The notes under the pieces are model-generated. The model did not search any database, had not been told where the DNA came from, and saw nothing but the letters and a program-made list of their open reading frames with translations. A DNA stretch of 64,000 bases from Rhodovulum kholense (GTDB lineage Bacteria; Pseudomonadota; Alphaproteobacteria; Rhodobacterales; Rhodobacteraceae): positions 124,001 to 188,000 of the forward strand of contig NZ_QAYC01000003.1 in assembly GCF_003053725.1 (NCBI RefSeq), given 5' to 3'. Position 1 is the first letter of the stretch; each line of letters starts with the position of its first letter. The translations under genes and the position numbers were made by a program. Below, one piece after another: positions 1 through 64,000 of the stretch.

Positions 1-2178
1 CAGCACGTAGGAGGGCCGGATCACCAGCGGATAGCCGATCTCTCCGGCGGCTTCGAGGGCGGCCTTGGCGGAATGGGCGATGGCGTTTTTCGGTTGCTTG
101 AGGCCGAGCCTATTCACCAGTGCCTGGAACCGCTCGCGGTCTTCAGCCAGGTCGATGGCGTCGGGCGTGGTCCCGAGGATCGGGATGCCCGCCTCTTCCA
201 GCGCATTCGCAAGCTTCAGCGGCGTCTGCCCGCCGAATTGCACGATCACGCCATGCAGCGTGCCCGCCATCTTCTCGACCCGCAGGATCTCCATCACATG
301 CTCGAAGGTCAGCGGCTCGAAATAAAGCCGGTCCGAGGTATCATAGTCGGTCGAGACCGTTTCCGGGTTGCAGTTGATCATGATGGTCTCATACCCGGCT
401 TCGGTCAGCGCGAAGCAGGCATGGCAGCAGCAATAGTCGAACTCGATCCCCTGGCCGATCCGGTTCGGGCCGCCGCCGAGGATCACCACCTTCTTGCGGG
501 CCGAGGGGCGGGCCTCGCATTCGGTCTCGCCCATCACCGGGGTTTCGTAGGTCGAATACATGTAGGGCGTCTGCGCCTCGAATTCGGCGGCGCAGGTGTC
601 GATCCGCTTGAAGACCGCATGGACCCCCAGATTGTCGCGGGCGCGGCGCACCTGATCCTCGTCGCGGCCGCTGAGCCTGGCCAGACGCGCATCGGTGAAG
701 CCCAGCATCTTGAGCTGGCGCAGGCCGGCTTCGGTGACCGGCAGGCCCTCCTTGCGGACCCGGGCCTCGGCATCGACGATCTCGCGGATGCGGGCGAGGA
801 ACCAGGGGTCGTAGCTTGTCGCGGCGTGGATGTCCTCGTCGCTGAGGCCGTGGCGCATCGCCTGGGCGACGATCCGCAGCCGCTCCGGGGTCTGCCGGGT
901 CAGTGCGGCGACGATCTGGGCGCGGTCGGGGGCGCCGGGGATCTCGATCTCGTCAAATCCGGTCAGGCCGGTTTCGAGAGACGCCAGCGCCTTTTGCAGC
1001 GATTCGTGGATGGTACGGCCGATGGCCATGGCCTCGCCGACCGATTTCATCGCGGTGGTCAGTTCCGCTTTCGAGCCCGGGAATTTCTCGAAGGCAAAGC
1101 GCGGGATCTTGGTCACGACATAGTCGATGGTCGGCTCGAAGCTTGCGGGCGTGACCTTGGTGATGTCGTTGTCCAGTTCGTCCAGCGTGTAGCCCACGGC
1201 GAGTTTCGCCGCGATCTTGGCGATCGGGAAGCCGGTGGCCTTCGAGGCCAGCGCCGAGGACCGCGACACCCGCGGGTTCATCTCGATCACCACCATGCGG
1301 CCGTCTGCGGGGTTGATCGCCCATTGCACGTTCGACCCGCCGGTCTCGACCCCGATCTCGCGCAGGACGGCAATCGAGCCGTTGCGCATGATCTGGTATT
1401 CCTTGTCGGTCAGCGTCAGGGCAGGGGCCACGGTGATCGAGTCGCCGGTATGCACGCCCATCGGATCGACATTCTCGATGGCGCAGACGATGATCGCGTT
1501 GTCCGCCTTGTCGCGGACGACCTCCATCTCGAATTCCTTCCAGCCCAGCAGGCTTTCGTCGATCAGGATCTGGCTGACCGGCGAGGCGTCGAGCCCGCTT
1601 TTGCAGTAATACTCGAATTCCTGCCGGTTATAGGCGACGCCGCCGCCGGTGCCGCCCAGCGTGAAGGCGGGCCGGATGATCGCGGGCAGGCCCACATGTT
1701 CCAGCGCGGCCATGCATTCGTCCATGGTGTTGGCGATCACGGCCTTGGGGTTTTCCAGCCCGATCCGGTCCATCGCCTCGCGGAACAGCTTGCGGTCCTC
1801 GGCCATCTCGATGGCGGCGCGGTTGGCGCCGATCAGCTCGACCCCGTATTTGTGCAGCACGCCCATGTCGGCCAGCTTGAGCGAGGTGTTCAGCCCGGTC
1901 TGCCCGCCCATCGTCGGCAGCAGCGCGTCGGGGCGCTCCTTCTCGATGATCTTGGCGACGACCTCGGGGGTGATCGGCTCGATATAGGTGGCGTCGGCCA
2001 GACCCGGGTCGGTCATGATCGTGGCCGGGTTCGAGTTGACCAGGATGACCCGGTAGCCTTCCTCGCGCAGCGCCTTGCAGGCCTGGGCACCGGAATAATC
2101 GAACTCGCAGGCCTGCCCGATGATGATGGGACCTGCGCCGATGATCATGATGGACTTGATATCGGTTCTCTTCGGCAT
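1..2178 (-). CDS. carB: Carbamoyl-phosphate synthase large subunit (3' end outside window)
   Basis: This is the large ATP-grasp subunit that makes carbamoyl phosphate from bicarbonate, glutamine-derived ammonia and two ATP, feeding arginine and pyrimidine synthesis. The reading frame is open from ATG at 2178 to the window edge, giving 726 of roughly 1,100 residues. It starts [18 protein letters not shown], the CarB N-terminus, and the second half-repeat begins near residue 560 ([16 protein letters not shown]). A good promoter lies just upstream. OTCase, which uses its product, is encoded at 35.8 kb. The C-terminal synthetase part and allosteric domain are not visible. Confidence 0.97.
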
Positions 2179-2210
2179 GTCCCGCCCTCAGTTTGCGCAA
2201 ATTGCTGGGC

Positions 2211-2238
2211 GTTATAGCCAAGCGGCCTTGGGGCGCAA
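2211..2238 (-). promoter_or_regulatory. Probable sigma-70 promoter of carB
   Basis: On the minus strand TTGCGC (2238-2233) and TATAAC (2216-2211) are separated by 16 bases, about 33 bases before the carB ATG. Nothing else is recognised in the 370-base gap between carB and the CPBP gene (2179-2551). Confidence 0.6.
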
Positions 2239-2551
2239 GGGCAGGAGAGGGGAAATTCGGCACGTGCCGGTCCTTGCGGGGCCGGACCGGGCGCGGGGGC
2301 GCGCCCGTAGAGCGCGGCGGGCGCAGGCAAATGGCGGAAAACCGGCTGCGGGCGGCAGTCTTGCCGGGCGTTGCGGAACCTCCGGGGCGTTACCGCATTT
2401 GTGAACGATCTGCCTGCATACTGCCGGAGGGCCGCCCCTGTGACGCCCGGGTCCTGCGCTATCTTTTGTGGCCGGGATCGCGGGCGGGGCGGCTGTCGGC
2501 TGCGGCCCGGCGCGCAAGGGGCCGACCGCGATCTTGCGAAAGGAGACAGGA

Positions 2552-3229
2552 ATGGCCTGGACACTCGATCTTTCCCTTGAAACCCGCGTCCCCAGCCGGG
2601 GCCGTCTCTGGGGGGAATTCGTGGTGTTCTATCTGTTGACGCCGCTCGGGATGGCGCTGCTGATGCCGCCGCAGGCGCTGTTTCCGGTGCTGCTGAGCCT
2701 GACCGCCATGGGGCTCTTGCTGTTGCAGGTCACCGAAGGCTTCCGCTGGTCCGATCTGATCCGCGGACTCGGTCGGATCGACCCCTGGCTGGTGCTGGGC
2801 TTTTCGGCGGTCACGACCCTGATCGTCGGTCCCTTGACGATGCTGGTGGTCCCGCAGGAGGCGCTGGCGCTGGTGCGGACCAACCCGGCGCTTCTGGGCT
2901 CGATTCTGCTATTCTATCCGCCGCTTTCGGCGCTGCCGCAGGAAATCGTCTTCCGGGCGCTCTTCTTCCGCCGCTACGGACCGATCCTGCCGGACCTCAG
3001 GCACGCGATCGTGCTGAATGCCGCGGTCTTCTCGCTTGCCCATCTGATGTACTGGAGCGTGGTGGTCTCGGCCCTGACCTTTCTGGGCGGAATCGTCTTC
3101 GCCTGGGCCCATGAGGCGCGCCGGAATTTTCCGCTGGCGGTGGTGCTGCATGCGGTGGCGGGCTGGATCCTGTTCATCGGCGGGCTTGGCATCCTTTTCT
3201 ATTCCGGAAATGTGGTGCGCCCGTTTTAG
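2552..3229 (+). CDS. CPBP-family intramembrane metalloprotease-like protein
   Basis: A 225-residue polytopic membrane protein with the three motifs of the CPBP (Abi/CAAX-protease, Rce1-like) family: QEIVFR at residues 130-135, FSLAHLMYW, and a late hydrophobic H motif (VVLHAVAG). The usual motif 1 is EExxxR, and here the first Glu is Gln, so catalytic competence is uncertain. The ATG at 2552 is preceded by AGGAGA at a good distance; the frame extends upstream but without a site that good. Substrate and role are unknown. It lies between carB (divergent) and bchE (same strand). Confidence 0.8.
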   Translation: MAWTLDLSLETRVPSRGRLWGEFVVFYLLTPLGMALLMPPQALFPVLLSLTAMGLLLLQVTEGFRWSDLIRGLGRIDPWLVLGFSAVTTLIVGPLTMLVVPQEALALVRTNPALLGSILLFYPPLSALPQEIVFRALFFRRYGPILPDLRHAIVLNAAVFSLAHLMYWSVVVSALTFLGGIVFAWAHEARRNFPLAVVLHAVAGWILFIGGLGILFYSGNVVRPF

Positions 3230-3259
3230 ACCGGACCCGGAAAGACGCGTGGCGGCGAT

Positions 3260-3273
3260 TTGACTTGTGTCAA
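3260..3273 (+). promoter_or_regulatory. FnrL/FNR-type operator upstream of bchE
   Basis: TTGAC-TTGT-GTCAA is a perfect symmetrical 5-4-5 FNR-box-like palindrome (family consensus TTGAT-N4-ATCAA) centred about 62 bases before the bchE ATG. FnrL activates anaerobic pigment genes in Rhodobacter, which fits an oxygen-independent cyclase. It overlaps the next site by six bases. Confidence 0.7.
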
Positions 3274-3285
3274 GTCAGCTTGACA
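3268..3285 (+). promoter_or_regulatory. PpsR/CrtJ-type operator upstream of bchE
   Basis: TGTCAAGTCAGCTTGACA matches TGT-N12-ACA exactly and has perfect 7-base arms. This is the binding pattern of the aerobic photosynthesis repressor PpsR/CrtJ. It shares six bases with the FNR-type box, so the two regulators could not easily bind together. Confidence 0.75.
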
Positions 3286-3328
3286 GGGGATGTGTCATGT
3301 TCCCCCGCGAAACACGGGGAGTCGATCC

Positions 3329-4966
3329 ATGCGCATTGTCTTTATTCATCCCAACTACAAGTCCGGCGGCGCCGAGATCGCAGGCAACTGGCCTCCGGCC
3401 TGGGTCGCGTATCTGACCGGGTCGCTGCGGACTGCGGGATATGACGACATCACGTTCATCGACGCGATGACCAACAACATCTCGGAAGACGACATCCGCA
3501 AGCAGCTGAAGGCGCTGAAGCCCGACGTGGTGGCGTCGACCTCGATCACGCCCTCGATCTACGCGGCCGAGCGGCTGCTTGAGATCGCCAAGGAAGAGGT
3601 CCCCGACGCGATCCGTGTCCTCGGCGGCATCCACGCGACCTTCATGTTCAAGCAGGTGCTGTCGGAGGCGCCCTGGATCGACGCCATCGTGCGCGGCGAG
3701 GGCGAAGAGATCGTGGTCGAGCTGATGAACGCGATCCGGGACGGCAAATGGCCCGAGAACCGGCGCGAGATCAAGGGCCTGGCCTTCCTTGACGGCGACG
3801 AGATCGTGGCGACGGCCGCCGCGCCCACCATCAAGGATGTCGATTCGATCAAGCCCGACTGGACCATCCTCGAGTGGGAGAAATACATCTACATCCCGCT
3901 GAACTGCCGGGTCGCGATCCCGAACATGGCGCGGGGCTGCCCGTTCACCTGTTCGTTCTGCTCGCAATGGAAGTTCTGGCGCGATTACCGCATCCGCGAT
4001 CCCAAGAAGGTCGTCGACGAGATCGAGGATCTGGTCGTGAACCACAAGGTGGGCTTCTTCATCCTCGCCGACGAGGAACCCACCATCAACCGCAAGAAGT
4101 TCATCGCCTTCTGTCAGGAGCTGATCGACCGCGGCCTGCCCGACAAGGTCAAATGGGGCATCAACACCCGCGTGACCGACATCCTGCGCGACGAAGAACT
4201 GCTGCCCTTCTACCGCAAGGCGGGGCTCGTCCATATCTCGCTCGGGACCGAGGCGGCCGCACAGCTGAAGCTCGACCAGTTCAACAAGGAAACCCGGGTC
4301 GAGGACAACAAGCGCGCGATCCAGCTTCTGCGCGAGGCCGACATCCTGACCGAGGCCCAGTTCATCGTCGGCATGGACAACGAGACCGAGGAAACCCTGG
4401 AAGAGACCTTCCAGCTCTGCTGGGACTGGCAGCCTGACCTCGCCAACTGGGCGATGTACACGCCCTGGCCCTTCACGCCGCTCTTCCAGGAGCTGCACAA
4501 CAAGGTCGAGGTCTTCGATTACAGCCGCTACAACTTCGTGAACCCGATCATGAAGCCCGAGGCGATGGACCGTGCCCAGCTTCTGGACCGGGTGATGCAC
4601 AACTACCGCCGGTTCTACATGCGCAAGGCGCTGTTCCACTACCCGTGGCGCGGCAACGGCTTCCGCCGCCGGTATCTGCTGGGCTGCCTCAAGGCGTTCC
4701 TCAAGGCGGGCGTGGGCCGGTCCTTCTATGACCTTGGCAAGAACAACTACTGGGGTCCGCAATCGAAGGACAAGGTGCATTTCGACTTCGACATGTCCCG
4801 CAAACCTGCCGCCGCGCAGATCGAGGACTGGGAATCTAACGCCGACCGCGCGGCCCAGGCCGCGGCCCGGCGCAAGTCCAAGGACACGAGCTTCAAGATG
4901 CCCGCCGACGATCCCTCGCAGGTGAAGGCCTGCGGCGGCGGCGATCAGCAGATGGAAGAAGTCTGA
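3329..4966 (+). CDS. bchE: Anaerobic magnesium-protoporphyrin IX monomethyl ester cyclase
   Basis: BchE forms the isocyclic E ring of bacteriochlorophyll without oxygen, using a radical SAM [4Fe-4S] cluster and a cobalamin-binding N-terminal domain. The 545-residue product has the SAM cysteines as GCPFTCSFC (C204, C208, C211) after a B12-binding region containing GGIHATF. The ATG at 3329 ([16 protein letters not shown]) gives the family N-terminus; the frame runs 13 codons further up but an ACGGGGAG Shine-Dalgarno sits before 3329. bchJ follows with one base between stop and start. Overlapping FnrL- and PpsR-type palindromes upstream suggest oxygen control. Confidence 0.97.
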
Positions 4967-4967
4967 G

Positions 4968-5564
4968 ATGAAGGACGACCTGTCCGGCCGTCCCGGCCGG
5001 ATCGGACCGAATGCCGTGCTCCAGCTTCTGCCTGTGCTGGAGGCGGCGGGCGGGGGCGCGCTGCGCGACGAGATGCTCGGGGCGGCGGGGCTGTCGGCCC
5101 CTCCGTCCGATGCCGGGCTGATGGATGAGGGCCCGGCGGGGGCCATGCACCGCGCGCTGCGCCAGCGTCTGCCCGGCCGCGCGCCCGAGTTGCTGCGCGA
5201 GGCCGGGGCGCGGACCGGGGACTATATCCTGGCCCATCGCATTCCGCCGATGGCACAGCGGGTGCTGAAGCTGCTGCCGCCCGCGCTGGCCGCGCCCGTT
5301 CTGGCCAAAGCCATCGCCAAGCACAGCTGGACCTTCGCGGGGTCGGGGGCCTTCCGGGTCGTGTCGACCCGGCCGCTGGTCTTCGAGCTGACCGACAACC
5401 CGCTGATCCGGGGCGAGACCGCGCCGCACCCGATCTGCGTCTGGCATGAGGCGGTGTTCGACCGGCTGTTCCAGACCCTCGTCGACCGGCGCCTGCGCAC
5501 CCGCGAGTTGACCTGTTCGGCCAGCGGCGGCGCCGTCTGCCGGTTCGAGATCGCACGCCCCTAG
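4968..5564 (+). CDS. bchJ: Bacteriochlorophyll biosynthesis protein BchJ (V4R domain)
   Basis: A 198-residue V4R-domain protein; the C-terminal half carries the typical Cys-containing end (TCSASGGAVCRFEI). BchJ was first proposed as the divinyl (vinyl) reductase, but later work assigned that activity to BciA, so BchJ is better seen as an accessory or substrate-carrier protein of the pathway. Its ATG follows the bchE TGA by one base, so the two are translationally coupled, as in other purple bacteria. A terminator follows directly. Confidence 0.93.
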   Translation: MKDDLSGRPGRIGPNAVLQLLPVLEAAGGGALRDEMLGAAGLSAPPSDAGLMDEGPAGAMHRALRQRLPGRAPELLREAGARTGDYILAHRIPPMAQRVLKLLPPALAAPVLAKAIAKHSWTFAGSGAFRVVSTRPLVFELTDNPLIRGETAPHPICVWHEAVFDRLFQTLVDRRLRTRELTCSASGGAVCRFEIARP

Positions 5565-5587
5565 ATCGGGCCTGTCACACGGAAAAC

Positions 5588-5609
5588 CGCCCGGCCATCC
5601 GGCCGGGCG
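5588..5609 (+). terminator. Intrinsic terminator after bchJ
   Basis: Nine-base perfect stem CGCCCGGCC/GGCCGGGCG with a 4-base loop, followed by CTTTGCGCTTT. It sits 23 bases after the bchJ stop. The rest of the gap to aspS (about 195 bases) shows no gene. Confidence 0.7.
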
Positions 5610-5804
5610 CTTTGCGCTTTCACGGGGACCGCGCCGCGCGGCGGCGCGGCGTGAGGCGGACGTCGAGGCCCGGGGGCTGGCCAGAGGGCTTCGGGGCGGA
5701 CAAAGCGGCGACTGCGGGGCGGCGGTGTCTCGGCTCCCCTTGACTTCGGGAGCCATCGGGGGTGTATCGGCCCGAACCGAGACACGAGCCCCGAGGACCG
5801 TCCG

Positions 5805-7580
5805 ATGCACGCCTATCGCAGCCATACCTGCGCCGACCTGAACAAGTCCCATGTGGGCGAGACCGTGCGCCTGTCGGGCTGGGTCCATCGGGTGCGAGAT
5901 CACGGCGGCATCCTGTTCATCGACCTGCGCGACCATTATGGCATCACCCAGGTTCTGGCCGATCCCGACAGCCCGGCTTTCGCCGATGTCGAGAAGGTGC
6001 GGTCCGAATGGTGCATTCGCATCGACGGGGTGGTGAAGGCGCGCGACGAAAGCCTTGTGAACGCCAAGATCCCGACCGGCGAGGTCGAGGTCTTCGTGCG
6101 CGAACTGGAGGTTCTGGGCCAGGCCGAGGAACTGCCGCTGATGGTGTTCGGGGACCAAGACTACCCCGAGGAAACCCGGCTGCGCTATCGCTATCTCGAC
6201 CTGCGCCGCGAGAGCATGCAGGCGAACATGACGCTGCGCTCGGACGTGGTGGCCTCGATCCGGCGGCGGATGTGGGACAAGGGCTTCCGCGAATTCCAGA
6301 CGCCGATCATCACCGCGTCCAGCCCCGAGGGCGCGCGCGACTTCCTGGTGCCCTCGCGGCTGCATCCGGGCAAGTTCTACGCGCTGCCGCAGGCGCCGCA
6401 GATCTTCAAGCAGCTGATCATGGTCTCGGGCTTCGACCGCTATTTCCAGATCGCGCCCTGCTTCCGGGACGAGGACCCACGCGCCGACCGCTCGCCCACG
6501 GACTTCTATCAGCTCGACCTGGAAATGAGCTTCGTTCAGCAGCAGGACGTGTTCGACACCGTCCAGCCGGTGATCGCAGGCATCTTCGAGGAGTTCGGCG
6601 GCGGCCGGAAGGTCGATACCGACTGGCCGCAGATTTCCTATGCCGATGCGGCGCTCTGGTACGGCACCGACAAGCCCGACCTGCGCAACCCGATCAGGAT
6701 GCAGGACGTCAGCGAACATTTCCGCGGCTCGGGCTTCGCGATCTTCGCGAAACTGCTGGAACAGGACGGCACCGAGATCCGCGCAATCCCCGCGCCCACC
6801 GGCGGCAGCCGCAAGTTCTGCGACCGGATGAACGCTTTCGCCCAGAAGGAAGGGCTGCCCGGGATGGGCTACATCTTCTGGCGCGAGACCGATGGCCAGA
6901 CCGAGGCCGCGGGCCCGCTGGCCAAGAATATCGGCCCCGAGCGGACCGAGGCGATCCGCCAGCAGCTGGGCCTTGGCGTAGGCGACGCCGCCTTCTTCCT
7001 CGGCGGCAAGCCCTCGGCCTTCCAGACCGTCGCGGGCAAGGCGCGCACCGTCATTGGCGAGGAACTGGGCCTGACCGACAAGGACCGGTTCGCCTTCTGC
7101 TGGATCGTCGATTTCCCGATGTACGAGCAGGATGCCGAAACCGGCGCCATCGACTTCGAGCATAACCCCTTCTCGATGCCGCAAGGCGGGCTCGAGGCGC
7201 TGGAGGGCGACCCGCTCAAGGTGCGGGGCTATCAGTACGACCTGGCCTGCAACGGCTATGAACTGGTGTCGGGCGCGATCCGGAACCACCGGCTGGACAT
7301 CATGTTCAAGGCCTTCGCGCTGGCGGGCTATGCCGAGGACGAGGTGCGCAAGCGCTTCCCGAGCCTTGTCAACGCCTTCCGCTACGGCCCGCCGCCCCAC
7401 GGCGGCTGCGCGGCCGGGATCGACCGGATCGTGATGCTGCTGGCGGACGAGCTGAACATCCGCGAGGTCATCATGTTCCCGATGAACCAGCGCGCCGAGG
7501 ACCTGATGATGGGAGCGCCGTCCGAGCCCAGCAACGACCAGCTTCGCGACCTCTCTCTGCGTGTGATCCCGCAGGAGTGA
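5805..7580 (+). CDS. aspS: Aspartyl-tRNA synthetase
   Basis: Class II aminoacyl-tRNA synthetase of 591 residues that charges tRNA-Asp. It has the N-terminal OB-fold anticodon-binding domain ([13 protein letters not shown]..., residues 22-37), motif 2 ([11 protein letters not shown]), a GAD insertion domain, and motif 3 (GIDRIVMLL) near the C-terminus. The length equals bacterial-type AspRS. Whether it also mischarges tRNA-Asn depends on the absence of AsnRS elsewhere in the genome, which cannot be judged here. It is a single-gene unit between two terminators. Confidence 0.98.
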
Positions 7581-7600
7581 GGCCCCTCGGGGCCGATCGA

Positions 7601-7637
7601 AAAGGCCCTGGCGTTTCTGCCGGGGCCTTTTCTTTTT
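7601..7637 (+). terminator. Terminator after aspS, possibly bidirectional
   Basis: Twelve-base stem AAAGGCCCTGGC/GCCGGGGCCTTT (one G-U pair) with a 6-base loop, followed by TCTTTTTC. On the other strand the same stem runs into CCTTTTCG, so it may also stop the leftward mini-gene at 7681-7782. Confidence 0.8.
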
Positions 7638-7680
7638 CGTGAGTGGTGCGTTCAGACTTGGGTCCGGCCGTCAGGGGGGA

Positions 7681-7782
7681 TCAGAGCGGCCAGAGAGTGC
7701 CGATGACGGCCACGGTGAAGGACGTGGCGCCGCCCCAGAAGATGGTCTGGTCGATCAGCGTCTTGAGACGTGCGATCATCAT
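7681..7782 (-). CDS. Candidate small single-pass membrane protein (33 aa)
   Basis: Below usual ORF cutoffs. ATG-ATG at 7782/7779 opens a 33-residue frame: a basic amphipathic start (MMIARLKTLIDQTIFWG) then a hydrophobic segment (SFTVAVIGTLWPL), ending at TGA 7681. AGGA lies 7 bases before the first ATG. The aspS terminator stem lies downstream and reads as a terminator on this strand too. I do not recognise the family. Support comes from the Shine-Dalgarno, charge pattern and terminator; conservation is untested. Confidence 0.5.
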   Translation of the reverse strand: MMIARLKTLIDQTIFWGGATSFTVAVIGTLWPL

Positions 7783-7932
7783 GCTTCATCCTAGGTCGTC
7801 AATCGTTACCAATTCGATAACGGGTGAATGGGGCGGGACTCGGGCCGGGCTGTCCCGAAGCCGGGGCGGTTTCCGGGCTTTTGCCCGCGCGGGGCCCGGG
7901 CTAGACCGGAGGCAAGCGCAAAGGATCCTGCC

Positions 7933-8646
7933 ATGACCCAGAACCTGCCCCTCGGCGCACCGCTTGCCCGCTGGACGCCGCCGCCCCGGCCCGCCCATGA
8001 CAGCCTTTCGGGACGCTATTGCCGGCTCGAGCCGCTCTCGCGCGACCATGCCGCCGAGCTGCACGCCGCCAATCAGGCCGATGCCTCGATCTGGACCTAT
8101 CTGCCTTACGGCCCCTTCCCGGACGAAGCCGCGCTGGCCGACTGGATCGCGCGGGCCGCCTCGGGCCCGGACCCGCTGTTCTTCGCGGTGCGCGAGGTGG
8201 TGTCGGGCCGGGCGCTGGGCGTGCTCAGTTATCTGAGGATCGCGCCCGAGGCCGGGTCGATCGAGATCGGCCATGTGAATTTCTCGGCCCCGCTGCAACG
8301 GCGCCCCGCCGCGACCGAGGCGGTCACGCTGCTGATCGGCCATGCCTTCGCGCTGGGCTACCGGCGGCTCGAATGGAAATGCAATGCGCTGAACCGGGCC
8401 TCGCGGCGGGCAGCGGAACGCTACGGGCTGAGCTACGAGGGCGTCTTCCGGCAGGCGACGGTGGTCAAGGGGCGGAACCGCGACACCGCCTGGTTCGCCG
8501 CCATCGACACGGAATGGCCGACGCTGAAAGCCGCCTACGAAACCTGGCTCGACCCCGCCAATTTCGACGCCGACGGGCAGCAGCGCGTGCGGCTGTCCGA
8601 CCTGACGCGGCCGATCCTGGCCGCCCGCGACCCCGAAGCCGTCTGA
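7933..8646 (+). CDS. GNAT-family N-acetyltransferase (RimJ/RimL-like)
   Basis: A 237-residue acetyl-CoA-dependent acyltransferase. It has the RimL/RimJ layout: a proline-rich start, GRYCRLEPLSRDHAAELHAA, a DWIARAA helix, the GVLSYLRI strand, and the late RRLEWKCNALNRASRRAAERYGL segment that is typical of protein-N-terminal or amino-acid acetyltransferases of this clan. The substrate cannot be told from sequence. The ATG at 7933 is the first start after the promoter-like gap. Confidence 0.85.
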   Translation: MTQNLPLGAPLARWTPPPRPAHDSLSGRYCRLEPLSRDHAAELHAANQADASIWTYLPYGPFPDEAALADWIARAASGPDPLFFAVREVVSGRALGVLSYLRIAPEAGSIEIGHVNFSAPLQRRPAATEAVTLLIGHAFALGYRRLEWKCNALNRASRRAAERYGLSYEGVFRQATVVKGRNRDTAWFAAIDTEWPTLKAAYETWLDPANFDADGQQRVRLSDLTRPILAARDPEAV

Positions 8647-8751
8647 GGCCCACAGGCCGTAAGGCCGGGCATCGGGCGGGCCGCCGCGGTTTGACCGGGG
8701 CGGCGCCGCTGCAACACCTTTCGGTCTATCCCGCGGGCGTGAAATTTCTGC

Positions 8752-8788
8752 TTGCTCGAAAATTTAAAGCAATTCTATCCTGAATTGC
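8752..8788 (+). promoter_or_regulatory. Promoter with overlapping palindrome before the 209-aa gene
   Basis: TTGCTC (8752-8757), 17 bases, CTATCC (8775-8780) looks like a sigma-70 promoter in an AT-rich patch. A perfect inverted repeat, GCAATT-N8-AATTGC (8769-8788), straddles the -10 element and would suit a repressor. Confidence 0.5.
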
Positions 8789-8819
8789 ATAACAGATAAA
8801 AAATCGAGCAGGACGTGAA

Positions 8820-9449
8820 ATGACCCAGGTCGCAGAAATTGCGCCCGTGCCTTTTGCATGGACGCGCGGACTGGTCAGCGCGCGCGCAAGTGCCTTGCTG
8901 GCCGATCTGTTTCCCAGGGCGCACGACGCCCGGGTGGGCGAGTGCATCGGTATCGTCAAGCGGTTCATCTCTTTCGGGCGACGCTCGCTCACCGGGCATC
9001 CGGCCGAGGCGCTGGTTGTCATGGGCGAGGACGGGCGCCCGGTCTGCCTTGCGGGCCGGTATCTCGAGGCCGAGGCGCGTCAGGATCTGTTCCGGCTGGA
9101 GGAAATCCTGTCGGCACCAGGACTTCTGGCCTATGGCGCGCTGACGCCCCATGCCGGCAGCCTGCGCCACGCCGCCGCCCCGCCCCGGGCGCTGGAGCTT
9201 ATTCTGGGGGCCAATGTCCACATGTTGCGCACGCTCGACTGGCAGGCCGACATCGCGGCCCGGCGCCACGCGGGCGAGCCCATCTCGCGGGCCTTGTCGT
9301 CCAATCTGCGGCTTCTGTCGGAACATCCCGGGTCGCATGACGCGGTCGAGGATATGCGGGACACGCTGCACGCCCAGGCGACGCTGATGCTGGGGCTTCT
9401 CAGTTTCGACGAGCCGGTGCTGCCCGCCCTGTCCGCGATCGCGGCCTGA
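8820..9449 (+). CDS. Unknown 209-residue soluble protein
   Basis: I do not recognise this family. The frame has clear coding bias and starts ATG at 8820 after GCAGGA. The protein has no signal peptide or membrane segment and few cysteines. Its middle (EALVVMGEDGRPVCLAGRYLEAE) alternates like a beta-rich sensory fold, and the C-terminal third is helical. It faces the bactofilin gene convergently and has a single-gene promoter with a palindrome over the -10. Confidence 0.75.
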   Translation: MTQVAEIAPVPFAWTRGLVSARASALLADLFPRAHDARVGECIGIVKRFISFGRRSLTGHPAEALVVMGEDGRPVCLAGRYLEAEARQDLFRLEEILSAPGLLAYGALTPHAGSLRHAAAPPRALELILGANVHMLRTLDWQADIAARRHAGEPISRALSSNLRLLSEHPGSHDAVEDMRDTLHAQATLMLGLLSFDEPVLPALSAIAA

Positions 9450-9477
9450 CGGCCCGCCCGGGCGTTCAGGTTGCGCG

Positions 9478-9792
9478 TCAGCGGCCGGTGATCTCGACCC
9501 GGCCCGAAACCCGCGCGCCCTTGCTCGAGGTCAGGCTTTCGGCCGTCAGGTCGGCCTGAACCCGTGCCGTGGCCGACAGCGCCAGGTCGGTGCAGGTGAC
9601 CCGGCCCGAGATTTCGCCGCTGATGGTGACGGTCTCGGCCGAGAGCGAGCCCGTGACCTGTCCGGTCGCGCTGATCTCGATCGCCTTGGCCGCGATGTTG
9701 CCCTTGACCCGGCCATTGACGATCACGGCGCTGTCCTTGGCGACGAGATCGCCCTCGATCGTCAGGTCTTCCGAGATGATTGCCTGGGCCAT
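9478..9792 (-). CDS. Bactofilin (polymer-forming cytoskeletal protein)
   Basis: A 104-residue bactofilin: almost the whole chain is the right-handed beta-helix domain with short repeats such as GDLVAKDSAVIVNGRVKGNI and TGSLSAETVTISGEISG. Bactofilins self-assemble into non-polar filaments on the inner membrane and organise cell-wall or envelope enzymes. The tails are very short here. No peptidase partner lies next to it, so its specific job is open. Confidence 0.88.
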   Translation of the reverse strand: MAQAIISEDLTIEGDLVAKDSAVIVNGRVKGNIAAKAIEISATGQVTGSLSAETVTISGEISGRVTCTDLALSATARVQADLTAESLTSSKGARVSGRVEITGR

Positions 9793-9952
9793 GTGTGCCG
9801 CTCCACGTTGGGTCTTCTGTGCGCCCCCTCAATGGGGCGGGTTCGAGCCGGCCACAAGGGGGCTCCTGGCCCCGGGGCGCCTTATCCCGCCAGCGTTGCC
9901 CGGTTGCGACGGCACCATGGGCGAAGACCCGCCGGGGTGCTGCGCGCGCGGA

Positions 9953-10831
9953 TCAGGCGGGCCGTTGCGCGGCGAAGCTGTCGCAGATGGCGCCTGCGGT
10001 GGTGATCCAGATGCGGTCGCGATGCCCGGCGATATGCGCCAGCGCTCCGCGCAACGCCCTCAGCCGGTGGGGCTGGCCCATGATATAAGGGTGCAGCGCG
10101 ATCCCCATCACCAGCGACTGGTGCGCCGACTGCTCCAGCATCTCGTCGAAATTGTCGACGATCATCCGGGCGAAGGTTTCGGCGCTGTCCTTGCGGCCGA
10201 CAATGGCGGGAATGTCGTTCAGTTCCTGCGGATAGGGCACCGCCAGCAGCGGCCCATGGGCGGTGCGCATCCAGACCGGCTGATCGTCCATGCACCAGTT
10301 CAACGTATAGGCATAGCCCGCTTCGGCCAGCAGGTCCGGCGTGACCGGGCTTTCGGAAATCCAGGGGCTGAGCCAGCCCCGCGGCGCCTTGCCCTCCGCG
10401 CGGGCGAGCGTCTCTGTCGCCTCGCGGATCATCGCCCGCTCGGCGGCCTCGTCCATGGTGCCCTGCCGTTCGCTGTTGCTGCGCCCATGGCCCGCGATCT
10501 CGTCGCCCCGGGCGCGATGGGCGGCCATCAATTCGGGCGCGTGGTCGCACATCGCCGAATTGGCCAGCACCGTCGCGGGCAACGCAAGCGCGTCTAGCAT
10601 CTCGATCAGCCGCCAGGCGCCCACCCGGTTGCCATAGTCGCGCCAGGCATAATTCAGGATGTCGGGCTGCGGCCCGCCGGGCGCCAGCTCTGCCCCGAGC
10701 CCCTCGCCAAAGGCGAAATGTTCGAGGTTCACGCCCAGATAAACTGCAAGCCGCTTGCCCCCGGGCCAGGTGAAATCGGGCCGGTCGGTGATCGGGCTGT
10801 AGTCGTAGCGGCCGTGGGCCTTCAGGCTCAC
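9953..10831 (-). CDS. Polysaccharide deacetylase-family hydrolase (PuuE/allantoinase-like)
   Basis: A 292-residue NodB-fold protein of the PuuE-like branch, which includes cofactor-independent allantoinases and amide hydrolases. Visible marks are the start (HGRYDYSPITDRPDFTWPGG), the conserved GHGRSNSERQG segment and GWLSPWISESPVTPDLL. The likely start is GTG at 10831, which overlaps the stop of the upstream NTF2-like gene (GTGA), so the two are translationally coupled. Without ureide genes nearby the true substrate is uncertain. Confidence 0.83.
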   Translation of the reverse strand: MSLKAHGRYDYSPITDRPDFTWPGGKRLAVYLGVNLEHFAFGEGLGAELAPGGPQPDILNYAWRDYGNRVGAWRLIEMLDALALPATVLANSAMCDHAPELMAAHRARGDEIAGHGRSNSERQGTMDEAAERAMIREATETLARAEGKAPRGWLSPWISESPVTPDLLAEAGYAYTLNWCMDDQPVWMRTAHGPLLAVPYPQELNDIPAIVGRKDSAETFARMIVDNFDEMLEQSAHQSLVMGIALHPYIMGQPHRLRALRGALAHIAGHRDRIWITTAGAICDSFAAQRPA

Positions 10832-11244
10832 AGCGGCGCCTCGGCCAGTCCCGCGCGGTCCAGCAGGATCTCGGCGCTGTCGTTCCAGACGTCGGTCGAG
10901 ACGATCTTGCCGTCCCGGACGGTGAAGATGTCGATATAGCGGTTGCCGTCGAAGGGGGCGCCGTCGGGCCATTCGCCATAGAGATGGCCGGTATTGTAGA
11001 CCCGGACCTCGCCGGTTTCGGGATCGGTGACGGCATCGGTCCGAAGGAACCGTTTCTTGACCCATCCGTAGCGCTTGCCGTTGAAGCCCGCGCTGTCGGC
11101 CGGCCCGCCGAATTTTCGCCCGCCGGTGAAGGTCATCCGGAAATCCTCGGCCAGAAAGGCGGCGGCGCCTTCGGGATCGGGGATCATCGAGCGTTCGAGA
11201 TAGGCCTCGACGATACGCTTGGCCTCGGCGGCGGTGTCGGTCAT
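10828..11244 (-). CDS. SnoaL/NTF2-like protein
   Basis: A 138-residue single-domain alpha+beta cone-fold protein of the SnoaL-like group: an N-terminal helix (AAEAKRIVEAYLERSM), then strands ending NRYIDIFTVRDGKIVSTDVWND. Family members are small isomerases, hydrolases or ligand binders acting in the cytoplasm. Overlap with the downstream deacetylase-family gene suggests that both act on the same compound. Catalytic function cannot be assigned. Confidence 0.8.
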   Translation of the reverse strand: MTDTAAEAKRIVEAYLERSMIPDPEGAAAFLAEDFRMTFTGGRKFGGPADSAGFNGKRYGWVKKRFLRTDAVTDPETGEVRVYNTGHLYGEWPDGAPFDGNRYIDIFTVRDGKIVSTDVWNDSAEILLDRAGLAEAPL

Positions 11245-11527
11245 GGGAGCCTCGCTATATGGGCGCGCGGGGTGGCGCCTCGGCGTGCCTACGCCCGCGG
11301 CATGGGGTTGGGCAAGCGCCTGAGGCGGCTGTTGTCCTCTTCGCCGGTCTGGAAAGGGGGGACGTCAGGCGCTGGTCGAGAGAACGTTGACAGATTGGGC
11401 GCCGCTCAGACGGTCCCGACCGAACGGGGCGAGAGCAAAGGGGCGAACGGGCGCCCGTATGAGCGAAAGGCGTAAACGCCGAAGAGGCAAACCTGGGATT
11501 CACCCGCCGGATTGGGGCGCACGCTCC

Positions 11528-11571
11528 GGATCACCCTCCGCCGCGCGGACGCGATGCTCGGGGGGTGATCC
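11528..11571. repeat. Large inverted repeat downstream of ettA
   Basis: Thirteen-base arms (11528-11540 and 11559-11571, one G-U) around an 18-base loop; the outer nine bases GGATCACCC/GGGTGATCC pair perfectly. It lies 47 bases past the ettA stop and lacks a U-tract. The remaining gap between 11245 and 11618 shows no gene. Confidence 0.5.
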
Positions 11572-11618
11572 GTCGAGGGACGCCCGCAGGATCGGGCGCC
11601 CCGGGCGCAAATTCAGGC

Positions 11619-13286
11619 TTACCGCGCGAACTTCTTGTACTTCACCCGCTTCGGCTCGACCGAGTCCGGACCCAGACGGCGGATCTTGTCTTCCTCGTAG
11701 GCCTCGAAGTTGCCCTCGAACCATTCCACATGGGCCTCGCCCTCGAAGGCCAGGATGTGGGTGCAGAGGCGGTCGAGGAAGAAGCGGTCGTGGCTGATGA
11801 TGACCGCGCAGCCCGCGAAATCTTCCAGCGCGGCTTCCAGCGCCTGCAGGGTCTCGACGTCCAGATCGTTGGTCGGTTCGTCCAGAAGCAGCACGTTGCC
11901 GCCCGATTTCAGCAGCTTGGCCATGTGGACGCGGTTGCGCTCGCCGCCCGACAGCAGCCCCACCTTCTTCTGCTGATCGCCGCCCTTGAAGTTGAAGGAC
12001 GAACAATAGGCGCGGCTGTTCACCTCGGCATCGCCCAGAACGACGATGTCGAGCCCGTCCGAGATCTCTTCCCAGACCGTCTTGTTGGGGTCGAGCGCGT
12101 CGCGGGACTGGTCGACATAGCTCAGCTTGACGGTGTCGCCGAAGGTGATGGCGCCCGCATCGGGCGTTTCCTGCCCCGTCAGCATGCGGAACAGCGTTGA
12201 TTTCCCGGCGCCGTTCGGGCCGATCACGCCGACGATGCCGCCCGGGGGCAGGGCGAGGCTGAGATCCTCGATCAGCAGCCGGTCGCCATAGCCCTTCTTC
12301 AGCCCCTCGATCTCGATCACCTTGCCGCCCAGACGGGGCCCGTTCGGAATGATGATCTGCGCGCGGCCCAGCTTTTCGCGTTCGGACTGGCCGGCCAGTT
12401 CCTCATAGGCCTGGATCCGGGCCTTGGATTTCGCCTGCCGCGCCTTCTGGCCGGCGCGGATCCAGTCCAGTTCGCGTTCCAGCTGTTTCTGCTTGGCCTT
12501 GTCCTCGCGCGCTTCCTGTTCCAGCCGCTTGGCCTTCTGTTCCAGCCAGCTCGAATAGTTGCCCTCGTAGGGAATGCCCCGGCCGCGGTCGAGTTCGAGG
12601 ATCCAGCCGGTGATGTCGTCGAGGAAATAGCGGTCGTGGGTGACGATCAGGATCGTGCCCTTGTACTCGATCAGGTGCTGTTGCAGCCAGGCGATGGTCT
12701 CGGCGTCGAGGTGGTTGGTGGGTTCGTCCAGCAGCAGCATGTCGGGCGCTTCCAGCAGCAGCTTGCACAGCGCCACCCGGCGCTTTTCGCCGCCCGAAAG
12801 GGTTTCGACCGGCGCATCGTCGGGCGGGCAGCGCAGGGCCTCCATCGCGACGTCGATCTGGCTGTCGAGATCCCAGAGGTTTTCCGCGTCGATCTGGTCC
12901 TGCAGGGTCGTCATCTCTTCCATCAGCTCGTCCGAGTAATCCTCGGCGACCTGCATGGCGATCTCGTTGAACCGGTCGATCTTGGCCTTCTTCCCGGCCA
13001 CGCCCAGCATGACGTTCTCGCGCACGGTCAGCGCGGGGTCGAGTTCGGGTTCCTGCGGCAGATAGCCGACGCGGGCGCCCTTGGCCGCCCAGGCCTCGCC
13101 GGAAAAGTCCTTGTCCCAGCCCGCCATGATCCGCAGAAGCGTCGATTTGCCGGCGCCGTTGACGCCCACGACCCCGATCTTGACCCCGGGCAGGAAGTTC
13201 AGGCGGATGTTCTCAAAGCACTTCTTGCCGCCCGGATAGGTCTTGGACACGCCGTCCATGTGGTAGACATATTGGTAGGAAGCCAT
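11619..13286 (-). CDS. ettA: Energy-dependent translational throttle protein EttA (ABC-F)
   Basis: A 555-residue ABC-F ATPase with two soluble nucleotide-binding domains and no membrane part. It binds the ribosomal E site and gates early elongation according to the ATP/ADP ratio. Walker A motifs GVNGAGKST and GPNGAGKST, signatures LSGGEKRR and LSGGERNR, and the charged linker with RAGQKARQAKSKARIQAYEEL are all present. The ATG at 13286 (MASYQYVYHMDGVSKTYPGG) gives exactly the usual EttA length; the frame goes 14 codons further up without support. Confidence 0.96.
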   Translation of the reverse strand: MASYQYVYHMDGVSKTYPGGKKCFENIRLNFLPGVKIGVVGVNGAGKSTLLRIMAGWDKDFSGEAWAAKGARVGYLPQEPELDPALTVRENVMLGVAGKKAKIDRFNEIAMQVAEDYSDELMEEMTTLQDQIDAENLWDLDSQIDVAMEALRCPPDDAPVETLSGGEKRRVALCKLLLEAPDMLLLDEPTNHLDAETIAWLQQHLIEYKGTILIVTHDRYFLDDITGWILELDRGRGIPYEGNYSSWLEQKAKRLEQEAREDKAKQKQLERELDWIRAGQKARQAKSKARIQAYEELAGQSEREKLGRAQIIIPNGPRLGGKVIEIEGLKKGYGDRLLIEDLSLALPPGGIVGVIGPNGAGKSTLFRMLTGQETPDAGAITFGDTVKLSYVDQSRDALDPNKTVWEEISDGLDIVVLGDAEVNSRAYCSSFNFKGGDQQKKVGLLSGGERNRVHMAKLLKSGGNVLLLDEPTNDLDVETLQALEAALEDFAGCAVIISHDRFFLDRLCTHILAFEGEAHVEWFEGNFEAYEEDKIRRLGPDSVEPKRVKYKKFAR

Positions 13287-13408
13287 CGCGAACGCCTCGT
13301 GCAGAAGGGGAAAGAGTTGTGTCTGCACATAGCGATTCCGCTGGACAAGGGCAATGACGGGCAGGTTAACGTGCGGCCCTGTGTCGAATGAGGCGGTGGG
13401 ACGGGCGA

Positions 13409-14011
13409 ATGCGGGCGGGGCTTCCGACGGCGCGGGCCGGGATGCGGATCGGGCTTCTGGGCGGGTCTTTCGATCCGGCCCATGAGGGGCATGCGCATAT
13501 CACGCGCATTGCCCTGAAACGGTTCCGGCTGGACCGGGTCTGGTGGCTGGTCTCGCCGGGCAATCCGCTGAAGTCCGAAGGCCCGGCCCCGATGGCGCGG
13601 CGGATCGCGGCGGCACGGGCGGTGATGGATCACCCGCGGGTCGAGATCACCGATCTGGAGGCCCGGATCGGCACCCGCTACACGGCCGAGACGCTGGAGC
13701 GGCTGATGGCGCTTTATCCCAGGGTGCGGTTCGTCTGGCTGATGGGGGCCGACAATCTGATCGACTTTCACCGCTGGGACCGCTGGCGCTGGATCCTCGA
13801 CAACGTGCCGGTGGGTGTGCTGGCGCGCCCGGGGCAGGGGGTGGCGGCGCGCCGGTCGCGCGCCGCGATCACCCATGCCCGTTATCGGCTGTCGGCCGAT
13901 CGTGCGCCTTGCTTGGCAGACCGGCAGCCCCCGGCCTGGTGCTATCTGAACATGCCGATGGTCGATCTGTCGTCCTCCGAGATCCGGGCGCGCGGCGACT
14001 GGCGCGGCTAG
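13409..14011 (+). CDS. nadD: Nicotinate-nucleotide adenylyltransferase
   Basis: NadD adenylates nicotinate mononucleotide in NAD synthesis. The 200-residue protein has the nucleotidyltransferase motif [17 protein letters not shown] and the C-terminal SSSEIR (ISSTxIR-like) motif. Three ATGs are possible (13388, 13409, 13442). I chose 13409 because it gives the extended N-terminus expected in this family; 13442 would begin right at the Rossmann strand. It is often linked to rsfS and rlmH elsewhere, but here it is followed by a PBP4-type gene. Confidence 0.93.
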
Positions 14012-14081
14012 GCATGGAGGTTGTGGCGATTAACCCTTTCCCACCTTGCCCGAACCGGGCCGGTCTGGTTCACTCCCGCGC

Positions 14082-15572
14082 ATGACGACGCCCCTCTCAC
14101 AGCTTTCGCGACGGCTCTTTCTGGCCGGTCTCATGGCGGGTCCCGCCGCTTCGGCGCTGGGCGCGCCGCTCGACCGTTCGCCGGTGCCGCGGCCGCGTCC
14201 CGAATTGCGCGGCCGGGTGGCCGATGCGGCGCAGCTGATCGAGGCGGCGGGGCTTTCGGGCAAGTTCGCCTTCGCCCTTGTCGATGTCGGGACAGGCACG
14301 CTGCTGGAGGCGCACAAGCCGCTTCTGGGCCTGCCCCCGGCCTCGGTCGCGAAATCGGTCACGGCGCTTTATGCGCTGGATGCGCTCGGGTCCGAGTTTC
14401 GCTTTACCACGCGGCTGATCGCGACGGGGCCGGTGACCGGCGGGCGGCTCGAGGGCGATCTGGTGCTGGCAGGCGGCGGCGATCCGACGCTCGATACCGA
14501 CCTGCTGGGCGATCTGGCCGCCCAGTTGAAGGCCGCCGGGGTGACCGAAGTGCGGGGGCGGTTCCTCTACCATGCGGGGGCGCTGCCGGGGTTGCCCGCG
14601 ATCGATCCGGGCCAGCCGCCGCAGGTCGGCTACAACCCGGCGATTTCGGGGCTGAACCTCAACTTCAACCGGGTCCATTTCGAATGGCACCGCGCGGCGG
14701 GCGGTTATGCGGTGACAATGGATGCCCGCGCCCGGCGCTATGCGCCCCAGGTCGGTGTGGCGCGCATTCATGTCGTCGACCGGGCGACGCCGGTCTACAC
14801 CTATGCCTCGAACGGGGGCATCGACGAATGGACCGTGGCCCAGGGCGCGCTTGGGGCAGAGGGCGCGCGCTGGCTGCCGGTGCGCCGCCCGGCGCTTTAC
14901 TGTGCCGAGGTGTTCCAGACGCTGGCGCGCTCACATGGCATCGTGCTCGACACACCGCAGGAGGTGGCCGGAGCGCCCGCCGGCACCCAGCTGGGCCGAA
15001 TCGACAGCGCGCCTCTGGCCGAGATCCTGCGCGAGATGCTGAAATACTCGACCAATGTCACCGCCGAGGCGGTGGGGCTGGCCTCGACCATCGCGCGCGG
15101 TGCCCGCCCGCAAAGCCTGGCCGAGTCCGGGCAGGCGATGACCGAGTGGATGCAGACCCGGATGGGCGCGCACAAGGCGCGGTTTGTCGATCATTCGGGG
15201 CTGGGCGATGCCTCGCGGCTGTCGCCGATGGAACTGGTCCGCACGCTGGCCATCGCCGCGCCCGAAGGGCGGCTGCGGCCGCTTCTGAAGGACATTCCGA
15301 TCCGCGACGACGCGGGACGGCCGCAGACCGGGCATCCGGTCGAGGTGTCGGCCAAGACCGGCACGCTGAATTTCGTCTCGGCGCTGGCGGGCTATATCGG
15401 GGCGCCCGGCGGGCGGCAGATGGCTTTCGCGATGTTCTCGGCCGACGAGGAACGCCGCGCGCGGCTCGGCCCCGAAGAGATGGAACGCCCGCCAGGCGGC
15501 AAGGCCTGGATTTCGCGCTCGCGCGCGCTGCAGCAGGATTTCCTGAGGCGCTGGGCGGACCTGTACGCCTGA
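14082..15572 (+). CDS. dacB: D-alanyl-D-alanine carboxypeptidase/endopeptidase (PBP4, S13 family)
   Basis: A periplasmic penicillin-binding protein of class C that trims peptidoglycan peptides or crosslinks. In the 496-residue product the catalytic triad motifs are SVAK (in PASVAKSVTAL), STN (in KYSTNVTAE) and KTG (in SAKTGTLNF). The N-terminus (RRLFLAGLMAGPAASALGA) is a signal peptide with a twin-Arg-like start. ATG 14082 follows nadD by 70 bases. The gene symbol follows the E. coli PBP4 family name. Confidence 0.93.
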   Translation: MTTPLSQLSRRLFLAGLMAGPAASALGAPLDRSPVPRPRPELRGRVADAAQLIEAAGLSGKFAFALVDVGTGTLLEAHKPLLGLPPASVAKSVTALYALDALGSEFRFTTRLIATGPVTGGRLEGDLVLAGGGDPTLDTDLLGDLAAQLKAAGVTEVRGRFLYHAGALPGLPAIDPGQPPQVGYNPAISGLNLNFNRVHFEWHRAAGGYAVTMDARARRYAPQVGVARIHVVDRATPVYTYASNGGIDEWTVAQGALGAEGARWLPVRRPALYCAEVFQTLARSHGIVLDTPQEVAGAPAGTQLGRIDSAPLAEILREMLKYSTNVTAEAVGLASTIARGARPQSLAESGQAMTEWMQTRMGAHKARFVDHSGLGDASRLSPMELVRTLAIAAPEGRLRPLLKDIPIRDDAGRPQTGHPVEVSAKTGTLNFVSALAGYIGAPGGRQMAFAMFSADEERRARLGPEEMERPPGGKAWISRSRALQQDFLRRWADLYA

Positions 15573-15581
15573 CCGGCCGTC

Positions 15582-15962
15582 TCAGACGCCGTCGGGCCGG
15601 ACCACCAGCAGCCCCGCGATGAACCCCGCCTGATTGTGAAAGGCGTCGATCTCGACCATTTCGGCCTCGGTGCAGCCCAAGAGCAGCTTCAGTTCGGCAT
15701 CGCGCTTGCTGAGATCCATCGAGGCCAGAACGCCGGTCACCCTAGGCTCGGGCAGGCTGCCGCGCCACAGGTCCACCCCGTCGCCGTCGATGGCGCGGGT
15801 CCCGTCGAGATAGCCATAGTCCAGCGGATAGACGAGTTCGGGAAAGCGCGGATGGGCCGAGCCCTTGGGCCGGTCCACCACGATTTCCGCGGCGGCGACG
15901 AAGCGGTCGGCGAAGGGCCAGAACCGCGCGGGCAGATCGACGGGAACGCTGACGGGGATCAC
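15582..15962 (-). CDS. Inorganic pyrophosphatase-like protein (short, altered signature)
   Basis: A 126-residue protein resembling family I soluble inorganic pyrophosphatase: VDRPKGSAHPRF, then YPLDYGYLDGT, then DGDGVDLW. The canonical signature is D-x-D-P-x-D; here the Pro is Gly, and the chain is about 50 residues shorter than normal PPases with the C-terminal active-site Lys/Tyr region much changed. It may be a specialised or inactive relative rather than the housekeeping Ppa. It is convergent with dacB and 3 bases after the TerB-like gene. Confidence 0.75.
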   Translation of the reverse strand: MIPVSVPVDLPARFWPFADRFVAAAEIVVDRPKGSAHPRFPELVYPLDYGYLDGTRAIDGDGVDLWRGSLPEPRVTGVLASMDLSKRDAELKLLLGCTEAEMVEIDAFHNQAGFIAGLLVVRPDGV

Positions 15963-15965
15963 CGG

Positions 15966-16388
15966 CTAAAGCACCATATGGCGCGCCCGCGCCGCCCGCT
16001 CGATGGCCGCGCCCGCCAGCCGGTCGATGTTCAGCTCGTAGCGGATCTCTTCCAGAAGCCGCAATTCGGTCTCGCCCAGCCGCCCGTCGGCCGCGGCCAC
16101 GTCGCAGGCCAGCACATAGGCGGTTTCGTGCAGCTTCTCGGGCAGCGCCTCGTTGACCAGCCCGAACAGCGCGTCGAGCCCGTCATATTCGCTGAACAGG
16201 TCGAACACCGTCTGGGCGACGATGCGGATGCGATCCTGGTCGTAATCGGCAAAGATCGGCAGGTGATTCACCATCCGCTCGATGGTCACCAGTTCGGCGG
16301 TGCGGATGGTCTCGTCCGAGGCGGAAACCGCCACCATGATCGCGACCAGCGCGTCCTGGGCGGAAAGGGGCGTTTCGGGTTCGCTCAT
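15966..16388 (-). CDS. TerB-like protein
   Basis: A 140-residue all-helical protein with the TerB/DjlA-type acidic fold: AQDALVAIMVAVSASDETIRTAELVTIERMV and VLACDVAAADGRLGETELRLLEEI are the twin metal-binding-type helical repeats. The family is linked to tellurite resistance and membrane stress, but single orphan copies like this have no defined job. The ATG at 16388 (MSEPETPLSAQD) was chosen; the open frame continues 28 codons up. It is followed closely by the PPase-like gene. Confidence 0.8.
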   Translation of the reverse strand: MSEPETPLSAQDALVAIMVAVSASDETIRTAELVTIERMVNHLPIFADYDQDRIRIVAQTVFDLFSEYDGLDALFGLVNEALPEKLHETAYVLACDVAAADGRLGETELRLLEEIRYELNIDRLAGAAIERAARARHMVL

Positions 16389-16531
16389 GGGGGTCTCCGT
16401 CGGGTCGTGTTGCGGCGCAGAATATTGACGAGGCGCAAGGGGGGCAATAGGAGTCGGGGCCTTGCCGGGCATGGGGTCCGGCCAGCGAAGCGCCGGGCCC
16501 GGGGCCCGTCCAGCGAAGAGAGTGCGAAACG

Positions 16532-18103
16532 ATGTCCAACCTCCGCGACGCCGCGATGAGTTCCAAGGCCTGGCCCTTCGAAGAGGCCCGGAAGCTGCTC
16601 AAGCGCGCCGAAAAGGGGGCCGCGGACAAGGGCTATATCCTGTTCGAGACCGGCTACGGTCCCTCGGGCCTGCCCCATATCGGCACCTTCGGCGAGGTTC
16701 TGCGCACGACGATGATCCGCCGCGCCTTCGAGGCGATCTCGGACATCCCGACCCGGCTGATCTGTTTCTCGGACGACATGGACGGCATGCGCAAGGTGCC
16801 GGGCAACGTGCCGAACCAGGAGATGCTGCGCGAACATCTGCAGCGGCCGCTGACCTCGGTGCCCGATCCGTTCGAGGAATACGAAAGCTTCGGCCATCAC
16901 AACAACGCGATGCTGCGGCGGTTCCTCGACACCTTCGGCTTCGAATACGAATTCTACTCGGCGACCGAATTCTACCGCTCGGGCCGGTTCGACGACACGC
17001 TGAAGCTGGCGACCGAACGCTATGACGACCTGATGGCGGTGATGCTGAAATCGCTGCGCGAGGAACGTCAGCAGACCTATTCGATCTTCCTGCCGATCCA
17101 CCCCGAGACCGGGCGCGTGCTGTACGTGCCGATGAAGCAGGTCGATGCGGTCAACCACACCATCACCTTCGACGACGAGGACGGCCGCGAATGGACGCTG
17201 CCGGTGACGGGCGGCAAGGTCAAGCTGCAGTGGAAGCCCGATTTCGGCGCGCGCTGGGCCGCGCTGGGCGTCGATTTCGAGATGTATGGCAAGGACCATT
17301 CGACCAACACGCCGATCTATGACCGGATCTGCGAAATCCTCGGCGGCAGGAAGCCCGAGCATTTCACCTACGAACTGTTCCTCGACGAAAGCGGCGAGAA
17401 GATCTCGAAATCGAAGGGCAACGGGCTGACCATCGACGAATGGCTGACCTATGCCGCGACCGAGAGCCTGTCCTATTTCATGTACCAGAAGCCCAAGACC
17501 GCCAAGCGGCTGTGGTGGGACGTGATCCCGAAGGCGGTGGACGAATATCATCAGCAGCTGCGCGCCTTCCCGGGGCAGGAGCTGAAGGCCCAGATCGACA
17601 ACCCGGTCTGGCACATCCATGGCGGCACCCCGCCCGAAAGCCGGATGGTTGTGCCCTTCGCAATGCTCCTGAACCTCGCCTCGGTGGCAGGGGCGACCGA
17701 CAAGGACGGGCTGTGGGGGTTCATCAAGCGCTATGCGCCCGAGGCCTCGCCCGAAACCCATCCCGATCTCGATCAGGCGGCGGCCTTCGCGGTGCGCTAT
17801 TTCCACGATTTCGTGGCCCCGCAGCGCCAGTTCCGCGAGCCCGTCGCGACCGAACGCGCGGCGATGGAGGATCTGGTCGCCCGGCTCAAGGTCTGGGACG
17901 GCGGGCTCGACGCCGAAGAGCTGCAAAGCCTCGTCTTCGCGGTCGGCAAGGATCACGGGTTCGAGCCGCTGCGCGACTGGTTCAAGGCGCTTTACGAGGT
18001 GCTGCTGGGCGCGAGCCAGGGGCCGCGCTTTGGCGGGTTCATCGCGCTTTACGGCGTCGATGAAACCGTGCGGCTGATCGAGGACGCGCTGGCCCGGGGC
18101 TGA
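16532..18103 (+). CDS. lysS: Lysyl-tRNA synthetase, class I
   Basis: A 523-residue class I LysRS, the archaeal-type enzyme also found in alphaproteobacteria and spirochaetes. The HIGH-like motif is PHIGT in [15 protein letters not shown], and the KMSKS-like motif is KISKSKGNG. The zinc-type insertion and helical C-terminal anticodon domain have the expected length. It charges tRNA-Lys in the cytoplasm. Upstream is the divergent TerB-like gene, so it has its own promoter. Confidence 0.96.
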
Positions 18104-18133
18104 GCCGCCCGGGCCGCCCGGCTGCCGGGACGC

Positions 18134-19021
18134 TTAGTCCCGGTGCCAGGACTTCCACCAGCGTTTCCAGCTTCGTCCCAGATCCTTGGCCGGGCTGGCG
18201 AAAAGCCGCGCGCCGAGGGTCTGAGCGGCCTCGGCCAGATCGGCCTGCCGCGCCGCGATCCGCGCGCGCAGGGCGTCGCGGGTCTCGGTCCCGCCCGGCA
18301 GGTCGGGGGTCGCTGCAAGATGGGTGTCCAGCACCGCCAGATCGTGATGATCGCCCAGAAGTTCGGACAGTTCCGCGACCTTCTTCGCCCGGCGCCCCAG
18401 CGGCGCGCGTTCGATCGGCCGCAGAAGCCGGGTGTGATACCAGTGATATTTCACCCGCTTGCGCCAGTCGTGGATCACCGCGACCTCGGGCGCCTCGGCG
18501 GCGGCGGCGCGTCCCTTGCGCGCGCGGTCGAAGGTGCGCTGCAGCCCGCGCCGCATCGGCCGGAACCCGTCACCGTAAAGCGCCCAGCTTCGCGCCCGTT
18601 CACGCAGCGCCAGCATGTCCAGCCGGAACGCCGCCAGATCCTCCTCGACATGGGCCTTGGCGGCGGCGCGGTCGCGGGCCGCGACCAGATGCGCGCGCAC
18701 CGGCTCGAACCCGTCCAGCCGACCTCCGGCGGCCAGCTTGTCGAAGGTCTCGACCATGCCCTCGCGGTCGCGCAACCCCGACAGGCGCCGCGCCGCGTCG
18801 CGGATCGCGCCGTTCTCGCGGGCATAGGCCGGGAAGGCGGGGCGCACGAGGCGGATCAGCCCGCGCAGCTTCTTGGCGCGCTTGCGCAGGCCGTGGACCT
18901 TTTCATGCAGCTCGATCCCCGGGTCGTCGAGTTCGGTGAGGGCGGCGTCGATTTCCTCGATCGCGATCCGGCGCAGGGCCGCTTCGGTGCTCTTGTCCGA
19001 GCGTTTCAGGCGATAGGTCAT
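18134..19021 (-). CDS. CHAD domain protein
   Basis: A 295-residue CHAD (conserved histidine alpha-helical domain) protein. The basic helical repeats (HEKVHGLRKRAKKLRGLIRLVRPAF and IHDWRKRVKYHWYHTRLL) with conserved His and Arg/Lys are characteristic. CHAD domains bind polyphosphate granules. No CYTH/triphosphate tunnel enzyme is fused or adjacent. A 12-base palindrome GATTCCGGAATC (19052-19063) lies 30 bases before the ATG. Confidence 0.9.
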   Translation of the reverse strand: MTYRLKRSDKSTEAALRRIAIEEIDAALTELDDPGIELHEKVHGLRKRAKKLRGLIRLVRPAFPAYARENGAIRDAARRLSGLRDREGMVETFDKLAAGGRLDGFEPVRAHLVAARDRAAAKAHVEEDLAAFRLDMLALRERARSWALYGDGFRPMRRGLQRTFDRARKGRAAAAEAPEVAVIHDWRKRVKYHWYHTRLLRPIERAPLGRRAKKVAELSELLGDHHDLAVLDTHLAATPDLPGGTETRDALRARIAARQADLAEAAQTLGARLFASPAKDLGRSWKRWWKSWHRD

Positions 19022-19189
19022 GCTGGGAAAGTCGCGTCCTTGAACTCGTATGATTCCGGAATCCGATCCGATGCCTAGAACCGGGATGTTAGTCCTTTGT
19101 GACAGGAGAGGAAGATGCGCCCGCGGCGCAGCGTCCCTGCGCCCGACGCGCGGCTGCGGTCAGGCGTCGCGGAGCCGCGAAAATGAGCG

Positions 19190-19669
19190 TCAGGCGCCCA
19201 GATCTTCGGCCGTCAGGCGGAAGGCCTGGCCGAATCCGCCGTTCAGATGGCCCGAATGGGGCACCAGCCGGACGAAATGGAAATCGGCGAAATCCGCGTA
19301 AAGCTGCGCCTTGGGCTGATGGTCGAGGTAATGGTCGCGCAGCGCGATGCGGTCGGCGGGCCGGGTCGCGAAGACCGCGCGGGCCTGCAGGGTCAGCCGG
19401 GGATGCGTCAGCGGGTCGCCCTTGGGGCCGGGCTCGCCCACCAGAAGCGAACAGTCGGGCAGGGCGCGCAGCGCCGCCGTATGCGGTGCGAGATCCGAGA
19501 TCAGCGTCACCGGCAAACCGTCCGGCCCCGGCGCCAGCGCGATCCGGGTGACGAAGGGGGCGCCCTCGCGCAGGACCGCCAGCGCGCCGTACCGCGCCTC
19601 GGCGATCAGCTTGCGGGCCAGCGCGCGGGCGTCATCGTCGGCCGGGCGGAACGGGTCCTTGGCGCTCAT
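19190..19669 (-). CDS. Pyridoxamine 5'-phosphate oxidase-fold protein (HugZ-like)
   Basis: A 159-residue split-barrel flavin/heme-binding protein. Segments such as ARYGALAVLREGAPFVTRIALAPGPDG and SLLVGEPGPKGDPLTHPRLTLQARA match the HugZ-like branch, some members of which degrade heme while others are FMN-dependent. The chain lacks the long C-terminal extension of true heme oxygenase HugZ. It is the last gene of the lgt-midA-pgeF operon, 7 bases after pgeF. Confidence 0.83.
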   Translation of the reverse strand: MSAKDPFRPADDDARALARKLIAEARYGALAVLREGAPFVTRIALAPGPDGLPVTLISDLAPHTAALRALPDCSLLVGEPGPKGDPLTHPRLTLQARAVFATRPADRIALRDHYLDHQPKAQLYADFADFHFVRLVPHSGHLNGGFGQAFRLTAEDLGA

Positions 19670-19676
19670 CGCGGGC

Positions 19677-20432
19677 TCAGAGCCTGATCGCCGAGATCAG
19701 CCGCCCGTAATCGGCCTCGCCGGTATGGACGCTGCGGCGGTAGGAAAAGAACCGGTCGGGGTCTGAATAGGTGCAATGGCGGGTCCAGAGCGCCTGCCCG
19801 ATGCCCGCGCCGCGCAGCCGGGCGAGGCTGAAGCCCGGCAGGTCGAACTGGACGCGGTCGCCCTTGCCGGCGGCGAAGAACCGCGTCGAGTCGGGGTCCT
19901 CGCTCAGGAACGTGTCGAGGAATTCCGGCCCGACCTCATAGGCGCGCTGGCTGATGGTCGGGCCGATCACGGCGACCGTGTCGTCGCGCCGGGCGCCGAG
20001 CCTCTCCATCGCCTCGAGCGTGGCCTCGAGAATGCCCCCAAGCGCGCCCTTCCAGCCCGCATGGGCCGCCCCCACCACACCCGCCGTGCGGTCGGCAAAC
20101 AGCACCGGCTGGCAATCGGCGGTCAGCACGCCCAGCGCCAGCCCCGGAGTCCGGGTGACCATGGCATCGGCGCGCAGCGGAGATTCGGGCAGGGTTTCGA
20201 TCACCGCGACAGCGGCGGAATGGACCTGATGCACGGTGACCAGGCGGTCGGGTTCCACGCCCATCGCGCCCGCGACCCGGTTGCGGTTGATCGCCACCGC
20301 CTCGGACAGGTCCGACGAGCCCCCGCCGCAGTTGAGTCCCCAGAAAATTCCGGACGACGCGCCGCCCTGCCGGGTGAAGAACCCGTGACGCAGCGGCGCG
20401 AGTGCGTTCGAAGTGAGAATTTCCAAAGTCAT
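19677..20432 (-). CDS. pgeF: Peptidoglycan editing factor / purine nucleoside phosphorylase (YfiH, LACC1 family)
   Basis: A 251-residue YfiH-family protein. The active-site zinc ligands appear as the conserved TADCQPVLF and GAAHAGWKGALGGI segments with the early MTLEILTS...HGFFTRQGG region. Family members act as adenosine/purine nucleoside phosphorylases and correct misincorporated L-Ser in peptidoglycan precursors. Its ATG overlaps the stop of the upstream methyltransferase gene by 4 bases. Confidence 0.92.
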   Translation of the reverse strand: MTLEILTSNALAPLRHGFFTRQGGASSGIFWGLNCGGGSSDLSEAVAINRNRVAGAMGVEPDRLVTVHQVHSAAVAVIETLPESPLRADAMVTRTPGLALGVLTADCQPVLFADRTAGVVGAAHAGWKGALGGILEATLEAMERLGARRDDTVAVIGPTISQRAYEVGPEFLDTFLSEDPDSTRFFAAGKGDRVQFDLPGFSLARLRGAGIGQALWTRHCTYSDPDRFFSYRRSVHTGEADYGRLISAIRL

Positions 20433-21502
20433 GAACGAAGTCCTGGGGGATCGGGGGCCCGTGCGGGGGTCAGCGCGAGTGTCTGGAAGAGCGTTCCCAT
20501 TTCCTCGGGGTGGGTCAAGCGGCGATGTGCGGCAATATGGCTTCGGAGCGCCGCACCGGCGAGGTTTTGCGCCAGCGCCTGGGCGCGGGCCGCAATCCCG
20601 AGCCGTTCGAGCAGCACGCCCTGCGGGGTCGGACCGCTGACCCGGACGCCCTCGACGGTTCGGGCGGCGCGGGCCAGCGCCTCGAAATCGACATGGGCGG
20701 TCAGATCGGCCTCGCCGGGATGGGCGAGCGGCGGCTCGGGTCGGTGCGCGCGCAGGGCTTGCAGCGTGTCGCCGAGGCTGTGCCAGCCGCCGTAATCGAC
20801 GATCAGCGCGGCCCCGCCCCGGGCGGCGATCCGCGCCGCCAGGGTCTCGACGATGGCGCAGGCAGGGGCGCAGGTCTCGACGATGTCGCCCGGTTCGGTA
20901 TCGGCCAGCCGGTGGTCCAGTGCGGCAAGCGGCAGCGGCGCCGAAAGCCCGAGGGTCAGCCTGTCATCCTCGAGCCCGACCAGCCGTTCGCGCCAGCCCG
21001 CCGGATCGCGCTGGAACTGGCGGATCGGCAGGGCGTCGAAAAATTCGTTGGCGATCACGAAAAGGGGCGCGTCGGGCAGGGGGGCGGCGCTGTCGATCCA
21101 GGCGATGTCGAGCCCCGGCAACGCCTGGCGCTGGCGGGCGCGCAGATGGGGCGAGGTCTCGACCAGATGTATCCGGGCGCCCGCGTGAAAGCCCGGCACC
21201 CGTTTCGTGGCGCGCCAGAGATCGGCCATCAGCGTGCCGCGCCCGGGGCCGAGCTCGGCCAGAACAAAGGGCGCGGGCGCGCCCTGGTCGAGCCAGACCT
21301 GCGCGAGCCAGAGCCCCAGAAGCTCGCCGAACATCTGGCTGATCTCGGGGGCGGTGGTGAAATCGCCCGTCTCGCCGAACGGATCGCGGGTGCTGTAATA
21401 GCCGTGCTCGGGATGCATCAGGCAATCGGCCATGAAGTCGGCGATGCCGATGGGCCCGGTCGCGGCGATCCGCCGGGCGAGAATCCGCGCGAGCGGGGTC
21501 AT
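20429..21502 (-). CDS. SAM-dependent methyltransferase, MidA/NDUFAF7 family
   Basis: A 357-residue class I methyltransferase of COG1565. The SAM motif is [17 protein letters not shown], preceded by [23 protein letters not shown], the hallmark of this family. The mitochondrial homologue NDUFAF7 methylates an Arg of a complex I subunit during assembly; the bacterial role is presumed similar. It overlaps lgt upstream and pgeF downstream by 4 bases each (ATGA), so it is mid-operon. Confidence 0.92.
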
Positions 21503-22389
21503 GCCCGCCGCCGCGCCGAGACCAGGATGAGCCCGAGCCCCAGCGCCATCATCGGCAGCGACAGAAGCTGGCCCATGGTCAGCCCGTAGCCCTGCCAGTG
21601 CAGCGCAAGGCCCAGCGGATTGCCCGGGCCTGTGAATTGCGCATCGGGCTGACGGACGAATTCGACGGCAAACCGCGCGAGCCCGTAGCCCGCAAAGAAG
21701 GTCCCGGCGACGCGTCCTGGCGTCTTCAGCGTGCCCCGGGCCAGCGCGAGCCAGAGCAGGACCGCGCCAAGCAAAAGCCCTTCAAGCCCGGCTTCGTAGA
21801 GCTGCGAGGGGTGGCGGGCGCAGGGAAAGCTGTCCCAGCCGGGGCAGTATTGCGCGGCCTCTCCGGGGAAGACGACAGCCCAGGGCAGATCGGACGGGCG
21901 GCCCCAGAGCTCGGCATTGATGAAATTCGCGATCCGCCCGAAGAAAAGCCCCGGCGGCGTCGCCAGCGCCAGCGCGTCGGCGGCGGGCAGCAGCGGGATG
22001 CCGTGCTTTCGGGTGAACAGAAGCACCGCCGCCATGACCCCCAGCAAGCCGCCATGGAAGGCCATGCCCCCGTGCCAGAGGATCGGGATCTCCCAGGGAG
22101 CGTGCAGATAGTAGAGCGGCTTGTAGAACAGCACGAAGCCCAGCCGTCCGCCGAGGATCACGCCCAGCACGATCCAGGTCAGCAGTTCCTCGACCTGCTC
22201 TGGACGCATCGGCGGGCGGGAGGCGGGCCAGAGCCGCTCGCGCCGCATCAGTGCGACGACCAGCCGCCAGCCGATCACGATCCCGGCGATGTAGGCCAGC
22301 GCATACCAGCGGAGCGCGAAGTCGAAACCGAAGACCGAGATCGAGAAGATCTCGGGGGTGAGGTCGGGAAAGGGGAGAACCGCGTGCAT
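21499..22389 (-). CDS. lgt: Phosphatidylglycerol-prolipoprotein diacylglyceryl transferase
   Basis: An inner-membrane enzyme of 296 residues that attaches diacylglycerol to the lipobox Cys of prolipoproteins. Family marks are [16 protein letters not shown], the HGG(M)AFHGGLLG motif and the signature [23 protein letters not shown] 22389 ([17 protein letters not shown]) gives the normal start; the open frame above it is unsupported. It is the first gene of a leftward four-gene operon and is divergent from ubiK. Confidence 0.96.
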
Positions 22390-22488
22390 CTTGGGCCTTC
22401 TGTTCTCTGGGCTGCGCGGCGAAGTCAACCTTGAGCTTGCGCCGCCTGCGGGCCATATAGGGCGCGAATGTAAATGCCAGAGGCCGCC

Positions 22489-22728
22489 ATGCAGACCCGC
22501 AACAAATTTCTCGACGACATGTCGAAGCTGATGACGAATGCCATGGGCGTGGCCCAGGGTGCCAAGGACGAGGCCGAGACGGCGATGAAGAGCATGCTCG
22601 ATCGCTGGCTTGCCGACCGCAATTTCGTGACCCGCGAGGAATTCGACGCGGTGCGCGCAATGGCCCAGAAAGCGCGCGAGGAAAACGAGGCGCTGAAGGC
22701 CCGGATCGCGGCCCTGGAAGCGAAATAG
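22489..22728 (+). CDS. ubiK: Ubiquinone biosynthesis accessory factor (BMFP/YqiC family)
   Basis: A 79-residue helical and coiled-coil protein. It has an N-terminal membrane-associating helix ([20 protein letters not shown]) and a C-terminal coiled coil ([17 protein letters not shown]), the YqiC/UbiK pattern, with the [18 protein letters not shown] core. UbiK assists the soluble UbiJ-containing quinone-biosynthesis complex. I start at ATG 22489, after AGAGG; an ATG at 22474 is also in frame. Confidence 0.88.
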
Positions 22729-22807
22729 CGCAGAGGATCGGCCCGGAGCGGGGCGCGGGCAGGGCCGCCCTGAGGGACCCCGGAGGCGTTCGGGCGGGCG
22801 AAGGGGG

Positions 22808-22828
22808 CGAATTTTCTGCGAAAATTCG
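22808..22828 (+). terminator. Stem-loop after ubiK
   Basis: CGAATTTT-CTGCG-AAAATTCG forms a perfect 8-base stem 80 bases after the ubiK stop. It has no U-tract outside the stem, so it may be an mRNA-end structure or a small repeat rather than a classic terminator. Confidence 0.45.
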
Positions 22829-22829
22829 G

Positions 22830-23641
22830 GGCCCGGGGGACGGGTATGGCCCCAGCCCGGGGCTTTGGTGCCTGTGAGACATCTGTCGCCCGCGCGCGGT
22901 GGTCGGGCCGGTGGTTCCGGGACCGGGCCGCAATGGCGTCTTTGACGGCCAGTGGGGCTTCGAGCGTCGTGCCGTCAGGCGAACCCTCACGCAGTTGAAG
23001 CCCGATGCCGGACGCAACGATCGCCAACCAAGTTCTCCCGGCGCGACACCGCCGGGCAATGTCCGGCAGAGCGCGGCATCGGGCGCCGGGGTGCCCCGTC
23101 CGCATAACCCGTCCTGTAGGTCGGAGGCGCGCGGCGCGCGCGAGTCCGGAGTCTTCCCCGACAGCCGTGCACCGTCGTGCAACCGGACCATGGGCCGCTT
23201 GAGAAACAGGCCGAGAGGCTGCGCCGGGTCGCGGTCCGGTCTGTGCCGAGCCCCGGGCCGACTGCTACGCCGGGCCGCGTCAGGAACCGCAGCGGGATCG
23301 CGCCCACCTACCGCATCGTATACTCCCGTCGCCCGCCTTGGGGACAGCGAGTTCTGGGCCCCTTCGTCCTCCCCGAGATCGCCGATCTGAACAGTCTGAT
23401 CATGCTGACCGTCGATGCCACGGCGCTCGCCGTCCTCCGCGGGGCAGGGGGGCCGACTCCGGACGAACTCACCGAGGTCCGGGTCGAGAAGGCCGGCATG
23501 ACCGCCGCCGCCACCTCCTTGACCCATGAACGCCACGAGACGCTCTTCCGCAAGAACGACGCCCTCCAGGCTGGCCTCGAGACCTGATCCGCCTTTGGAC
23601 CTCGACAGCTCCCACCTGCCCGACCCGCGCCCCGGCGCGGG
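22830..23641. other. Gene-poor zone, possibly degenerate sequence
   Basis: Several overlapping frames exist on both strands, but none has a Shine-Dalgarno, family motif or consistent codon bias. The only protein-like stretch is a 61-codon frame starting ATG 23402 and ending 23587 (MLTVDATALAVLRGAGG...), followed by a CCCGCGC/GCGCGGG stem and TTTCTC at 23624-23641. That suggests the tail of a decayed gene. I see no transposase catalytic motif or clear terminal repeats. Confidence 0.4.
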
Positions 23642-23768
23642 TTTCTCATGTCCGGAGAACGGAAGGACGCGGCGGAAAACCCGGCGCCGCCGACCCGCCT
23701 GACCCCTGCGCTGTCGGCCCGGCCCGTGCCGCACGGATTGAGCCATATCAAGGACGTATGTTGCCGTT

Positions 23769-23786
23769 CATGCGCAAATGCGCATG
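23769..23786 (+). promoter_or_regulatory. Probable ArsR-family operator
   Basis: CATGCGCAAATGCGCATG has perfect 8-base arms around AA and ends 14 bases before the ATG of the ArsR-family gene. Its position and symmetry suit autorepression by the dimeric regulator. Confidence 0.65.
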
Positions 23787-23800
23787 AGCGGAGGTGACCC

Positions 23801-24091
23801 ATGGTGCTGTCCAGTCTCGCAGCCCTTGCCGAGCCCACCCGGCTGGAGGCGATGCGCCTGCTCGAGGACGGGTCGGAGCATTGCGTCTGCGAATTGATGG
23901 CCAGGCTCGATGCCACCCAAAGCAGGATGTCGCGGCACATGAAGGTGCTCAAGCAGGCCGGTCTGGTCACCGACCGCCGCGACGCGCAATGGGTCCGCTA
24001 TCGCCTGAACCCCGACATGCCCGCGGGGATTCGCGCCATCGTCGCGGCCGCGCTTGCCGCCTCCGCGGACGGGGAACGGAGCGCGGCATGA
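23801..24091 (+). CDS. ArsR-family metalloregulator
   Basis: A 96-residue winged-helix repressor. ALAEPTRLEAMRLLEDGSEHCVCELMARLDATQSRMSRHMKVLKQAGLV is the classic ArsR/SmtB fold. The CVC pair (C28, C30) matches the ELCVCDL metalloid-sensing site of ArsR, so As(III)/Sb(III) or a related thiophile is the likely effector. Its stop overlaps the permease start (ATGA), and a strong palindrome lies just upstream. The gene is first in a three-gene operon. Confidence 0.9.
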   Translation: MVLSSLAALAEPTRLEAMRLLEDGSEHCVCELMARLDATQSRMSRHMKVLKQAGLVTDRRDAQWVRYRLNPDMPAGIRAIVAAALAASADGERSAA

Positions 24092-25149
24092 ACGTTGGGG
24101 CCGCTCGAACGATCCGTCGGCCTCGACCTGAATGGCCGTGGCACCTCGGCGTTGCCGGGGCGGTCCTGCTGTGGGGGCTTCTCTATCACCTGCTCGGCCC
24201 GCTTGCGGAACGCCTCTCCGGACAGGTTCCGGTGAACCGGCATAGTCACGCCGGCGAGGCTCTGGCCTTCTTCTTCTACGATGTGCCGAAGGTGATGCTG
24301 CTGCTGACGCTGATCGTCTTCGCCATGGGCGTGGTGCGCAGCTATTTCTCGCCCGAAAAGACCCGCGCGTTGCTGTCGGGAAAACGCGAGGGCGCCGGCA
24401 ATGTCCTGTCGGCGGGGCTGGGGATCTTCACGCCATTCTGTTCCTGCTCGGCCGTGCCGCTCTTCATCGGGTTTGTTTCGGCGGGCGTGCCTCTGGGCGT
24501 CACCTTCTCCTTCCTGATCGCCGCGCCGATGGTGAACGAGGTCGCGCTGGTCCTGCTCTTCGGCCTGGTCGGCTGGCAGGTGGCGCTGGCCTATCTGGCC
24601 TTCGGGCTGGGCATCGCCATCCTGGCGGGCGTCGTCATCGGCAAGCTGCGGCTGGAAGGCTGGTTGCAGGACTGGGTGCGCGAGATCCATTCGGGCGCCG
24701 CCGCCCCGGGAGGCGTCGCGGGCAAGCGGCTGTCCATGGCCGACCGCTACAGGCACGGCATCGAGGCGGTGCGCGAGATCTTCGGCAAGGTCTGGCTCTG
24801 GATCGTCCTCGGCATCGGCCTCGGCGCGGTGATCCACGGCTATGTGCCCGAGGACCTGATGGTGCGGATCATGGGTGCGGACGCCTGGTGGTCGGTGCCC
24901 GCCGCCGTGATCCTGGGCATTCCCATGTACACGAACGCCGCCGGTGTGATTCCCATCGTCGAGGCGCTCTTGGGCAAGGGCGCCGCTCTGGGCACTGTTC
25001 TGGCCTTCATGATGAGCGTGATCGCGCTCTCCCTGCCCGAGATGATCATTCTTCGGCAGGTGCTGACGCTGCGCCTGATCGCCGTCTTCATCGGTGTCGT
25101 GGCCAGCGGCATTCTGGCGGTCGGTTTTCTGTTCAACGTGCTCTTCTGA
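24088..25149 (+). CDS. Permease of the COG0701 (YraQ/ArsP-like) family
   Basis: A 353-residue inner-membrane protein with about eight to ten hydrophobic segments. The motif TPFCSCSAVPLFIGFVSAGVPLG, with its CSC thiols, and the later NAAGVIPI segment are diagnostic of COG0701 permeases, which include the organoarsenical exporter ArsP and the SO_0444-type metal exporters. With an ArsR-type sensor before it and a thioredoxin-like protein after it, efflux of a soft metal or metalloid is the best inference. Confidence 0.88.
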   Translation: MNVGAARTIRRPRPEWPWHLGVAGAVLLWGLLYHLLGPLAERLSGQVPVNRHSHAGEALAFFFYDVPKVMLLLTLIVFAMGVVRSYFSPEKTRALLSGKREGAGNVLSAGLGIFTPFCSCSAVPLFIGFVSAGVPLGVTFSFLIAAPMVNEVALVLLFGLVGWQVALAYLAFGLGIAILAGVVIGKLRLEGWLQDWVREIHSGAAAPGGVAGKRLSMADRYRHGIEAVREIFGKVWLWIVLGIGLGAVIHGYVPEDLMVRIMGADAWWSVPAAVILGIPMYTNAAGVIPIVEALLGKGAALGTVLAFMMSVIALSLPEMIILRQVLTLRLIAVFIGVVASGILAVGFLFNVLF

Positions 25150-25161
25150 AAGGACGCCATC

Positions 25162-25404
25162 ATGAAAACCGTCAAGGTCTACGGCCCCGGATGCAAACGC
25201 TGCGAAACAACAGCCGCGATGGTCCGGGAGGCCGCAGCGAAACTCGGGATCGAGGTGGATGTCGAAAAGGTCACCGATCCCAGATCCATCGCCATGGCGG
25301 GCGTGATGTCCACGCCGGGCGTTTCCGTCAATGGCAAGCTGGTTCATTCCGGAGGCCTGCCGGATGCGGGCAGGCTTGAAGGCTGGCTTTCGGAATCATC
25401 CTGA
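25162..25404 (+). CDS. Small thioredoxin-fold protein (redox-active disulfide protein 2 type)
   Basis: An 80-residue protein with a CxxC active site near the N-terminus (VYGPGCKRCETTAAMV) and a cis-Pro region (MSTPGVSVNGKLVHSG). It is cytoplasmic, since no signal peptide is seen. Such mini-thioredoxins regularly follow COG0701 permeases and are thought to hand over or reduce the thiophilic substrate. It starts 12 bases after the permease with AAGGACG as Shine-Dalgarno. Confidence 0.88.
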   Translation: MKTVKVYGPGCKRCETTAAMVREAAAKLGIEVDVEKVTDPRSIAMAGVMSTPGVSVNGKLVHSGGLPDAGRLEGWLSESS

Positions 25405-25827
25405 TCCGGCCGGGGGCGTCGACCCGTCAGCGCCGCAGAGCGCGGCCGCCTTTCCCCTCAATGGCCTTCGCGACGGTCCCGCGACGGGCCTGAACGCTTC
25501 GCGCCAGCGGTTTTCAGGGGCGGACCGACCGCCCGACGATCAGGTCCGTTCCAGGGCTCGCCGGGCAGGGGGAGGCGTTCTGCCGGGCCGATGCCCCGGG
25601 CCTCAACGCCGGCTCGTCCCGATCCGAAGCCCCGTTTCGCGCCGCCCCGGTTGTCCACAAGATATTGCGGTGCGTCGTTCAATCTTAACAAAAATTCGCT
25701 TTACAGCCTCCGGCTTTCCCCTCACCATATTTTGTGAGGAGACGGGGATATCACCCCGGACCTAGAGCAGGAACCAAAGCCTAGTGGGCCTCGGGTCGGC
25801 TTGGGCTAGAAAACAAAGAGGCCGGGC
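25405..25827. other. Intergenic region with AT-rich patch and palindrome
   Basis: No gene is seen in these 423 bases. Features noted: one DnaA-box-like TTGTCCACA (25651-25659), an AT-rich tract (25680-25703), and an inverted repeat CCTCAC-N8-GTGAGG (25720-25739), about 90 bases before the YbjN gene, that could be an operator or a small terminator. Confidence 0.4.
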
Positions 25828-26331
25828 ATGCGAACTTCCGAAGACTTCCTGCTGAGCGACGAGATCCACCCCATCGACCTCGTCGAGACCCTCGCATCGC
25901 ATCACGACTGGGAATTCGACCGGGTCGCCGACGACCAGATCGCGATGGCGGTGGTGGGCCAGTGGCGGACCTATTCGATCACGCTCGCCTGGTCGGGCTT
26001 CGACGAGACCCTGCGACTGATCTGCACCTTCGAGATGGAGCCGCCGCCCGAACGGCTGCCCGCGCTTTACGAGGCGCTCAACGCCACCAACGACATGTGC
26101 TGGGCCGGGGCCTTCACCTTCTGGCGCGACCAGCGGCTGATGGTCTGGCGCCACGGGCTGATGCTGTCGGGCGGGCAAACCGCCAGCCCCGAACAGGTCG
26201 ATCAGCTGATCCAGGCGGCGGTCTCGTCCTGCGAACGGTTCTACCCGGCCTTCCAGCTGGTGGTCTGGGCCGACCGCACGCCCGCCAATGCCTTGCAGGT
26301 GGCCATTGCGGATGCCTTCGGGCGCGCCTAA
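25828..26331 (+). CDS. YbjN-domain protein
   Basis: A 167-residue cytoplasmic YbjN/type III secretion chaperone-like fold protein. It shows the pattern [27 protein letters not shown] followed by the strand-rich middle and the helix [16 protein letters not shown]. The E. coli homologue affects motility and stress gene expression, but the molecular function is undefined. It precedes proC by 33 bases and probably shares its transcript. Confidence 0.85.
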
Positions 26332-26364
26332 CCTCGCGCCCCGACAGGCGTAAAGGGGGCGACC

Positions 26365-27186
26365 ATGCAATTCGACGACCTTTCCGCCCGGGGGCTGGTG
26401 CTTCTGGGCTGCGGCAAGATGGGCTCTGCGCTGCTCGAGGGCTGGCTGAAACGCGGCCTGCCCGCGGGCGCGGTCTGGGCCATCGACCCGCACCCGTCCG
26501 ACTGGCTGCGCGCCCGCGCGGCCGAGGGGCTTCACCTCAACGAGGACCTGCCCGAGGCGCCCGCGCTGGTGCTGATCGCGGTCAAGCCGCAGCTGATGGA
26601 CGAGGCGCTGCCGCAGGTCGCGGGTTTTGCCGATGGGCAGACGCTTTTCGTCTCGATCGCGGCGGGCAAGACGCTGGGCTATTTCGCGGACCGGCTGGGG
26701 GCCGGGGCGCCGGTGGTGCGGACCATCCCGAACACCCCCGCCGCCGTCGGGCGCGGCATCACCGCGCTGATCGGCAACGCCAAGGTCGACGAGGCCGGGC
26801 TGGCGCTGGCCGAGACGCTTCTGTCGGCGGTGGGCCAGACGGTGCGGCTGGACGACGAAAGCCAGATGGATGCGGTGACGGCCGTTTCCGGCTCGGGGCC
26901 CGCCTATGTGTTCCACCTGATAGAGACGCTCGCCAAGGCGGGCGAAGCCGCTGGCCTGCCGCCGGAAATGGCGATGAAACTGGCCAGGGCCACGGTCGCG
27001 GGGGCGGGGCAGCTGGCCGAGGAGGCCGCCGAGGACCCCGCCCAACTGCGCATCAACGTGACCTCGCCGGGCGGCACCACCGCGGCCGCGCTGGCGGTGC
27101 TGATGGACCCCGAGACCGGCTTTCCGCCGCTTCTGGAAAAGGCGGTCGCGGCAGCGACGGCACGGGGCAGGGAGCTGGGCGCATGA
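26365..27186 (+). CDS. proC: Pyrroline-5-carboxylate reductase
   Basis: ProC reduces pyrroline-5-carboxylate to proline with NAD(P)H, the last step of proline synthesis. The 273-residue protein has the Rossmann motif [17 protein letters not shown], the [15 protein letters not shown] motif and the C-terminal signature [20 protein letters not shown] with [11 protein letters not shown]. Its stop overlaps the csaA start by four bases. Confidence 0.97.
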
Positions 27187-27521
27187 GCGAGATTTCCTTC
27201 GACGATTTCCTCAAGGTCGATATCCGCGTGGGCCGGATCACCCGGGCCGAGCCCTATCCCGAGGCGCGCAAGCCCGCGATCAAGCTCTGGGTCGATTTCG
27301 GCCCCGAGATCGGCGAGAAGAAAAGCTCGGCCCAGATCACGGCCCATTACACGCCCGAGGACCTGCCGGGCCGCCGCGTGCTGGGCGTCGTCAATTTCCC
27401 GCCGCGCCAGATCGGCAAGGTCCGCTCCGAGGTTCTGGTGCTGGGCCTGCCCGACGAGAACGGCGAGGTCGTGCTGATCGTGCCCGACAAGGACGTGCCC
27501 CTGGGCGGGCGGCTGTTCTGA
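27183..27521 (+). CDS. csaA: tRNA-binding protein CsaA
   Basis: A 112-residue OB-fold protein (EMAP II/Trbp111-like tRNA-binding domain). It begins [35 protein letters not shown], nearly the family consensus. CsaA dimers bind tRNA and have been proposed as export-related chaperones. It overlaps proC by 4 bases, and its TGA shares its last base with the ATG of the next gene. Confidence 0.94.
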
Positions 27522-28477
27522 TGGCGAAGATCCTTGTCACCCGCCCGATGCCCGGGACGGTCGCCGAGGCGGTCCGGGCCTTGGGCGAACCCGAGTTCCG
27601 CGCGTCGACGCTGCCGCTGTCGCCCGCCGAGCTGCGCGCCGCGCTGACGGGCTATGACATCGTGCTGCCGACGCTGGGCGATGCGTTCTCGGCCGCGGTC
27701 TTTGCCGATGTGCCTGCGCCCCGCGCGCGCCTGCTGGCCAATTTCGGCGTCGGTTTCAACCATATCGACGTGGCGGCGGCAAAGGCGGCCGGGGTGGCCG
27801 TCACCAACACGCCCGGCGCCGTGACCGATGCGACCGCCGATATCGGCATGATGCTGATCCTGATGACCTGCCGCCGCGCGGGCGAAGGCGAACGGCTGGT
27901 GCGCGCGGGCGACTGGCAGGGCTGGCATCCGACCCAGATGCTGGGCCTGCATGTCACCGGCCGGACGGTCGGCATTCTCGGCATGGGCAATATCGGGCAG
28001 GCCATCGCCCGGCGCTGTCATTTCGGCTTCGGCATGGAGGTTCTCTACCATACCCGCAGCCCGAAGGATCTGGATTTCCCGGCCCGCGCGCTGGGCAGTC
28101 CCGAGGCGCTGGCGGCCGAGGCCGATATCCTCGTCTCGGCGGTGCCGGGCGGGGCGGCGACCCGGCATCTGATCGGGGCCGGCGTGCTGGCGGCGATGAA
28201 GCCCACCGCGCATCTGGTTAACATCTCGCGTGGCGAGGTGGTCGACGAGGCGGCGCTGATCGCGGCGCTCGAGGCGGGCAAGATCGCGGGGGCGGGGCTC
28301 GATGTCTACGAATTCGAACCCGAGGTGCCCGAGGCGCTAAGGCGCCGCGAGAACGTGACGCTGCTGCCGCATCTGGGCACGGCGACGCTGGAGGTCAGGA
28401 CCGCCATGGGGATGATGGCGGTCGAGAATATCCGCGCCCATCTGGACGGCCGGCCGCTGCCCAATCCGGTCGGCTGA
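27521..28477 (+). CDS. D-2-hydroxyacid dehydrogenase (NAD(P)-dependent)
   Basis: A 318-residue member of the D-isomer-specific 2-hydroxyacid dehydrogenases, close to glyoxylate/hydroxypyruvate reductases. The nucleotide motif is GILGMGNIGQAIA; catalytic Arg (NISRGEVVDEAAL), Glu (YEFEPEVPEAL) and His (LLPHLGTAT) are all in place. It is the last gene of the proC-csaA unit. The exact substrate is not determined by sequence. Confidence 0.92.
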   Translation: MAKILVTRPMPGTVAEAVRALGEPEFRASTLPLSPAELRAALTGYDIVLPTLGDAFSAAVFADVPAPRARLLANFGVGFNHIDVAAAKAAGVAVTNTPGAVTDATADIGMMLILMTCRRAGEGERLVRAGDWQGWHPTQMLGLHVTGRTVGILGMGNIGQAIARRCHFGFGMEVLYHTRSPKDLDFPARALGSPEALAAEADILVSAVPGGAATRHLIGAGVLAAMKPTAHLVNISRGEVVDEAALIAALEAGKIAGAGLDVYEFEPEVPEALRRRENVTLLPHLGTATLEVRTAMGMMAVENIRAHLDGRPLPNPVG

Positions 28478-28488
28478 GCGGTCGGGGC

Positions 28489-28941
28489 TCAGCCCGCCAG
28501 ATGGCGGATGAGCCCGCGCGAGGCGTCCTCGACCAGATCGAGCACCAGATCGAAGCTGCCGTCGTAATAGGGGTCGGGCAGCTCGTCGCGGTCGGCGTCG
28601 GCAAAGTCGAGAAACAGCCTGACGGGGGTTTCGCTGTCGATGGGGCGCATCCGTTCCAGGGCCGTGAGGTTCGAGCGGTCCATGGCGAGGATCAGATCGT
28701 AGGCCGCGAAATCGGCCGCCTTGACCTGCCGGGCGCGCAAGGCGGTAAGGTCATAGCCGCGCCCGGCCGCGGCACGGATCGCGCGCGGATCGGGCGGATC
28801 GCCCACATGCCAGCCGCCGGTGCCCGCGCTTTCGACCTCGACTGCCAGCCCTTCGGCCTCGGCCAGGGTTTGAAAGACCCCGTGCGCGGTCGGCGAGCGG
28901 CAGATATTGCCCAGACAGACGAACAGGATTCGGGTGGTCAT
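28489..28941 (-). CDS. Low-molecular-weight protein-tyrosine phosphatase
   Basis: A 150-residue cytoplasmic phosphatase. The P-loop is at the N-terminus as VCLGNICRSPTA (CX5R-S), and the general acid motif DPYYDG is near the C-terminus. Targets could be tyrosine kinases of polysaccharide export or arginine phosphate, but none are encoded nearby. It is convergent with the dehydrogenase gene and divergent from the sirtuin gene, 42 bases apart. Confidence 0.94.
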   Translation of the reverse strand: MTTRILFVCLGNICRSPTAHGVFQTLAEAEGLAVEVESAGTGGWHVGDPPDPRAIRAAAGRGYDLTALRARQVKAADFAAYDLILAMDRSNLTALERMRPIDSETPVRLFLDFADADRDELPDPYYDGSFDLVLDLVEDASRGLIRHLAG

Positions 28942-28983
28942 GGCGGCCTCCTTTTGCTCTGAGGGATAGTGGAGGTACGCCCG

Positions 28984-29691
28984 ATGACCAAGATCGTGAT
29001 TCTCACCGGGGCCGGGATTTCGGCCGAAAGCGGGCTTGGCACGTTTCGCGACGTGGACGGGCTCTGGACCCGCTACGACCTGAACGACGTGGCGACGCCC
29101 GAGGGCTTTGCCCGCAACCCCGCGCTGGTGATGGAGTTCTACAATGCGCGCCGCCGGAATGCGGCCGAGGCGGCGCCGAACCCGGCGCATCTGGCGCTGG
29201 CCCGGCTCGAGGCCGCGCTGCCGCCGGGGGCGGTCCGGATCGTGACCCAGAATGTCGACGATCTGCACGAGCGCGCCGGAAGCCGCGCGGTCTGGCACAT
29301 GCACGGGCAACTGGCGCGGGCGCGCTGTGCGGCCTGCGGCGCGGATTGGGCGGCCCCGCCGGTGATGCGGGCCGAGGATCCGTGCCCCGCCTGCGGCGCG
29401 CCCGCGACCCGGCCCGACATCGTCTGGTTCGGCGAGATGCCCTATTACATGGACGAGATCTGGGAGGCGCTGCGGTCGGCCGATCTGTTCGTGGCGATCG
29501 GCACCTCGGGCAATGTCTATCCGGCGGCGGCTTTCGTGCAGGATGCATCGCGCGCCGGGGCCGAGACGCTGGAGCTGAACCTGGAGCCCTCCGAGACGGT
29601 CAGCGATTTCGACCGGGTGCGGCACGGTCCGGCCTCGGGGATCGTGCCGGTCTGGGTCGAGGAGTGTCTGAACGAGCTGACAAGGGGATGA
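28984..29691 (+). CDS. cobB: NAD-dependent protein deacylase (sirtuin, CobB-like)
   Basis: A 235-residue sirtuin that removes acyl groups from lysines using NAD. Motifs: GAGISAESGLGTFR, TQNVDDLHERAG, catalytic His in HMHG, and a zinc site with two CxxC pairs (CAAC, CPAC). Residues Y53 and R56 (YNARR) form the class III motif that reads succinyl/malonyl groups, so desuccinylation is likely besides deacetylation. ATG 28984 follows GGAGG; the frame also opens at GTG 28969. Confidence 0.95.
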   Translation: MTKIVILTGAGISAESGLGTFRDVDGLWTRYDLNDVATPEGFARNPALVMEFYNARRRNAAEAAPNPAHLALARLEAALPPGAVRIVTQNVDDLHERAGSRAVWHMHGQLARARCAACGADWAAPPVMRAEDPCPACGAPATRPDIVWFGEMPYYMDEIWEALRSADLFVAIGTSGNVYPAAAFVQDASRAGAETLELNLEPSETVSDFDRVRHGPASGIVPVWVEECLNELTRG

Positions 29692-29739
29692 CATGCCGGA
29701 GGCCGTTCGGCCCCCGGCGCCGGGTTCTGTCCCGGCCTG

Positions 29740-30222
29740 TCAGTTCCCCATGGCCGGCCGCGAGCCCATCTGGCCGCCCATCGGCTGGCGGACGACCCCG
29801 ACCGGGGCGTCGACCTCGACCGTGCCGGCCTGTTCGAAGGTCAGCGTCAGGTGGACGCTGTCACCCTCGGTCAGCGAGCGGGTCAGTCCCAGCAGCATCA
29901 CGTGATCGCCGCCCCGGCGCAGTTCGTGGCTTCCATGGGCGGGCACCGGGAAGCCCTCCTTGACCTCGATCATCTGCATCACGCCATTGGCGTCCGAGAC
30001 ATGGGTGTGCAACTCGACCCGGTCGGCGGCGTCCGAGGCGGCCGCGATCAGCCGGTCGTCGGTGGCGCCGCTATTGACGAGGGTCATGAAGGCGGCGCCG
30101 GATTGCGCCATCATCGACGAGGCGCGGGCATAGGCGCCTTCGACGGCGATATCGCCCGCGGCGGCGGGCAGGGCGGGAGCGAGCGCGATCAGGCTCGCGG
30201 CAAGGGTGGTTTTCAGGGACAT
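29740..30222 (-). CDS. Periplasmic copper chaperone PCu(A)C
   Basis: A 160-residue exported protein (signal peptide to ALPAAAG) of the PCu(A)C family, which delivers Cu(I) to cytochrome oxidase CuA and other sites. The Met/His copper motif is visible: His in VELHTHV, MQMIEV, then HVMLLGL. The tail adds Met-rich PMGGQMGSRPAM. Its Shine-Dalgarno AGGAGG lies 9 bases before the ATG and is complementary to the end of the upstream CutF-like gene. Confidence 0.93.
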   Translation of the reverse strand: MSLKTTLAASLIALAPALPAAAGDIAVEGAYARASSMMAQSGAAFMTLVNSGATDDRLIAAASDAADRVELHTHVSDANGVMQMIEVKEGFPVPAHGSHELRRGGDHVMLLGLTRSLTEGDSVHLTLTFEQAGTVEVDAPVGVVRQPMGGQMGSRPAMGN

Positions 30223-30268
30223 CGCTGGCCTCCTGGTCCTTCAAGGTCTGAAACAAGGGTCGTCGGGG

Positions 30269-30619
30269 TCAGGCGATGAAAGCGGGAGGCGCGCGCGACC
30301 GGGGTTTTGGCGGGCGGCGTCCGCAGGGCGCGGGGGCGTGGCTGCGGCGGTCAAGCGGCCGGGCGCGGAGCGTCCGCAGCGGCAGCACGGGAGGCGAGAG
30401 GGCAAGAGCCGCCAGCGCCGCCAGACCGTCGGGGCAGATATGGGGCGCGCCGACCGGGTGGCCGGTTGCGTCGATCTCGACGGTCTGCAGGCCGAAACCG
30501 GTGCAGAGCACGATCCGGTCCACCGGGCGCGGCGTGGCGCGCGCCGCCGCGAGGCTCAGCGAGGTGAGCGCCAGCAGGAGGGCAAGGCCGAGGCCGAAGG
30601 CGGGGCGGAGCCGGGTCAT
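30269..30619 (-). CDS. CutF-like/DUF2946-type exported protein, probable copper-responsive leader gene
   Basis: A 116-residue protein with a signal peptide (to AAARA), a DUF2946-like core (VLCTGFGLQTVEIDATG...HICPDGLAALAAL) and a Pro/Arg-rich tail ending RRPPKPRSRAPPAFIA. R. capsulatus CutF has this layout: a nascent exported protein whose stalling at the proline tail opens the SD of copper genes. The next gene on the strand, 46 bases on, is a PCu(A)C chaperone. The usual second Cys of the CPxC motif is Gly (CPDG), so function is inferred, not certain. AGGA precedes the ATG. Confidence 0.75.
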   Translation of the reverse strand: MTRLRPAFGLGLALLLALTSLSLAAARATPRPVDRIVLCTGFGLQTVEIDATGHPVGAPHICPDGLAALAALALSPPVLPLRTLRARPLDRRSHAPAPCGRRPPKPRSRAPPAFIA

Positions 30620-30686
30620 GGCGCGATCCTAGAACGACTCGAGGCCCGGCGCGATCCGGATTCGCCAAAGGGAGCCGGGGCGGGGG

Positions 30687-30792
30687 GCTCCCGCCTCCGG
30701 CCCGCACGGGGCTTCGCCCCGCTTGCCCGGCCTTGGGCCCGGCCGCGCGCAAGCGCGCGGCGCCTCCGGCGGGGGTATTTGCGCCAAGAAGA
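30687..30792 (+). repeat. Dispersed intergenic repeat, copy A
   Basis: About 106 bases starting GCTCCCGCC and ending CCAAGAAGA, containing nested hairpins (CGGGGCTTCGCCCCG; CCGCGCGCAAGCGCGCGG; CCTCCGGCGGGGG). It is about 90 percent identical to copy B on the other strand at 35683-35792. It lies between rpmB and the CutF-like gene. Confidence 0.8.
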
Positions 30793-30808
30793 AAGGGGAA
30801 ACGCGAAA

Positions 30809-30828
30809 GGCCCCGCGGGTGCGGGGCC
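30809..30828 (-). terminator. Intrinsic terminator of rpmB
   Basis: GGCCCCGC/GCGGGGCC, an 8-base perfect stem with a 4-base loop, followed on the minus strand by TTTCGCGTTTCC, 37 bases after the rpmB stop. Confidence 0.75.
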
Positions 30829-30865
30829 GTCAAGCAATGTCGCAAGGCAGGCCGGTCGCGCCGGA

Positions 30866-31153
30866 TCAGGCGGTGGCCTGGGCCTTTTCGATCTCTTTCT
30901 TGACCTTCAGGGCCTTGTCCGACAGCTCGGCGTCGCGAGCTTTGGCCAGGAAGTTGTCCAGACCGCCACGGTGATCGACGGTGCGCAGGCCGGCGGCCGA
31001 CACGCGGAACTTGAACGCCCGGCCCAGAACGTCCGAGATCAGCGTGACCTCGTTGAGGTTCGGCAGGAACCGGCGCCTGGTCTTGTTATGGGCGTGGCTG
31101 ACATTGTTGCCGGTCATCGGCCCTTTGCCGGTCAGTTCGCAGACGCGCGACAT
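30866..31153 (-). CDS. rpmB: 50S ribosomal protein L28
   Basis: A 95-residue L28 of the large ribosomal subunit. The start [29 protein letters not shown] is the family signature, and the C-terminus has the alphaproteobacterial helical extension ([18 protein letters not shown]). It has its own promoter region and a strong terminator. Only one of the usual zinc-type Cys positions is seen. Confidence 0.98.
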
Positions 31154-31280
31154 GGTTCATATCCTCGTTTCGATAAAGCGACCGACGCCGCAAAGGCAGC
31201 GCCGAGAAATCCGTCCGGGCCTAATAGGGGGAAGAGGGGGCGAGGTCAAGCGATTCATCCCCGGCCTTGGCTCCGCCGGA

Positions 31281-32021
31281 TCACGGGCGGGCAAAGCGCG
31301 CGACGAACCGGGCGAGGATGGTTTCCGGCCAGTCGACCGCCTGGGCCCGGCACAGCGCGATCAGGTCGTCGGCCGCCTCGGGCGGGAAATAGCCCCGGTC
31401 GCGATAGATCCGGATCCGCAGCTCGAAGCCCGCGCTGTCGGCCTCGGGGTGGAACTGGGTGGCGTAGACATTGGCGCCGTGGCGGATCATCTGGAACGGG
31501 CAGGGGGCCGAGGCCAGCAGATGGGCACAGCCGGGGGGCAACGCCTCGACCGCCTCCTTGTGGCCGACGAAGGCCGCGAAGGTTTCGGGCAAGTTGCGGG
31601 TCAGCGGGTCGGCGCGCCCGGCCTCGGTCAGGCGGCAGGTGGTGGCGCCGACCGGTTCGCCAAAGCGGCCCTTGGCCACCGGCGCGCCAAGATGGTGGGC
31701 CAGAAGGCCGATGCCGTAGCAGCAGCCGAGGAACGGCAGGTCGCGGGCGGTGATCTCGGGCAGAAGGCCGAGGATCGCGGCCTCGATCCGGCGGTCGGTT
31801 TCGGATTTCGCGGCCTCGCCGTCCGAGATGCAGCCCGGGCCGCCGCCCACGATCACGCCCGAAAAGGCGTCGAGCGCGAGATCCGGGGGCAGGGGTTCGC
31901 AATCGAGCCGCAGGCGGCGGGCGTTTTCGGGGGCGAGCCTGCCTTTCTGCAGGAAGGCCGCGTATTCGTCGTCGGCGGCTTCGGTTTCGGGGCGCAGCTG
32001 AAGGATCAGGAAGGGCTTCAT
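31281..32021 (-). CDS. Class I glutamine amidotransferase-like protein
   Basis: A 246-residue stand-alone GATase of the GMP-synthase-like group. The nucleophile elbow is LGCCYGIGLLA, and the His-Glu pair is QFHPEAD, so the Cys-His-Glu triad is intact. These orphan amidotransferases may hydrolyse gamma-glutamyl compounds; no synthetase partner is nearby. It lies upstream of rpmB on the same strand. Confidence 0.88.
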   Translation of the reverse strand: MKPFLILQLRPETEAADDEYAAFLQKGRLAPENARRLRLDCEPLPPDLALDAFSGVIVGGGPGCISDGEAAKSETDRRIEAAILGLLPEITARDLPFLGCCYGIGLLAHHLGAPVAKGRFGEPVGATTCRLTEAGRADPLTRNLPETFAAFVGHKEAVEALPPGCAHLLASAPCPFQMIRHGANVYATQFHPEADSAGFELRIRIYRDRGYFPPEAADDLIALCRAQAVDWPETILARFVARFARP

Positions 32022-32039
32022 GGGGCGCCCTCCGCAGGC

Positions 32040-33023
32040 TCAGGCGGTGACGCCGAGGGCTGCCAGCATCTCGGCCGAGGCATGGGCGACGGTCAGCTCG
32101 CCGGCCGCGACCTTCTCGCCCAGATCCGTCATGCGCGCCCGCATCGCCGGGTCGCGGTCAAGCCGGGCCAGCAGGCCGCGGCGGACCTCTTCGGTGAACC
32201 AGTAGCGCGCCTGGGCGGCGCGGCGGGCGTCGAAATGGCCGTTCTCGCGGCGCCAGTCGGCAAGCGCCTGCATATCGTCCCAGGCCTCGCGCAGGCCGCG
32301 GTCCTCGACCGCCGAGACCGCGACCGCCTTGGGGAACCCCTCGGGGTCCTGCGGGCGGCGGCGCAAGAGGTGCAGCGCGCCCGCGTAATCGGCCCGGGTG
32401 CGTTCGGCGGCGGGCTTCAGATCGCCATCGGCCTTGTTCACAAGGATCAGGTCGGCCATTTCCATGATGCCGCGCTTGACCCCCTGCAGCTCGTCGCCGC
32501 CCGCGGGCGCCATCAGCAGCACGAACAGATCGGTCATCTCGGCCACCATGGTCTCGGACTGGCCGACCCCCACGGTTTCGATCAGCACGATGCCGAAGCC
32601 CGCCGCCTCGCACAGCGCCACCGCCTCGCGGGTGCGGCGCGCGACGCCCCCCAGCGCCGACTGGCTGGGCGAGGGGCGGATGAAGGCGTTGGGCTCGCGC
32701 GACAGCCGTTCCATCCGGGTCTTGTCGCCGAGGATGGACCCGCCAGAGCGCGCCGAGGACGGGTCGACCGCCAGCACCGCGACCTTGTGGCCCTCGGCGG
32801 TCAGCATCATCCCGAAGCTTTCGATGAAGGTCGACTTGCCGACGCCCGGCGTGCCCGACAGCCCGATCCGCAGCGCCTGGCCGGGCGCGTCGGCCAGAAG
32901 GCCCAGAAGCTCCTGCGCCTGGGCGCGGTGATCCTCGCGGCCGCTTTCGATCAGGGTGATCGCCCGGGCAAGCGCCCGGCGTTCGCCGGACTTGATGCGG
33001 GGGGCAAGCTCGTCAGGGGTCAT
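32040..33023 (-). CDS. meaB: Methylmalonyl-CoA mutase-associated GTPase MeaB
   Basis: A 327-residue G3E GTPase that protects and loads the B12 enzyme methylmalonyl-CoA mutase. Walker A is GTPGVGKSTF, with SSARSGGSILGDKTRM, ETVGVGQSE and NKADGD as further G motifs. ATG at 33023 (MTPDELAPRIKSGERRALARAITL) is the typical start. The mutase gene is not in the window. It is divergent from hrpB and 18 bases upstream of the amidotransferase gene. Confidence 0.94.
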   Translation of the reverse strand: MTPDELAPRIKSGERRALARAITLIESGREDHRAQAQELLGLLADAPGQALRIGLSGTPGVGKSTFIESFGMMLTAEGHKVAVLAVDPSSARSGGSILGDKTRMERLSREPNAFIRPSPSQSALGGVARRTREAVALCEAAGFGIVLIETVGVGQSETMVAEMTDLFVLLMAPAGGDELQGVKRGIMEMADLILVNKADGDLKPAAERTRADYAGALHLLRRRPQDPEGFPKAVAVSAVEDRGLREAWDDMQALADWRRENGHFDARRAAQARYWFTEEVRRGLLARLDRDPAMRARMTDLGEKVAAGELTVAHASAEMLAALGVTA

Positions 33024-33145
33024 CGGCGGCTCCGGATCGTCAGGGGCGGCCCCTGTCTTGCCCTGCCGGGGCCCGGCTGTCCAGCCCCCCGGGCGGGCTG
33101 CCGCGCCCTCTGGCCCGGCGCGGCGGTTTGGCCCATAAGGCGGGC

Positions 33146-35587
33146 ATGACGCCCTTGCCCATCGACGCCGTCCTGCCCGAGCTGACCGCGGCCCTCGCCC
33201 GTGCGGGCCGGGCCGTATTGCAGGCGCCGCCCGGGGCGGGCAAGACCACGCGGGTGCCGCTGGCGATCCTGCAGGCCGGGCTGACGGCGGGACGGATCGT
33301 GATGCTCGAGCCGCGGCGCCTGGCCGCGCGCGCCGCCGCCGAACGGATGGCCGAGACCCTGGGCGAGCCGGTCGGCCAGACCGTGGGCTACCGTATCCGG
33401 GGCGAGGCGAAGACCGGCCGCGCCACCCGGATCGAGGTCGTGACCGAAGGCATCCTGACCCGGATGATCCAGTCCGATCCGGGGCTCGAGGGCATCGGTG
33501 CGGTGATCTTCGACGAGTTTCACGAACGCTCGCTGAGTGCCGATCTGGGACTGGCGCTGGCCTGGGAGGCACGCCAGGCGCTGCGCGACGATCTGGTCCT
33601 GCTGGTGATGTCGGCGACGCTCGACGCGGCCCCGGTCGCCGCGCTGATGGAGGACGCACCGGTCGTGACCTCCGGGGGCCGGGCCTTCCCGGTCGAGACC
33701 CGCTGGCTGCCGGCGCCCCTGCCGAAGGGCGCGCGGCTGGCCGAGGCGGCGGCGGATCTTGTGGCCCAGGCCGCGGCCGAGACCGAAGGCGGCGTTCTGG
33801 TCTTTCTGCCCGGCGAGGCCGAGATCCGGCGCTGTGCCGCAGCGTTGCAGGGGCGGTTGCCCGCCGACTGCGCGATCCGCCCGCTTTATGGCGCGCTGCC
33901 CTTTGCCGAACAGCAGGCCGCGATCCGGCCCGCGCGCGAGGGCCGCAAGCTGGTGCTGGCGACGGCCATCGCCGAAACCTCGCTGACCATCGAGGATGTC
34001 CGCGTGGTGGTCGATGCGGGCCGCGCCCGGCGTGCCCGGTTCGATCCGAACTCGGGCATGTCGCGGCTGGTGACAGAACGGGTCACTCGGGCCGAGGCCG
34101 ACCAGCGCCGCGGCCGGGCCGGGCGCGTGGCCGAGGGCGTCTGCTACCGGCTCTGGACGAAGGGCGAGGAGGGCGCGCTGGCCGCCTATCCTCCGGCCGA
34201 GATCGAGGCGGGCGACCTGACCGGGCTGGCACTGGAACTGGCGGCCTGGGGCGCGTCCGGCCCCGAGGATCTGGCCTTCCTGACGCCGCCCAATCCAGGC
34301 GCCTTCGCCGAGGCGCGGGCGCTGCTTGCCGGGCTCGGCGCGCTCGACGCCACCGGGCGGATCACCGCGCATGGCCGCGCGCTGGCGGCGCTGCCGCTGC
34401 ACCCCCGGCTCGTGCATATGCTGCTTTCGGCGGGGCGTCAGGCGGCGCCTCTGGCCGCGCTCCTGTCCGACCGCGATCCGCTGCGCGGGGCGGGCAGCGA
34501 TCTGGCGCTGCGCCTGCGCTGCATCGCCGACCCGACGGCGCCGACCCCGGTGCCGCCCGACCGGGGCGCGCTGGCCCGGATCCGGACCGAGGCCAAACGT
34601 CTCGCCGCACAGGCCCCCGACGCCCCCCGCCCGATGGGCCCGGGCGAGATGGCGGCGCTGGCCTATCCCGACCGGATCGGGCTGCGGCGGAAGGGCGATG
34701 ACCCGCGCTATGTGCTGTCCGGCGGCAAGGGGGCGGTGATCGATCCGGCCGATCCGCTGGCGGGCCAGCGGCTGATCGTGGCGCTCGATCTCGACGGCGA
34801 CACCCGCGAGGCACGCGTGCGCCTGGCCGCCCCGCTGTCCGAGGCGGATTTGCGCGCCGTGCATGGCCCGGCCATCGCCTGGCAGGAGGTCTGCGCCTGG
34901 TCCCGGCGCGAGGCCCGGGTAACCGCGCGGCGGCAGGAACGCTTCGGCGCGCTGGTGCTGGAGGATCGCAATTGGCCCGGCGCTCCGTCCGAGGCCGTGG
35001 CACGCGCGATGCTGGAGGGCGTCCGCAGCCTCGGCCTGCCCTGGACCGATGCGACGCGCCGTTTCCGCGCACGGGTAGAGCTTTTGCGCGCCGAGGGCGC
35101 GGATCTGCCCGATTGCTCCGATTCCGGACTGATAGCGGACCTCGAGGACTGGCTGCTGCCCCATCTGGGCGGGCTTAGGACGGCGGAGGACCTCAAACGC
35201 TTCGACCCGCTGCCTGCACTGACCGGCCGCCTTGACTGGGAGGCGCGGCAGATGGTCGATCGTCTCGCACCTGCCAGTTTCGAAACGCCGCTGGGCCGAA
35301 AGATCCCCATCGACTACGACGCCGAGGCCCCGGGGATCGCGCTGCGCCTGCAGGAGCTTTTCGGCGTGACCCGGCACCCGACGGTCGGCCCAAGGCGCCT
35401 GCCGCTCCGGATCACGCTGTTGTCGCCGGGCAGTCGCCCGGTCCAGGTCACCATGGACCTGCCGGGCTTCTGGGCGACCAGCTATGCCGATGTGCGCAAG
35501 GAGATGCGCGGCCGTTATCCCCGCCATCCCTGGCCCGAGGACCCGACCGCCGCCGACCCGACGCTCCGCACCAAACGCCGGAACTGA
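33146..35587 (+). CDS. hrpB: ATP-dependent helicase HrpB
   Basis: An 813-residue DEAH-box helicase. Walker A is APPGAGKTTRVPL, the DEAH-type box is DEFHERSLSADLGLAL, and the QRRGRAGR motif VI follows; the C-terminal HrpB-specific region closes with WATSYADVRKEMRGRYPRHPWPEDP. The cellular role of HrpB is poorly known. ATG 33146 was chosen; a TTG six codons earlier is in frame. It is convergent with argF, with repeat copy B between them. Confidence 0.95.
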   Translation: MTPLPIDAVLPELTAALARAGRAVLQAPPGAGKTTRVPLAILQAGLTAGRIVMLEPRRLAARAAAERMAETLGEPVGQTVGYRIRGEAKTGRATRIEVVTEGILTRMIQSDPGLEGIGAVIFDEFHERSLSADLGLALAWEARQALRDDLVLLVMSATLDAAPVAALMEDAPVVTSGGRAFPVETRWLPAPLPKGARLAEAAADLVAQAAAETEGGVLVFLPGEAEIRRCAAALQGRLPADCAIRPLYGALPFAEQQAAIRPAREGRKLVLATAIAETSLTIEDVRVVVDAGRARRARFDPNSGMSRLVTERVTRAEADQRRGRAGRVAEGVCYRLWTKGEEGALAAYPPAEIEAGDLTGLALELAAWGASGPEDLAFLTPPNPGAFAEARALLAGLGALDATGRITAHGRALAALPLHPRLVHMLLSAGRQAAPLAALLSDRDPLRGAGSDLALRLRCIADPTAPTPVPPDRGALARIRTEAKRLAAQAPDAPRPMGPGEMAALAYPDRIGLRRKGDDPRYVLSGGKGAVIDPADPLAGQRLIVALDLDGDTREARVRLAAPLSEADLRAVHGPAIAWQEVCAWSRREARVTARRQERFGALVLEDRNWPGAPSEAVARAMLEGVRSLGLPWTDATRRFRARVELLRAEGADLPDCSDSGLIADLEDWLLPHLGGLRTAEDLKRFDPLPALTGRLDWEARQMVDRLAPASFETPLGRKIPIDYDAEAPGIALRLQELFGVTRHPTVGPRRLPLRITLLSPGSRPVQVTMDLPGFWATSYADVRKEMRGRYPRHPWPEDPTAADPTLRTKRRN

Positions 35588-35682
35588 CGAAACAGCGCTT
35601 GCAAGACGGAGCGCCGTGCGGCGCAAGGCTCTTGTCTCGGCTCCGGCCGGTCGGCCGTCGCCTCGGAATGCGCCCCGTCCCG

Positions 35683-35792
35683 TCTTCTTGGGCCAAATAC
35701 CCCCGCCGGAGGCGCCGCGCGCGGAACGCGCGCGGCCCGGCCCAACGCCGGACAAGCGGGGCGCAGCCCCGTGCGGATCCGGGGGCGGGAGC
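35683..35792 (-). repeat. Dispersed intergenic repeat, copy B
   Basis: Read on the minus strand this matches copy A (30687-30792) over about 110 bases, including the nested GC-rich hairpins and the ending GGTATTTGGCCCAAGAAGA. It separates the convergent ends of hrpB and argF, so it may serve as a bidirectional transcription-end structure. Confidence 0.8.
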
Positions 35793-35809
35793 GCCCCGCT
35801 TGCCGGGTC

Positions 35810-36736
35810 CTAAACGCCGAGACAGTAGCGCATCACCGCCTTCTGGGCATGCAGCCGGTTTTCGGCCTCATCGAAGATCACCGAATGCGGCCCGTCCATC
35901 ACCGCATTGGTGGCTTCCTCGTTGCGATGCGCGGGCAGGCAATGCATGAACAGGGCATCGGGCTTCGCCGCTTCCATCAGCCGCTCGTTCACCTGATAGG
36001 GGCGCAGCTGGTTATGCCGCCGCTCGCGCGCCGATTGCGGATCGTGCATCGACACCCAGGTGTCGGTCACCACCAGATCGGCGCCTTCGACAGCCTTCAG
36101 CGGATCGCGCTCGATGGTGACGGTCGCCCCCTTCGCCCGCGCCGCTTCGACGAAGACGGCCTCGGGGTCGAGCGTCGCGGGGCCAGTGAAGGTCAGATCG
36201 AAGCCAAGCTGCCCGGCGGCCTGGATGAACGAGGCGCAGACATTGTTGCCGTCGCCCGACCAGACCACCTTGCGCCCGGCAATCGGCCCGCGATGTTCCT
36301 CGAAGGTCAGCAGGTCCGCCATGATCTGGCAGGGATGGGTGCGGTTCGTGAGCCCGTTGATCACCGGCACGCTGGCATAATCCGCCATCTCCTGCAGCGT
36401 CGCCTCCTCGAAGGTCCGGATCATGATCAGGTCGACATAGCGCGACAGCACCCGCGCGGTGTCGGCGATGGTCTCGCCATGACCCAGCTGCATGTCCTTG
36501 CCGGACAGCACCATGGTCTCTCCGCCCATCTGCCGCACGCCAACATCAAAGCTGATCCGGGTCCGGGTCGAGGGCTTTTCGAAGATCAGCGCCACCATCC
36601 GCCCGTCAAGCGGCCGGTCGTCATCGGGCGCGCCCTTGCTGCGCCCGGCGCGGGCCCGCTTCATCGCCAGGGCCTTGTCGAGGATCCCCCTCAGATCGGC
36701 GGGCTCGGTCGTGGCAATATCGAGAAAATGGGTCAT
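35810..36736 (-). CDS. argF: Ornithine carbamoyltransferase
   Basis: A 308-residue OTCase that joins ornithine and carbamoyl phosphate to citrulline. The carbamoyl-phosphate motif STRTR is in [19 protein letters not shown] in [12 protein letters not shown], and the ornithine loop is [10 protein letters not shown]. Its ATG overlaps the argD stop by 4 bases, so both are one operon, apparently controlled by the leader region upstream of argD. Confidence 0.98.
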
Positions 36737-37923
36737 GCCCGGGCCTCCTTGGCTGCGACGGCCGTGGCGGCCGCATCGAGCCGGGTCACCGCCTCGGCGA
36801 TTTCGTCATCGGTGATGGTCAGCGCCGGCAGCAGCCGCACCACATTGTCAGCCGCGGGCACCGTCAGCAGATGCTGGGCATAGCCCGCCTGCACCAGATC
36901 GGTATTCGCGGCCCGGCATTTCAGCCCCAGCATCAGCCCCGCGCCGCGCACCTCCTCGAAGATGTCGGGATGGCTCGCGACCAGCCCCTCGAGCCGCTGC
37001 CGGAACAGCCCGGCCTTGCGGTTCACCTCGTCGAGGAAGGCGGGCTCGGCGACGATGTCGAGCACGGCCTTGCCGACAGCACAGGCCAGCGGGTTGCCGC
37101 CATAGGTCGAGCCATGGGTGCCGACCGTCATGCCCGCCGCGGCGGCCTCGGTGGCCAGCACCGCCCCCAGAGGAAAGCCGCCGCCGATCCCCTTGGCGAT
37201 CATCATGATATCGGGTGCCGCGCCCGACCATTCATGGGCGAACAGCTTGCCGGTCCGGCCCATCCCGCATTGCACCTCGTCATAGATCAGCAGCGCGCCG
37301 GTCTCGTCGCAGAGATCGCGCAGGCCCTTGAGGCAGGCATCGGGCAGGGGCCGGATGCCGCCCTCGCCCTGGACGGGCTCGACCAGAATGGCCGCGACGG
37401 TGTCGTCGATGGCGTTCTGCAGCACCGAGCCATGGGCGCCGAAGGGCAGGTGGATGAAGCCCGGCAGAAGCGGCCCGAACCCCTTGGTCATCTTCTCGGA
37501 CCCCACCGCCGCGATGGCGGCCGAGGACCGGCCGTGGAAGGCGCCCGAGAAGGTGACGATGTTCACCCGGTCGGGCTGGCCTTTGTCGTACCAGTATTTC
37601 CGCGCCATCTTGACGGCGAGTTCGCAGGCCTCGGTCCCCGAATTGGTAAAGAACACCGTGTCGGCGAAGGTCTTCTCGACCAGCGCGTCGGCCAGCGCCT
37701 CCTGCTCGGGGATGTGGTAGAGGTTCGACAGATGCCAGATCCGGTTGGCCTGGGCGGTCAGCGCCGCGACCAGCGCGGGATGGGCATGGCCGAGCGCGTT
37801 GACCGCGATCCCGGCGCCGAGATCCAGGTATCGCGTGCCGTCGGTCGCGACAAGCCAGGAGCCCTCGCCGCTCTCGAAGCTGAGCGGCGCGCGGTTATAG
37901 GTTGGCAGGACGGACGGGATCAT
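36733..37923 (-). CDS. argD: Acetylornithine / succinyldiaminopimelate aminotransferase
   Basis: A 396-residue class III PLP aminotransferase. The PLP Lys lies in [17 protein letters not shown], preceded by [20 protein letters not shown]. It makes N-acetylornithine in arginine synthesis and probably serves in lysine synthesis too. The ATG at 37923 follows GAAGGA; directly before that lies an intrinsic terminator and, further up, an Arg-rich leader ORF. argF follows with a 4-base overlap. Confidence 0.97.
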
Positions 37924-37939
37924 CTGGGAAATCCTTCGG

Positions 37940-37963
37940 AAAAAGAGGCCCTATGGGTGCCTC
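37940..37963 (-). terminator. Terminator in the argD leader (candidate attenuator)
   Basis: On the minus strand GAGGC-ACCCATAGG-GCCTC followed by TTTTTCC (37963-37940), 16 bases before the argD start codon. A terminator in front of the first gene of an operon is expected only for attenuation control. Confidence 0.65.
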
Positions 37964-38007
37964 GGGCGGGACGGGGTGTCAATGTCTTCGGAAATGCGCC
38001 GGGGCGC

Positions 38008-38017
38008 GGGGGGGGGG
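38008..38017 (+). repeat. Ten-base G homopolymer in the argD leader
   Basis: A run of ten G (ten C in the argD transcript) between the leader ORF and the terminator. It is the longest homopolymer I noticed in the window. Confidence 0.85.
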
Positions 38018-38054
38018 AGGTGGTGTCGCGTGGGCGCACGCGCAGGCGGCCGTC

Positions 38055-38105
38055 TCAGAAACGGCGGCGGCGTCGGCGCGCAGGGATATGAACGCAACAG
38101 GTCAT
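38055..38105 (-). CDS. Arginine-rich leader peptide of argDF (candidate)
   Basis: A 16-residue frame, MTCCVHIPARRRRRRF, from ATG 38105 to TGA 38055 with AAAGG upstream. Six Arg codons stand in a row (CGC CGA CGC CGC CGC CGT). It sits 131 bases before argD, with a terminator in between. By analogy with trp and his leaders, ribosome stalling on Arg codons when charged tRNA-Arg is low would favour read-through into argDF. Chance Arg runs occur in GC-rich DNA, so the call rests on position, Shine-Dalgarno and terminator together. Confidence 0.6.
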   Translation of the reverse strand: MTCCVHIPARRRRRRF

Positions 38106-38179
38106 GGGCTGCGCCTTTAGCGGGAAAACCGGTCTCTGTCCAGATGCGCCGTTGCGGCACAGAGGGCCTCGCGCGCCGG

Positions 38180-38938
38180 TCAGGCCCGGGCGTCCGCCTC
38201 AGGGCCAAGCGCCCAGGCGAAGGCCTGGCGCAGCCGCGCCGCGACATCGGTTTCGATCGGTGCGCCATGGGCCATGATCACCCGGTCCGGCTCCCAGCTC
38301 ATGGCCTCGCGCAGGACGGCCGCGGCTGCGGCCCTGTCGGCCCAGGTCAGCCGGGCGTCGCGCGGGGTGCCGCCGGGGCTGCGGATGCCGCCGATCCAGG
38401 TGGCAATCTTCATCAACGGACCCAGCCGGGCGGGCTCGAACGCCTCGATCAGGTCGGTCAGGATCAGCGTGCGCGACGGACGGTGAAAGAAGATCGCCTC
38501 TTTCAGGAAGGGATGCCCCGGCACCAGACGCTGACGGATCATGCCTCGCCAGGCCTCGGGCGCGCGGGGTCCAAGCGGCGCGTGGTCCGGAAAGACAAGC
38601 CCATGCCGGGCGGCGCGTTCGGCCGCCCCGGGCGCGGCATGGACCGCGGCCTCGGGAAAGCGGGCGGCCCAGGCGGGCAGAAAGGCGTAGTGCAGCGCGT
38701 TCGGGGCCACCAGATGCGCGACCGGCCCCAGCGCCTCGACCTGGGCGATCAGGTCTTCGTCGGGCCTGATCGGCGAATGCAGCCAGAGCCCGCCCGAGGG
38801 CAGACGCACCACGCACATCCGGGTGGGAAAGGGCATGCCGTAGAAGCTGATCGCCGGGCCGTCGACGACCCACAGCTCGCGCCCCAGCGGCTTTGGCACC
38901 GACAGCGGAGGATAAAGCCCGTCGCCGCGTCCTGCCAT
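38180..38938 (-). CDS. DUF4336 protein
   Basis: A 252-residue DUF4336 protein with a degenerate metallo-beta-lactamase-like layout (GGLWLHSPIRPDEDLIAQVEALGPVAHLVAPNALHY). The metal-binding HxHxDH motif is not intact. The function is unknown, though the family is common in phototrophs and proteobacteria. It follows the small exported protein gene by 4 bases and is upstream of argD on the same strand, separated by the leader region. Confidence 0.8.
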   Translation of the reverse strand: MAGRGDGLYPPLSVPKPLGRELWVVDGPAISFYGMPFPTRMCVVRLPSGGLWLHSPIRPDEDLIAQVEALGPVAHLVAPNALHYAFLPAWAARFPEAAVHAAPGAAERAARHGLVFPDHAPLGPRAPEAWRGMIRQRLVPGHPFLKEAIFFHRPSRTLILTDLIEAFEPARLGPLMKIATWIGGIRSPGGTPRDARLTWADRAAAAAVLREAMSWEPDRVIMAHGAPIETDVAARLRQAFAWALGPEADARA

Positions 38939-38942
38939 CGGC

Positions 38943-39251
38943 CTAGCTGCAATAGGCGGCTGCGGTGTCGCCGAAGAGCTGGTAACGGCGCCAGAATTCC
39001 TCGTCGCTCCGGCGGTCGGACTGGCGGACCACCTGGGCCCGATGCGGATCGCGGAAGAACCCGGCGGCGCGGCTCTGGTCGCCACGGGTCAGGGTGATGT
39101 CGGCGGCATGCTGGATGCAGCCGCAGAGGCCCCGGGTGACGCCCGGGCGCCCCGAGGAAAGGCAGGCGCGCTCGATCTGTCCGGCTTCGGCGGCAAAGGC
39201 GGAAAAGCTGGCCAGAACGGCCGCAATCGCAAGGGGCTTCACTGTCATCAT
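38943..39251 (-). CDS. Small exported protein of unknown function
   Basis: A 102-residue protein with a signal peptide (to AAEAG) and four further cysteines (ACLSS, GLCGCIQHAA, final AYCS), suggesting two disulfides in the periplasm. Family members are common in Rhodobacteraceae; I do not assign a role. AGGAG precedes the ATG. It is probably co-transcribed with the DUF4336 gene. Confidence 0.75.
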   Translation of the reverse strand: MMTVKPLAIAAVLASFSAFAAEAGQIERACLSSGRPGVTRGLCGCIQHAADITLTRGDQSRAAGFFRDPHRAQVVRQSDRRSDEEFWRRYQLFGDTAAAYCS

Positions 39252-39359
39252 CGCTCTCCTGGTCCGGTGGCGGTCTGCTCTTCCGACTCCGGACGCGTTT
39301 CTTTGCGCGACAATAGCGCAGACGGAGAGGCCGCCGCAACCGGGCAGGGCGGCGCAGGA

Positions 39360-40004
39360 TCAGGCGGTCTGGACCACGTGTGTCGTGATGGCGGCGAAGA
39401 ACAGCATGCTCGCGACCAGGACGAAGACATGCCAGATGGTGTTGTGATAGGGCAGCCGTTCCCACAGGTAGAAGACCATGCCGACCGTATAAAGCACGCC
39501 TCCCGCGATCACGAGGCCCAGCACCGGGGGCGACAGGGTGGCGAACATGCTCCAGCCCGCGACCGCCCCGGCCCAGCCCATGGCCGGGTAAAGCGCGAGG
39601 TTCACCGCGCGGAACCGGTAGGGCGCGAAGACGCGCAGCCCGGTGCCCGCCACGGCCGCCGCCCAGAGCCCGGCCAGCAAAGTCACCCCATGGCCCGACA
39701 ACAGCGTGAAGGGCGTGTAGGTGCCCGCGATCTTCCAGTAGATGGCGGAATGGTCGAGCCGGCGAAAGACCGGCGTCCAGTCCGGATGGCGCACCATGTG
39801 GTACAGCGCCGAAAACCCGATCATGGCGAAAAGCGCCGCCCCATAGACGGCAATGCCCAGCACCGCGGGCGTGTCGCCGCGGATCAGGATGGCCAGGATC
39901 ACGAGAATGGGCACCCCGATGGCCACAGCGGCCAGTCCGGTCACATGCACCACGGCGTCGGACAGACGCTCGGCGCGGGTATAGGCGCGAAAATCGTCCA
40001 GCAT
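39360..40004 (-). CDS. Hemolysin III family (PAQR/YqfA-like) membrane protein
   Basis: A 214-residue seven-helix membrane protein. The metal-site motifs of the PAQR/hemolysin III family are present: SALYHMVRH..RRLDHSAIYWKIAGTYTPF and the C-terminal PYHNTIWHVFVLVAS with its His residues. Bacterial members are not proven haemolysins and may be zinc-dependent membrane hydrolases. It has its own promoter (see 40047-40074). Confidence 0.9.
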   Translation of the reverse strand: MLDDFRAYTRAERLSDAVVHVTGLAAVAIGVPILVILAILIRGDTPAVLGIAVYGAALFAMIGFSALYHMVRHPDWTPVFRRLDHSAIYWKIAGTYTPFTLLSGHGVTLLAGLWAAAVAGTGLRVFAPYRFRAVNLALYPAMGWAGAVAGWSMFATLSPPVLGLVIAGGVLYTVGMVFYLWERLPYHNTIWHVFVLVASMLFFAAITTHVVQTA

Positions 40005-40046
40005 GACGGTCTCCCGGTCGTCGATGGCCCCCGTTTGGGAAAGGTT

Positions 40047-40074
40047 AAGCTAGCATGGGTTAATGCTGCGTCAA
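40047..40074 (-). promoter_or_regulatory. Probable promoter of the hemolysin III gene
   Basis: On the minus strand TTGACG (40074-40069), 16 bases, TAGCTT (40052-40047), about 43 bases before the ATG at 40004. Confidence 0.55.
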
Positions 40075-40527
40075 AATGGCACGTGGAGTCATGTGAGGCC
40101 GAAGGCCATCGACTGTGCTCTTGTCGATCAGCGCCTTGGTCATGCCGAGGACGAATGGACCTCTGGATGCCCCTGTGTTGAGGTCCGGCCAAGATCCCGC
40201 CTCCGGCGACCGCCTCGCAGGTTCCGGGCGGCGCTTGAGGCGCTCGCAAAGCCAGCTCGTCACGAGGATCTCGCTCGAGGGGCGAACGCTTGGGGCCGAG
40301 GGCCGCGGCGAGCTGCACCTGGGTCTGCGCGCAACGCGCGGCGTCGCCGGAGTGCGCGTCCCGCATCCAGGGGATATCGAGCAGCCCGGGGCAGGGTCGT
40401 GCATGGGGTGAGCCGCGCGACCTTCCATCGCTGGCCCGAGGCGCAGGTCAAATGAGGACCGGCTGGTATCCTGGGTGGTATGCTGGCGGGGCGTATCGCC
40501 AAATTTCTCAATGTAATCAATTATGTT
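40075..40527. other. Gene-free stretch flanking tRNA-Thr
   Basis: Frames exist on both strands but none has a Shine-Dalgarno or a recognised domain. The 30 bases nearest the tRNA 3' end are AT-rich. It could hold remnants of an integrated element, but I see no integrase motif and no duplicated tRNA 3' end. Confidence 0.4.
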
Positions 40528-40604
40528 TGGTGCCCCCGCACGGATTCGAACCGCGGACCTTCGCTTTACAAGAGCGCTGCTCTGGCCAACTGAGCTACGA
40601 GGGC
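40528..40604 (-). tRNA. tRNA-Thr (UGU)
   Basis: The minus strand folds as a tRNA: acceptor GCCCTCG/CGGGGGC (one G-U), D arm GCTC...GAGC, anticodon loop CTTGTAA with anticodon TGT, T arm GCGG-TTCGAAT-CCGT (one G-U pair). The terminal CCA is encoded (40530-40528). It reads ACA threonine codons. Confidence 0.96.
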
Positions 40605-40695
40605 AATGCCCATGCAGGTTTAGACGATGGGTCCCGTGCTGGCAATCGGGGATGCGACGGGATCGTCGGTGCGCGGCCGGGACCGGCCGCAGCCG

Positions 40696-41427
40696 CTAGG
40701 ACAGGCCGATCCGGGTCAGGCCCCAGACGAGCGCGATCAGCACCGGCTGATGGATCAGATAGATCGCAAGGCTGTGCCGCCCGGGCCAGGCCAGGCAGCG
40801 GGTCAGGCGGCCGGGCGACCCCGAGAGCCTGTCCCACAGCCCGTGGCGGCGGGCGAGCCCGCCCAGCGCCATCCCGGCGAGGAAGGCGGCTACCCAGGGA
40901 AAGAGGGGCTCGAAATCGACGCTCGGGCGCGGGGTCGCAGTCAGCCCGGTCCAGTCGAGCCATGCGAGATCCGGGATCGGCGCCGGGCGGGGGGGCAGCA
41001 GGACCGCCAGCGCCAGCAGCGCCGGGACGAGGGGCGGCAGGCGCAGCATGAAAAGCCCCAGAAGGCTCGCGGTTGCGATCGCATGCAGGATGCCGAAATA
41101 GACGAAGGCGTCGGGAAACACCGCCCAGGTGCCGAGGCTGACCGCCCCGGCCGCGGCCGCGATCCGCAGCAGGCGGCGCAGGAAGGCGCGGGGGCGGACG
41201 CGCGCGCGATGGGCCAGCTGAAGGCTGACCCCGGCCAGCGCCAGAAAGGCCGCCGCGACCGTGACCGACAGCACCCGGAAGCCGCCCGAGACGACCGTGC
41301 CCGGCGGCAGGTGGCCGAACATCTCGAGATCGTAGCTGAAATGAAAGACCGCCATGCCCAGAAGCGCCGCGCTGCGGGCGAGGTCGATGGCGGCAATGCG
41401 GGGCAGGGGGTGGGCCGGTCCGGTCAA
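40696..41427 (-). CDS. DUF1624 / HGSNAT-like membrane acyltransferase
   Basis: A 243-residue membrane protein with about seven hydrophobic helices. The start RIAAIDLARSAALLGMAVFHFSYDLEMFG and the end WPGRHSLAIYLIHQPVLIALVWGL are typical of DUF1624 proteins related to heparan-alpha-glucosaminide N-acetyltransferase. The likely start is TTG 41427, overlapping the TGA of soxT (TTGA); no ATG fits. That coupling puts it at the end of the soxS-soxR-soxT transcript, although DUF1624 has no known sulfur role. Confidence 0.78.
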   Translation of the reverse strand: MTGPAHPLPRIAAIDLARSAALLGMAVFHFSYDLEMFGHLPPGTVVSGGFRVLSVTVAAAFLALAGVSLQLAHRARVRPRAFLRRLLRIAAAAGAVSLGTWAVFPDAFVYFGILHAIATASLLGLFMLRLPPLVPALLALAVLLPPRPAPIPDLAWLDWTGLTATPRPSVDFEPLFPWVAAFLAGMALGGLARRHGLWDRLSGSPGRLTRCLAWPGRHSLAIYLIHQPVLIALVWGLTRIGLS

Positions 41428-42470
41428 TCGGGCTGGAACCCCGCGATCAGCCGGCGCAGCCCGAAGACCGCCCCCGCCGAAATCGCCGCCAGCGTCACCG
41501 GCGCCGACCAGGCCAGGGTCGCGAAGGCGGTGATCCCCTGGCCGACCGAACAGCCCAGCGCGACCACGCCGCCGACCCCCATCAGCGCCGCGCCGCCGAC
41601 CTGACGGCCCAGCTCGCGCGGGTCCTCGCAGGCCTCCCAGCGGAACGAGCGTTTGCGGCGCGACCCGAGCCAGGCGCCCGCCAGAACCCCCAGCACCGAG
41701 CCGACGGAAAACGACAGCCCGCCCGCCGAGGAGGTCATCATCCACAAAAGCGTGCGGCCCAGCGGGGCGGTGAAGGTATGGCCCTCGACCGCGACCGCGC
41801 CCAGCGTCGCGTGGCTGATCGCCGAGGTCCCCCACAGCGCCGCCGTCACCGCCAGCCCGACCGCGACCGCCCAGCCGATCCGGTGCGGCTCGGACCGCAT
41901 CGGCCGGTGCAGGATGCCCCAGCCGAAGGCTGCGGCGGCAATTGCCAGAGCCAGCGCAAGGGGCGGCAGACCGGTCACCTGCGCGGCCGAGACCGCCAGG
42001 CTTTGCAGCCCGTCCGAGGGCTCTTGCGGGAAGGCCAGATCGCGCAGGGGTGCCAGCGGGCCCGACAGGGTGACGAAGCCGAAGATCGAGATCACCACCA
42101 CGATCACCAGCGACCTGAGGTCGCCGCCGCCGAACCGCGCCAGTGCGCCAAAGCCGCAATTGCCTGCCAGCGCCATGCCATAGCCGAAGGTCACCCCGCC
42201 CAGCACGCTGGCCGCGGGGTTCCAGCGGATCGCGTGATAGATGGTGGCGCCGGTGTCGATCTGGCCCGCGGCGGCCAGCAGCGAGGTCGCGGCGATGGCG
42301 GTGCCGAGGATTACGCCCCACATCCGCAGCCGCCGCTGGTCGCCGCCCCAGACCGCGGTCTCGAGCGCGCCGAGCGTACAGAAATCGCCCAGCCGGGCGG
42401 CAAGCCCCAGCACCGAGCCGGTGACAAGGCCGATCAGCGCGGCCAGGGCGCCCGGCGGTATCGTCTCCAT
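41424..42470 (-). CDS. soxT: YeeE/YedE-family sulfur transporter SoxT
   Basis: A 348-residue inner-membrane protein with two sulfur-transport repeats. The conserved Cys positions are present: GDFCTLGALE, AGNCGFGALARF and ALGCSVGQGI. YeeE/YedE proteins carry thiosulfate or related sulfur into the cytoplasm, and SoxT genes flank soxRS in Paracoccus. It lies 51 bases after soxR on the same strand and overlaps the DUF1624 gene. Confidence 0.9.
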   Translation of the reverse strand: METIPPGALAALIGLVTGSVLGLAARLGDFCTLGALETAVWGGDQRRLRMWGVILGTAIAATSLLAAAGQIDTGATIYHAIRWNPAASVLGGVTFGYGMALAGNCGFGALARFGGGDLRSLVIVVVISIFGFVTLSGPLAPLRDLAFPQEPSDGLQSLAVSAAQVTGLPPLALALAIAAAAFGWGILHRPMRSEPHRIGWAVAVGLAVTAALWGTSAISHATLGAVAVEGHTFTAPLGRTLLWMMTSSAGGLSFSVGSVLGVLAGAWLGSRRKRSFRWEACEDPRELGRQVGGAALMGVGGVVALGCSVGQGITAFATLAWSAPVTLAAISAGAVFGLRRLIAGFQPD

Positions 42471-42521
42471 CGCGTCTTCCCCCCTCGGCCGGGCCGCCTC
42501 TGCGGGCGCCCGCCTCCTTCG

Positions 42522-43028
42522 TCAGTCGCGCCCCGTCGCCGCCCGGGGCGGCGCCTTGGCAGTGCAGAACATGTCATGCATCAGCTCAAGCAGCCGACGC
42601 GCCCGTTCGTCGGCCAGCGAATAGTAGATCGCCTTGCCCTCGCGCCGGTAGGACACCAGCCCCTCAAGCCGCAGCCGCGCCAGTTGCTGGCTGACCGCCG
42701 CCTGGCGCGAGGACAGAAGCGTTTCCAGCTCGGTCACCGATTTCTCGCCGGTCGACAGGTGGCACAGGATCATCAGCCGACCCTCATGCGACAGCGCTTT
42801 CAGAAAGCTCGACGCGGTCTCGGCATGCTGGACCATATCCTCGGCCTGCACCTCATCCATCGACGGCATGGCGCCGTCGCGGCCGCCGTTGCGGCCATCG
42901 TCCTCTGGCGGGGCAGCCTCTGTCGCCATGGCATCGCGGGGCATCATCACCGCCCCGTCTTCTCCCCGGTTGCGGCCGCGCCCGCCGCGCCACGGGGTCC
43001 GGCCTGCCTGTTGCTCATCCTCACTCAC
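42522..43028 (-). CDS. soxR: SoxR, ArsR-type repressor of sulfur oxidation genes
   Basis: A 168-residue winged-helix regulator of the SqrR/BigR/SoxR type. The core FLKALSHEGRLMILCHLSTGEKSVTELETLLSSRQAAVSQQLARL ends with MHDMFCTAK. The only two cysteines, C89 and C155, match the pair that forms a per- or polysulfide bridge in SqrR. About 55 Gly/Arg/Asp-rich residues precede the core, more than in relatives; the true start may be a Met inside (for example at 42860). GTG 43028 overlaps the soxS stop by eight bases. Confidence 0.92.
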   Translation of the reverse strand: MSEDEQQAGRTPWRGGRGRNRGEDGAVMMPRDAMATEAAPPEDDGRNGGRDGAMPSMDEVQAEDMVQHAETASSFLKALSHEGRLMILCHLSTGEKSVTELETLLSSRQAAVSQQLARLRLEGLVSYRREGKAIYYSLADERARRLLELMHDMFCTAKAPPRAATGRD

Positions 43029-43407
43029 CCTCGTCCGTCTGCGCCCATTCGGGCTGTCGCTGTACCATGGCGCCGATCAGGCCCCAGAAGAAATCCTCGC
43101 CCGGATAGCCTTCAAGACGACCGACCTCCACCCCGTCGCGCAACAGCACGAAGGTCGGCGTGAATTGGGGTCTGGAGACAAGTCGCACGTCCTCTGGCAG
43201 CTTGGCGTCCAGATCGATCCGGCGCAAGGGGGCGGTGCGGCCTTCGCGGGTCTTCGGCCAGATCGGCGCGATTTCCCGGTTCCACAGCACGCAATAGGCA
43301 CAGCCCGTGCGTTCGACAATCCCAAGCGCCAGATCGGCGCGCACGGCCGACCCGGCGATCAGCGCCAGCCCCGCCGCGCAGATCCGTGCCGCAAGGTCAG
43401 GTTTCAT
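43021..43407 (-). CDS. soxS: SoxS periplasmic thioredoxin
   Basis: A 128-residue exported thioredoxin-fold protein (signal peptide to SAVRA). The active site is GCAYCVLWNREI, and the cis-Pro is in FTPTFVLL. SoxS reactivates SoxYZ by reducing adducts on the SoxY cysteine in Paracoccus. It is divergent from soxV; the 67-base gap contains palindromes that may bind SoxR. It is translated together with soxR. Confidence 0.9.
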   Translation of the reverse strand: MKPDLAARICAAGLALIAGSAVRADLALGIVERTGCAYCVLWNREIAPIWPKTREGRTAPLRRIDLDAKLPEDVRLVSRPQFTPTFVLLRDGVEVGRLEGYPGEDFFWGLIGAMVQRQPEWAQTDEGE

Positions 43408-43413
43408 TTTGGG

Positions 43414-43445
43414 CTATCCTATCACATAGACAAATCGTAATATGT
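43414..43445. promoter_or_regulatory. Candidate SoxR operator region between soxS and soxV
   Basis: Two adjacent inverted repeats: CTAT-N8-ATAG (43414-43429, perfect) and ACAAAT-CGTA-ATATGT (43430-43445, one mismatch). In Paracoccus SoxR binds this intergenic space. The second shares an ATnTGTTnTyGCGTCA-like right flank with the soxX promoter region. Confidence 0.45.
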
Positions 43446-43474
43446 TTTCGCGTCATCGGCAAGGGAGGGCTGTG

Positions 43475-44212
43475 ATGCTGGAGATTTCCTACGGGGGTGC
43501 GGCGCTGGCGGGGCTTCTGTCCTTCCTGTCGCCCTGCATCCTGCCGATCGTTCCGTTCTATCTGTGTTACATGGCGGGCATCTCGATGACCGAGCTGCGC
43601 GGGTCCGACCGGATCCCGCCCGGCGCGGTGCGCCGCCTGGTGGTGTCGGCCATCGCCTTTGCGCTGGGGGTGACCTCGATCTTCGTGCTTCTGGGCATGG
43701 GGGCGACGGCGCTGGGGCAGGGCTTCCGCGAATGGAAGGACGAACTCAGCTATGTGGCGGCGGCGATGCTGTTCCTGTTCGGGCTGCATTTCCTCGGCAT
43801 CCTGCGCATTCCGCTATTGTATCGCGAGGCGCGGATCGAAAGCCGGGCCGAGCCGACGACGGTGCTGGGCGCCTATCTGATGGGGCTGGCCTTCGGTTTT
43901 GGCTGGACGCCCTGCGTGGGCCCGGCGCTGGCCGCGATCCTGATGGTGGCCAGCGGCATGGGCGACATTGCCCGGGGGGCGCTTCTCTTGCTGGTCTACG
44001 GGCTGGCGATGACGCTGCCTTTCGTGCTGGCCGCGGCCTTCGCCCGGCCGTTCCTGGCCTGGATGCAGCGCAACCGGCGGCATCTGGGCCATGTGGAAAA
44101 GGCGATGGGGGTGATGCTGGTCGTCTTCGCCGTGCTCATCGCCACCAATTCGGTCGGCTACCTCGCGCAGGTGCTGATCGACACCGTGCCGTGGTTCACC
44201 ACGCTCGGCTGA
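43475..44212 (+). CDS. soxV: SoxV, CcdA-like thiol-disulfide transporter
   Basis: A 245-residue six-helix membrane protein that moves electrons from cytoplasmic thioredoxin to periplasmic SoxW. The two redox cysteines lie in FLSPCILPIVPFY and GWTPCVGPALAAI, the CcdA hallmark. ATG 43475 follows AAGGGAGG; the frame starts 11 codons higher without support. It begins the rightward sox genes, and soxW follows after 22 bases. Confidence 0.96.
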   Translation: MLEISYGGAALAGLLSFLSPCILPIVPFYLCYMAGISMTELRGSDRIPPGAVRRLVVSAIAFALGVTSIFVLLGMGATALGQGFREWKDELSYVAAAMLFLFGLHFLGILRIPLLYREARIESRAEPTTVLGAYLMGLAFGFGWTPCVGPALAAILMVASGMGDIARGALLLLVYGLAMTLPFVLAAAFARPFLAWMQRNRRHLGHVEKAMGVMLVVFAVLIATNSVGYLAQVLIDTVPWFTTLG

Positions 44213-44234
44213 GCATGCTTCAGGGAGGACAACC

Positions 44235-44798
44235 ATGAAACTGACGACGCTTCTGGCCGCGGGCTTTGCGGCCCTTGCAGCCCCGGTGCTGGCCTCGCCG
44301 ATGGGCGATGACGGGTTGCACAAGCCCGACTGGCTGCGCGACACTTTCCGCGACATGCGCGAGGACCTGGCCGAGGCCGGGGCCGAGAACCGGCGGATGC
44401 TGGTGATCTGGGAACAGCGCGGCTGCATCTACTGCACCAGGATGCACGAGGAGGTGTTCCCCGATCCCGAGATCGAGGCGCTGATCCGCCAGAATTATTT
44501 CGTCGTGCAGATGAACCTGTTCGGCGATGTCGAGGTGACCGATTTCGACGGCACCGTGCTGCCCGAGAAAGAGATGGCGACGCGCTGGGGGGTGATGTTC
44601 ACGCCCACGCTGATGTTCATGCCCGAAACCGCCCCCGAAGGCGGCACCGCGGCCCAGGCGGCGGTTGCGACCATGCCCGGCGCCTTCGGCAAGGGCACGA
44701 CCCGGGCGCTGCTGCAATGGGTGCTCGACCGCGGCTATGAGGGCGACGAGCATTTCCAGAAATACGTGGCCCGCACCATGGCCGACCCGTCCAACTGA
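44235..44798 (+). CDS. soxW: SoxW periplasmic thioredoxin
   Basis: A 187-residue exported thioredoxin (signal peptide to PVLAS). The active site is RGCIYCTRMHEEVF, and FTPTLMFM supplies the cis-Pro. SoxW is reduced by SoxV and keeps Sox components active. GGGAGG precedes the ATG. A probable soxX promoter with a palindrome follows it. Confidence 0.95.
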   Translation: MKLTTLLAAGFAALAAPVLASPMGDDGLHKPDWLRDTFRDMREDLAEAGAENRRMLVIWEQRGCIYCTRMHEEVFPDPEIEALIRQNYFVVQMNLFGDVEVTDFDGTVLPEKEMATRWGVMFTPTLMFMPETAPEGGTAAQAAVATMPGAFGKGTTRALLQWVLDRGYEGDEHFQKYVARTMADPSN

Positions 44799-44828
44799 CC
44801 GGGGCAGGGGGTGCCGGAAAGTCGTATG

Positions 44829-44844
44829 CAAAAAACTATATTTG
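44829..44844 (+). promoter_or_regulatory. Candidate SoxR operator upstream of soxX
   Basis: CAAA-N8-TTTG is a perfect 4-8-4 inverted repeat in an AT-rich island 69 bases before the soxX ATG. SqrR/BigR-type regulators use 4-8-4 sites, though with a different sequence (ATTC-N8-GAAT). Confidence 0.45.
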
Positions 44845-44912
44845 TTGTTGCGTCACGCCGGACCGCTCCGCTACAGTCGGGTCAAGGGAGAGAAAAGGGA
44901 GGAGTCTCAGCG

Positions 44913-45389
44913 ATGAGAAAGGTGGGTCTGACCGCCGTCTGCCTGGCCGTCTGGACGGGCGCGGGGCTGGCATCCGAGGTGGCGCCGCGCGACGTCGCGA
45001 TCGACGGGCAGGGCCATGTGGCGTCGCCGCTGACCGATGCGCCGGGCGATCCGGCGGCCGGGCGCAGCCTGATGACCGACCGCACGGTGGCCAATTGCAT
45101 CGCCTGCCATCAGGTCACCGAAATGTCCGACGCGCCGTTCCCCGGAACTGTCGGCCCGTCGCTCGACGGGGTCGCCACGCGCTATTCCGAGGCGATGATC
45201 CGGGGCATTCTGGTCAATTCCAAGAACGTGTTCCCCGAGACCGTGATGCCCGCCTATTACCGGGTCGAGGGCTTCAACCGCCCGGGCATCGAGTTCACCT
45301 CGAAACCCATCGAGGGCGAGATCCAGCCGCTGATGACGGCCGCGCAGATCGAGGATGTCGTCGCCTATCTGATGACGCTGACGCAATGA
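44913..45389 (+). CDS. soxX: SoxX monoheme cytochrome c
   Basis: A 158-residue exported cytochrome c. The heme site is CIACH (C62, C65, H66), and the distal Met is likely in ETVMPAYYRVEGF. SoxX pairs with SoxA to conjugate thiosulfate onto SoxY. The signal peptide runs to TGAGLAS. ATG 44913 follows GGGAGGAG. It is the first gene of soxXYZABCD. Confidence 0.97.
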   Translation: MRKVGLTAVCLAVWTGAGLASEVAPRDVAIDGQGHVASPLTDAPGDPAAGRSLMTDRTVANCIACHQVTEMSDAPFPGTVGPSLDGVATRYSEAMIRGILVNSKNVFPETVMPAYYRVEGFNRPGIEFTSKPIEGEIQPLMTAAQIEDVVAYLMTLTQ

Positions 45390-45429
45390 CCGCCCCGGCC
45401 ACCGGGCGCGCCTGAGCAAGGAGGAAGAG

Positions 45430-45849
45430 ATGGAGTTCACCAGACGAGGCGCAATGGCGCTGGGCGCGGGGCTCGCCGCCGCGCTGATGCTTCCGGCACG
45501 CGCGCTGCGCGCGGCCGCCGATGACAAGATCGCCGAATTCACCGGCGGCGCCGCGATGGGCGAGGGGGGCATCACCCTGACCACGCCCGAGATCGCCGAA
45601 AACGGCAACACCGTCCCGATCGAGGTCAGCGCCCCCGGCGCGGTCGAGATCCTGGTTCTGGCCTCGGCCAACCCGACGCCCGACGTGGCGCGGGTCAGCT
45701 TCGGCCCGCTCGCGGGCGCGCAGCGCCTGTCGACCCGCATCCGGCTGGGCGGCACCCAGGACGTGATCGCCATCGCGAAGATGGGCGATGGCAGCTTCCA
45801 GCGCGCGGCGAACACCGTGAAGGTCACCATCGGCGGCTGCGGCGGCTGA
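45430..45849 (+). CDS. soxY: SoxY sulfur-carrier subunit
   Basis: A 139-residue periplasmic carrier with a Tat-like signal (FTRRGAMALGAGLAAALML) and the swinging-arm C-terminus GGCGG, whose Cys (C137) holds the sulfur intermediate. It is exported with SoxZ, which has no signal of its own. AAGGAGGAAGAG precedes the ATG, and soxZ follows 19 bases on. Confidence 0.98.
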   Translation: MEFTRRGAMALGAGLAAALMLPARALRAAADDKIAEFTGGAAMGEGGITLTTPEIAENGNTVPIEVSAPGAVEILVLASANPTPDVARVSFGPLAGAQRLSTRIRLGGTQDVIAIAKMGDGSFQRAANTVKVTIGGCGG

Positions 45850-45868
45850 GACGAGAGGAGGAAAGCAC

Positions 45869-46198
45869 ATGGCAGAAGGCGTCAAGCCCCGCGTCAAGGC
45901 CCCGAAGACGGCCGCGGCGGGCGAAACCGTGGTCATCAAGACCCTGATCAGCCACCAGATGGAATCCGGCCAGCGCAAGGACAGCGACGGCATCCCCATT
46001 CCGCGCTCGATCATCAACCGCTTCACCGTGGCCTTCAACGGCCAGAACGTGGTCGATGTGGCGCTGGCCCCGGCGATCTCGACCAATCCCTATTTCGAGT
46101 TCGACGCGGTGATCCCGGAGGCGGGCGACATGGTGTTCACCTGGTACGACGATGACGGGTCGGTCTACGAGGACGTGAAGTCGATCGCCATCGGCTGA
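45869..46198 (+). CDS. soxZ: SoxZ sulfur-carrier partner
   Basis: A 109-residue immunoglobulin-like protein that forms the SoxYZ heterodimer. Typical segments are GETVVIKTLISHQMESGQRKD and NPYFEFDAVIPEAG. It has no signal peptide and crosses the membrane with SoxY by the Tat route. GAGGAGG precedes the ATG. Confidence 0.98.
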   Translation: MAEGVKPRVKAPKTAAAGETVVIKTLISHQMESGQRKDSDGIPIPRSIINRFTVAFNGQNVVDVALAPAISTNPYFEFDAVIPEAGDMVFTWYDDDGSVYEDVKSIAIG

Positions 46199-46241
46199 GC
46201 CGCCCGCGCCTCTGGCGCGCTGTTTCGAGGGAGGGGAGCAG

Positions 46242-47105
46242 ATGAAGACCAAGACACTCACGGGCATGGCTGCGGCGCTGGCCTGCGGCGCCCTGCTGGG
46301 GGGCGCGGCCGCCTGGGCCGGGCCGGACGATCCGCTGATCATCAACGGCGATCTCGAGATCGTCACCCGCACCGCCGCGCCGCCCCATCTCGAAGGCCAT
46401 CTCGACGAGATCCGGTCCGGCTGGACCTTCCGCACCGACGATACCCAGGCGCTCGAGATGGACGATTTCGACAATCCGGGCATGATCTTCGTCGAGGCCG
46501 CGCGCGAGGTCTGGGACACGCCCAAGGGCAGCGCCGGCAAGTCCTGCGCCGACTGCCACGGCGCGGTCGACGAGGGCATGCTGGGGGTCCGCGCGCATTA
46601 CCCGAAATGGGTCGAAAGCGCGGGCGAGGTCCGCACGGTCGAGCAGATGATCAATGCCTGCCGCACCTCGCGCATGGGTGCCGACGAATGGAAATACATC
46701 GGCGACGACATGACCCAGATGGTCGCGCTGATCGCCTCGGTCTCGCGCGGGATGCCGGTCGATGTGGCCATCGACGGCCCCGCCCGGTCGACCTGGGAGA
46801 AGGGCAAGGACATCTACTACACCCGCTACGGCCAGCTCGACCTGTCCTGCGCGAATTGCCACGAGCAGTATTTCGACCATTACATCCGCGCCGACCATCT
46901 GAGTCAGGGCCAGATCAACGGCTTTCCCAGCTACCGGCTGAAGAACACCAAGCTCAATGCCGTGCAGGACCGGTTCAAGGGCTGCATCCGCGACACCCGC
47001 GGCGTGCCCTTCGCGGTCGGCTCGCCCGAATTCGTGGCGCTGGAGCTTTACGTCGCCTCGCGCGGCAACGGGCTGTCGGTCGAAGGACCGTCCGTCCGCA
47101 ACTGA
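46242..47105 (+). CDS. soxA: SoxA diheme cytochrome c
   Basis: A 287-residue exported cytochrome with two heme sites, CADCH (C102/C105) and CANCH (C203/C206). The Cys in FKGCIRDTR (C248) is the persulfide-modified heme ligand at the active site; after a 26-residue signal it becomes residue 222. With SoxX it links thiosulfate to SoxY. GGGAGGGGAG precedes the ATG. A 13-base hairpin lies after its stop. Confidence 0.98.
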   Translation: MKTKTLTGMAAALACGALLGGAAAWAGPDDPLIINGDLEIVTRTAAPPHLEGHLDEIRSGWTFRTDDTQALEMDDFDNPGMIFVEAAREVWDTPKGSAGKSCADCHGAVDEGMLGVRAHYPKWVESAGEVRTVEQMINACRTSRMGADEWKYIGDDMTQMVALIASVSRGMPVDVAIDGPARSTWEKGKDIYYTRYGQLDLSCANCHEQYFDHYIRADHLSQGQINGFPSYRLKNTKLNAVQDRFKGCIRDTRGVPFAVGSPEFVALELYVASRGNGLSVEGPSVRN

Positions 47106-47109
47106 TCCC

Positions 47110-47141
47110 GGGGCCCGCGCCGCTGATCCGGCGCGGGCCCC
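47110..47141 (+). other. Strong hairpin between soxA and soxB
   Basis: A perfect 13-base stem (47110-47122 with 47129-47141; GGGGCCCGCGCCG/CGGCGCGGGCCCC) and a 6-base loop with no U-tract. It probably shields the soxXYZA message from 3' decay rather than ending transcription. Confidence 0.7.
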
Positions 47142-47210
47142 GTCCGATCTGAAACATTCGGTTTCGTGCATGTGAGGCGCGGGCCGCCACCCGGAAAGGA
47201 TGCCGAGACG

Positions 47211-48902
47211 ATGATTTCGCGAAGGGATTTCCTGCAGGCCGCGCTGGCCGCCTCGGCGGTCTGGGGCGCGTCGGGCATGGGAAACTGGGCGCGGCTTGCG
47301 GCTCAGCAGGCGCTGACCCAGGACCGGCTGCTGGAGTTCGACACCTTCGGCAACGTGACCCTCATCCATGTCACGGACATCCACGGCCAGCTGGTGCCCG
47401 TGTGGTTCCGCGAACCCGAGATCAATATCGGCGTCGGCGCCGCGGCCGGCAAGCCGCCCCATGTGACCGGCGCCGATTTCCTCAAGCTTTACGGCATCGC
47501 CCCCGGCACGCCCGAGGCCTATGCGCTGAGCTATGTCGATTTCGTCTCGCTGGCGAAGAGCTATGGCCGGATGGGCGGGCTCGACCGGGTGGCGACGGTG
47601 ATCAACGCCATTCGCGCGGAGCGGCCCGAGGCGCTGCTGCTCGATGGCGGCGACACCTGGCACGGGTCCTATACCTGCCTGCGCTCGGATGCGCAGGACA
47701 TGGTCAACGCCATGAACCTGCTGAAACCCGACGCGATGACCAGCCATTGGGAATTCACCCTCGGCGTCGACCGGGTGACCGAGATCGTGGACGGGCTCGA
47801 CTTCGCCTTCCTCGGTGCCAACATCTTCGATGCCGAATGGGACGAGCCCGCCTACGAGCCCTACAAGATGTTCGAACGGGGCGGCGCGCAGATCGCGGTG
47901 ATCGGCCAGGCCTTCCCCTATCTGCCCATCGCCAACCCGAAATGGATGTTCCCCGGCCTCAGCTTCGGCGTTCGAGAAGAGCGCATGGCCGAGGTGGTGG
48001 CCGAGGTCCGCGGCAAGGGCGCCGATCTGGTGGTGGTGCTCAGCCATAACGGCTTCGATGTCGACCGCAAGATGGCCGGCAACGTGCCCGGCATCGACGT
48101 GATCCTGACCGGCCACACCCATGACGCGCTGCCCGAGCCGGTGATGGTGGGGCAAACCCTTCTGATCGCCTCGGGCTCGAACGGCAAGTTCGTCACCCGG
48201 CTCGATCTGGACGTGCGCGAAGGGCGGATGATGGGCTTCCGCCACAAGCTGATCCCGGTCTTCTCGGACGCGATCGCCCCCGATCCCGAGATGGCCGCGC
48301 TGATCGAACGCGAACGCGCGCCCTACCGCGACGAGATGGCCGAGGTGCTGGGCACGACCGACGGGCTTCTCTACCGGCGGGGCAATTTCAACGGCACCTG
48401 GGACGATCTGATCTGCAACGCACTGATCGACGAGCGCGAGGCCGATATCGCGCTGAGCCCCGGCTTCCGCTGGGGGCCGAGCCTGCTGCCGGGCGATCCG
48501 ATCACCCGCGAGGATCTGTATAGCGCGACCGCCATGACCTATCCGAACGCCTACCGCTCCGAGATGACGGGCGAGATGTTGCACACGATCCTGGAGGACG
48601 TGGCCGACAACCTCTTCAACCCCGATCCCTATTACCAGCAGGGCGGCGACATGGTCCGGGTCGGCGGCATGGGCTACCGGATCGACGTCACCAAACCCCA
48701 GGGCAGCCGCATCACCGACATGACGCTGCTGAAGACCGGCGAGCCGGTCGATCCGGCCCGGTCCTACGTGGTTTCGGGCTGGGCCAGCGTCAACGAGGGC
48801 ACCGAGGGACCGCCGATCTGGGAGGTGGTCGAAAGCTACGTCAAGCGTCAGGGCACGGTCCGGGTCGATCCGAACACGTCGGTCGTGGTCAGCGGCGCAT
48901 GA
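47211..48902 (+). CDS. soxB: SoxB thiosulfohydrolase
   Basis: A 563-residue di-manganese enzyme of the 5'-nucleotidase family that releases sulfate from the SoxY conjugate. Metal motifs: HVTDIHGQL, LDGGDTWHG, SHWEFTLG (Asn of the usual NHE/D motif replaced by Ser-His-Trp-Glu, as in SoxB) and GHTHDALPEP. It has a Tat signal (SRRDFLQAALAAS). ATG 47211 was chosen over the frame opening at 47166. Its stop overlaps an upstream in-frame ATG of soxC. Confidence 0.97.
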   Translation: MISRRDFLQAALAASAVWGASGMGNWARLAAQQALTQDRLLEFDTFGNVTLIHVTDIHGQLVPVWFREPEINIGVGAAAGKPPHVTGADFLKLYGIAPGTPEAYALSYVDFVSLAKSYGRMGGLDRVATVINAIRAERPEALLLDGGDTWHGSYTCLRSDAQDMVNAMNLLKPDAMTSHWEFTLGVDRVTEIVDGLDFAFLGANIFDAEWDEPAYEPYKMFERGGAQIAVIGQAFPYLPIANPKWMFPGLSFGVREERMAEVVAEVRGKGADLVVVLSHNGFDVDRKMAGNVPGIDVILTGHTHDALPEPVMVGQTLLIASGSNGKFVTRLDLDVREGRMMGFRHKLIPVFSDAIAPDPEMAALIERERAPYRDEMAEVLGTTDGLLYRRGNFNGTWDDLICNALIDEREADIALSPGFRWGPSLLPGDPITREDLYSATAMTYPNAYRSEMTGEMLHTILEDVADNLFNPDPYYQQGGDMVRVGGMGYRIDVTKPQGSRITDMTLLKTGEPVDPARSYVVSGWASVNEGTEGPPIWEVVESYVKRQGTVRVDPNTSVVVSGA

Positions 48903-48925
48903 GCGGGACGAAGGAGGAGACGACG

Positions 48926-50188
48926 ATGACGGACCGGCCGGGCGCCCCCACGCGGCGCGGATTTCTGAAGGCGGGGCTTGCGGGCGGCGGCGCGCTGGTC
49001 GCGGGCGGCGCCGCGGCGCAAGAGCCCGATCCGCTGATCACCGAAAAACAGCCCTGGGCGCAGATGTGGGGCGACGGGGTCGATGCGACTCCCTACGGGA
49101 TGCCCATCGAGTACGAATCCGACGTGATCCGCCGCAATGTGGGCTGGCTGACCGCCGACACGATCTCGTCGGTCAATTTCTCGCCGATCCATGCGCTCGA
49201 CGGCACCATCACGCCCCAGGGCTGCGCCTTCGAACGCCACCATTCCGGCGCCATCGACCTGCCGAAGGAAGACTACCGGCTGATGATCAACGGGCTGGTC
49301 GAGACGCCGCTGGTCTTCACCTATGCCGATCTCGAACGCTTCCCGCGGGTGAATCACACCTATTTCCTCGAATGCGCGGCCAATTCGGGCATGGAATGGG
49401 CGGGGGCGCAGCTCAACGGCGCGCAATTCACCCATGGCATGATCCACAACATGGAATATTCCGGCGTGCCGCTTCGGATGCTGCTGGAAGAGGCAGGCGT
49501 CAAGCCCGAGGGCAAATGGGTCTATGTCGAGGGGGCCGATGCCTCGTCGAACGGCCGCTCGATCCCGCTGGACAAGGCGCTCGACGATTGCCTCGTGGCC
49601 TTCAAGGCCAATGGCGAGGCGCTGCGCAAGGAACATGGCTATCCGGTCCGGCTCTGCGTGCCGGGCTGGGAGGGCAACATGTGGATCAAGTGGCTGCGCC
49701 GGGTCGAGGTCACGACCGAAGCCGTCGAAAGCCGCGAGGAGACCTCGAAATACACCGATACGCTGGCTGACGGCACCTCGCGCAAATGGACCTGGGTGAT
49801 GGATGCGAAATCGGTCATCACCTCGCCCAGTCCGCAATCGCCCATTACCCACGGGCCGGGGCCGCTGGTCATCACCGGGCTCGCCTGGTCGGGCCGGGGG
49901 GCGATCTCGCGGGTCGATGTTTCGCGCGATGGCGGCAAGTCCTGGCAGACCGCGCGGCTGGCGCAGCCCGGGCAGAACATGGCGCTCAGCCGGTTCTATC
50001 TGGATATCGACTGGGACGGGTCCGAGATGCTGCTGCAATCCCGCGCGATGGACGAGACCGGCTATGTCCAGCCGACCAAGAACGCGCTGCGCGAAATCCG
50101 CGGGCTGAACTCGATCTACCACAACAACGGCATCCAGACCTGGTGGGTCAAGGCCAACGGGGAGGCGGAAAATGTCGAGGTCTCGTAA
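48926..50188 (+). CDS. soxC: SoxC, molybdenum subunit of sulfane dehydrogenase
   Basis: A 420-residue sulfite-oxidase-family protein with a Tat signal (TRRGFLKAGLAGG). The Mo-ligating Cys lies in YFLECAANSGMEW, and the C-terminal dimerisation domain (SGRGAISRVDVSRDGGKSW) is complete. With SoxD it oxidises the SoxY-bound sulfane by six electrons, which avoids sulfur globules. ATG 48926 follows AAGGAGGAG; ATG 48899 is also in frame. It overlaps soxD by 17 bases. Confidence 0.97.
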   Translation: MTDRPGAPTRRGFLKAGLAGGGALVAGGAAAQEPDPLITEKQPWAQMWGDGVDATPYGMPIEYESDVIRRNVGWLTADTISSVNFSPIHALDGTITPQGCAFERHHSGAIDLPKEDYRLMINGLVETPLVFTYADLERFPRVNHTYFLECAANSGMEWAGAQLNGAQFTHGMIHNMEYSGVPLRMLLEEAGVKPEGKWVYVEGADASSNGRSIPLDKALDDCLVAFKANGEALRKEHGYPVRLCVPGWEGNMWIKWLRRVEVTTEAVESREETSKYTDTLADGTSRKWTWVMDAKSVITSPSPQSPITHGPGPLVITGLAWSGRGAISRVDVSRDGGKSWQTARLAQPGQNMALSRFYLDIDWDGSEMLLQSRAMDETGYVQPTKNALREIRGLNSIYHNNGIQTWWVKANGEAENVEVS

Positions 50189-50807
50189 CCTGTCCGCGGC
50201 CGCCCTGCTGCTGGCCCTGACCGGTCCGGCCCAGGCGGGTCATTTCGGGCTCGGCCGTCCGGCGCTGCCCGAAGAGGTCGCGGCCTGGAACCTCGATGTG
50301 GCCCCCGACGGGGTGGGCCTGCCCGAGGGCTCTGGCTCGGTCGAGGATGGCGAAGAGATCTTTTCGGCCAATTGCGCGGTCTGCCATGGCGAATTCGCCG
50401 AGGGTGTCGGCAATTATCCCAAGCTTGCGGGCGGCGAGGGCACGCTCGACCGCGACGACCCGCTCAAGACCGTGGGGTCCTACTGGCCGTACCTTTCGAC
50501 CGTCTGGGACTATGTCCACCGCTCGATGCCCTTCGGCGCGGCGCAGGTGCTGACGGTCGACGAGGTCTATGCCGTCACCGCCTACATCCTTTATTCGAAC
50601 TATCTGGTCGACGAAGATTTCGTGCTGTCGAACGAGAACTTCCTGGAGGTCGAGATGCCCAATGCCGACGGCTTCATCGTCGACGACCGCGAGACGACCG
50701 AACTGCCGCGTTTCTCGCAGCCGCCCTGCATGACCGACTGCAAGCCGGAGGTCGAAATCACCATGCGCGCCGCCGTGCTGGACGTGACCCCGGACGAAGG
50801 TCAATAG
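50172..50807 (+). CDS. soxD: SoxD cytochrome c subunit (short, single heme)
   Basis: A 211-residue exported cytochrome c. One heme site is present (CAVCH), with SYWPYLSTVWDYVHRSMPFG as the Met-ligand region; CMTDC near the end may form a disulfide. Paracoccus SoxD has about 380 residues and two hemes, so this form has only the first domain. It accepts electrons from SoxC. A terminator directly follows, ending the soxX-D unit. Confidence 0.95.
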   Translation: MSRSRNLSAAALLLALTGPAQAGHFGLGRPALPEEVAAWNLDVAPDGVGLPEGSGSVEDGEEIFSANCAVCHGEFAEGVGNYPKLAGGEGTLDRDDPLKTVGSYWPYLSTVWDYVHRSMPFGAAQVLTVDEVYAVTAYILYSNYLVDEDFVLSNENFLEVEMPNADGFIVDDRETTELPRFSQPPCMTDCKPEVEITMRAAVLDVTPDEGQ

Positions 50808-50833
50808 CGACGCGATCTGCGGGCAGGGGATAT

Positions 50834-50860
50834 GGGGCGACCGTCCGGTCGCCCCTTTTC
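50834..50860 (+). terminator. Intrinsic terminator after soxD
   Basis: GGGGCGACC-GTCC-GGTCGCCCC, a perfect 9-base stem followed by TTTTCC, 27 bases after the soxD stop. It separates soxXYZABCD from soxEF. Confidence 0.88.
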
Positions 50861-50939
50861 CGTTTCAGGGTCCGCCCGCGTCATTCCGTCCATGCCCCGG
50901 GGCGATTCGACGGGGCGAATCATCTTGCCCGACGCATAG

Positions 50940-50962
50940 CGGAATTGCATTATTTGCATATG
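50940..50962 (+). promoter_or_regulatory. AT-rich element before soxE
   Basis: GGAATTGCATTATTTGCATATG carries a direct TTGCAT repeat and a core similar to the soxX-upstream TATGCAAA. It may be the soxEF promoter or operator, since the unit needs its own promoter after the terminator. Confidence 0.35.
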
Positions 50963-51676
50963 AGGGAGGAACTAAGTCTGATCCTCGCGCTCGCCTTGGG
51001 AGGGGCGGGCGCGGGGCGGGCCGAGACGCATGTCGAGGCCATCGGCGACCCCGTGCGCGGCGCCGAAATCTGGGTCTATTGCAGCGGCTGCCATGAAATC
51101 GGTCCCGGGGCTCAGGCCAGCATCGGGCCGCCGCTGACAGGGCTTTTCGGACGGCGCGCGGCGACGGTCGCGGGCTTTCCCTATTCGCTATCGATGCAGC
51201 GGGCGGGCCAGGACGGGCTGACCTGGACGCTCGAGACGCTCGATGCCTATCTGGAAAACCCGGTGGTGCTGGTCTCGGGCACCAGGATGAGCTTTCCGGG
51301 GCTCGAGGATGCGGGCGAGCGGGCCGATCTGCTGGCCTTCCTGCGCCAGTATTCCGACAAGCCCTCGAACATCCCCGAGGCGGCGCCGACCGCGCGCGCG
51401 GGCGATCCGGTGCTGAGCGAGGCGACGCTGGCGCTGGTGGGCGACCCGGCTTACGGCGAATACCTGTCGAGCGAATGCACGACCTGCCATCAGCGCGACG
51501 GGTCCGATCAGGGAATTCCCTCGATCACGCTCTGGCCCCAGCGCAAGTTCGTGCTGGCGATGCATGCCTACAAGCAGCATCTGCGCCCGCATCCGGTGAT
51601 GCAGATGATGGCCGGGCGGCTTTCGGACGAGGAAATCGCGGCGCTGGCGGCCTATTTCGGGGCGCTCGGCCTCTGA
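50960..51676 (+). CDS. soxE: SoxE diheme cytochrome c
   Basis: About 238 residues with two heme sites, CSGCHE and CTTCHQ, in a c4-like tandem arrangement; it pairs with SoxF. The start is unclear. ATG 50960 gives an N-terminus with acidic residues (MREELSLILALALGG), odd for a signal peptide. The sequence GGGAGGA lies just after that ATG and is well placed for a CTG at 50978, which would leave a very short signal. A sequencing error is possible. Confidence 0.88.
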   Translation: MREELSLILALALGGAGAGRAETHVEAIGDPVRGAEIWVYCSGCHEIGPGAQASIGPPLTGLFGRRAATVAGFPYSLSMQRAGQDGLTWTLETLDAYLENPVVLVSGTRMSFPGLEDAGERADLLAFLRQYSDKPSNIPEAAPTARAGDPVLSEATLALVGDPAYGEYLSSECTTCHQRDGSDQGIPSITLWPQRKFVLAMHAYKQHLRPHPVMQMMAGRLSDEEIAALAAYFGALGL

Positions 51677-51743
51677 CGGCCCGCCGTCATTCACGAAAAC
51701 GACCGGAGACGCGCGAAATCATGTCCAGGGAGGAGACAGAGAC

Positions 51744-53009
51744 ATGAGCCTGAACAGACGAAGCTTTCTGGGAACCGGGCTGGCGCTGGGTGCGGCCCTG
51801 TCGGCGCCCGCCGTCATCGGCCAGGCCCGGCCGCGGGTGGTGATCGTGGGCGGCGGCGCGGGGGGCGCCACCGCCGCCCGCTACATCGCCAAGGACAGCG
51901 GCGGCGCCATCGACGTGGTGCTGATCGAGCCGGGCAAGACCTATTACACCTGTTTCTTCTCGAACCTCTATCTGGGCGGGTTCCGCGACTTCGCCTCGAT
52001 CGCCCATGACTACGGGCGGCTTGCCAGCCGCTACGGCATCAACGTGATCCACGATCTTGCCGTCGATATCGACCGCGAGGCCCGGTCGGTCGCGCTCGCC
52101 TCGGGCCATGCGCTGGGCTATGACCGGCTGATCGTGTCGCCGGGCATCGACTTCGTCGACGGCGCGGTGCCGGGCTGGGACCTGACGGTGCAGAACCGCA
52201 TGCCCCATGCCTGGAAGGCGGGCAGCCAGACCCAGCTGCTGAAGGCCCAGATCGAGGCGATGCGCGAGGGCGGCGTCTTCTGCATGGTGGCCCCGCCCGA
52301 CCCCTATCGCTGCCCCCCCGGCCCTTACGAGAGGGTCTCGATGGTGGCCCATGTGCTGAAAGACCGGAACCCGACCGCCAAGATCCTGATCGTCGATCCG
52401 AAGGAGAAATTCTCGAAACAGGCGCTGTTCGAGGAGGGCTGGGGACGGCACTATCCCGGCATGATCGAGCGGGTCGGCCCCGATTTCGGCGCCGCCAATG
52501 TCGAGGTGCGGCCGGACAGCATGGAGGTCGTGATCGACGGCACGCCCGAGGCGGTCGATGTCTGCAACGTGATCCCGGCCCAGAAGGCGGGGCATATCGC
52601 GGGTCTGGCGGGGCTTGCCAATGACAGCGGCTTCTGCCCCATCGTGCCGGGGACGATGCAAAGCCGGATCGACGAGACCATCCATGTTCTCGGCGATGCG
52701 ACCATCGCGGGCGACATGCCGAAATCGGCCTTCTCGGCCAACAGCCAGGCCAAGGTGGCGGCGATGCAAGTGCGTGCCGCGCTGACCGGGGCACGGGCCT
52801 TCCCGGCGAAATACTCGAACACCTGCTGGTCGCTGATCGACACCGGGGACGGCGTCAAGGTCGGCGCCTCTTATCAGGCCGCCGAGGACAAGATCGCCAA
52901 GGTCGACGGCTTCGTCAGCCAGACCGGCGAGGATGCGGCGCTGAGGAAGGCGACCTTCGAGGAAAGCCTCGGCTGGTACGCGGGCATCACCGCCGACATC
53001 TTCGGCTAG
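51744..53009 (+). CDS. soxF: SoxF, flavoprotein of sulfide dehydrogenase
   Basis: A 421-residue flavocytochrome c sulfide dehydrogenase-type flavoprotein. Tat signal NRRSFLGTGLALGAAL, FAD motif VVIVGGGAGGATAARYI, redox cysteine in TYYTCFFSNLYLGG and second in PDPYRCPPGPYE. In Paracoccus SoxF raises thiosulfate oxidation and reactivates SoxYZ. AGGGAGGAG precedes the ATG. No soxG/soxH follow it. Confidence 0.96.
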   Translation: MSLNRRSFLGTGLALGAALSAPAVIGQARPRVVIVGGGAGGATAARYIAKDSGGAIDVVLIEPGKTYYTCFFSNLYLGGFRDFASIAHDYGRLASRYGINVIHDLAVDIDREARSVALASGHALGYDRLIVSPGIDFVDGAVPGWDLTVQNRMPHAWKAGSQTQLLKAQIEAMREGGVFCMVAPPDPYRCPPGPYERVSMVAHVLKDRNPTAKILIVDPKEKFSKQALFEEGWGRHYPGMIERVGPDFGAANVEVRPDSMEVVIDGTPEAVDVCNVIPAQKAGHIAGLAGLANDSGFCPIVPGTMQSRIDETIHVLGDATIAGDMPKSAFSANSQAKVAAMQVRAALTGARAFPAKYSNTCWSLIDTGDGVKVGASYQAAEDKIAKVDGFVSQTGEDAALRKATFEESLGWYAGITADIFG

Positions 53010-53092
53010 GTCCGGAGCGGCGTCCCCGGACGGTCCGAAGGGGCCGCCCGGGGGCGCCTTGCGGGCCGGGCGCGGCGCCTAAGATGCTGTGA

Positions 53093-53109
53093 CGCAGCGT
53101 AATGCTGCG
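53093..53109. promoter_or_regulatory. Perfect inverted repeat upstream of the small HTH gene
   Basis: CGCAGC-GTAAT-GCTGCG, 6-base arms, about 160 bases before the start of the small HTH gene. It is a possible operator; the rest of the 53010-53269 gap has no gene. Confidence 0.35.
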
Positions 53110-53269
53110 GTGCGGTGTGGCGAAATCCTGCCGGCCGGTCGCGGAAAGGTTGTCGTCAAGAGGAGAAAATTCCCTCAGGACGTGGTATATCTTTCCGTAG
53201 GGTCGCCCATTGCTCTGCCAGGCGATGAGGACGGCCCGTACGGCAGAGACGAATTGGGAGGAGTCGGCC

Positions 53270-53494
53270 GTGAACATGATTCAGGAACCCAGAAACACCG
53301 CCCGCCGGCTGGCGATGCGCCCGCGTGTGCATCCCGTCTTCGGCAAGCTCGGCCCGATGCCGGCGGCCTCGCTGCGCGCGATGGTCGGCTACGGCCTGAA
53401 CGAGGCCGAGATCGGCCGCTATTTCGGCGTGACGCCGTCCTCGGTGCGGCGGCTCAAGCGCAGCCTCGGGGTCTGCGACGCGGCGGCGGACTGA
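53270..53494 (+). CDS. Small helix-turn-helix protein of unknown function
   Basis: A 74-residue basic protein (72 if ATG 53276 is used) with a C-terminal HTH: LRAMVGYGLNEAEIGRYFGVTPSSVRRLKRSLGV. The region before it is rich in Arg and Pro. GGGAGGAG lies directly upstream of GTG 53270. It resembles the DNA-recognition part of site-specific regulators but matches no family I know. It stands between soxF and a flavin reductase, so a sox link is only positional. Confidence 0.65.
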   Translation: MNMIQEPRNTARRLAMRPRVHPVFGKLGPMPAASLRAMVGYGLNEAEIGRYFGVTPSSVRRLKRSLGVCDAAAD

Positions 53495-53616
53495 TCGTCC
53501 GCCCCGCCGTCAGGGGCACCTGCCAAGCCATCGCCATCGCCATCGCCAGCGCAACCGGGTTCGGTCCGGGCCTTGCCTTCGGGGGAGGCCCTCCGGCCGG
53601 GCGCCCGGAGGGCGGC

Positions 53617-54111
53617 TCAGCCCAGCGGGCTGAAATCGCCATAGGCCCCGCCCGCGAAAACCAGCGGCGGGCCTTCGCGCCGGGCGCAGTCCTCGACATG
53701 ACCGACCACGATGGCGTGGTCCCCGGCCTCGTGCAGCGCGACCCGGCGGCAGACAAAGCGCGCGATCCAGCCCTGCTCCAGCAGCGGCGGGTCGTCCCCG
53801 GTCTCGGGGCCGAGCCCCTCGAAATCGGCGCCCGACCGGGCAAAGCGCGCGGCCAGGTCCTCTTCGCCCGCGCCCAGCACATGGATCGCGAAACGCTCGG
53901 CGCCCGACATCGCCGGATAGCGGGTCGAGGCGCGCGCGGGCGACCACAGCACCAGCGGCGGGTCGAGCGAGACCGAGGAAAAGCTGTTCGCGGTCATGCC
54001 GACCGGCCCGTCTGACCCAAACGCCGTGACCACCGTCACGCCGGTCGCAAAGCTGCCCAGCGCGTCGCGGTAAAGCCGCTGGGTGTCCGGGCCGGGAATG
54101 AATCGTTCCAT
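53617..54111 (-). CDS. Flavin reductase-family protein
   Basis: A 164-residue FMN-binding split-barrel protein of the two-component monooxygenase reductase type (HpaC/DIM6-like). The signature [44 protein letters not shown] is clear. It would supply reduced flavin to an oxygenase, but none is adjacent. It is convergent with the HTH gene and divergent from phnC. Confidence 0.93.
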
Positions 54112-54228
54112 GCGTCCTGCCGTCTTTTCCGGTCTGTTGCGGGCCGCACAATGCGCCAGATGGCGGGCGGCGGCAACCTCGGCCCGGCGACTGGACCCGG
54201 TCGGCCCCGGTCGTTCCCGGTTCGGGCC

Positions 54229-54257
54229 GTGTCACCAAAGCTTCACCCCGTCGCAAC
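54229..54257 (+). promoter_or_regulatory. Candidate Pho box upstream of phnC
   Basis: GTGTCAC-CAAA-GCTTCAC with 11-base periodicity, followed by a weaker third unit TCGCAAC. It aligns with the site before phnG (ATGTCAT-CGAA-ACTTCAT): 13 of 18 bases identical, the rest transitions. It lies 58-86 bases before the phnC ATG. Confidence 0.6.
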
Positions 54258-54314
54258 ATTTCCGTTTCCCCGCGCCTCTACCCACCCCGGCAAGGACCAG
54301 CACCCGGGGGGCAG

Positions 54315-55148
<834 letters not shown>

Positions 55149-55210
55149 CAGCTTTCCCGCCCCCCGGGTCGGTCCGACGGGGCATTCCAACCGAAAGAAA
55201 GAGTAAGACC

Positions 55211-56116
55211 ATGACCCGACTGCTTGCTGCCCTTGTCGCGACCTCCGCGCTGGCCGCGCCCGCCTTCGCGCAGGACAAGATCGACGAATTCCGCATCGGC
55301 ATCCTCGGCGGCGAGAACGCCCAGGACCGCCTGAACTCCTACGAATGCCTGCGCGTCAAGTCCGAGGACCTGCTGGGCGTGCCGACCAAGCTGTTCGCTC
55401 CCGCCGATTATGACGGCGTGATCCAGGGCCTTCTGGGCGGCACCATCGACATGGCCTGGCTGGGAGCCTCGGGCTATGCCAAGGTCTATCTGGAAGACCC
55501 GACCGCGGTCGAGCCGGTGCTGGTCAAGGTCAACACCGACGGGTCCTACGGCTATTACGCCATCGGCTTTGCCCGCAAGGACAGCGGCATCGCCTCGCTC
55601 GACGACATGCAGGGCAAGAAATTCGGCTTCGGCGATCCGAACTCGACGAGCGGTTATCTGATCCCCTCGATCGAGATCCCGGCCGAGACCGGCCATTCGA
55701 TGCAGTCGGGCGACTTCTTCGGCGAGGTCGTGTTCACCGGCGGGCACGAACAGACCATCGTCGCGGTCAACAACGGCGATGTCGATGCGGGAGTGACCTG
55801 GGCCGACGGGCAGGGCAACTGGGAAGACGGCTATAATTCCGGCGCGCTGCGCAAGGCCGTCGATGCGGGCATCGTCGACATGAATGACATGGTCGAGATC
55901 TGGCGGTCCAAGCAGATCCCGGAAGGCCCGTTCGTGCTGCGCACCGCGCTGCCGGAAGATGCCAAGCTGAAGATGACCGCGCTGGTGGCGTCGCTGGCCT
56001 CGATGGACCCCGACTGTTCCTATGGCGTGCTGGCGGGCGAGGCGAAGGGCGTGATGCCGATCACCCATGACGCCTATCTGTCGATCATCGAGGCCCGCAA
56101 GGCGCAATCGAACTGA
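55211..56116 (+). CDS. phnD: Phosphonate ABC transporter substrate-binding protein
   Basis: A 301-residue periplasmic binding protein with signal peptide (to PAFAQ). RIGILGGENAQDRLNSYECL, DMAWLGASGYAKVY and FGFGDPNSTSGYLIPS form the phosphonate-binding lobes. It captures alkylphosphonates for PhnE1/E2. A long stable hairpin after its stop may raise its level relative to the membrane subunits. Confidence 0.97.
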   Translation: MTRLLAALVATSALAAPAFAQDKIDEFRIGILGGENAQDRLNSYECLRVKSEDLLGVPTKLFAPADYDGVIQGLLGGTIDMAWLGASGYAKVYLEDPTAVEPVLVKVNTDGSYGYYAIGFARKDSGIASLDDMQGKKFGFGDPNSTSGYLIPSIEIPAETGHSMQSGDFFGEVVFTGGHEQTIVAVNNGDVDAGVTWADGQGNWEDGYNSGALRKAVDAGIVDMNDMVEIWRSKQIPEGPFVLRTALPEDAKLKMTALVASLASMDPDCSYGVLAGEAKGVMPITHDAYLSIIEARKAQSN

Positions 56117-56130
56117 GCCGGATCACCGGC

Positions 56131-56160
56131 GGCGGCGGGCCCCTGTTCGGGTCCGCCGCC
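56131..56160 (+). other. Strong hairpin between phnD and phnE
   Basis: A 12-base stem with one G-U (56131-56142 with 56149-56160) and a 6-base loop, without a U-tract. Such hairpins after binding-protein genes stabilise the upstream message or attenuate read-through. Confidence 0.7.
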
Positions 56161-56181
56161 TTCTCGTGAAAGTACCTCCTC

Positions 56182-57048
56182 ATGGCCGACAGCTTCCCCG
56201 CCCCCCGGATCGATCCGATCCGCAGCCGCTATCTCGATCTGGTGCGCCGCCGGCAGCTTTATTCGGGCCTGACGCTGACGATCTTCGCGGTGCTGATGGC
56301 GTCAGGCTTCGGGCTTGCCAATGACCGCAATGCCGGCGGGTTTCTGGACGGGATCGGCAACATCTTTGCCTTCCCGGCCAATGTGATCGAAGAGGCCGCC
56401 GCCAAGATCGCCGACATGCCCGCCAATCTGCTGCGCTTCTTCCCGGCGCTGGTCGAGACGGTCAACATCGCCGCGGTCTCGACCCTTGTGGGCGGGACGG
56501 CCGGGTTTGCGCTGGCGCTCTTGTCGACCCGGGGGCTGGCGCCCTGGGCGCTGGCGATTCCGCTCTTTCGCCGGGCGATGGATGTGATGCGGGCGGTGCC
56601 CGAGATCGTCATCGCGCTGGTCCTGATCTACGTGCTGGGCGGCGGGCCGGTGCCCGCGATGATCGCCATCGCCTTTCATACCGCGGGCGCGCTGGGCAAG
56701 CTGTTCTCGGAGGTCAATGAGAACGCCGACCTTAAGCCCGTCGAGGGGCTCGCTTCGGTCGGCGCGGGCTGGGCGCAGCGGATGTGGCTGGGGGTCGTGC
56801 CGCAAGTGGCACCGAATTACCTCAGCTATGCGCTGTTGCGATTCGAGATCAATATCCGCGCCTCGGCGATCCTCGGCTTCGTCGGCGCGGGGGGGCTCGG
56901 CTACGAGCTGAAGAACGCGATGTCCTGGGGGCAGGGGCGGTTCGATCAGGCGGCGGCGATCTTCCTGCTGCTCTTCGCGGCCATCGTCGTCTTCGACCAG
57001 CTGTCGAGCCATGTCCGCGACCGCCTGACAAAGGGAGCCGCGGCATGA
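56182..57048 (+). CDS. phnE: Phosphonate ABC transporter permease
   Basis: A 288-residue membrane subunit with about six helices and the EAA loop region near GKLFSEVNENADLKPVEGLASVGAGWAQRMWLGVVPQVAPNY. It is the first of two PhnE genes. Its TGA overlaps the ATG of the second by four bases (ATGA). Confidence 0.96.
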   Translation: MADSFPAPRIDPIRSRYLDLVRRRQLYSGLTLTIFAVLMASGFGLANDRNAGGFLDGIGNIFAFPANVIEEAAAKIADMPANLLRFFPALVETVNIAAVSTLVGGTAGFALALLSTRGLAPWALAIPLFRRAMDVMRAVPEIVIALVLIYVLGGGPVPAMIAIAFHTAGALGKLFSEVNENADLKPVEGLASVGAGWAQRMWLGVVPQVAPNYLSYALLRFEINIRASAILGFVGAGGLGYELKNAMSWGQGRFDQAAAIFLLLFAAIVVFDQLSSHVRDRLTKGAAA

Positions 57049-58352
57049 GCGATACCGCGGTTCTCAAACGGGGCGCGGTCGGCCTGATCGGGCGCAAGCG
57101 TCTGATCGCCTTCGCGTTTCCGGGGCTGGTCCTGGCCTATCTGGCCTATGTCGCCATCGCCTTCGACGTGGCCGGGCTGGCCGAGAGGGCGCGGCTTGAT
57201 AATGGCCGGACGCTGCTGGCCGACAGCTACAGCTACAAGACCCATGTCACCCGCGACAACCGCTCGGGCGAGGTTACCGTCGCCATCGAGGGCGAGAGGA
57301 AGGGCACCTATGCCGCCGACGCGCCGCCCGACTGGGTCGAGCGCAAGGGCGCGCGCACCCAAATCGACCTGGGCGACGGCCATCTGGTCAGTTTCGGGCC
57401 GGAGATGGTGAGCTACAACGTCCCGGGCTACGGGCTGATCGAGGCGCGGCCCAGCGTTTCTGCCGGGGTCGAGACCAACCTGACCGGGCCGCTGCCCGAC
57501 TGGATCAGCCTGTCGCGGAACCGGCTTGCGGTGACGACCGAGGCCGGGCGGCTGACCGTGACCCGCAACCGAAGCGAGGTGTTCCGCTATTTCGTCGGAT
57601 GGGAGCTGTTCTTCTTCACCCTCGACAGCCCCTATCACGGGCACTCGGCCGCAAGCCTTCTGTTCGGCCCCCAGATCGATCCTGATCGCAGCAATCTCGC
57701 GGGCGCCTGGCACGATTTCTGGCGCAACCCGATGTGGCGTCACGCGGATGTGGCCTGGGCGCTGTTCGAGACCGTGCTGATGGCCTTTCTCGGCACCATG
57801 GGGGCCGCGCTGGTGGCCCTGCCGCTGGCTTTTCTGGCGGCGCGGAACTTCACGCCGGTGATGGCGATCCGCTTCGGCATAAGGCGGGTCTTCGATTTCG
57901 TGCGCGGGGTCGACGGGCTGATCTGGACCATCGTTCTGGCGCGCGCCTTCGGGCCGGGGCCGATGACCGGGGCGCTGGCGATCCTCTTCACCGACAGCGG
58001 CACCTTCGGCAAGATGTTCTCGGAGGCGCTGGAAAATGTCGACCGGCGCCAGATCGAGGGCGTGCAGTCGACCGGGGCGCCGCTGCTGGCGCGCTACCGC
58101 TTCGGGGTGATCCCGCAGATCACGCCGGTGCTGCTGTCGCAGGCGCTGTACTATCTGGAATCGAATACCCGCAGCGCCACCGTGATCGGTGCCATCACCG
58201 GCGGCGGGATCGGGCTTTTGCTGACCCAGGCGATCATCACCCAGAAGGACTGGGAAGAGGTCAGCTATTACATCGTGCTGATCGTGCTGATGGTCTCGGC
58301 GATGGACTGGATCTCGGGGATTCTCCGCCGCCGCCTGATCCGCGGCGCCTGA
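57045..58352 (+). CDS. phnE: Phosphonate ABC transporter permease, long second PhnE
   Basis: A 435-residue permease with an extra soluble stretch of roughly 130-170 residues after the first helix (NGRTLLADSYSYKTHVTRDN to RSEVFRYFVGW), rich in beta-like segments and presumably periplasmic. The permease core follows with the EAA loop GKMFSEALENVDRRQIEGVQSTGAP. The pair probably forms the heterodimeric channel. The extra domain may contact PhnD. Confidence 0.95.
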   Translation: MSDTAVLKRGAVGLIGRKRLIAFAFPGLVLAYLAYVAIAFDVAGLAERARLDNGRTLLADSYSYKTHVTRDNRSGEVTVAIEGERKGTYAADAPPDWVERKGARTQIDLGDGHLVSFGPEMVSYNVPGYGLIEARPSVSAGVETNLTGPLPDWISLSRNRLAVTTEAGRLTVTRNRSEVFRYFVGWELFFFTLDSPYHGHSAASLLFGPQIDPDRSNLAGAWHDFWRNPMWRHADVAWALFETVLMAFLGTMGAALVALPLAFLAARNFTPVMAIRFGIRRVFDFVRGVDGLIWTIVLARAFGPGPMTGALAILFTDSGTFGKMFSEALENVDRRQIEGVQSTGAPLLARYRFGVIPQITPVLLSQALYYLESNTRSATVIGAITGGGIGLLLTQAIITQKDWEEVSYYIVLIVLMVSAMDWISGILRRRLIRGA

Positions 58353-58405
58353 TCCCGCACCTTCCCCGCGGGGACGATGCGTCCCGCTTTCCGAGGAGCC
58401 CGCCG

Positions 58406-59023
58406 ATGCCCCGCCTGTCCGCCGAGACGCCCGTTCTGCATCCCGATTGCTCGGTCACAGGCTGTACCCTTGGCCGCTATGTCGAGATCGGGCAGGGCGC
58501 GCGGCTGCTGAACGTCGCCATGGGCGACTATTCCTATTGCGACCGCTATGCCGACATCGCCAATGCCGATCTGGGCAAGTTCGCCAATATCGCCGCCTTC
58601 GCCCGGATCGGGCCCACCGACCACCCGATGCAGCGCGCGAGCCTGCACCATTTCCTCTATCGCTCGGCCGATTACTGGGAGGATGCTGGGGACGACCCGG
58701 CCTTCTTCGCCCATCGCGCCAGCCGCCGCGCCCGGATCGGGCATGACACCTGGATCGGCCATGGCGCCATCGTCCGCCCCGAGGTAACGGTGGGTGACGG
58801 CGCGGTGGTGGGGGCGGGCGCCGTGGTGACCCGCGACGTGGCGCCCTATACCGTCGTGGCCGGGGTTCCGGCGGTGCCGATCCGCGACCGCTTTGCCCCC
58901 GCCATCGCCCGGCGGCTGCAGGCGCTGGCCTGGTGGGACTGGGATCATGCGGCGCTGCGGCATGCGCTGGACGGCTTTCGCAGCCTCTCTGTCGAGGCCT
59001 TCCTCGAGGCCCATGGCGGCTGA
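58406..59023 (+). CDS. Hexapeptide-repeat transferase of phosphonate metabolism
   Basis: A 205-residue left-handed beta-helix acyltransferase (xenobiotic acetyltransferase-like) with repeats such as VEIGQGARLLNVAMGDYSYCDRYADIANADLGKFANIAAF and VRPEVTVGDGAVVGAGAVVTRDV. This family is regularly found in phn operons and may acetylate aminoalkylphosphonates, taking the place of PhnO. It ends the phnCDEE transcript. Confidence 0.92.
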   Translation: MPRLSAETPVLHPDCSVTGCTLGRYVEIGQGARLLNVAMGDYSYCDRYADIANADLGKFANIAAFARIGPTDHPMQRASLHHFLYRSADYWEDAGDDPAFFAHRASRRARIGHDTWIGHGAIVRPEVTVGDGAVVGAGAVVTRDVAPYTVVAGVPAVPIRDRFAPAIARRLQALAWWDWDHAALRHALDGFRSLSVEAFLEAHGG

Positions 59024-59264
59024 GCCTGCCGCGCGGGCCGCCGGACAGAAAAAGGGGAACGGGCCGAAGCCGCATCCCCCTGAGCCTGCTGAAATCGAAG
59101 CTGAAATCCCCGGTCGCCTGACGGCGGAACAACCTCTACCGAAAACCCCGATCACACCGTTTAACGGGACTTAGTCTAATTCGCTTTTGTGGCGGATGCC
59201 TATGGAATTCGTTGCCGGGAGGTAAATTTTCTGCGACGCGGCTATAAATTTCGCTGCGTTGCGG

Positions 59265-60446
59265 CTATTCCGCCGCCATATCCAGCGCATGGATGCGATG
59301 GGCGAAGCGATGCGCCGCCTCGCCGGCCAGATAGGTCAGCCGCCCGCCCGCAATGGTCATCTCGACCGCGCGAGTCTCTTCGTTGATCACGCACAGATCC
59401 GCTCGGCGTCCGAAATCGAGCCGCCCCCGGTCGGGCAGGCGCAGGATCTCGGCCGGGTGCTGCGAGATCATCGCCCAGGCCTGCGGCAGGGTCCTGAGGC
59501 CCAGATCGACCAGCCGCCAGACCGCATGGGTCAGGGCGGGATAGTAGAAATCGGACACCAGCGCGTCGCACAGCCCCTGCGCGATCAGATCGGTGGCCGA
59601 GGCGTTGCCCGCCTGCGAGCCGCCCCGCGCCACATTGGGCGCGCCCAGCAGGACCGGGTCGTTCATCGCCTTGGCGGCGGCGGCGGCGCGGCGGGTGGTC
59701 GGGAACTCGGCGATGCGGGCCCCGATCATCGAGAACCGCTCGCGCGTCTCGCCGTCGGGATCGTCATGCGATCCGTACATCACGCCCATCAGGTCGAACG
59801 CCTCGGCCAGTCGGCACAGATGGCGCGGCACGTCGGGCGCCATCGCCTGCGCGGCGGCGACCGCGGCCATGTGATCCTGCACGGAGCGGCCGTTTTCGGT
59901 CGCCCAGTGGTGCAGCCGCTCGGGCCGCGCGCGCGCCAGCTCTTCGGCCTCTTCGAGGTGGTTGTTGAAGACGACATAGTCGATCCCGTGCCGCTCGACC
60001 GCCTCGAGCAGGCGTTGGGCGGTGCCCACGGTATGGGTCTCGCAGCGCAGCTGGATGCGCAGGTCGGTCAGCATCCGCGGCCGGTAGGCGTCGAGCGCGG
60101 CCATCAAGGCCTCGGCCTGATCGGGGGCACGGCGTCCGCCCTCCCAGGACCAGCCCTGGGCGAGCCAGCCGGTGGTGATGCCGTTCGCGGCCGCCTCGCG
60201 GTCGGTCGCGGCCAGCCCGACCTCGAGCGCGAAGGGCGCGGCGGGGCGGGGCGCGATATGCCGTTCGAAGGCGTCGCCATGCAGATCGACAATGCCCGGC
60301 AGGATCAGATAGCCCGACAGATCGACCTCGGGCAGCGGGCCCTTGGTGATCCGGCCATCGGCAATGGCAAGCGAGCGCCGTTGCAGCTCGCCGTCGCGCA
60401 GGATGGTCGCGCCGGTAAAGCGCAGGGGCTGAAGATACTGGGGCAT
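59265..60446 (-). CDS. phnM: Alpha-D-ribose 1-methylphosphonate 5-triphosphate diphosphatase
   Basis: A 393-residue amidohydrolase-fold enzyme that removes pyrophosphate from the C-P lyase intermediate. Motifs: GIVDLHGDAFERHIAPRP (metal HxD), NGITTGWLAQGWSWEGGRR, and MYGSHDDPDGE (DD metal site). It runs leftward after phnF, 110 bases away. The 241-base stretch to the previous gene (59024-59264) holds no gene but is AT-richer near 59160-59250. Confidence 0.96.
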   Translation of the reverse strand: MPQYLQPLRFTGATILRDGELQRRSLAIADGRITKGPLPEVDLSGYLILPGIVDLHGDAFERHIAPRPAAPFALEVGLAATDREAAANGITTGWLAQGWSWEGGRRAPDQAEALMAALDAYRPRMLTDLRIQLRCETHTVGTAQRLLEAVERHGIDYVVFNNHLEEAEELARARPERLHHWATENGRSVQDHMAAVAAAQAMAPDVPRHLCRLAEAFDLMGVMYGSHDDPDGETRERFSMIGARIAEFPTTRRAAAAAKAMNDPVLLGAPNVARGGSQAGNASATDLIAQGLCDALVSDFYYPALTHAVWRLVDLGLRTLPQAWAMISQHPAEILRLPDRGRLDFGRRADLCVINEETRAVEMTIAGGRLTYLAGEAAHRFAHRIHALDMAAE

Positions 60447-60556
60447 GTCGCTGCTCGGGCGGTCCTGAGGTTACGTGGCGACCGGGATACCTCTGCACTG
60501 TATCGCGGGTATGACAGCCCTCGCGGTTCTGCCTTCAATTCGATCATTCGCGGCGC

Positions 60557-61267
60557 TTACTCGGGCGCGACGATCAGGCTGACGCGGTCGCCCGCGAACC
60601 AAGTGCGGCCATATTCGACCGGCCGGCCCTCGGCATCGACGTTGATCGAGACGCTGCGCAGGATCGGGTCCCCCGGGCGCAATTCCAGATGCAGGGCCTG
60701 GGTCGGCGTGGCGCGCTTGGCGGTCAGCCGGGTCGAGGCGCGGGTGTAGTCCGCGACGCCCGCGCGCGCCAGCGCCCGGGTCACCGAGGGGTCTTCGGCC
60801 AGCGCGTCGAGCAGCCCGGGCAGGCGGTCGGCCGGGAACACGCTGCGAAACAGCGCGATCGGCTGACCGTCGGCCAGCGAGATGCCCTCGTAGACATGGA
60901 CGGCCGCGCCCTCGGGCAGGGCCAGCGCCTCGGCCTCGCGCCGGTCGGCCTTGCCGGTCGCACGCAGCAGCACCTTGCGGTCGGCGCTGCGCCCGGCCGC
61001 GGCGAGGTTCTGGTGAAACCGCACCCGGCGGCCCAGCGGATAATCGGTCGGCCGCGCCGCCACATAGACGCCCGAGCCGCGCCGGGCATGCACCAGCCGC
61101 GCCTCGGCCAGATCGGCCAGCGCCCGCCGGACGGTATGGCGATTGACCCCGAACCGGCGCGCCAGGTCGGCCTCGGTCGGCAGCTTGTCGCCGGGCCGGT
61201 AGCGGCCCGCGGCGATTTCGTCGCGAAGCGTCGCGGCGATCGAGGTCCAGAGCGCGGTCGGGGTCAT
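60557..61267 (-). CDS. phnF: PhnF, GntR-family regulator of phosphonate genes
   Basis: A 236-residue GntR/HutC regulator: winged HTH (IAAGRYRPGDKLPTEADLARRFGVNRHTVRRALADL) and a UbiC-like effector domain. It is divergent from phnGHIJ. The 123-base gap contains three direct heptamers that may be its operators and a Pho-box-like repeat that overlaps its own start codon. Confidence 0.95.
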   Translation of the reverse strand: MTPTALWTSIAATLRDEIAAGRYRPGDKLPTEADLARRFGVNRHTVRRALADLAEARLVHARRGSGVYVAARPTDYPLGRRVRFHQNLAAAGRSADRKVLLRATGKADRREAEALALPEGAAVHVYEGISLADGQPIALFRSVFPADRLPGLLDALAEDPSVTRALARAGVADYTRASTRLTAKRATPTQALHLELRPGDPILRSVSINVDAEGRPVEYGRTWFAGDRVSLIVAPE

Positions 61268-61283
61268 GTCATCGAAACTTCAT
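61266..61283 (+). promoter_or_regulatory. Candidate Pho box upstream of phnG
   Basis: ATGTCAT-CGAA-ACTTCAT with 11-base spacing, 108 bases before the phnG start and overlapping the phnF start codon. It is matched by the site before phnC. Confidence 0.6.
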
Positions 61284-61325
61284 CCAGGTGGCGCTTGCAC
61301 GACTCGGGAAGCGCGCGTAGGGATT

Positions 61326-61353
61326 TGTCTAGTTGTATAGGGAATCTGTAGAG
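61326..61353 (+). promoter_or_regulatory. Candidate PhnF operator: three direct heptamers
   Basis: TGTCTAG (61326), TGTATAG (61334) and TGTAGAG (61347) share the form TGTnkAG. They lie midway between divergent phnF and phnG. Confidence 0.4.
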
Positions 61354-61365
61354 GTCGGACAAGCC

Positions 61366-61374
61366 TGTGGATAA
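61366..61374 (-). other. DnaA-box consensus, copy 1
   Basis: TGTGGATAA, the reverse complement of TTATCCACA, 17 bases before the phnG ATG. A second exact copy in the same orientation lies 98 bases on, at 61464-61472 within phnG. Confidence 0.6.
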
Positions 61375-61390
61375 CTCGGCAAGCAGTCGG

Positions 61391-61837
61391 ATGACCGAAC
61401 CGGAAACACGTCGCGAATGGATGGGGCTGCTGGCGCGCGCGCCTGCGGCGACGCTGGAGCGCCTGTGGATAAGTCTGGGACCAGATCCCGAATACGCATG
61501 GCTTCGGCCCCCCGAAACCGGAGGGGTGATGGTGCGCGGCCGGATGGGGGGCACGGGCGCGCCCTTCAACCTCGGGGAGGTGACGGTTACCCGCTGTGCG
61601 CTGCGACTGCAAGAGGGGGGCGTGGTCGGTCATGCCTGGGTGCAGGGGCGCGACAAGGCCAAGGCGCGCCGGGCCGCGCTGGCCGATGCGCTGATGCAGA
61701 CCGGGCGGGCGGACGAGCTGCGCGCGCGGCTGCTGGACCCGCTGGCCGAAGAGATGGCGGCGGCTGAAACGGGGCGGGCGGCGCGGGCCGCCGCGACCCG
61801 GGTCGAGTTCTTCACCATGGTGCGCGGAGAGGATTGA
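61391..61837 (+). CDS. phnG: Phosphonate C-P lyase system protein PhnG
   Basis: A 148-residue subunit of the PhnGHIJ core complex. Recognisable segments are RREWMGLLARAPAATLERLW, PETGGVMVRGRMGGTGAPFNLGEVTVTRC and GHAWVQGRDKAKARRAAL. ATG 61391 (MTEPETRRE) gives the usual length; GTG 61367 is also in frame. phnH starts four bases after its stop. Confidence 0.96.
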   Translation: MTEPETRREWMGLLARAPAATLERLWISLGPDPEYAWLRPPETGGVMVRGRMGGTGAPFNLGEVTVTRCALRLQEGGVVGHAWVQGRDKAKARRAALADALMQTGRADELRARLLDPLAEEMAAAETGRAARAAATRVEFFTMVRGED

Positions 61838-61841
61838 GGCG

Positions 61842-62411
61842 ATGGACGATCAGGCCCTGTCGGGCGGTTTTGCCGACACCCCGCGCGAGGCGGCGCTGGC
61901 GTTTCGCGCGGCGCTGACCGCGATGGCGCGGCCCGGGCGCATCGAGGCTGTCGCGGGGGCGCGGCCGCCCGCGCCGCTGTCGGTTGCCGCCGGGACGCTT
62001 CTTCTGGTGCTGGCCGATCCGACGACCCCGGTGCATCTGGCGGGCGCGCTCGACCGGCCCGGCCTCCGCGACTGGCTGCGGTTTCACACCGGGGCGCCGC
62101 TTTCGGACCGCGCGGGCGCCGTCTTTGCCGTCGGGCGCTGGGCCGATCTGTTGCCGCTCGATGCCTACAGCCTCGGGACGCCCGATTATCCCGACCGCTC
62201 GGCCACGCTGATCGTCGAGATGGACGCGCTTGACGCGACGGGGGCGCGGCTGACCGGCCCCGGCATCGAGACCAGCCATGGGCTGTCGCTGCCCGAGATC
62301 GCGGCCTTCCGGGCCAATCGGGCGCGGTTTCCGCTGGGGCTCGATTTCTTCCTGACCGCGGGCGAGCGGCTGGCCGCGCTGCCCCGGAGCACGCATGTGG
62401 AGGCCGTCTGA
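61842..62411 (+). CDS. phnH: Phosphonate C-P lyase system protein PhnH
   Basis: A 189-residue subunit of the C-P lyase core. Family marks are REAALAFRAALTAMARPGRIEAV near the start and a C-terminal LGLDFFLTAGERLAALPRSTHVE. PhnH helps transfer methylphosphonate onto ribose triphosphate. Its stop shares a base with the phnI ATG. Confidence 0.97.
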   Translation: MDDQALSGGFADTPREAALAFRAALTAMARPGRIEAVAGARPPAPLSVAAGTLLLVLADPTTPVHLAGALDRPGLRDWLRFHTGAPLSDRAGAVFAVGRWADLLPLDAYSLGTPDYPDRSATLIVEMDALDATGARLTGPGIETSHGLSLPEIAAFRANRARFPLGLDFFLTAGERLAALPRSTHVEAV

Positions 62412-63502
62412 TGTATGTTGCCGTCAAGGGGGGCGAGCGGGCGATCGACGCGGCCCATGCCTGGCTGGCCGAGGAACGCCGGGGCGATCCCGCGATCCCG
62501 GAACTCGCCGTCGCCCAGATCCGCGAACAGATGACGCTGGCGGTCAACCGGGTGATGGCCGAGGGCTCGCTGTACGATCCCGATCTGGCCGCGCTGGCGA
62601 TCAAGCAGGCGCGGGGCGATCTGATCGAGGCGATCTTCCTGATCCGCGCCTATCGCACCACCCTGCCGCGCCTGGGGGCGTCCGAACCGGTCGAGACCGG
62701 CGGGATGCGCTGCGACCGCCGGATCTCTGCCACCTTCAAGGACGTGCCGGGCGGGCAGGTGCTGGGGCCGACCTTCGATTATACCCACCGGCTGCTGGAT
62801 TTCGCGCTGGCCGCCGAGGGCGAGGTACCGGAGGCTGCCACCGCCGCCCCGGATGCGGCGCCCAAGCCCCGGATCACCGGGCTTCTGGACCGCGACGGGT
62901 TGATCGAGACGGAACCGGCCTCGGACGAGACCCCGCCCGATCTGACCCGCGAACCGCTGGGCTTTCCCGCGGGCCGCGCGCTGCGGCTGCAGGCGCTGAC
63001 CCGCAGCGACGAGGGCTTTGCGCTGGGCATGGCCTATTCGACCCAGCGCGGTTACGGGCGCAACCACCCCTTCGTGGGCGAGCTGCGCCTGGGCCGGGTG
63101 GGCGTCGAGGTAGAGATCCCCGAGCTGGGCTTTGCCGTCGAAATCGCCGAGATCGAGCTGACCGAATGCGAGACCGTGAACCAGTTTGCGGGCTCGAAGA
63201 CCGAGCCGCCGCAATTCACCCGGGGCTATGGCCTGGTCTTCGGCCAGTCCGAGCGCAAGGCGATTTCCATGGCGCTGGTCGACCGCGCGCTGCGCTGGGA
63301 GGACCTGGGCGAGGATTTCACGGGCGCCCCGGCGCAGGATGCCGAATTCGTCATTTCGCATGGCGACAACATCCAGGCCTCGGGCTTTCTCGAACATATC
63401 AAGCTGCCGCATTACGTGGATTTCCAGTCCGAGCTGGAGCTGGTGCGGCGGATCCGGGCCGAAGCCGCAGCCAGCGCGGCCGAGCGGGAGGCGGCGGAAT
63501 GA
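62411..63502 (+). CDS. phnI: Phosphonate C-P lyase system protein PhnI
   Basis: A 363-residue nucleosidase-type subunit, which with PhnG/H/L replaces the adenine of ATP by methylphosphonate. The start MYVAVKGGERAIDAAHAWLAEERRGD and the C-terminal SHGDNIQASGFLEHIKLPHYVDFQSEL are family signatures. It overlaps phnJ by four bases. Confidence 0.98.
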   Translation: MYVAVKGGERAIDAAHAWLAEERRGDPAIPELAVAQIREQMTLAVNRVMAEGSLYDPDLAALAIKQARGDLIEAIFLIRAYRTTLPRLGASEPVETGGMRCDRRISATFKDVPGGQVLGPTFDYTHRLLDFALAAEGEVPEAATAAPDAAPKPRITGLLDRDGLIETEPASDETPPDLTREPLGFPAGRALRLQALTRSDEGFALGMAYSTQRGYGRNHPFVGELRLGRVGVEVEIPELGFAVEIAEIELTECETVNQFAGSKTEPPQFTRGYGLVFGQSERKAISMALVDRALRWEDLGEDFTGAPAQDAEFVISHGDNIQASGFLEHIKLPHYVDFQSELELVRRIRAEAAASAAEREAAE

Positions 63503-64000
63503 CCGAAGCGGAAAGCCGGGTCGAGGCCCCCGGGGCAGACTACAATTTCGCCTATCTCGACGAACAGACCAAGCGGATGATCCGGCGGGCGCTTTTGAAG
63601 GCGCTGGCGGTGCCGGGCTATCAGGTGCCCTTCGCCAGCCGAGAGATGCCGATGCCCTATGGCTGGGGCACCGGGGGCGTGCAGGTGTCTGCCGCGGTGC
63701 TGGTGCCCGGGGATAGGCTGAAGGTGATCGATCAGGGGGCGGACGACACCACCAACGCCGTCTCGATCCGCAAGTTCTTCCAGAAGACGGCGGGCATTGC
63801 CGTGACCGGGCATACCGGCGAGGCGACGGTGATCCAGACCCGCCACCGCATCCCCGAAGCGCCGCTGACCGAGGGGCAGATCCTCGTCTATCAGGTGCCG
63901 ATCCCGGAACCCTTGCGGTTCCTGGAACCGCGCGAGACCGAGACCCGCAGGATGCATGCGCTGGAAGAGTACGGGCTGATGCATGTGAAGCTTTACGAGG
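63499..64000 (+). CDS. phnJ: PhnJ, C-P lyase (3' end outside window)
   Basis: The radical SAM enzyme that cleaves the carbon-phosphorus bond. Only the first 167 codons are in the window: NFAYLDEQTKRMIRRALLKALAVPGYQVPFASREMPMPYGWGTGG is unmistakable. The C-terminal cysteines for the Fe-S cluster lie beyond the edge. phnK, phnL and phnN are expected downstream. Confidence 0.97.
   Translation, partial: MTEAESRVEAPGADYNFAYLDEQTKRMIRRALLKALAVPGYQVPFASREMPMPYGWGTGGVQVSAAVLVPGDRLKVIDQGADDTTNAVSIRKFFQKTAGIAVTGHTGEATVIQTRHRIPEAPLTEGQILVYQVPIPEPLRFLEPRETETRRMHALEEYGLMHVKLYE

Follow-up and report, generated by a model that had tools for sequence, protein, structure and literature searches.

A probable arginine-sensing leader upstream of argD-argF in Rhodobacteraceae

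How do the Rhodobacteraceae, an abundant marine group, sense arginine? The N-terminal domain of ArgR (PF01316, the single domain searched) is matched in 0 of 61 Rhodobacteraceae genomes and in 9 of 14 control genomes, and ArgR is described in PMC5343134 as conserved in many gammaproteobacterial groups and absent from the other classes studied there. A conserved arginine-codon leader would supply the missing sensor, and a candidate is found on the minus strand of the window, i.e., the whole stretch of 64,000 nucleotides of Rhodovulum kholense DNA analysed here.

The genes concerned are argD (36733-37923), a class-III aminotransferase (PF00202) whose nearest named homolog is that of Rhodovulum visakhapatnamense (96% identity, among the best 80 of 521 named records), and argF (35810-36736), of the ornithine carbamoyltransferase type (PF00185/PF02729). 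Both were assigned by gene reading and domain match, and they overlap in a shared ATGA, as stated in the initial annotation. Before argD-argF, and about 75 nt past the end (38180) of the neighbouring DUF4336 gene (PF14234), lies an Arg-rich leader ORF (MTCCVHIPARRRRRRF; 16 codons, ATG at 38105, TGA ending at 38055), probably leaderless, with six successive Arg codons, CGC CGA CGC CGC CGC CGT (38078-38061). ORF and run agree with what had initially been annotated. The encoded peptide carries Cys-Cys at positions 3-4, which is absent from the other leaders listed.

Conservation of the leader ORF and its arginine codons

Set 1 consisted of 125 argD upstream regions, i.e., 16 loci of the genus (including the window's own), 80 named records (the best 80 of 521) and 29 family genomes (of 287 with a match, the best 29 not yet included), and set 2 was a second sample of 39 family genomes. 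An ATG-initiated small ORF (6-40 aa, with RRR) located 260-40 nt upstream of argD is present in 98 of 123 set 1 regions (two genus loci, unparsed at that stage, were left out), as opposed to a mean of 3.5 and a maximum of 7 regions in 20 dinucleotide shuffles. A leader with at least two successive Arg codons can be identified in 121 of the 125 set 1 loci, nine of them placed by hand (L010, L011, L048, L049, L087, L099, L115, L118 and L121) and with L031, L099, L112 and L117 among the weaker calls; no leader was assigned in L059, L116, L123 and L125 when the odd loci of this set were inspected by eye. Merging identical leaders leaves 112 unique ones, 94 of which have RRR, and the structure counts given below refer to 111, one being lost where the script saw no P2 site. 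In set 2, leaders were found by script in 36 of 39 genomes, 0 of them identical to, or with up to five same-length differences from, any set 1 leader; L218 (MVHIRRG, weak) and L209 (a GTG-start version seen by eye) stand outside this count, and in L220 a leader was not found.

The leader peptides are 9-22 aa long, variable in their N-terminal half and consistent in their Arg run, the end of which lies 0-8 codons from the stop. When CGACGCCGACGC was matched without regard to frame, in 151 of 152 unique regions, mismatches numbered 25 per third-position site versus 12 per first/second-position site, and this excess at third positions suggests that selection acts on codons as well as on bases. 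Conservation of the frame among Rhodobacteraceae, on which the initial annotation had made its reading depend, is therefore borne out in both sets, and comparison of the sequences shows the 16-codon ORF to be real and beyond chance. A run of pathway-product codons kept in frame within a short leader ORF is one of the features of the attenuator class.

As to its extent, among 29 argD loci sampled at class level the one belonging to the same family (L133) has a leader, and an Arg-rich ATG or GTG small ORF at the -10 spacing described below is present in 0 of the 28 loci from other families, 10 of which have an Arg-containing small ORF without that spacing. No comparable leader precedes argG in 16 congeners. 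The exact core CGACGCCGACGCTRA is found in 16 of 80 family genomes, once in each; 12 matches are at argD, and the other four lie inside open frames of 247-747 codons.

The first Arg codon of the leader is CGA in 96 of 112 unique leaders, as opposed to 7.3% of the 1816 Arg codons in argD bodies. CGA, CGC and CGT together account for 418 of 423 run codons in set 1 and 127 of 128 in set 2, versus 69% in argD bodies, and CGG for 4 of 423, versus 27.5% of argD Arg codons. Among the 41 tRNAs found in the R. kholense genome, the tRNA-Arg anticodons are ACG, CCG and CCT; none has TCT (for AGA), which this 51-contig assembly may simply lack. tRNA-Arg(ACG) carries inosine and decodes CGU, CGC and CGA, the latter poorly. 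The codon bias, itself established by comparison, and the tRNA set suggest that the Arg run, including that of the window, samples a single isoacceptor, tRNA-Arg(ICG), although base pairing, rather than decoding, could be part of the cause of the CGA preference.

It is extremely improbable that the ORF has arisen by chance in GC-rich DNA. The opposite strand gives an RRR small ORF in 30 of 123 regions, indicating that GC-rich composition alone yields some Arg-run ORFs, but the excess over shuffled regions, the recurrence in a second sample and the third-position bias all argue against this origin. Very unlikely, too, is a functional Arg-rich micro-protein whose position before argD would be incidental. 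In its favour are the strongly basic character of the peptide and the occurrence of small Arg-rich DUF1127 proteins in alphaproteobacteria; however, it is mainly the Arg run that is kept, while length and sequence vary, and a preference for the codons of one tRNA is a property of decoding or of the RNA, not of the peptide.

Promoter-like sites on both sides of the leader

Upstream of the leader, a -35 element (TGGACA, 38137-38142) and a -10 element (TAAAGG, 38114-38119) can be read in the window and define the P1 site. In the relatives, a TANNNN box ends 6-8 nt upstream of the leader ATG in 104 of 112 unique set 1 leaders and in 34 of 36 set 2 leaders, and the best TTGACA-like -35 element of the 104 lies at a spacing of 17 nt alone in 58, of 18 in 14, of 16 in 8 and of 15 in 4, with ties in the remaining 20. 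Such boxes fit the promoters of Rhodobacter sphaeroides, in which the last T of the -10 element is often missing according to PMC8407463. A Shine-Dalgarno-like 4-mer is present in 12 of 112 unique leaders, as opposed to 110 of 112 for argD itself. This rarity, together with the -10 spacing, suggests that the leader is probably leaderless, its transcript probably beginning at or a few bases from the ATG. The Shine-Dalgarno sequence initially annotated before the ORF is rejected, its AAAGG (38118-38114) being part of the TAAAGG box at a place where the great majority of leaders have their -10 element.

The bases CATAT occur at leader nucleotide 16 or 17 in 37 of 148 unique leaders, and anywhere before the Arg run in 45 of 148, with 3.0 expected from shuffling; the window leader has CATATC at nucleotides 16-21 (38090-38085). 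Since CATAT occurs in two different reading frames, it was kept as bases and not as codons, and it is perhaps a promoter-proximal pause element.

A second site, P2, consists in the window of a -35 element (TTGACA, 37977-37982) and, 17 nt past it, a -10-like element (CACCCA, 37954-37959). TTGAC is found at -90 to -40 of argD in 122 of 125 loci (mean of 12.4 and maximum of 23 in shuffles), and TTGACN-N17/18-CA within 95 nt of argD in 107 of 125 (shuffle mean 1.7) and in 34 of 36 in set 2. At the P2 position, TTGAC is retained in L116, L123, L125 and L220, where no leader was seen, and it is present in 7 of 28 argD loci of other families. The site combines a strictly spaced TTGAC, a CANNNN -10-like box and then a GC-rich region (GGGCTT), also where there is no visible leader. 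We regard P2 as an unusual promoter-like site; a sigma-54 reading of its GGCAC-N5-GGC was considered and dropped, because TTGAC sits at constant spacing.

By comparison, a P1-like site is thus found upstream of the leader in 104 of 112 and a P2-like site between leader and argD in 107 of 125. With P2 downstream of the leader, P1 may be dispensable for argD. A start downstream of the leader ORF had been named initially as evidence against attenuation; a promoter-like site does occur there, as judged from sequence, but beside P1.

P2 also bears on the terminator proposed in the initial annotation, a GAGGC/GCCTC stem (37945-37963) followed by TTTTT (the whole at 37963-37940). The letters are present, but the stem overlaps P2 and is not conserved: within 75 nt upstream of argD, a 5-bp stem with TTTT immediately behind it occurs in 8 of 125 loci, 7 of the 8 being of Rhodovulum type, and the terminator is consequently rejected. 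A terminator scan of 37800-38300, covering loops of up to 8 nt (the proposed stem has a loop of 9), gave 0 sites.

Predicted structure of the leader RNA

In predicted folds of the window, hairpin I (38049-38065; GCCGTTTC-TGA-GACGGC) has the leader stop codon in its loop, the middle hairpin (38027-38042; CGCGTG-CGCC-CACGCG) competes with pairing of the Arg codons, and hairpin II (37996-38007; GCGC-CCCG-GCGC, then ATTTCC) lies just before P2. The best fold predicted for this leader consists of hairpin II and a single closed hairpin that covers the Arg codons (-39.9). Across the relatives, hairpin I, in which the Arg codons pair with bases around and after the stop, has a mean z-score of -0.69 (41 of 111 below -1 and 3 of 111 above 1), and the hairpin II class before P2 a mean of -1.24 (61 of 111 below -1). 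For 79 of 111 leaders, a hairpin of -4 kcal/mol or lower is predicted in the interval from leader stop to P2, the other 32 having a weak one or none; for the window itself, the best hairpin taken by this count is the middle hairpin, not hairpin II. The tails following the best hairpin before P2 are C/T-rich, with T at about a third, and not U-rich, and by eye the lower-GC leaders L194, L202, L207 and L210 are also without U-run tails; L118, where the hairpin is followed by seven T, is an exception. A further attenuator-class feature looked for in these leaders, an intrinsic terminator with a U-tract between leader and argD, was not found as a conserved element.

The stretch from leader stop to P2 is C-rich and G-poor (C 40.8% and G 21.4% in 111 leaders, versus 30.7% and 31.8% upstream of P1). 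The window has a run of about ten C at 38018-38008, between the middle hairpin and hairpin II, and this may be a variable tract, since its length and sequence differ among the close relatives L009, L010 and L011.

Constrained folding compared a ribosome masked on the first Arg codon with one masked at the stop. With the former, the probability of the downstream hairpin was lower in 8 and higher in 20 of the 79 leaders. These predictions therefore support no stall-dependent antiterminator of the classical 2:3 type, the opposite direction being the more frequent one. This runs counter to the initial proposal that a stalled ribosome prevents the terminator. In several Rhodovulum leaders, moreover, the Arg codons pair with the 5' arm of the middle hairpin, which has the wrong sign for a terminator at that place.

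In many leaders a long-range stem, S0, which the initial annotation does not mention, pairs the first leader codons with a segment past the stop, starting 6-30 nt after it in 39 of 47 clear cases. Because the RNAalifold consensus of 16 Rhodovulum leaders was weak (-2.3) and MAFFT did not align the S0 3' arm in 22 leaders, S0 was tested by comparing each leader's own pairing with that of swapped pairs, in which the 5' end comes from another leader. A score of at least 6 is reached by 47 of 111 own pairs, i.e., under half of the leaders, versus 10.7% of swapped pairs, and in set 2 by 14 of 36 versus 12.3%. As the 47 stems were picked for complementarity, their four to five pair types per position are no proof alone; it is the swapped control that establishes S0 at the level of comparison. 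Examples that differ on both sides are GATCAAACG/CGTTTGATC (L107), GATCGAAC/GTTCGATC (L080) and GAACAAAAGC/GCTTTTGTTC (L097), and further ones are GAACACG/CGTGTTC (L060) and GACACCG/CGGTGTC (L072). When the 15 nt upstream of the ATG were used as a control, 8 of 111 fell in the best 10%, versus 29 of 111 for the leader 5' end.

The predicted openness of leader nucleotides 1-12 is 0.72 as long as the S0 3' arm has yet to be made, 0.39 once the leader is complete and 0.56 when the 3' part is foreign (n = 147, paired P = 8e-18, with shared ancestry ignored here as in the P values and percentages throughout the comparison). The S0 arms of the window's leader are shifted: in its predicted fold, TGTTGCG (38099-38093; codons 3-5, the arm lying further 5' in most relatives with S0) pairs with CGCGACA (38030-38024), and openness falls just from 0.54 to 0.48.

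Proposed function, alternatives and known systems

Codon choice, position and the fact that ArgR was not detected point to the sensing of arginine by the leader ribosome as the most likely function, and the Rhodobacteraceae probably sense arginine via the reading speed of this ribosome. We consider it quite probable that the element is a cis-acting arginine-sensing leader for argD-argF, with its own promoter P1, beside a second, arginine-independent promoter P2. Translation, stalling and the direction of the response can be inferred as follows. The P1 RNA would start on the leader ATG or a few bases from it, so that a ribosome would load on the free 5' end once it emerges, and would read an Arg run decoded by tRNA-Arg(ICG) alone, with a strong preference for CGA. 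Under a shortage of charged tRNA-Arg(ICG), this ribosome would pause on the Arg run and keep the downstream leader RNA from folding over the Arg codons, and more of the P1 transcripts would extend into argDF. When arginine is plentiful, it would complete the leader ORF and leave, and in many members the finished leader would close via S0 over the start-codon region, limiting re-initiation. P2, situated between leader and argD, would supply basal enzyme independently of arginine. Candidate output steps are hairpin-dependent termination, Rho-dependent termination, or pausing and RNA stability.

A more specific version is put forward tentatively: throughout the family, a one-shot leaderless leader may stand in for ArgR, its ATG being open until the S0 3' arm is made, so that one pioneer ribosome in many transcripts would sample tRNA-Arg(ICG) via CGA, and the readout, without a trp-type switch, would act on RNA polymerase close to P2 (via Rho, pausing or P2 interference). 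Of the argDF attenuation initially proposed, the comparison supports an Arg-codon leader kept in frame in nearly all sampled members of a family without detected ArgR, and does not support the terminator, the Shine-Dalgarno sequence and the classical switch.

Other arrangements would use the same elements differently. In a classical trp-type attenuator, intrinsic termination would take place at hairpin II or the middle hairpin, and stalling of the ribosome on the Arg codons would release an antiterminator. The short distance from Arg run to stop, hairpin I spanning both, the second hairpin that follows in 79 of 111 leaders and the seven T of L118 are consistent with this scheme, and in the cysS Cys leader of Rhodobacterales the codons are reported to lie in the first of two stems (PMC8632094); however, the C/T-rich tails, including those of the lower-GC leaders, the absent or weak hairpin in 32 leaders and the response to ribosome masking make it rather unlikely. 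Rho-dependent attenuation, in which the C-rich, G-poor stretch past the leader stop would be a Rho loading site exposed according to the position of the leader ribosome, is a fair rival because of this base composition. It would also accommodate the Loktanella/Yoonia-type leaders, which lack a strong hairpin there and have the leader retained, and another form is reported for the Salmonella speF leader with its two Arg codons (PMC6386406). It is nonetheless doubtful, since the footprint of a ribosome on the Arg codons would reach only some 12 nt beyond them, so that most of the C-rich stretch would stay exposed, and since in many leaders part of this stretch is taken up by S0 and the hairpins. 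Finally, the product of P1 might be an independent leader RNA or peptide that acts in trans, as rnTrpL/peTrpL does in Sinorhizobium meliloti, with argDF driven by P2 alone. P2 is about as conserved as the leader (TTGAC in 122 and leader in 121 of 125 loci) and persists in loci without a visible leader, the 5' end of the complete leader is predicted to be less open, and rnTrpL begins with the trpL ATG (PMC7298713), but the leader stands upstream of argD in almost every locus sampled, the peptide varies in its N-terminal half and the Arg codons match the pathway product, so that action in trans is improbable.

In the preferred reading as a cis-acting arginine-sensing leader, the leaderless start, single-isoacceptor codons and start-covering stem would make up a compact system to convert ribosome speed into gene output without an obvious antiterminator. 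No description of an arginine leader before argD in Rhodobacteraceae was recognised among the matches listed in a full-text literature search (titles and abstract starts, few subscription journals; a 2004 survey of proteobacterial attenuators cited in PMC10117765 was outside its scope). uORFC-8-2, a Cys-Cys leader ORF before cysS in the same order, Rhodobacterales, is similar according to PMC8632094 in that it is a short uORF whose tandem codons specify the amino acid concerned and lie in a first stem with a second stem next, and ribosome-mediated attenuation was proposed there. In contrast to the cysteine and cysS of that system, with tandem Cys codons near positions 14-15 and cysS downstream, an Arg run and argD are found here; the argD leader has no U-run past the second stem in most members, and it has a long-range start-codon stem in many members as well as a second promoter-like site. 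The main text of PMC8632094 does not mention argD.

The leaderless trpL attenuator of S. meliloti has a transcript that starts with the ATG of a 14-aa leader ORF, as is predicted for argD, and both ORFs carry pathway-product codons; in PMC7298713, transcription attenuation is described as established for trpL, whereas for the argD leader it is putative. In the orf34-speF leader of Salmonella, as presented in PMC6386406, consecutive Arg codons of the leader ORF sense arginine, as proposed for the argD leader, with a CU-rich RNA and involvement of Rho. This leader differs in controlling ornithine decarboxylase, not arginine synthesis, and in its 34-codon ORF with a Shine-Dalgarno sequence within a leader of about 516 nt (PMC6386406). 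The Rfam speF model gave no match in the window at gathering score or in 37900-38200 at E up to 10, and no Rfam family matched at the leader.

The trp, his and leu attenuators of enterobacteria have a run of end-product codons in a short leader ORF before biosynthetic genes, and so does the argD leader. It differs from them in that neither a conserved U-tract terminator nor a stall-dependent antiterminator was found, in its probably leaderless start and in the second promoter-like site between leader and gene. As these two defining output features, U-tract terminator and antiterminator, were tested and not observed, the argD leader is not filed as a proven member of the attenuator class; it is in its sensing part that it resembles an amino-acid attenuator.
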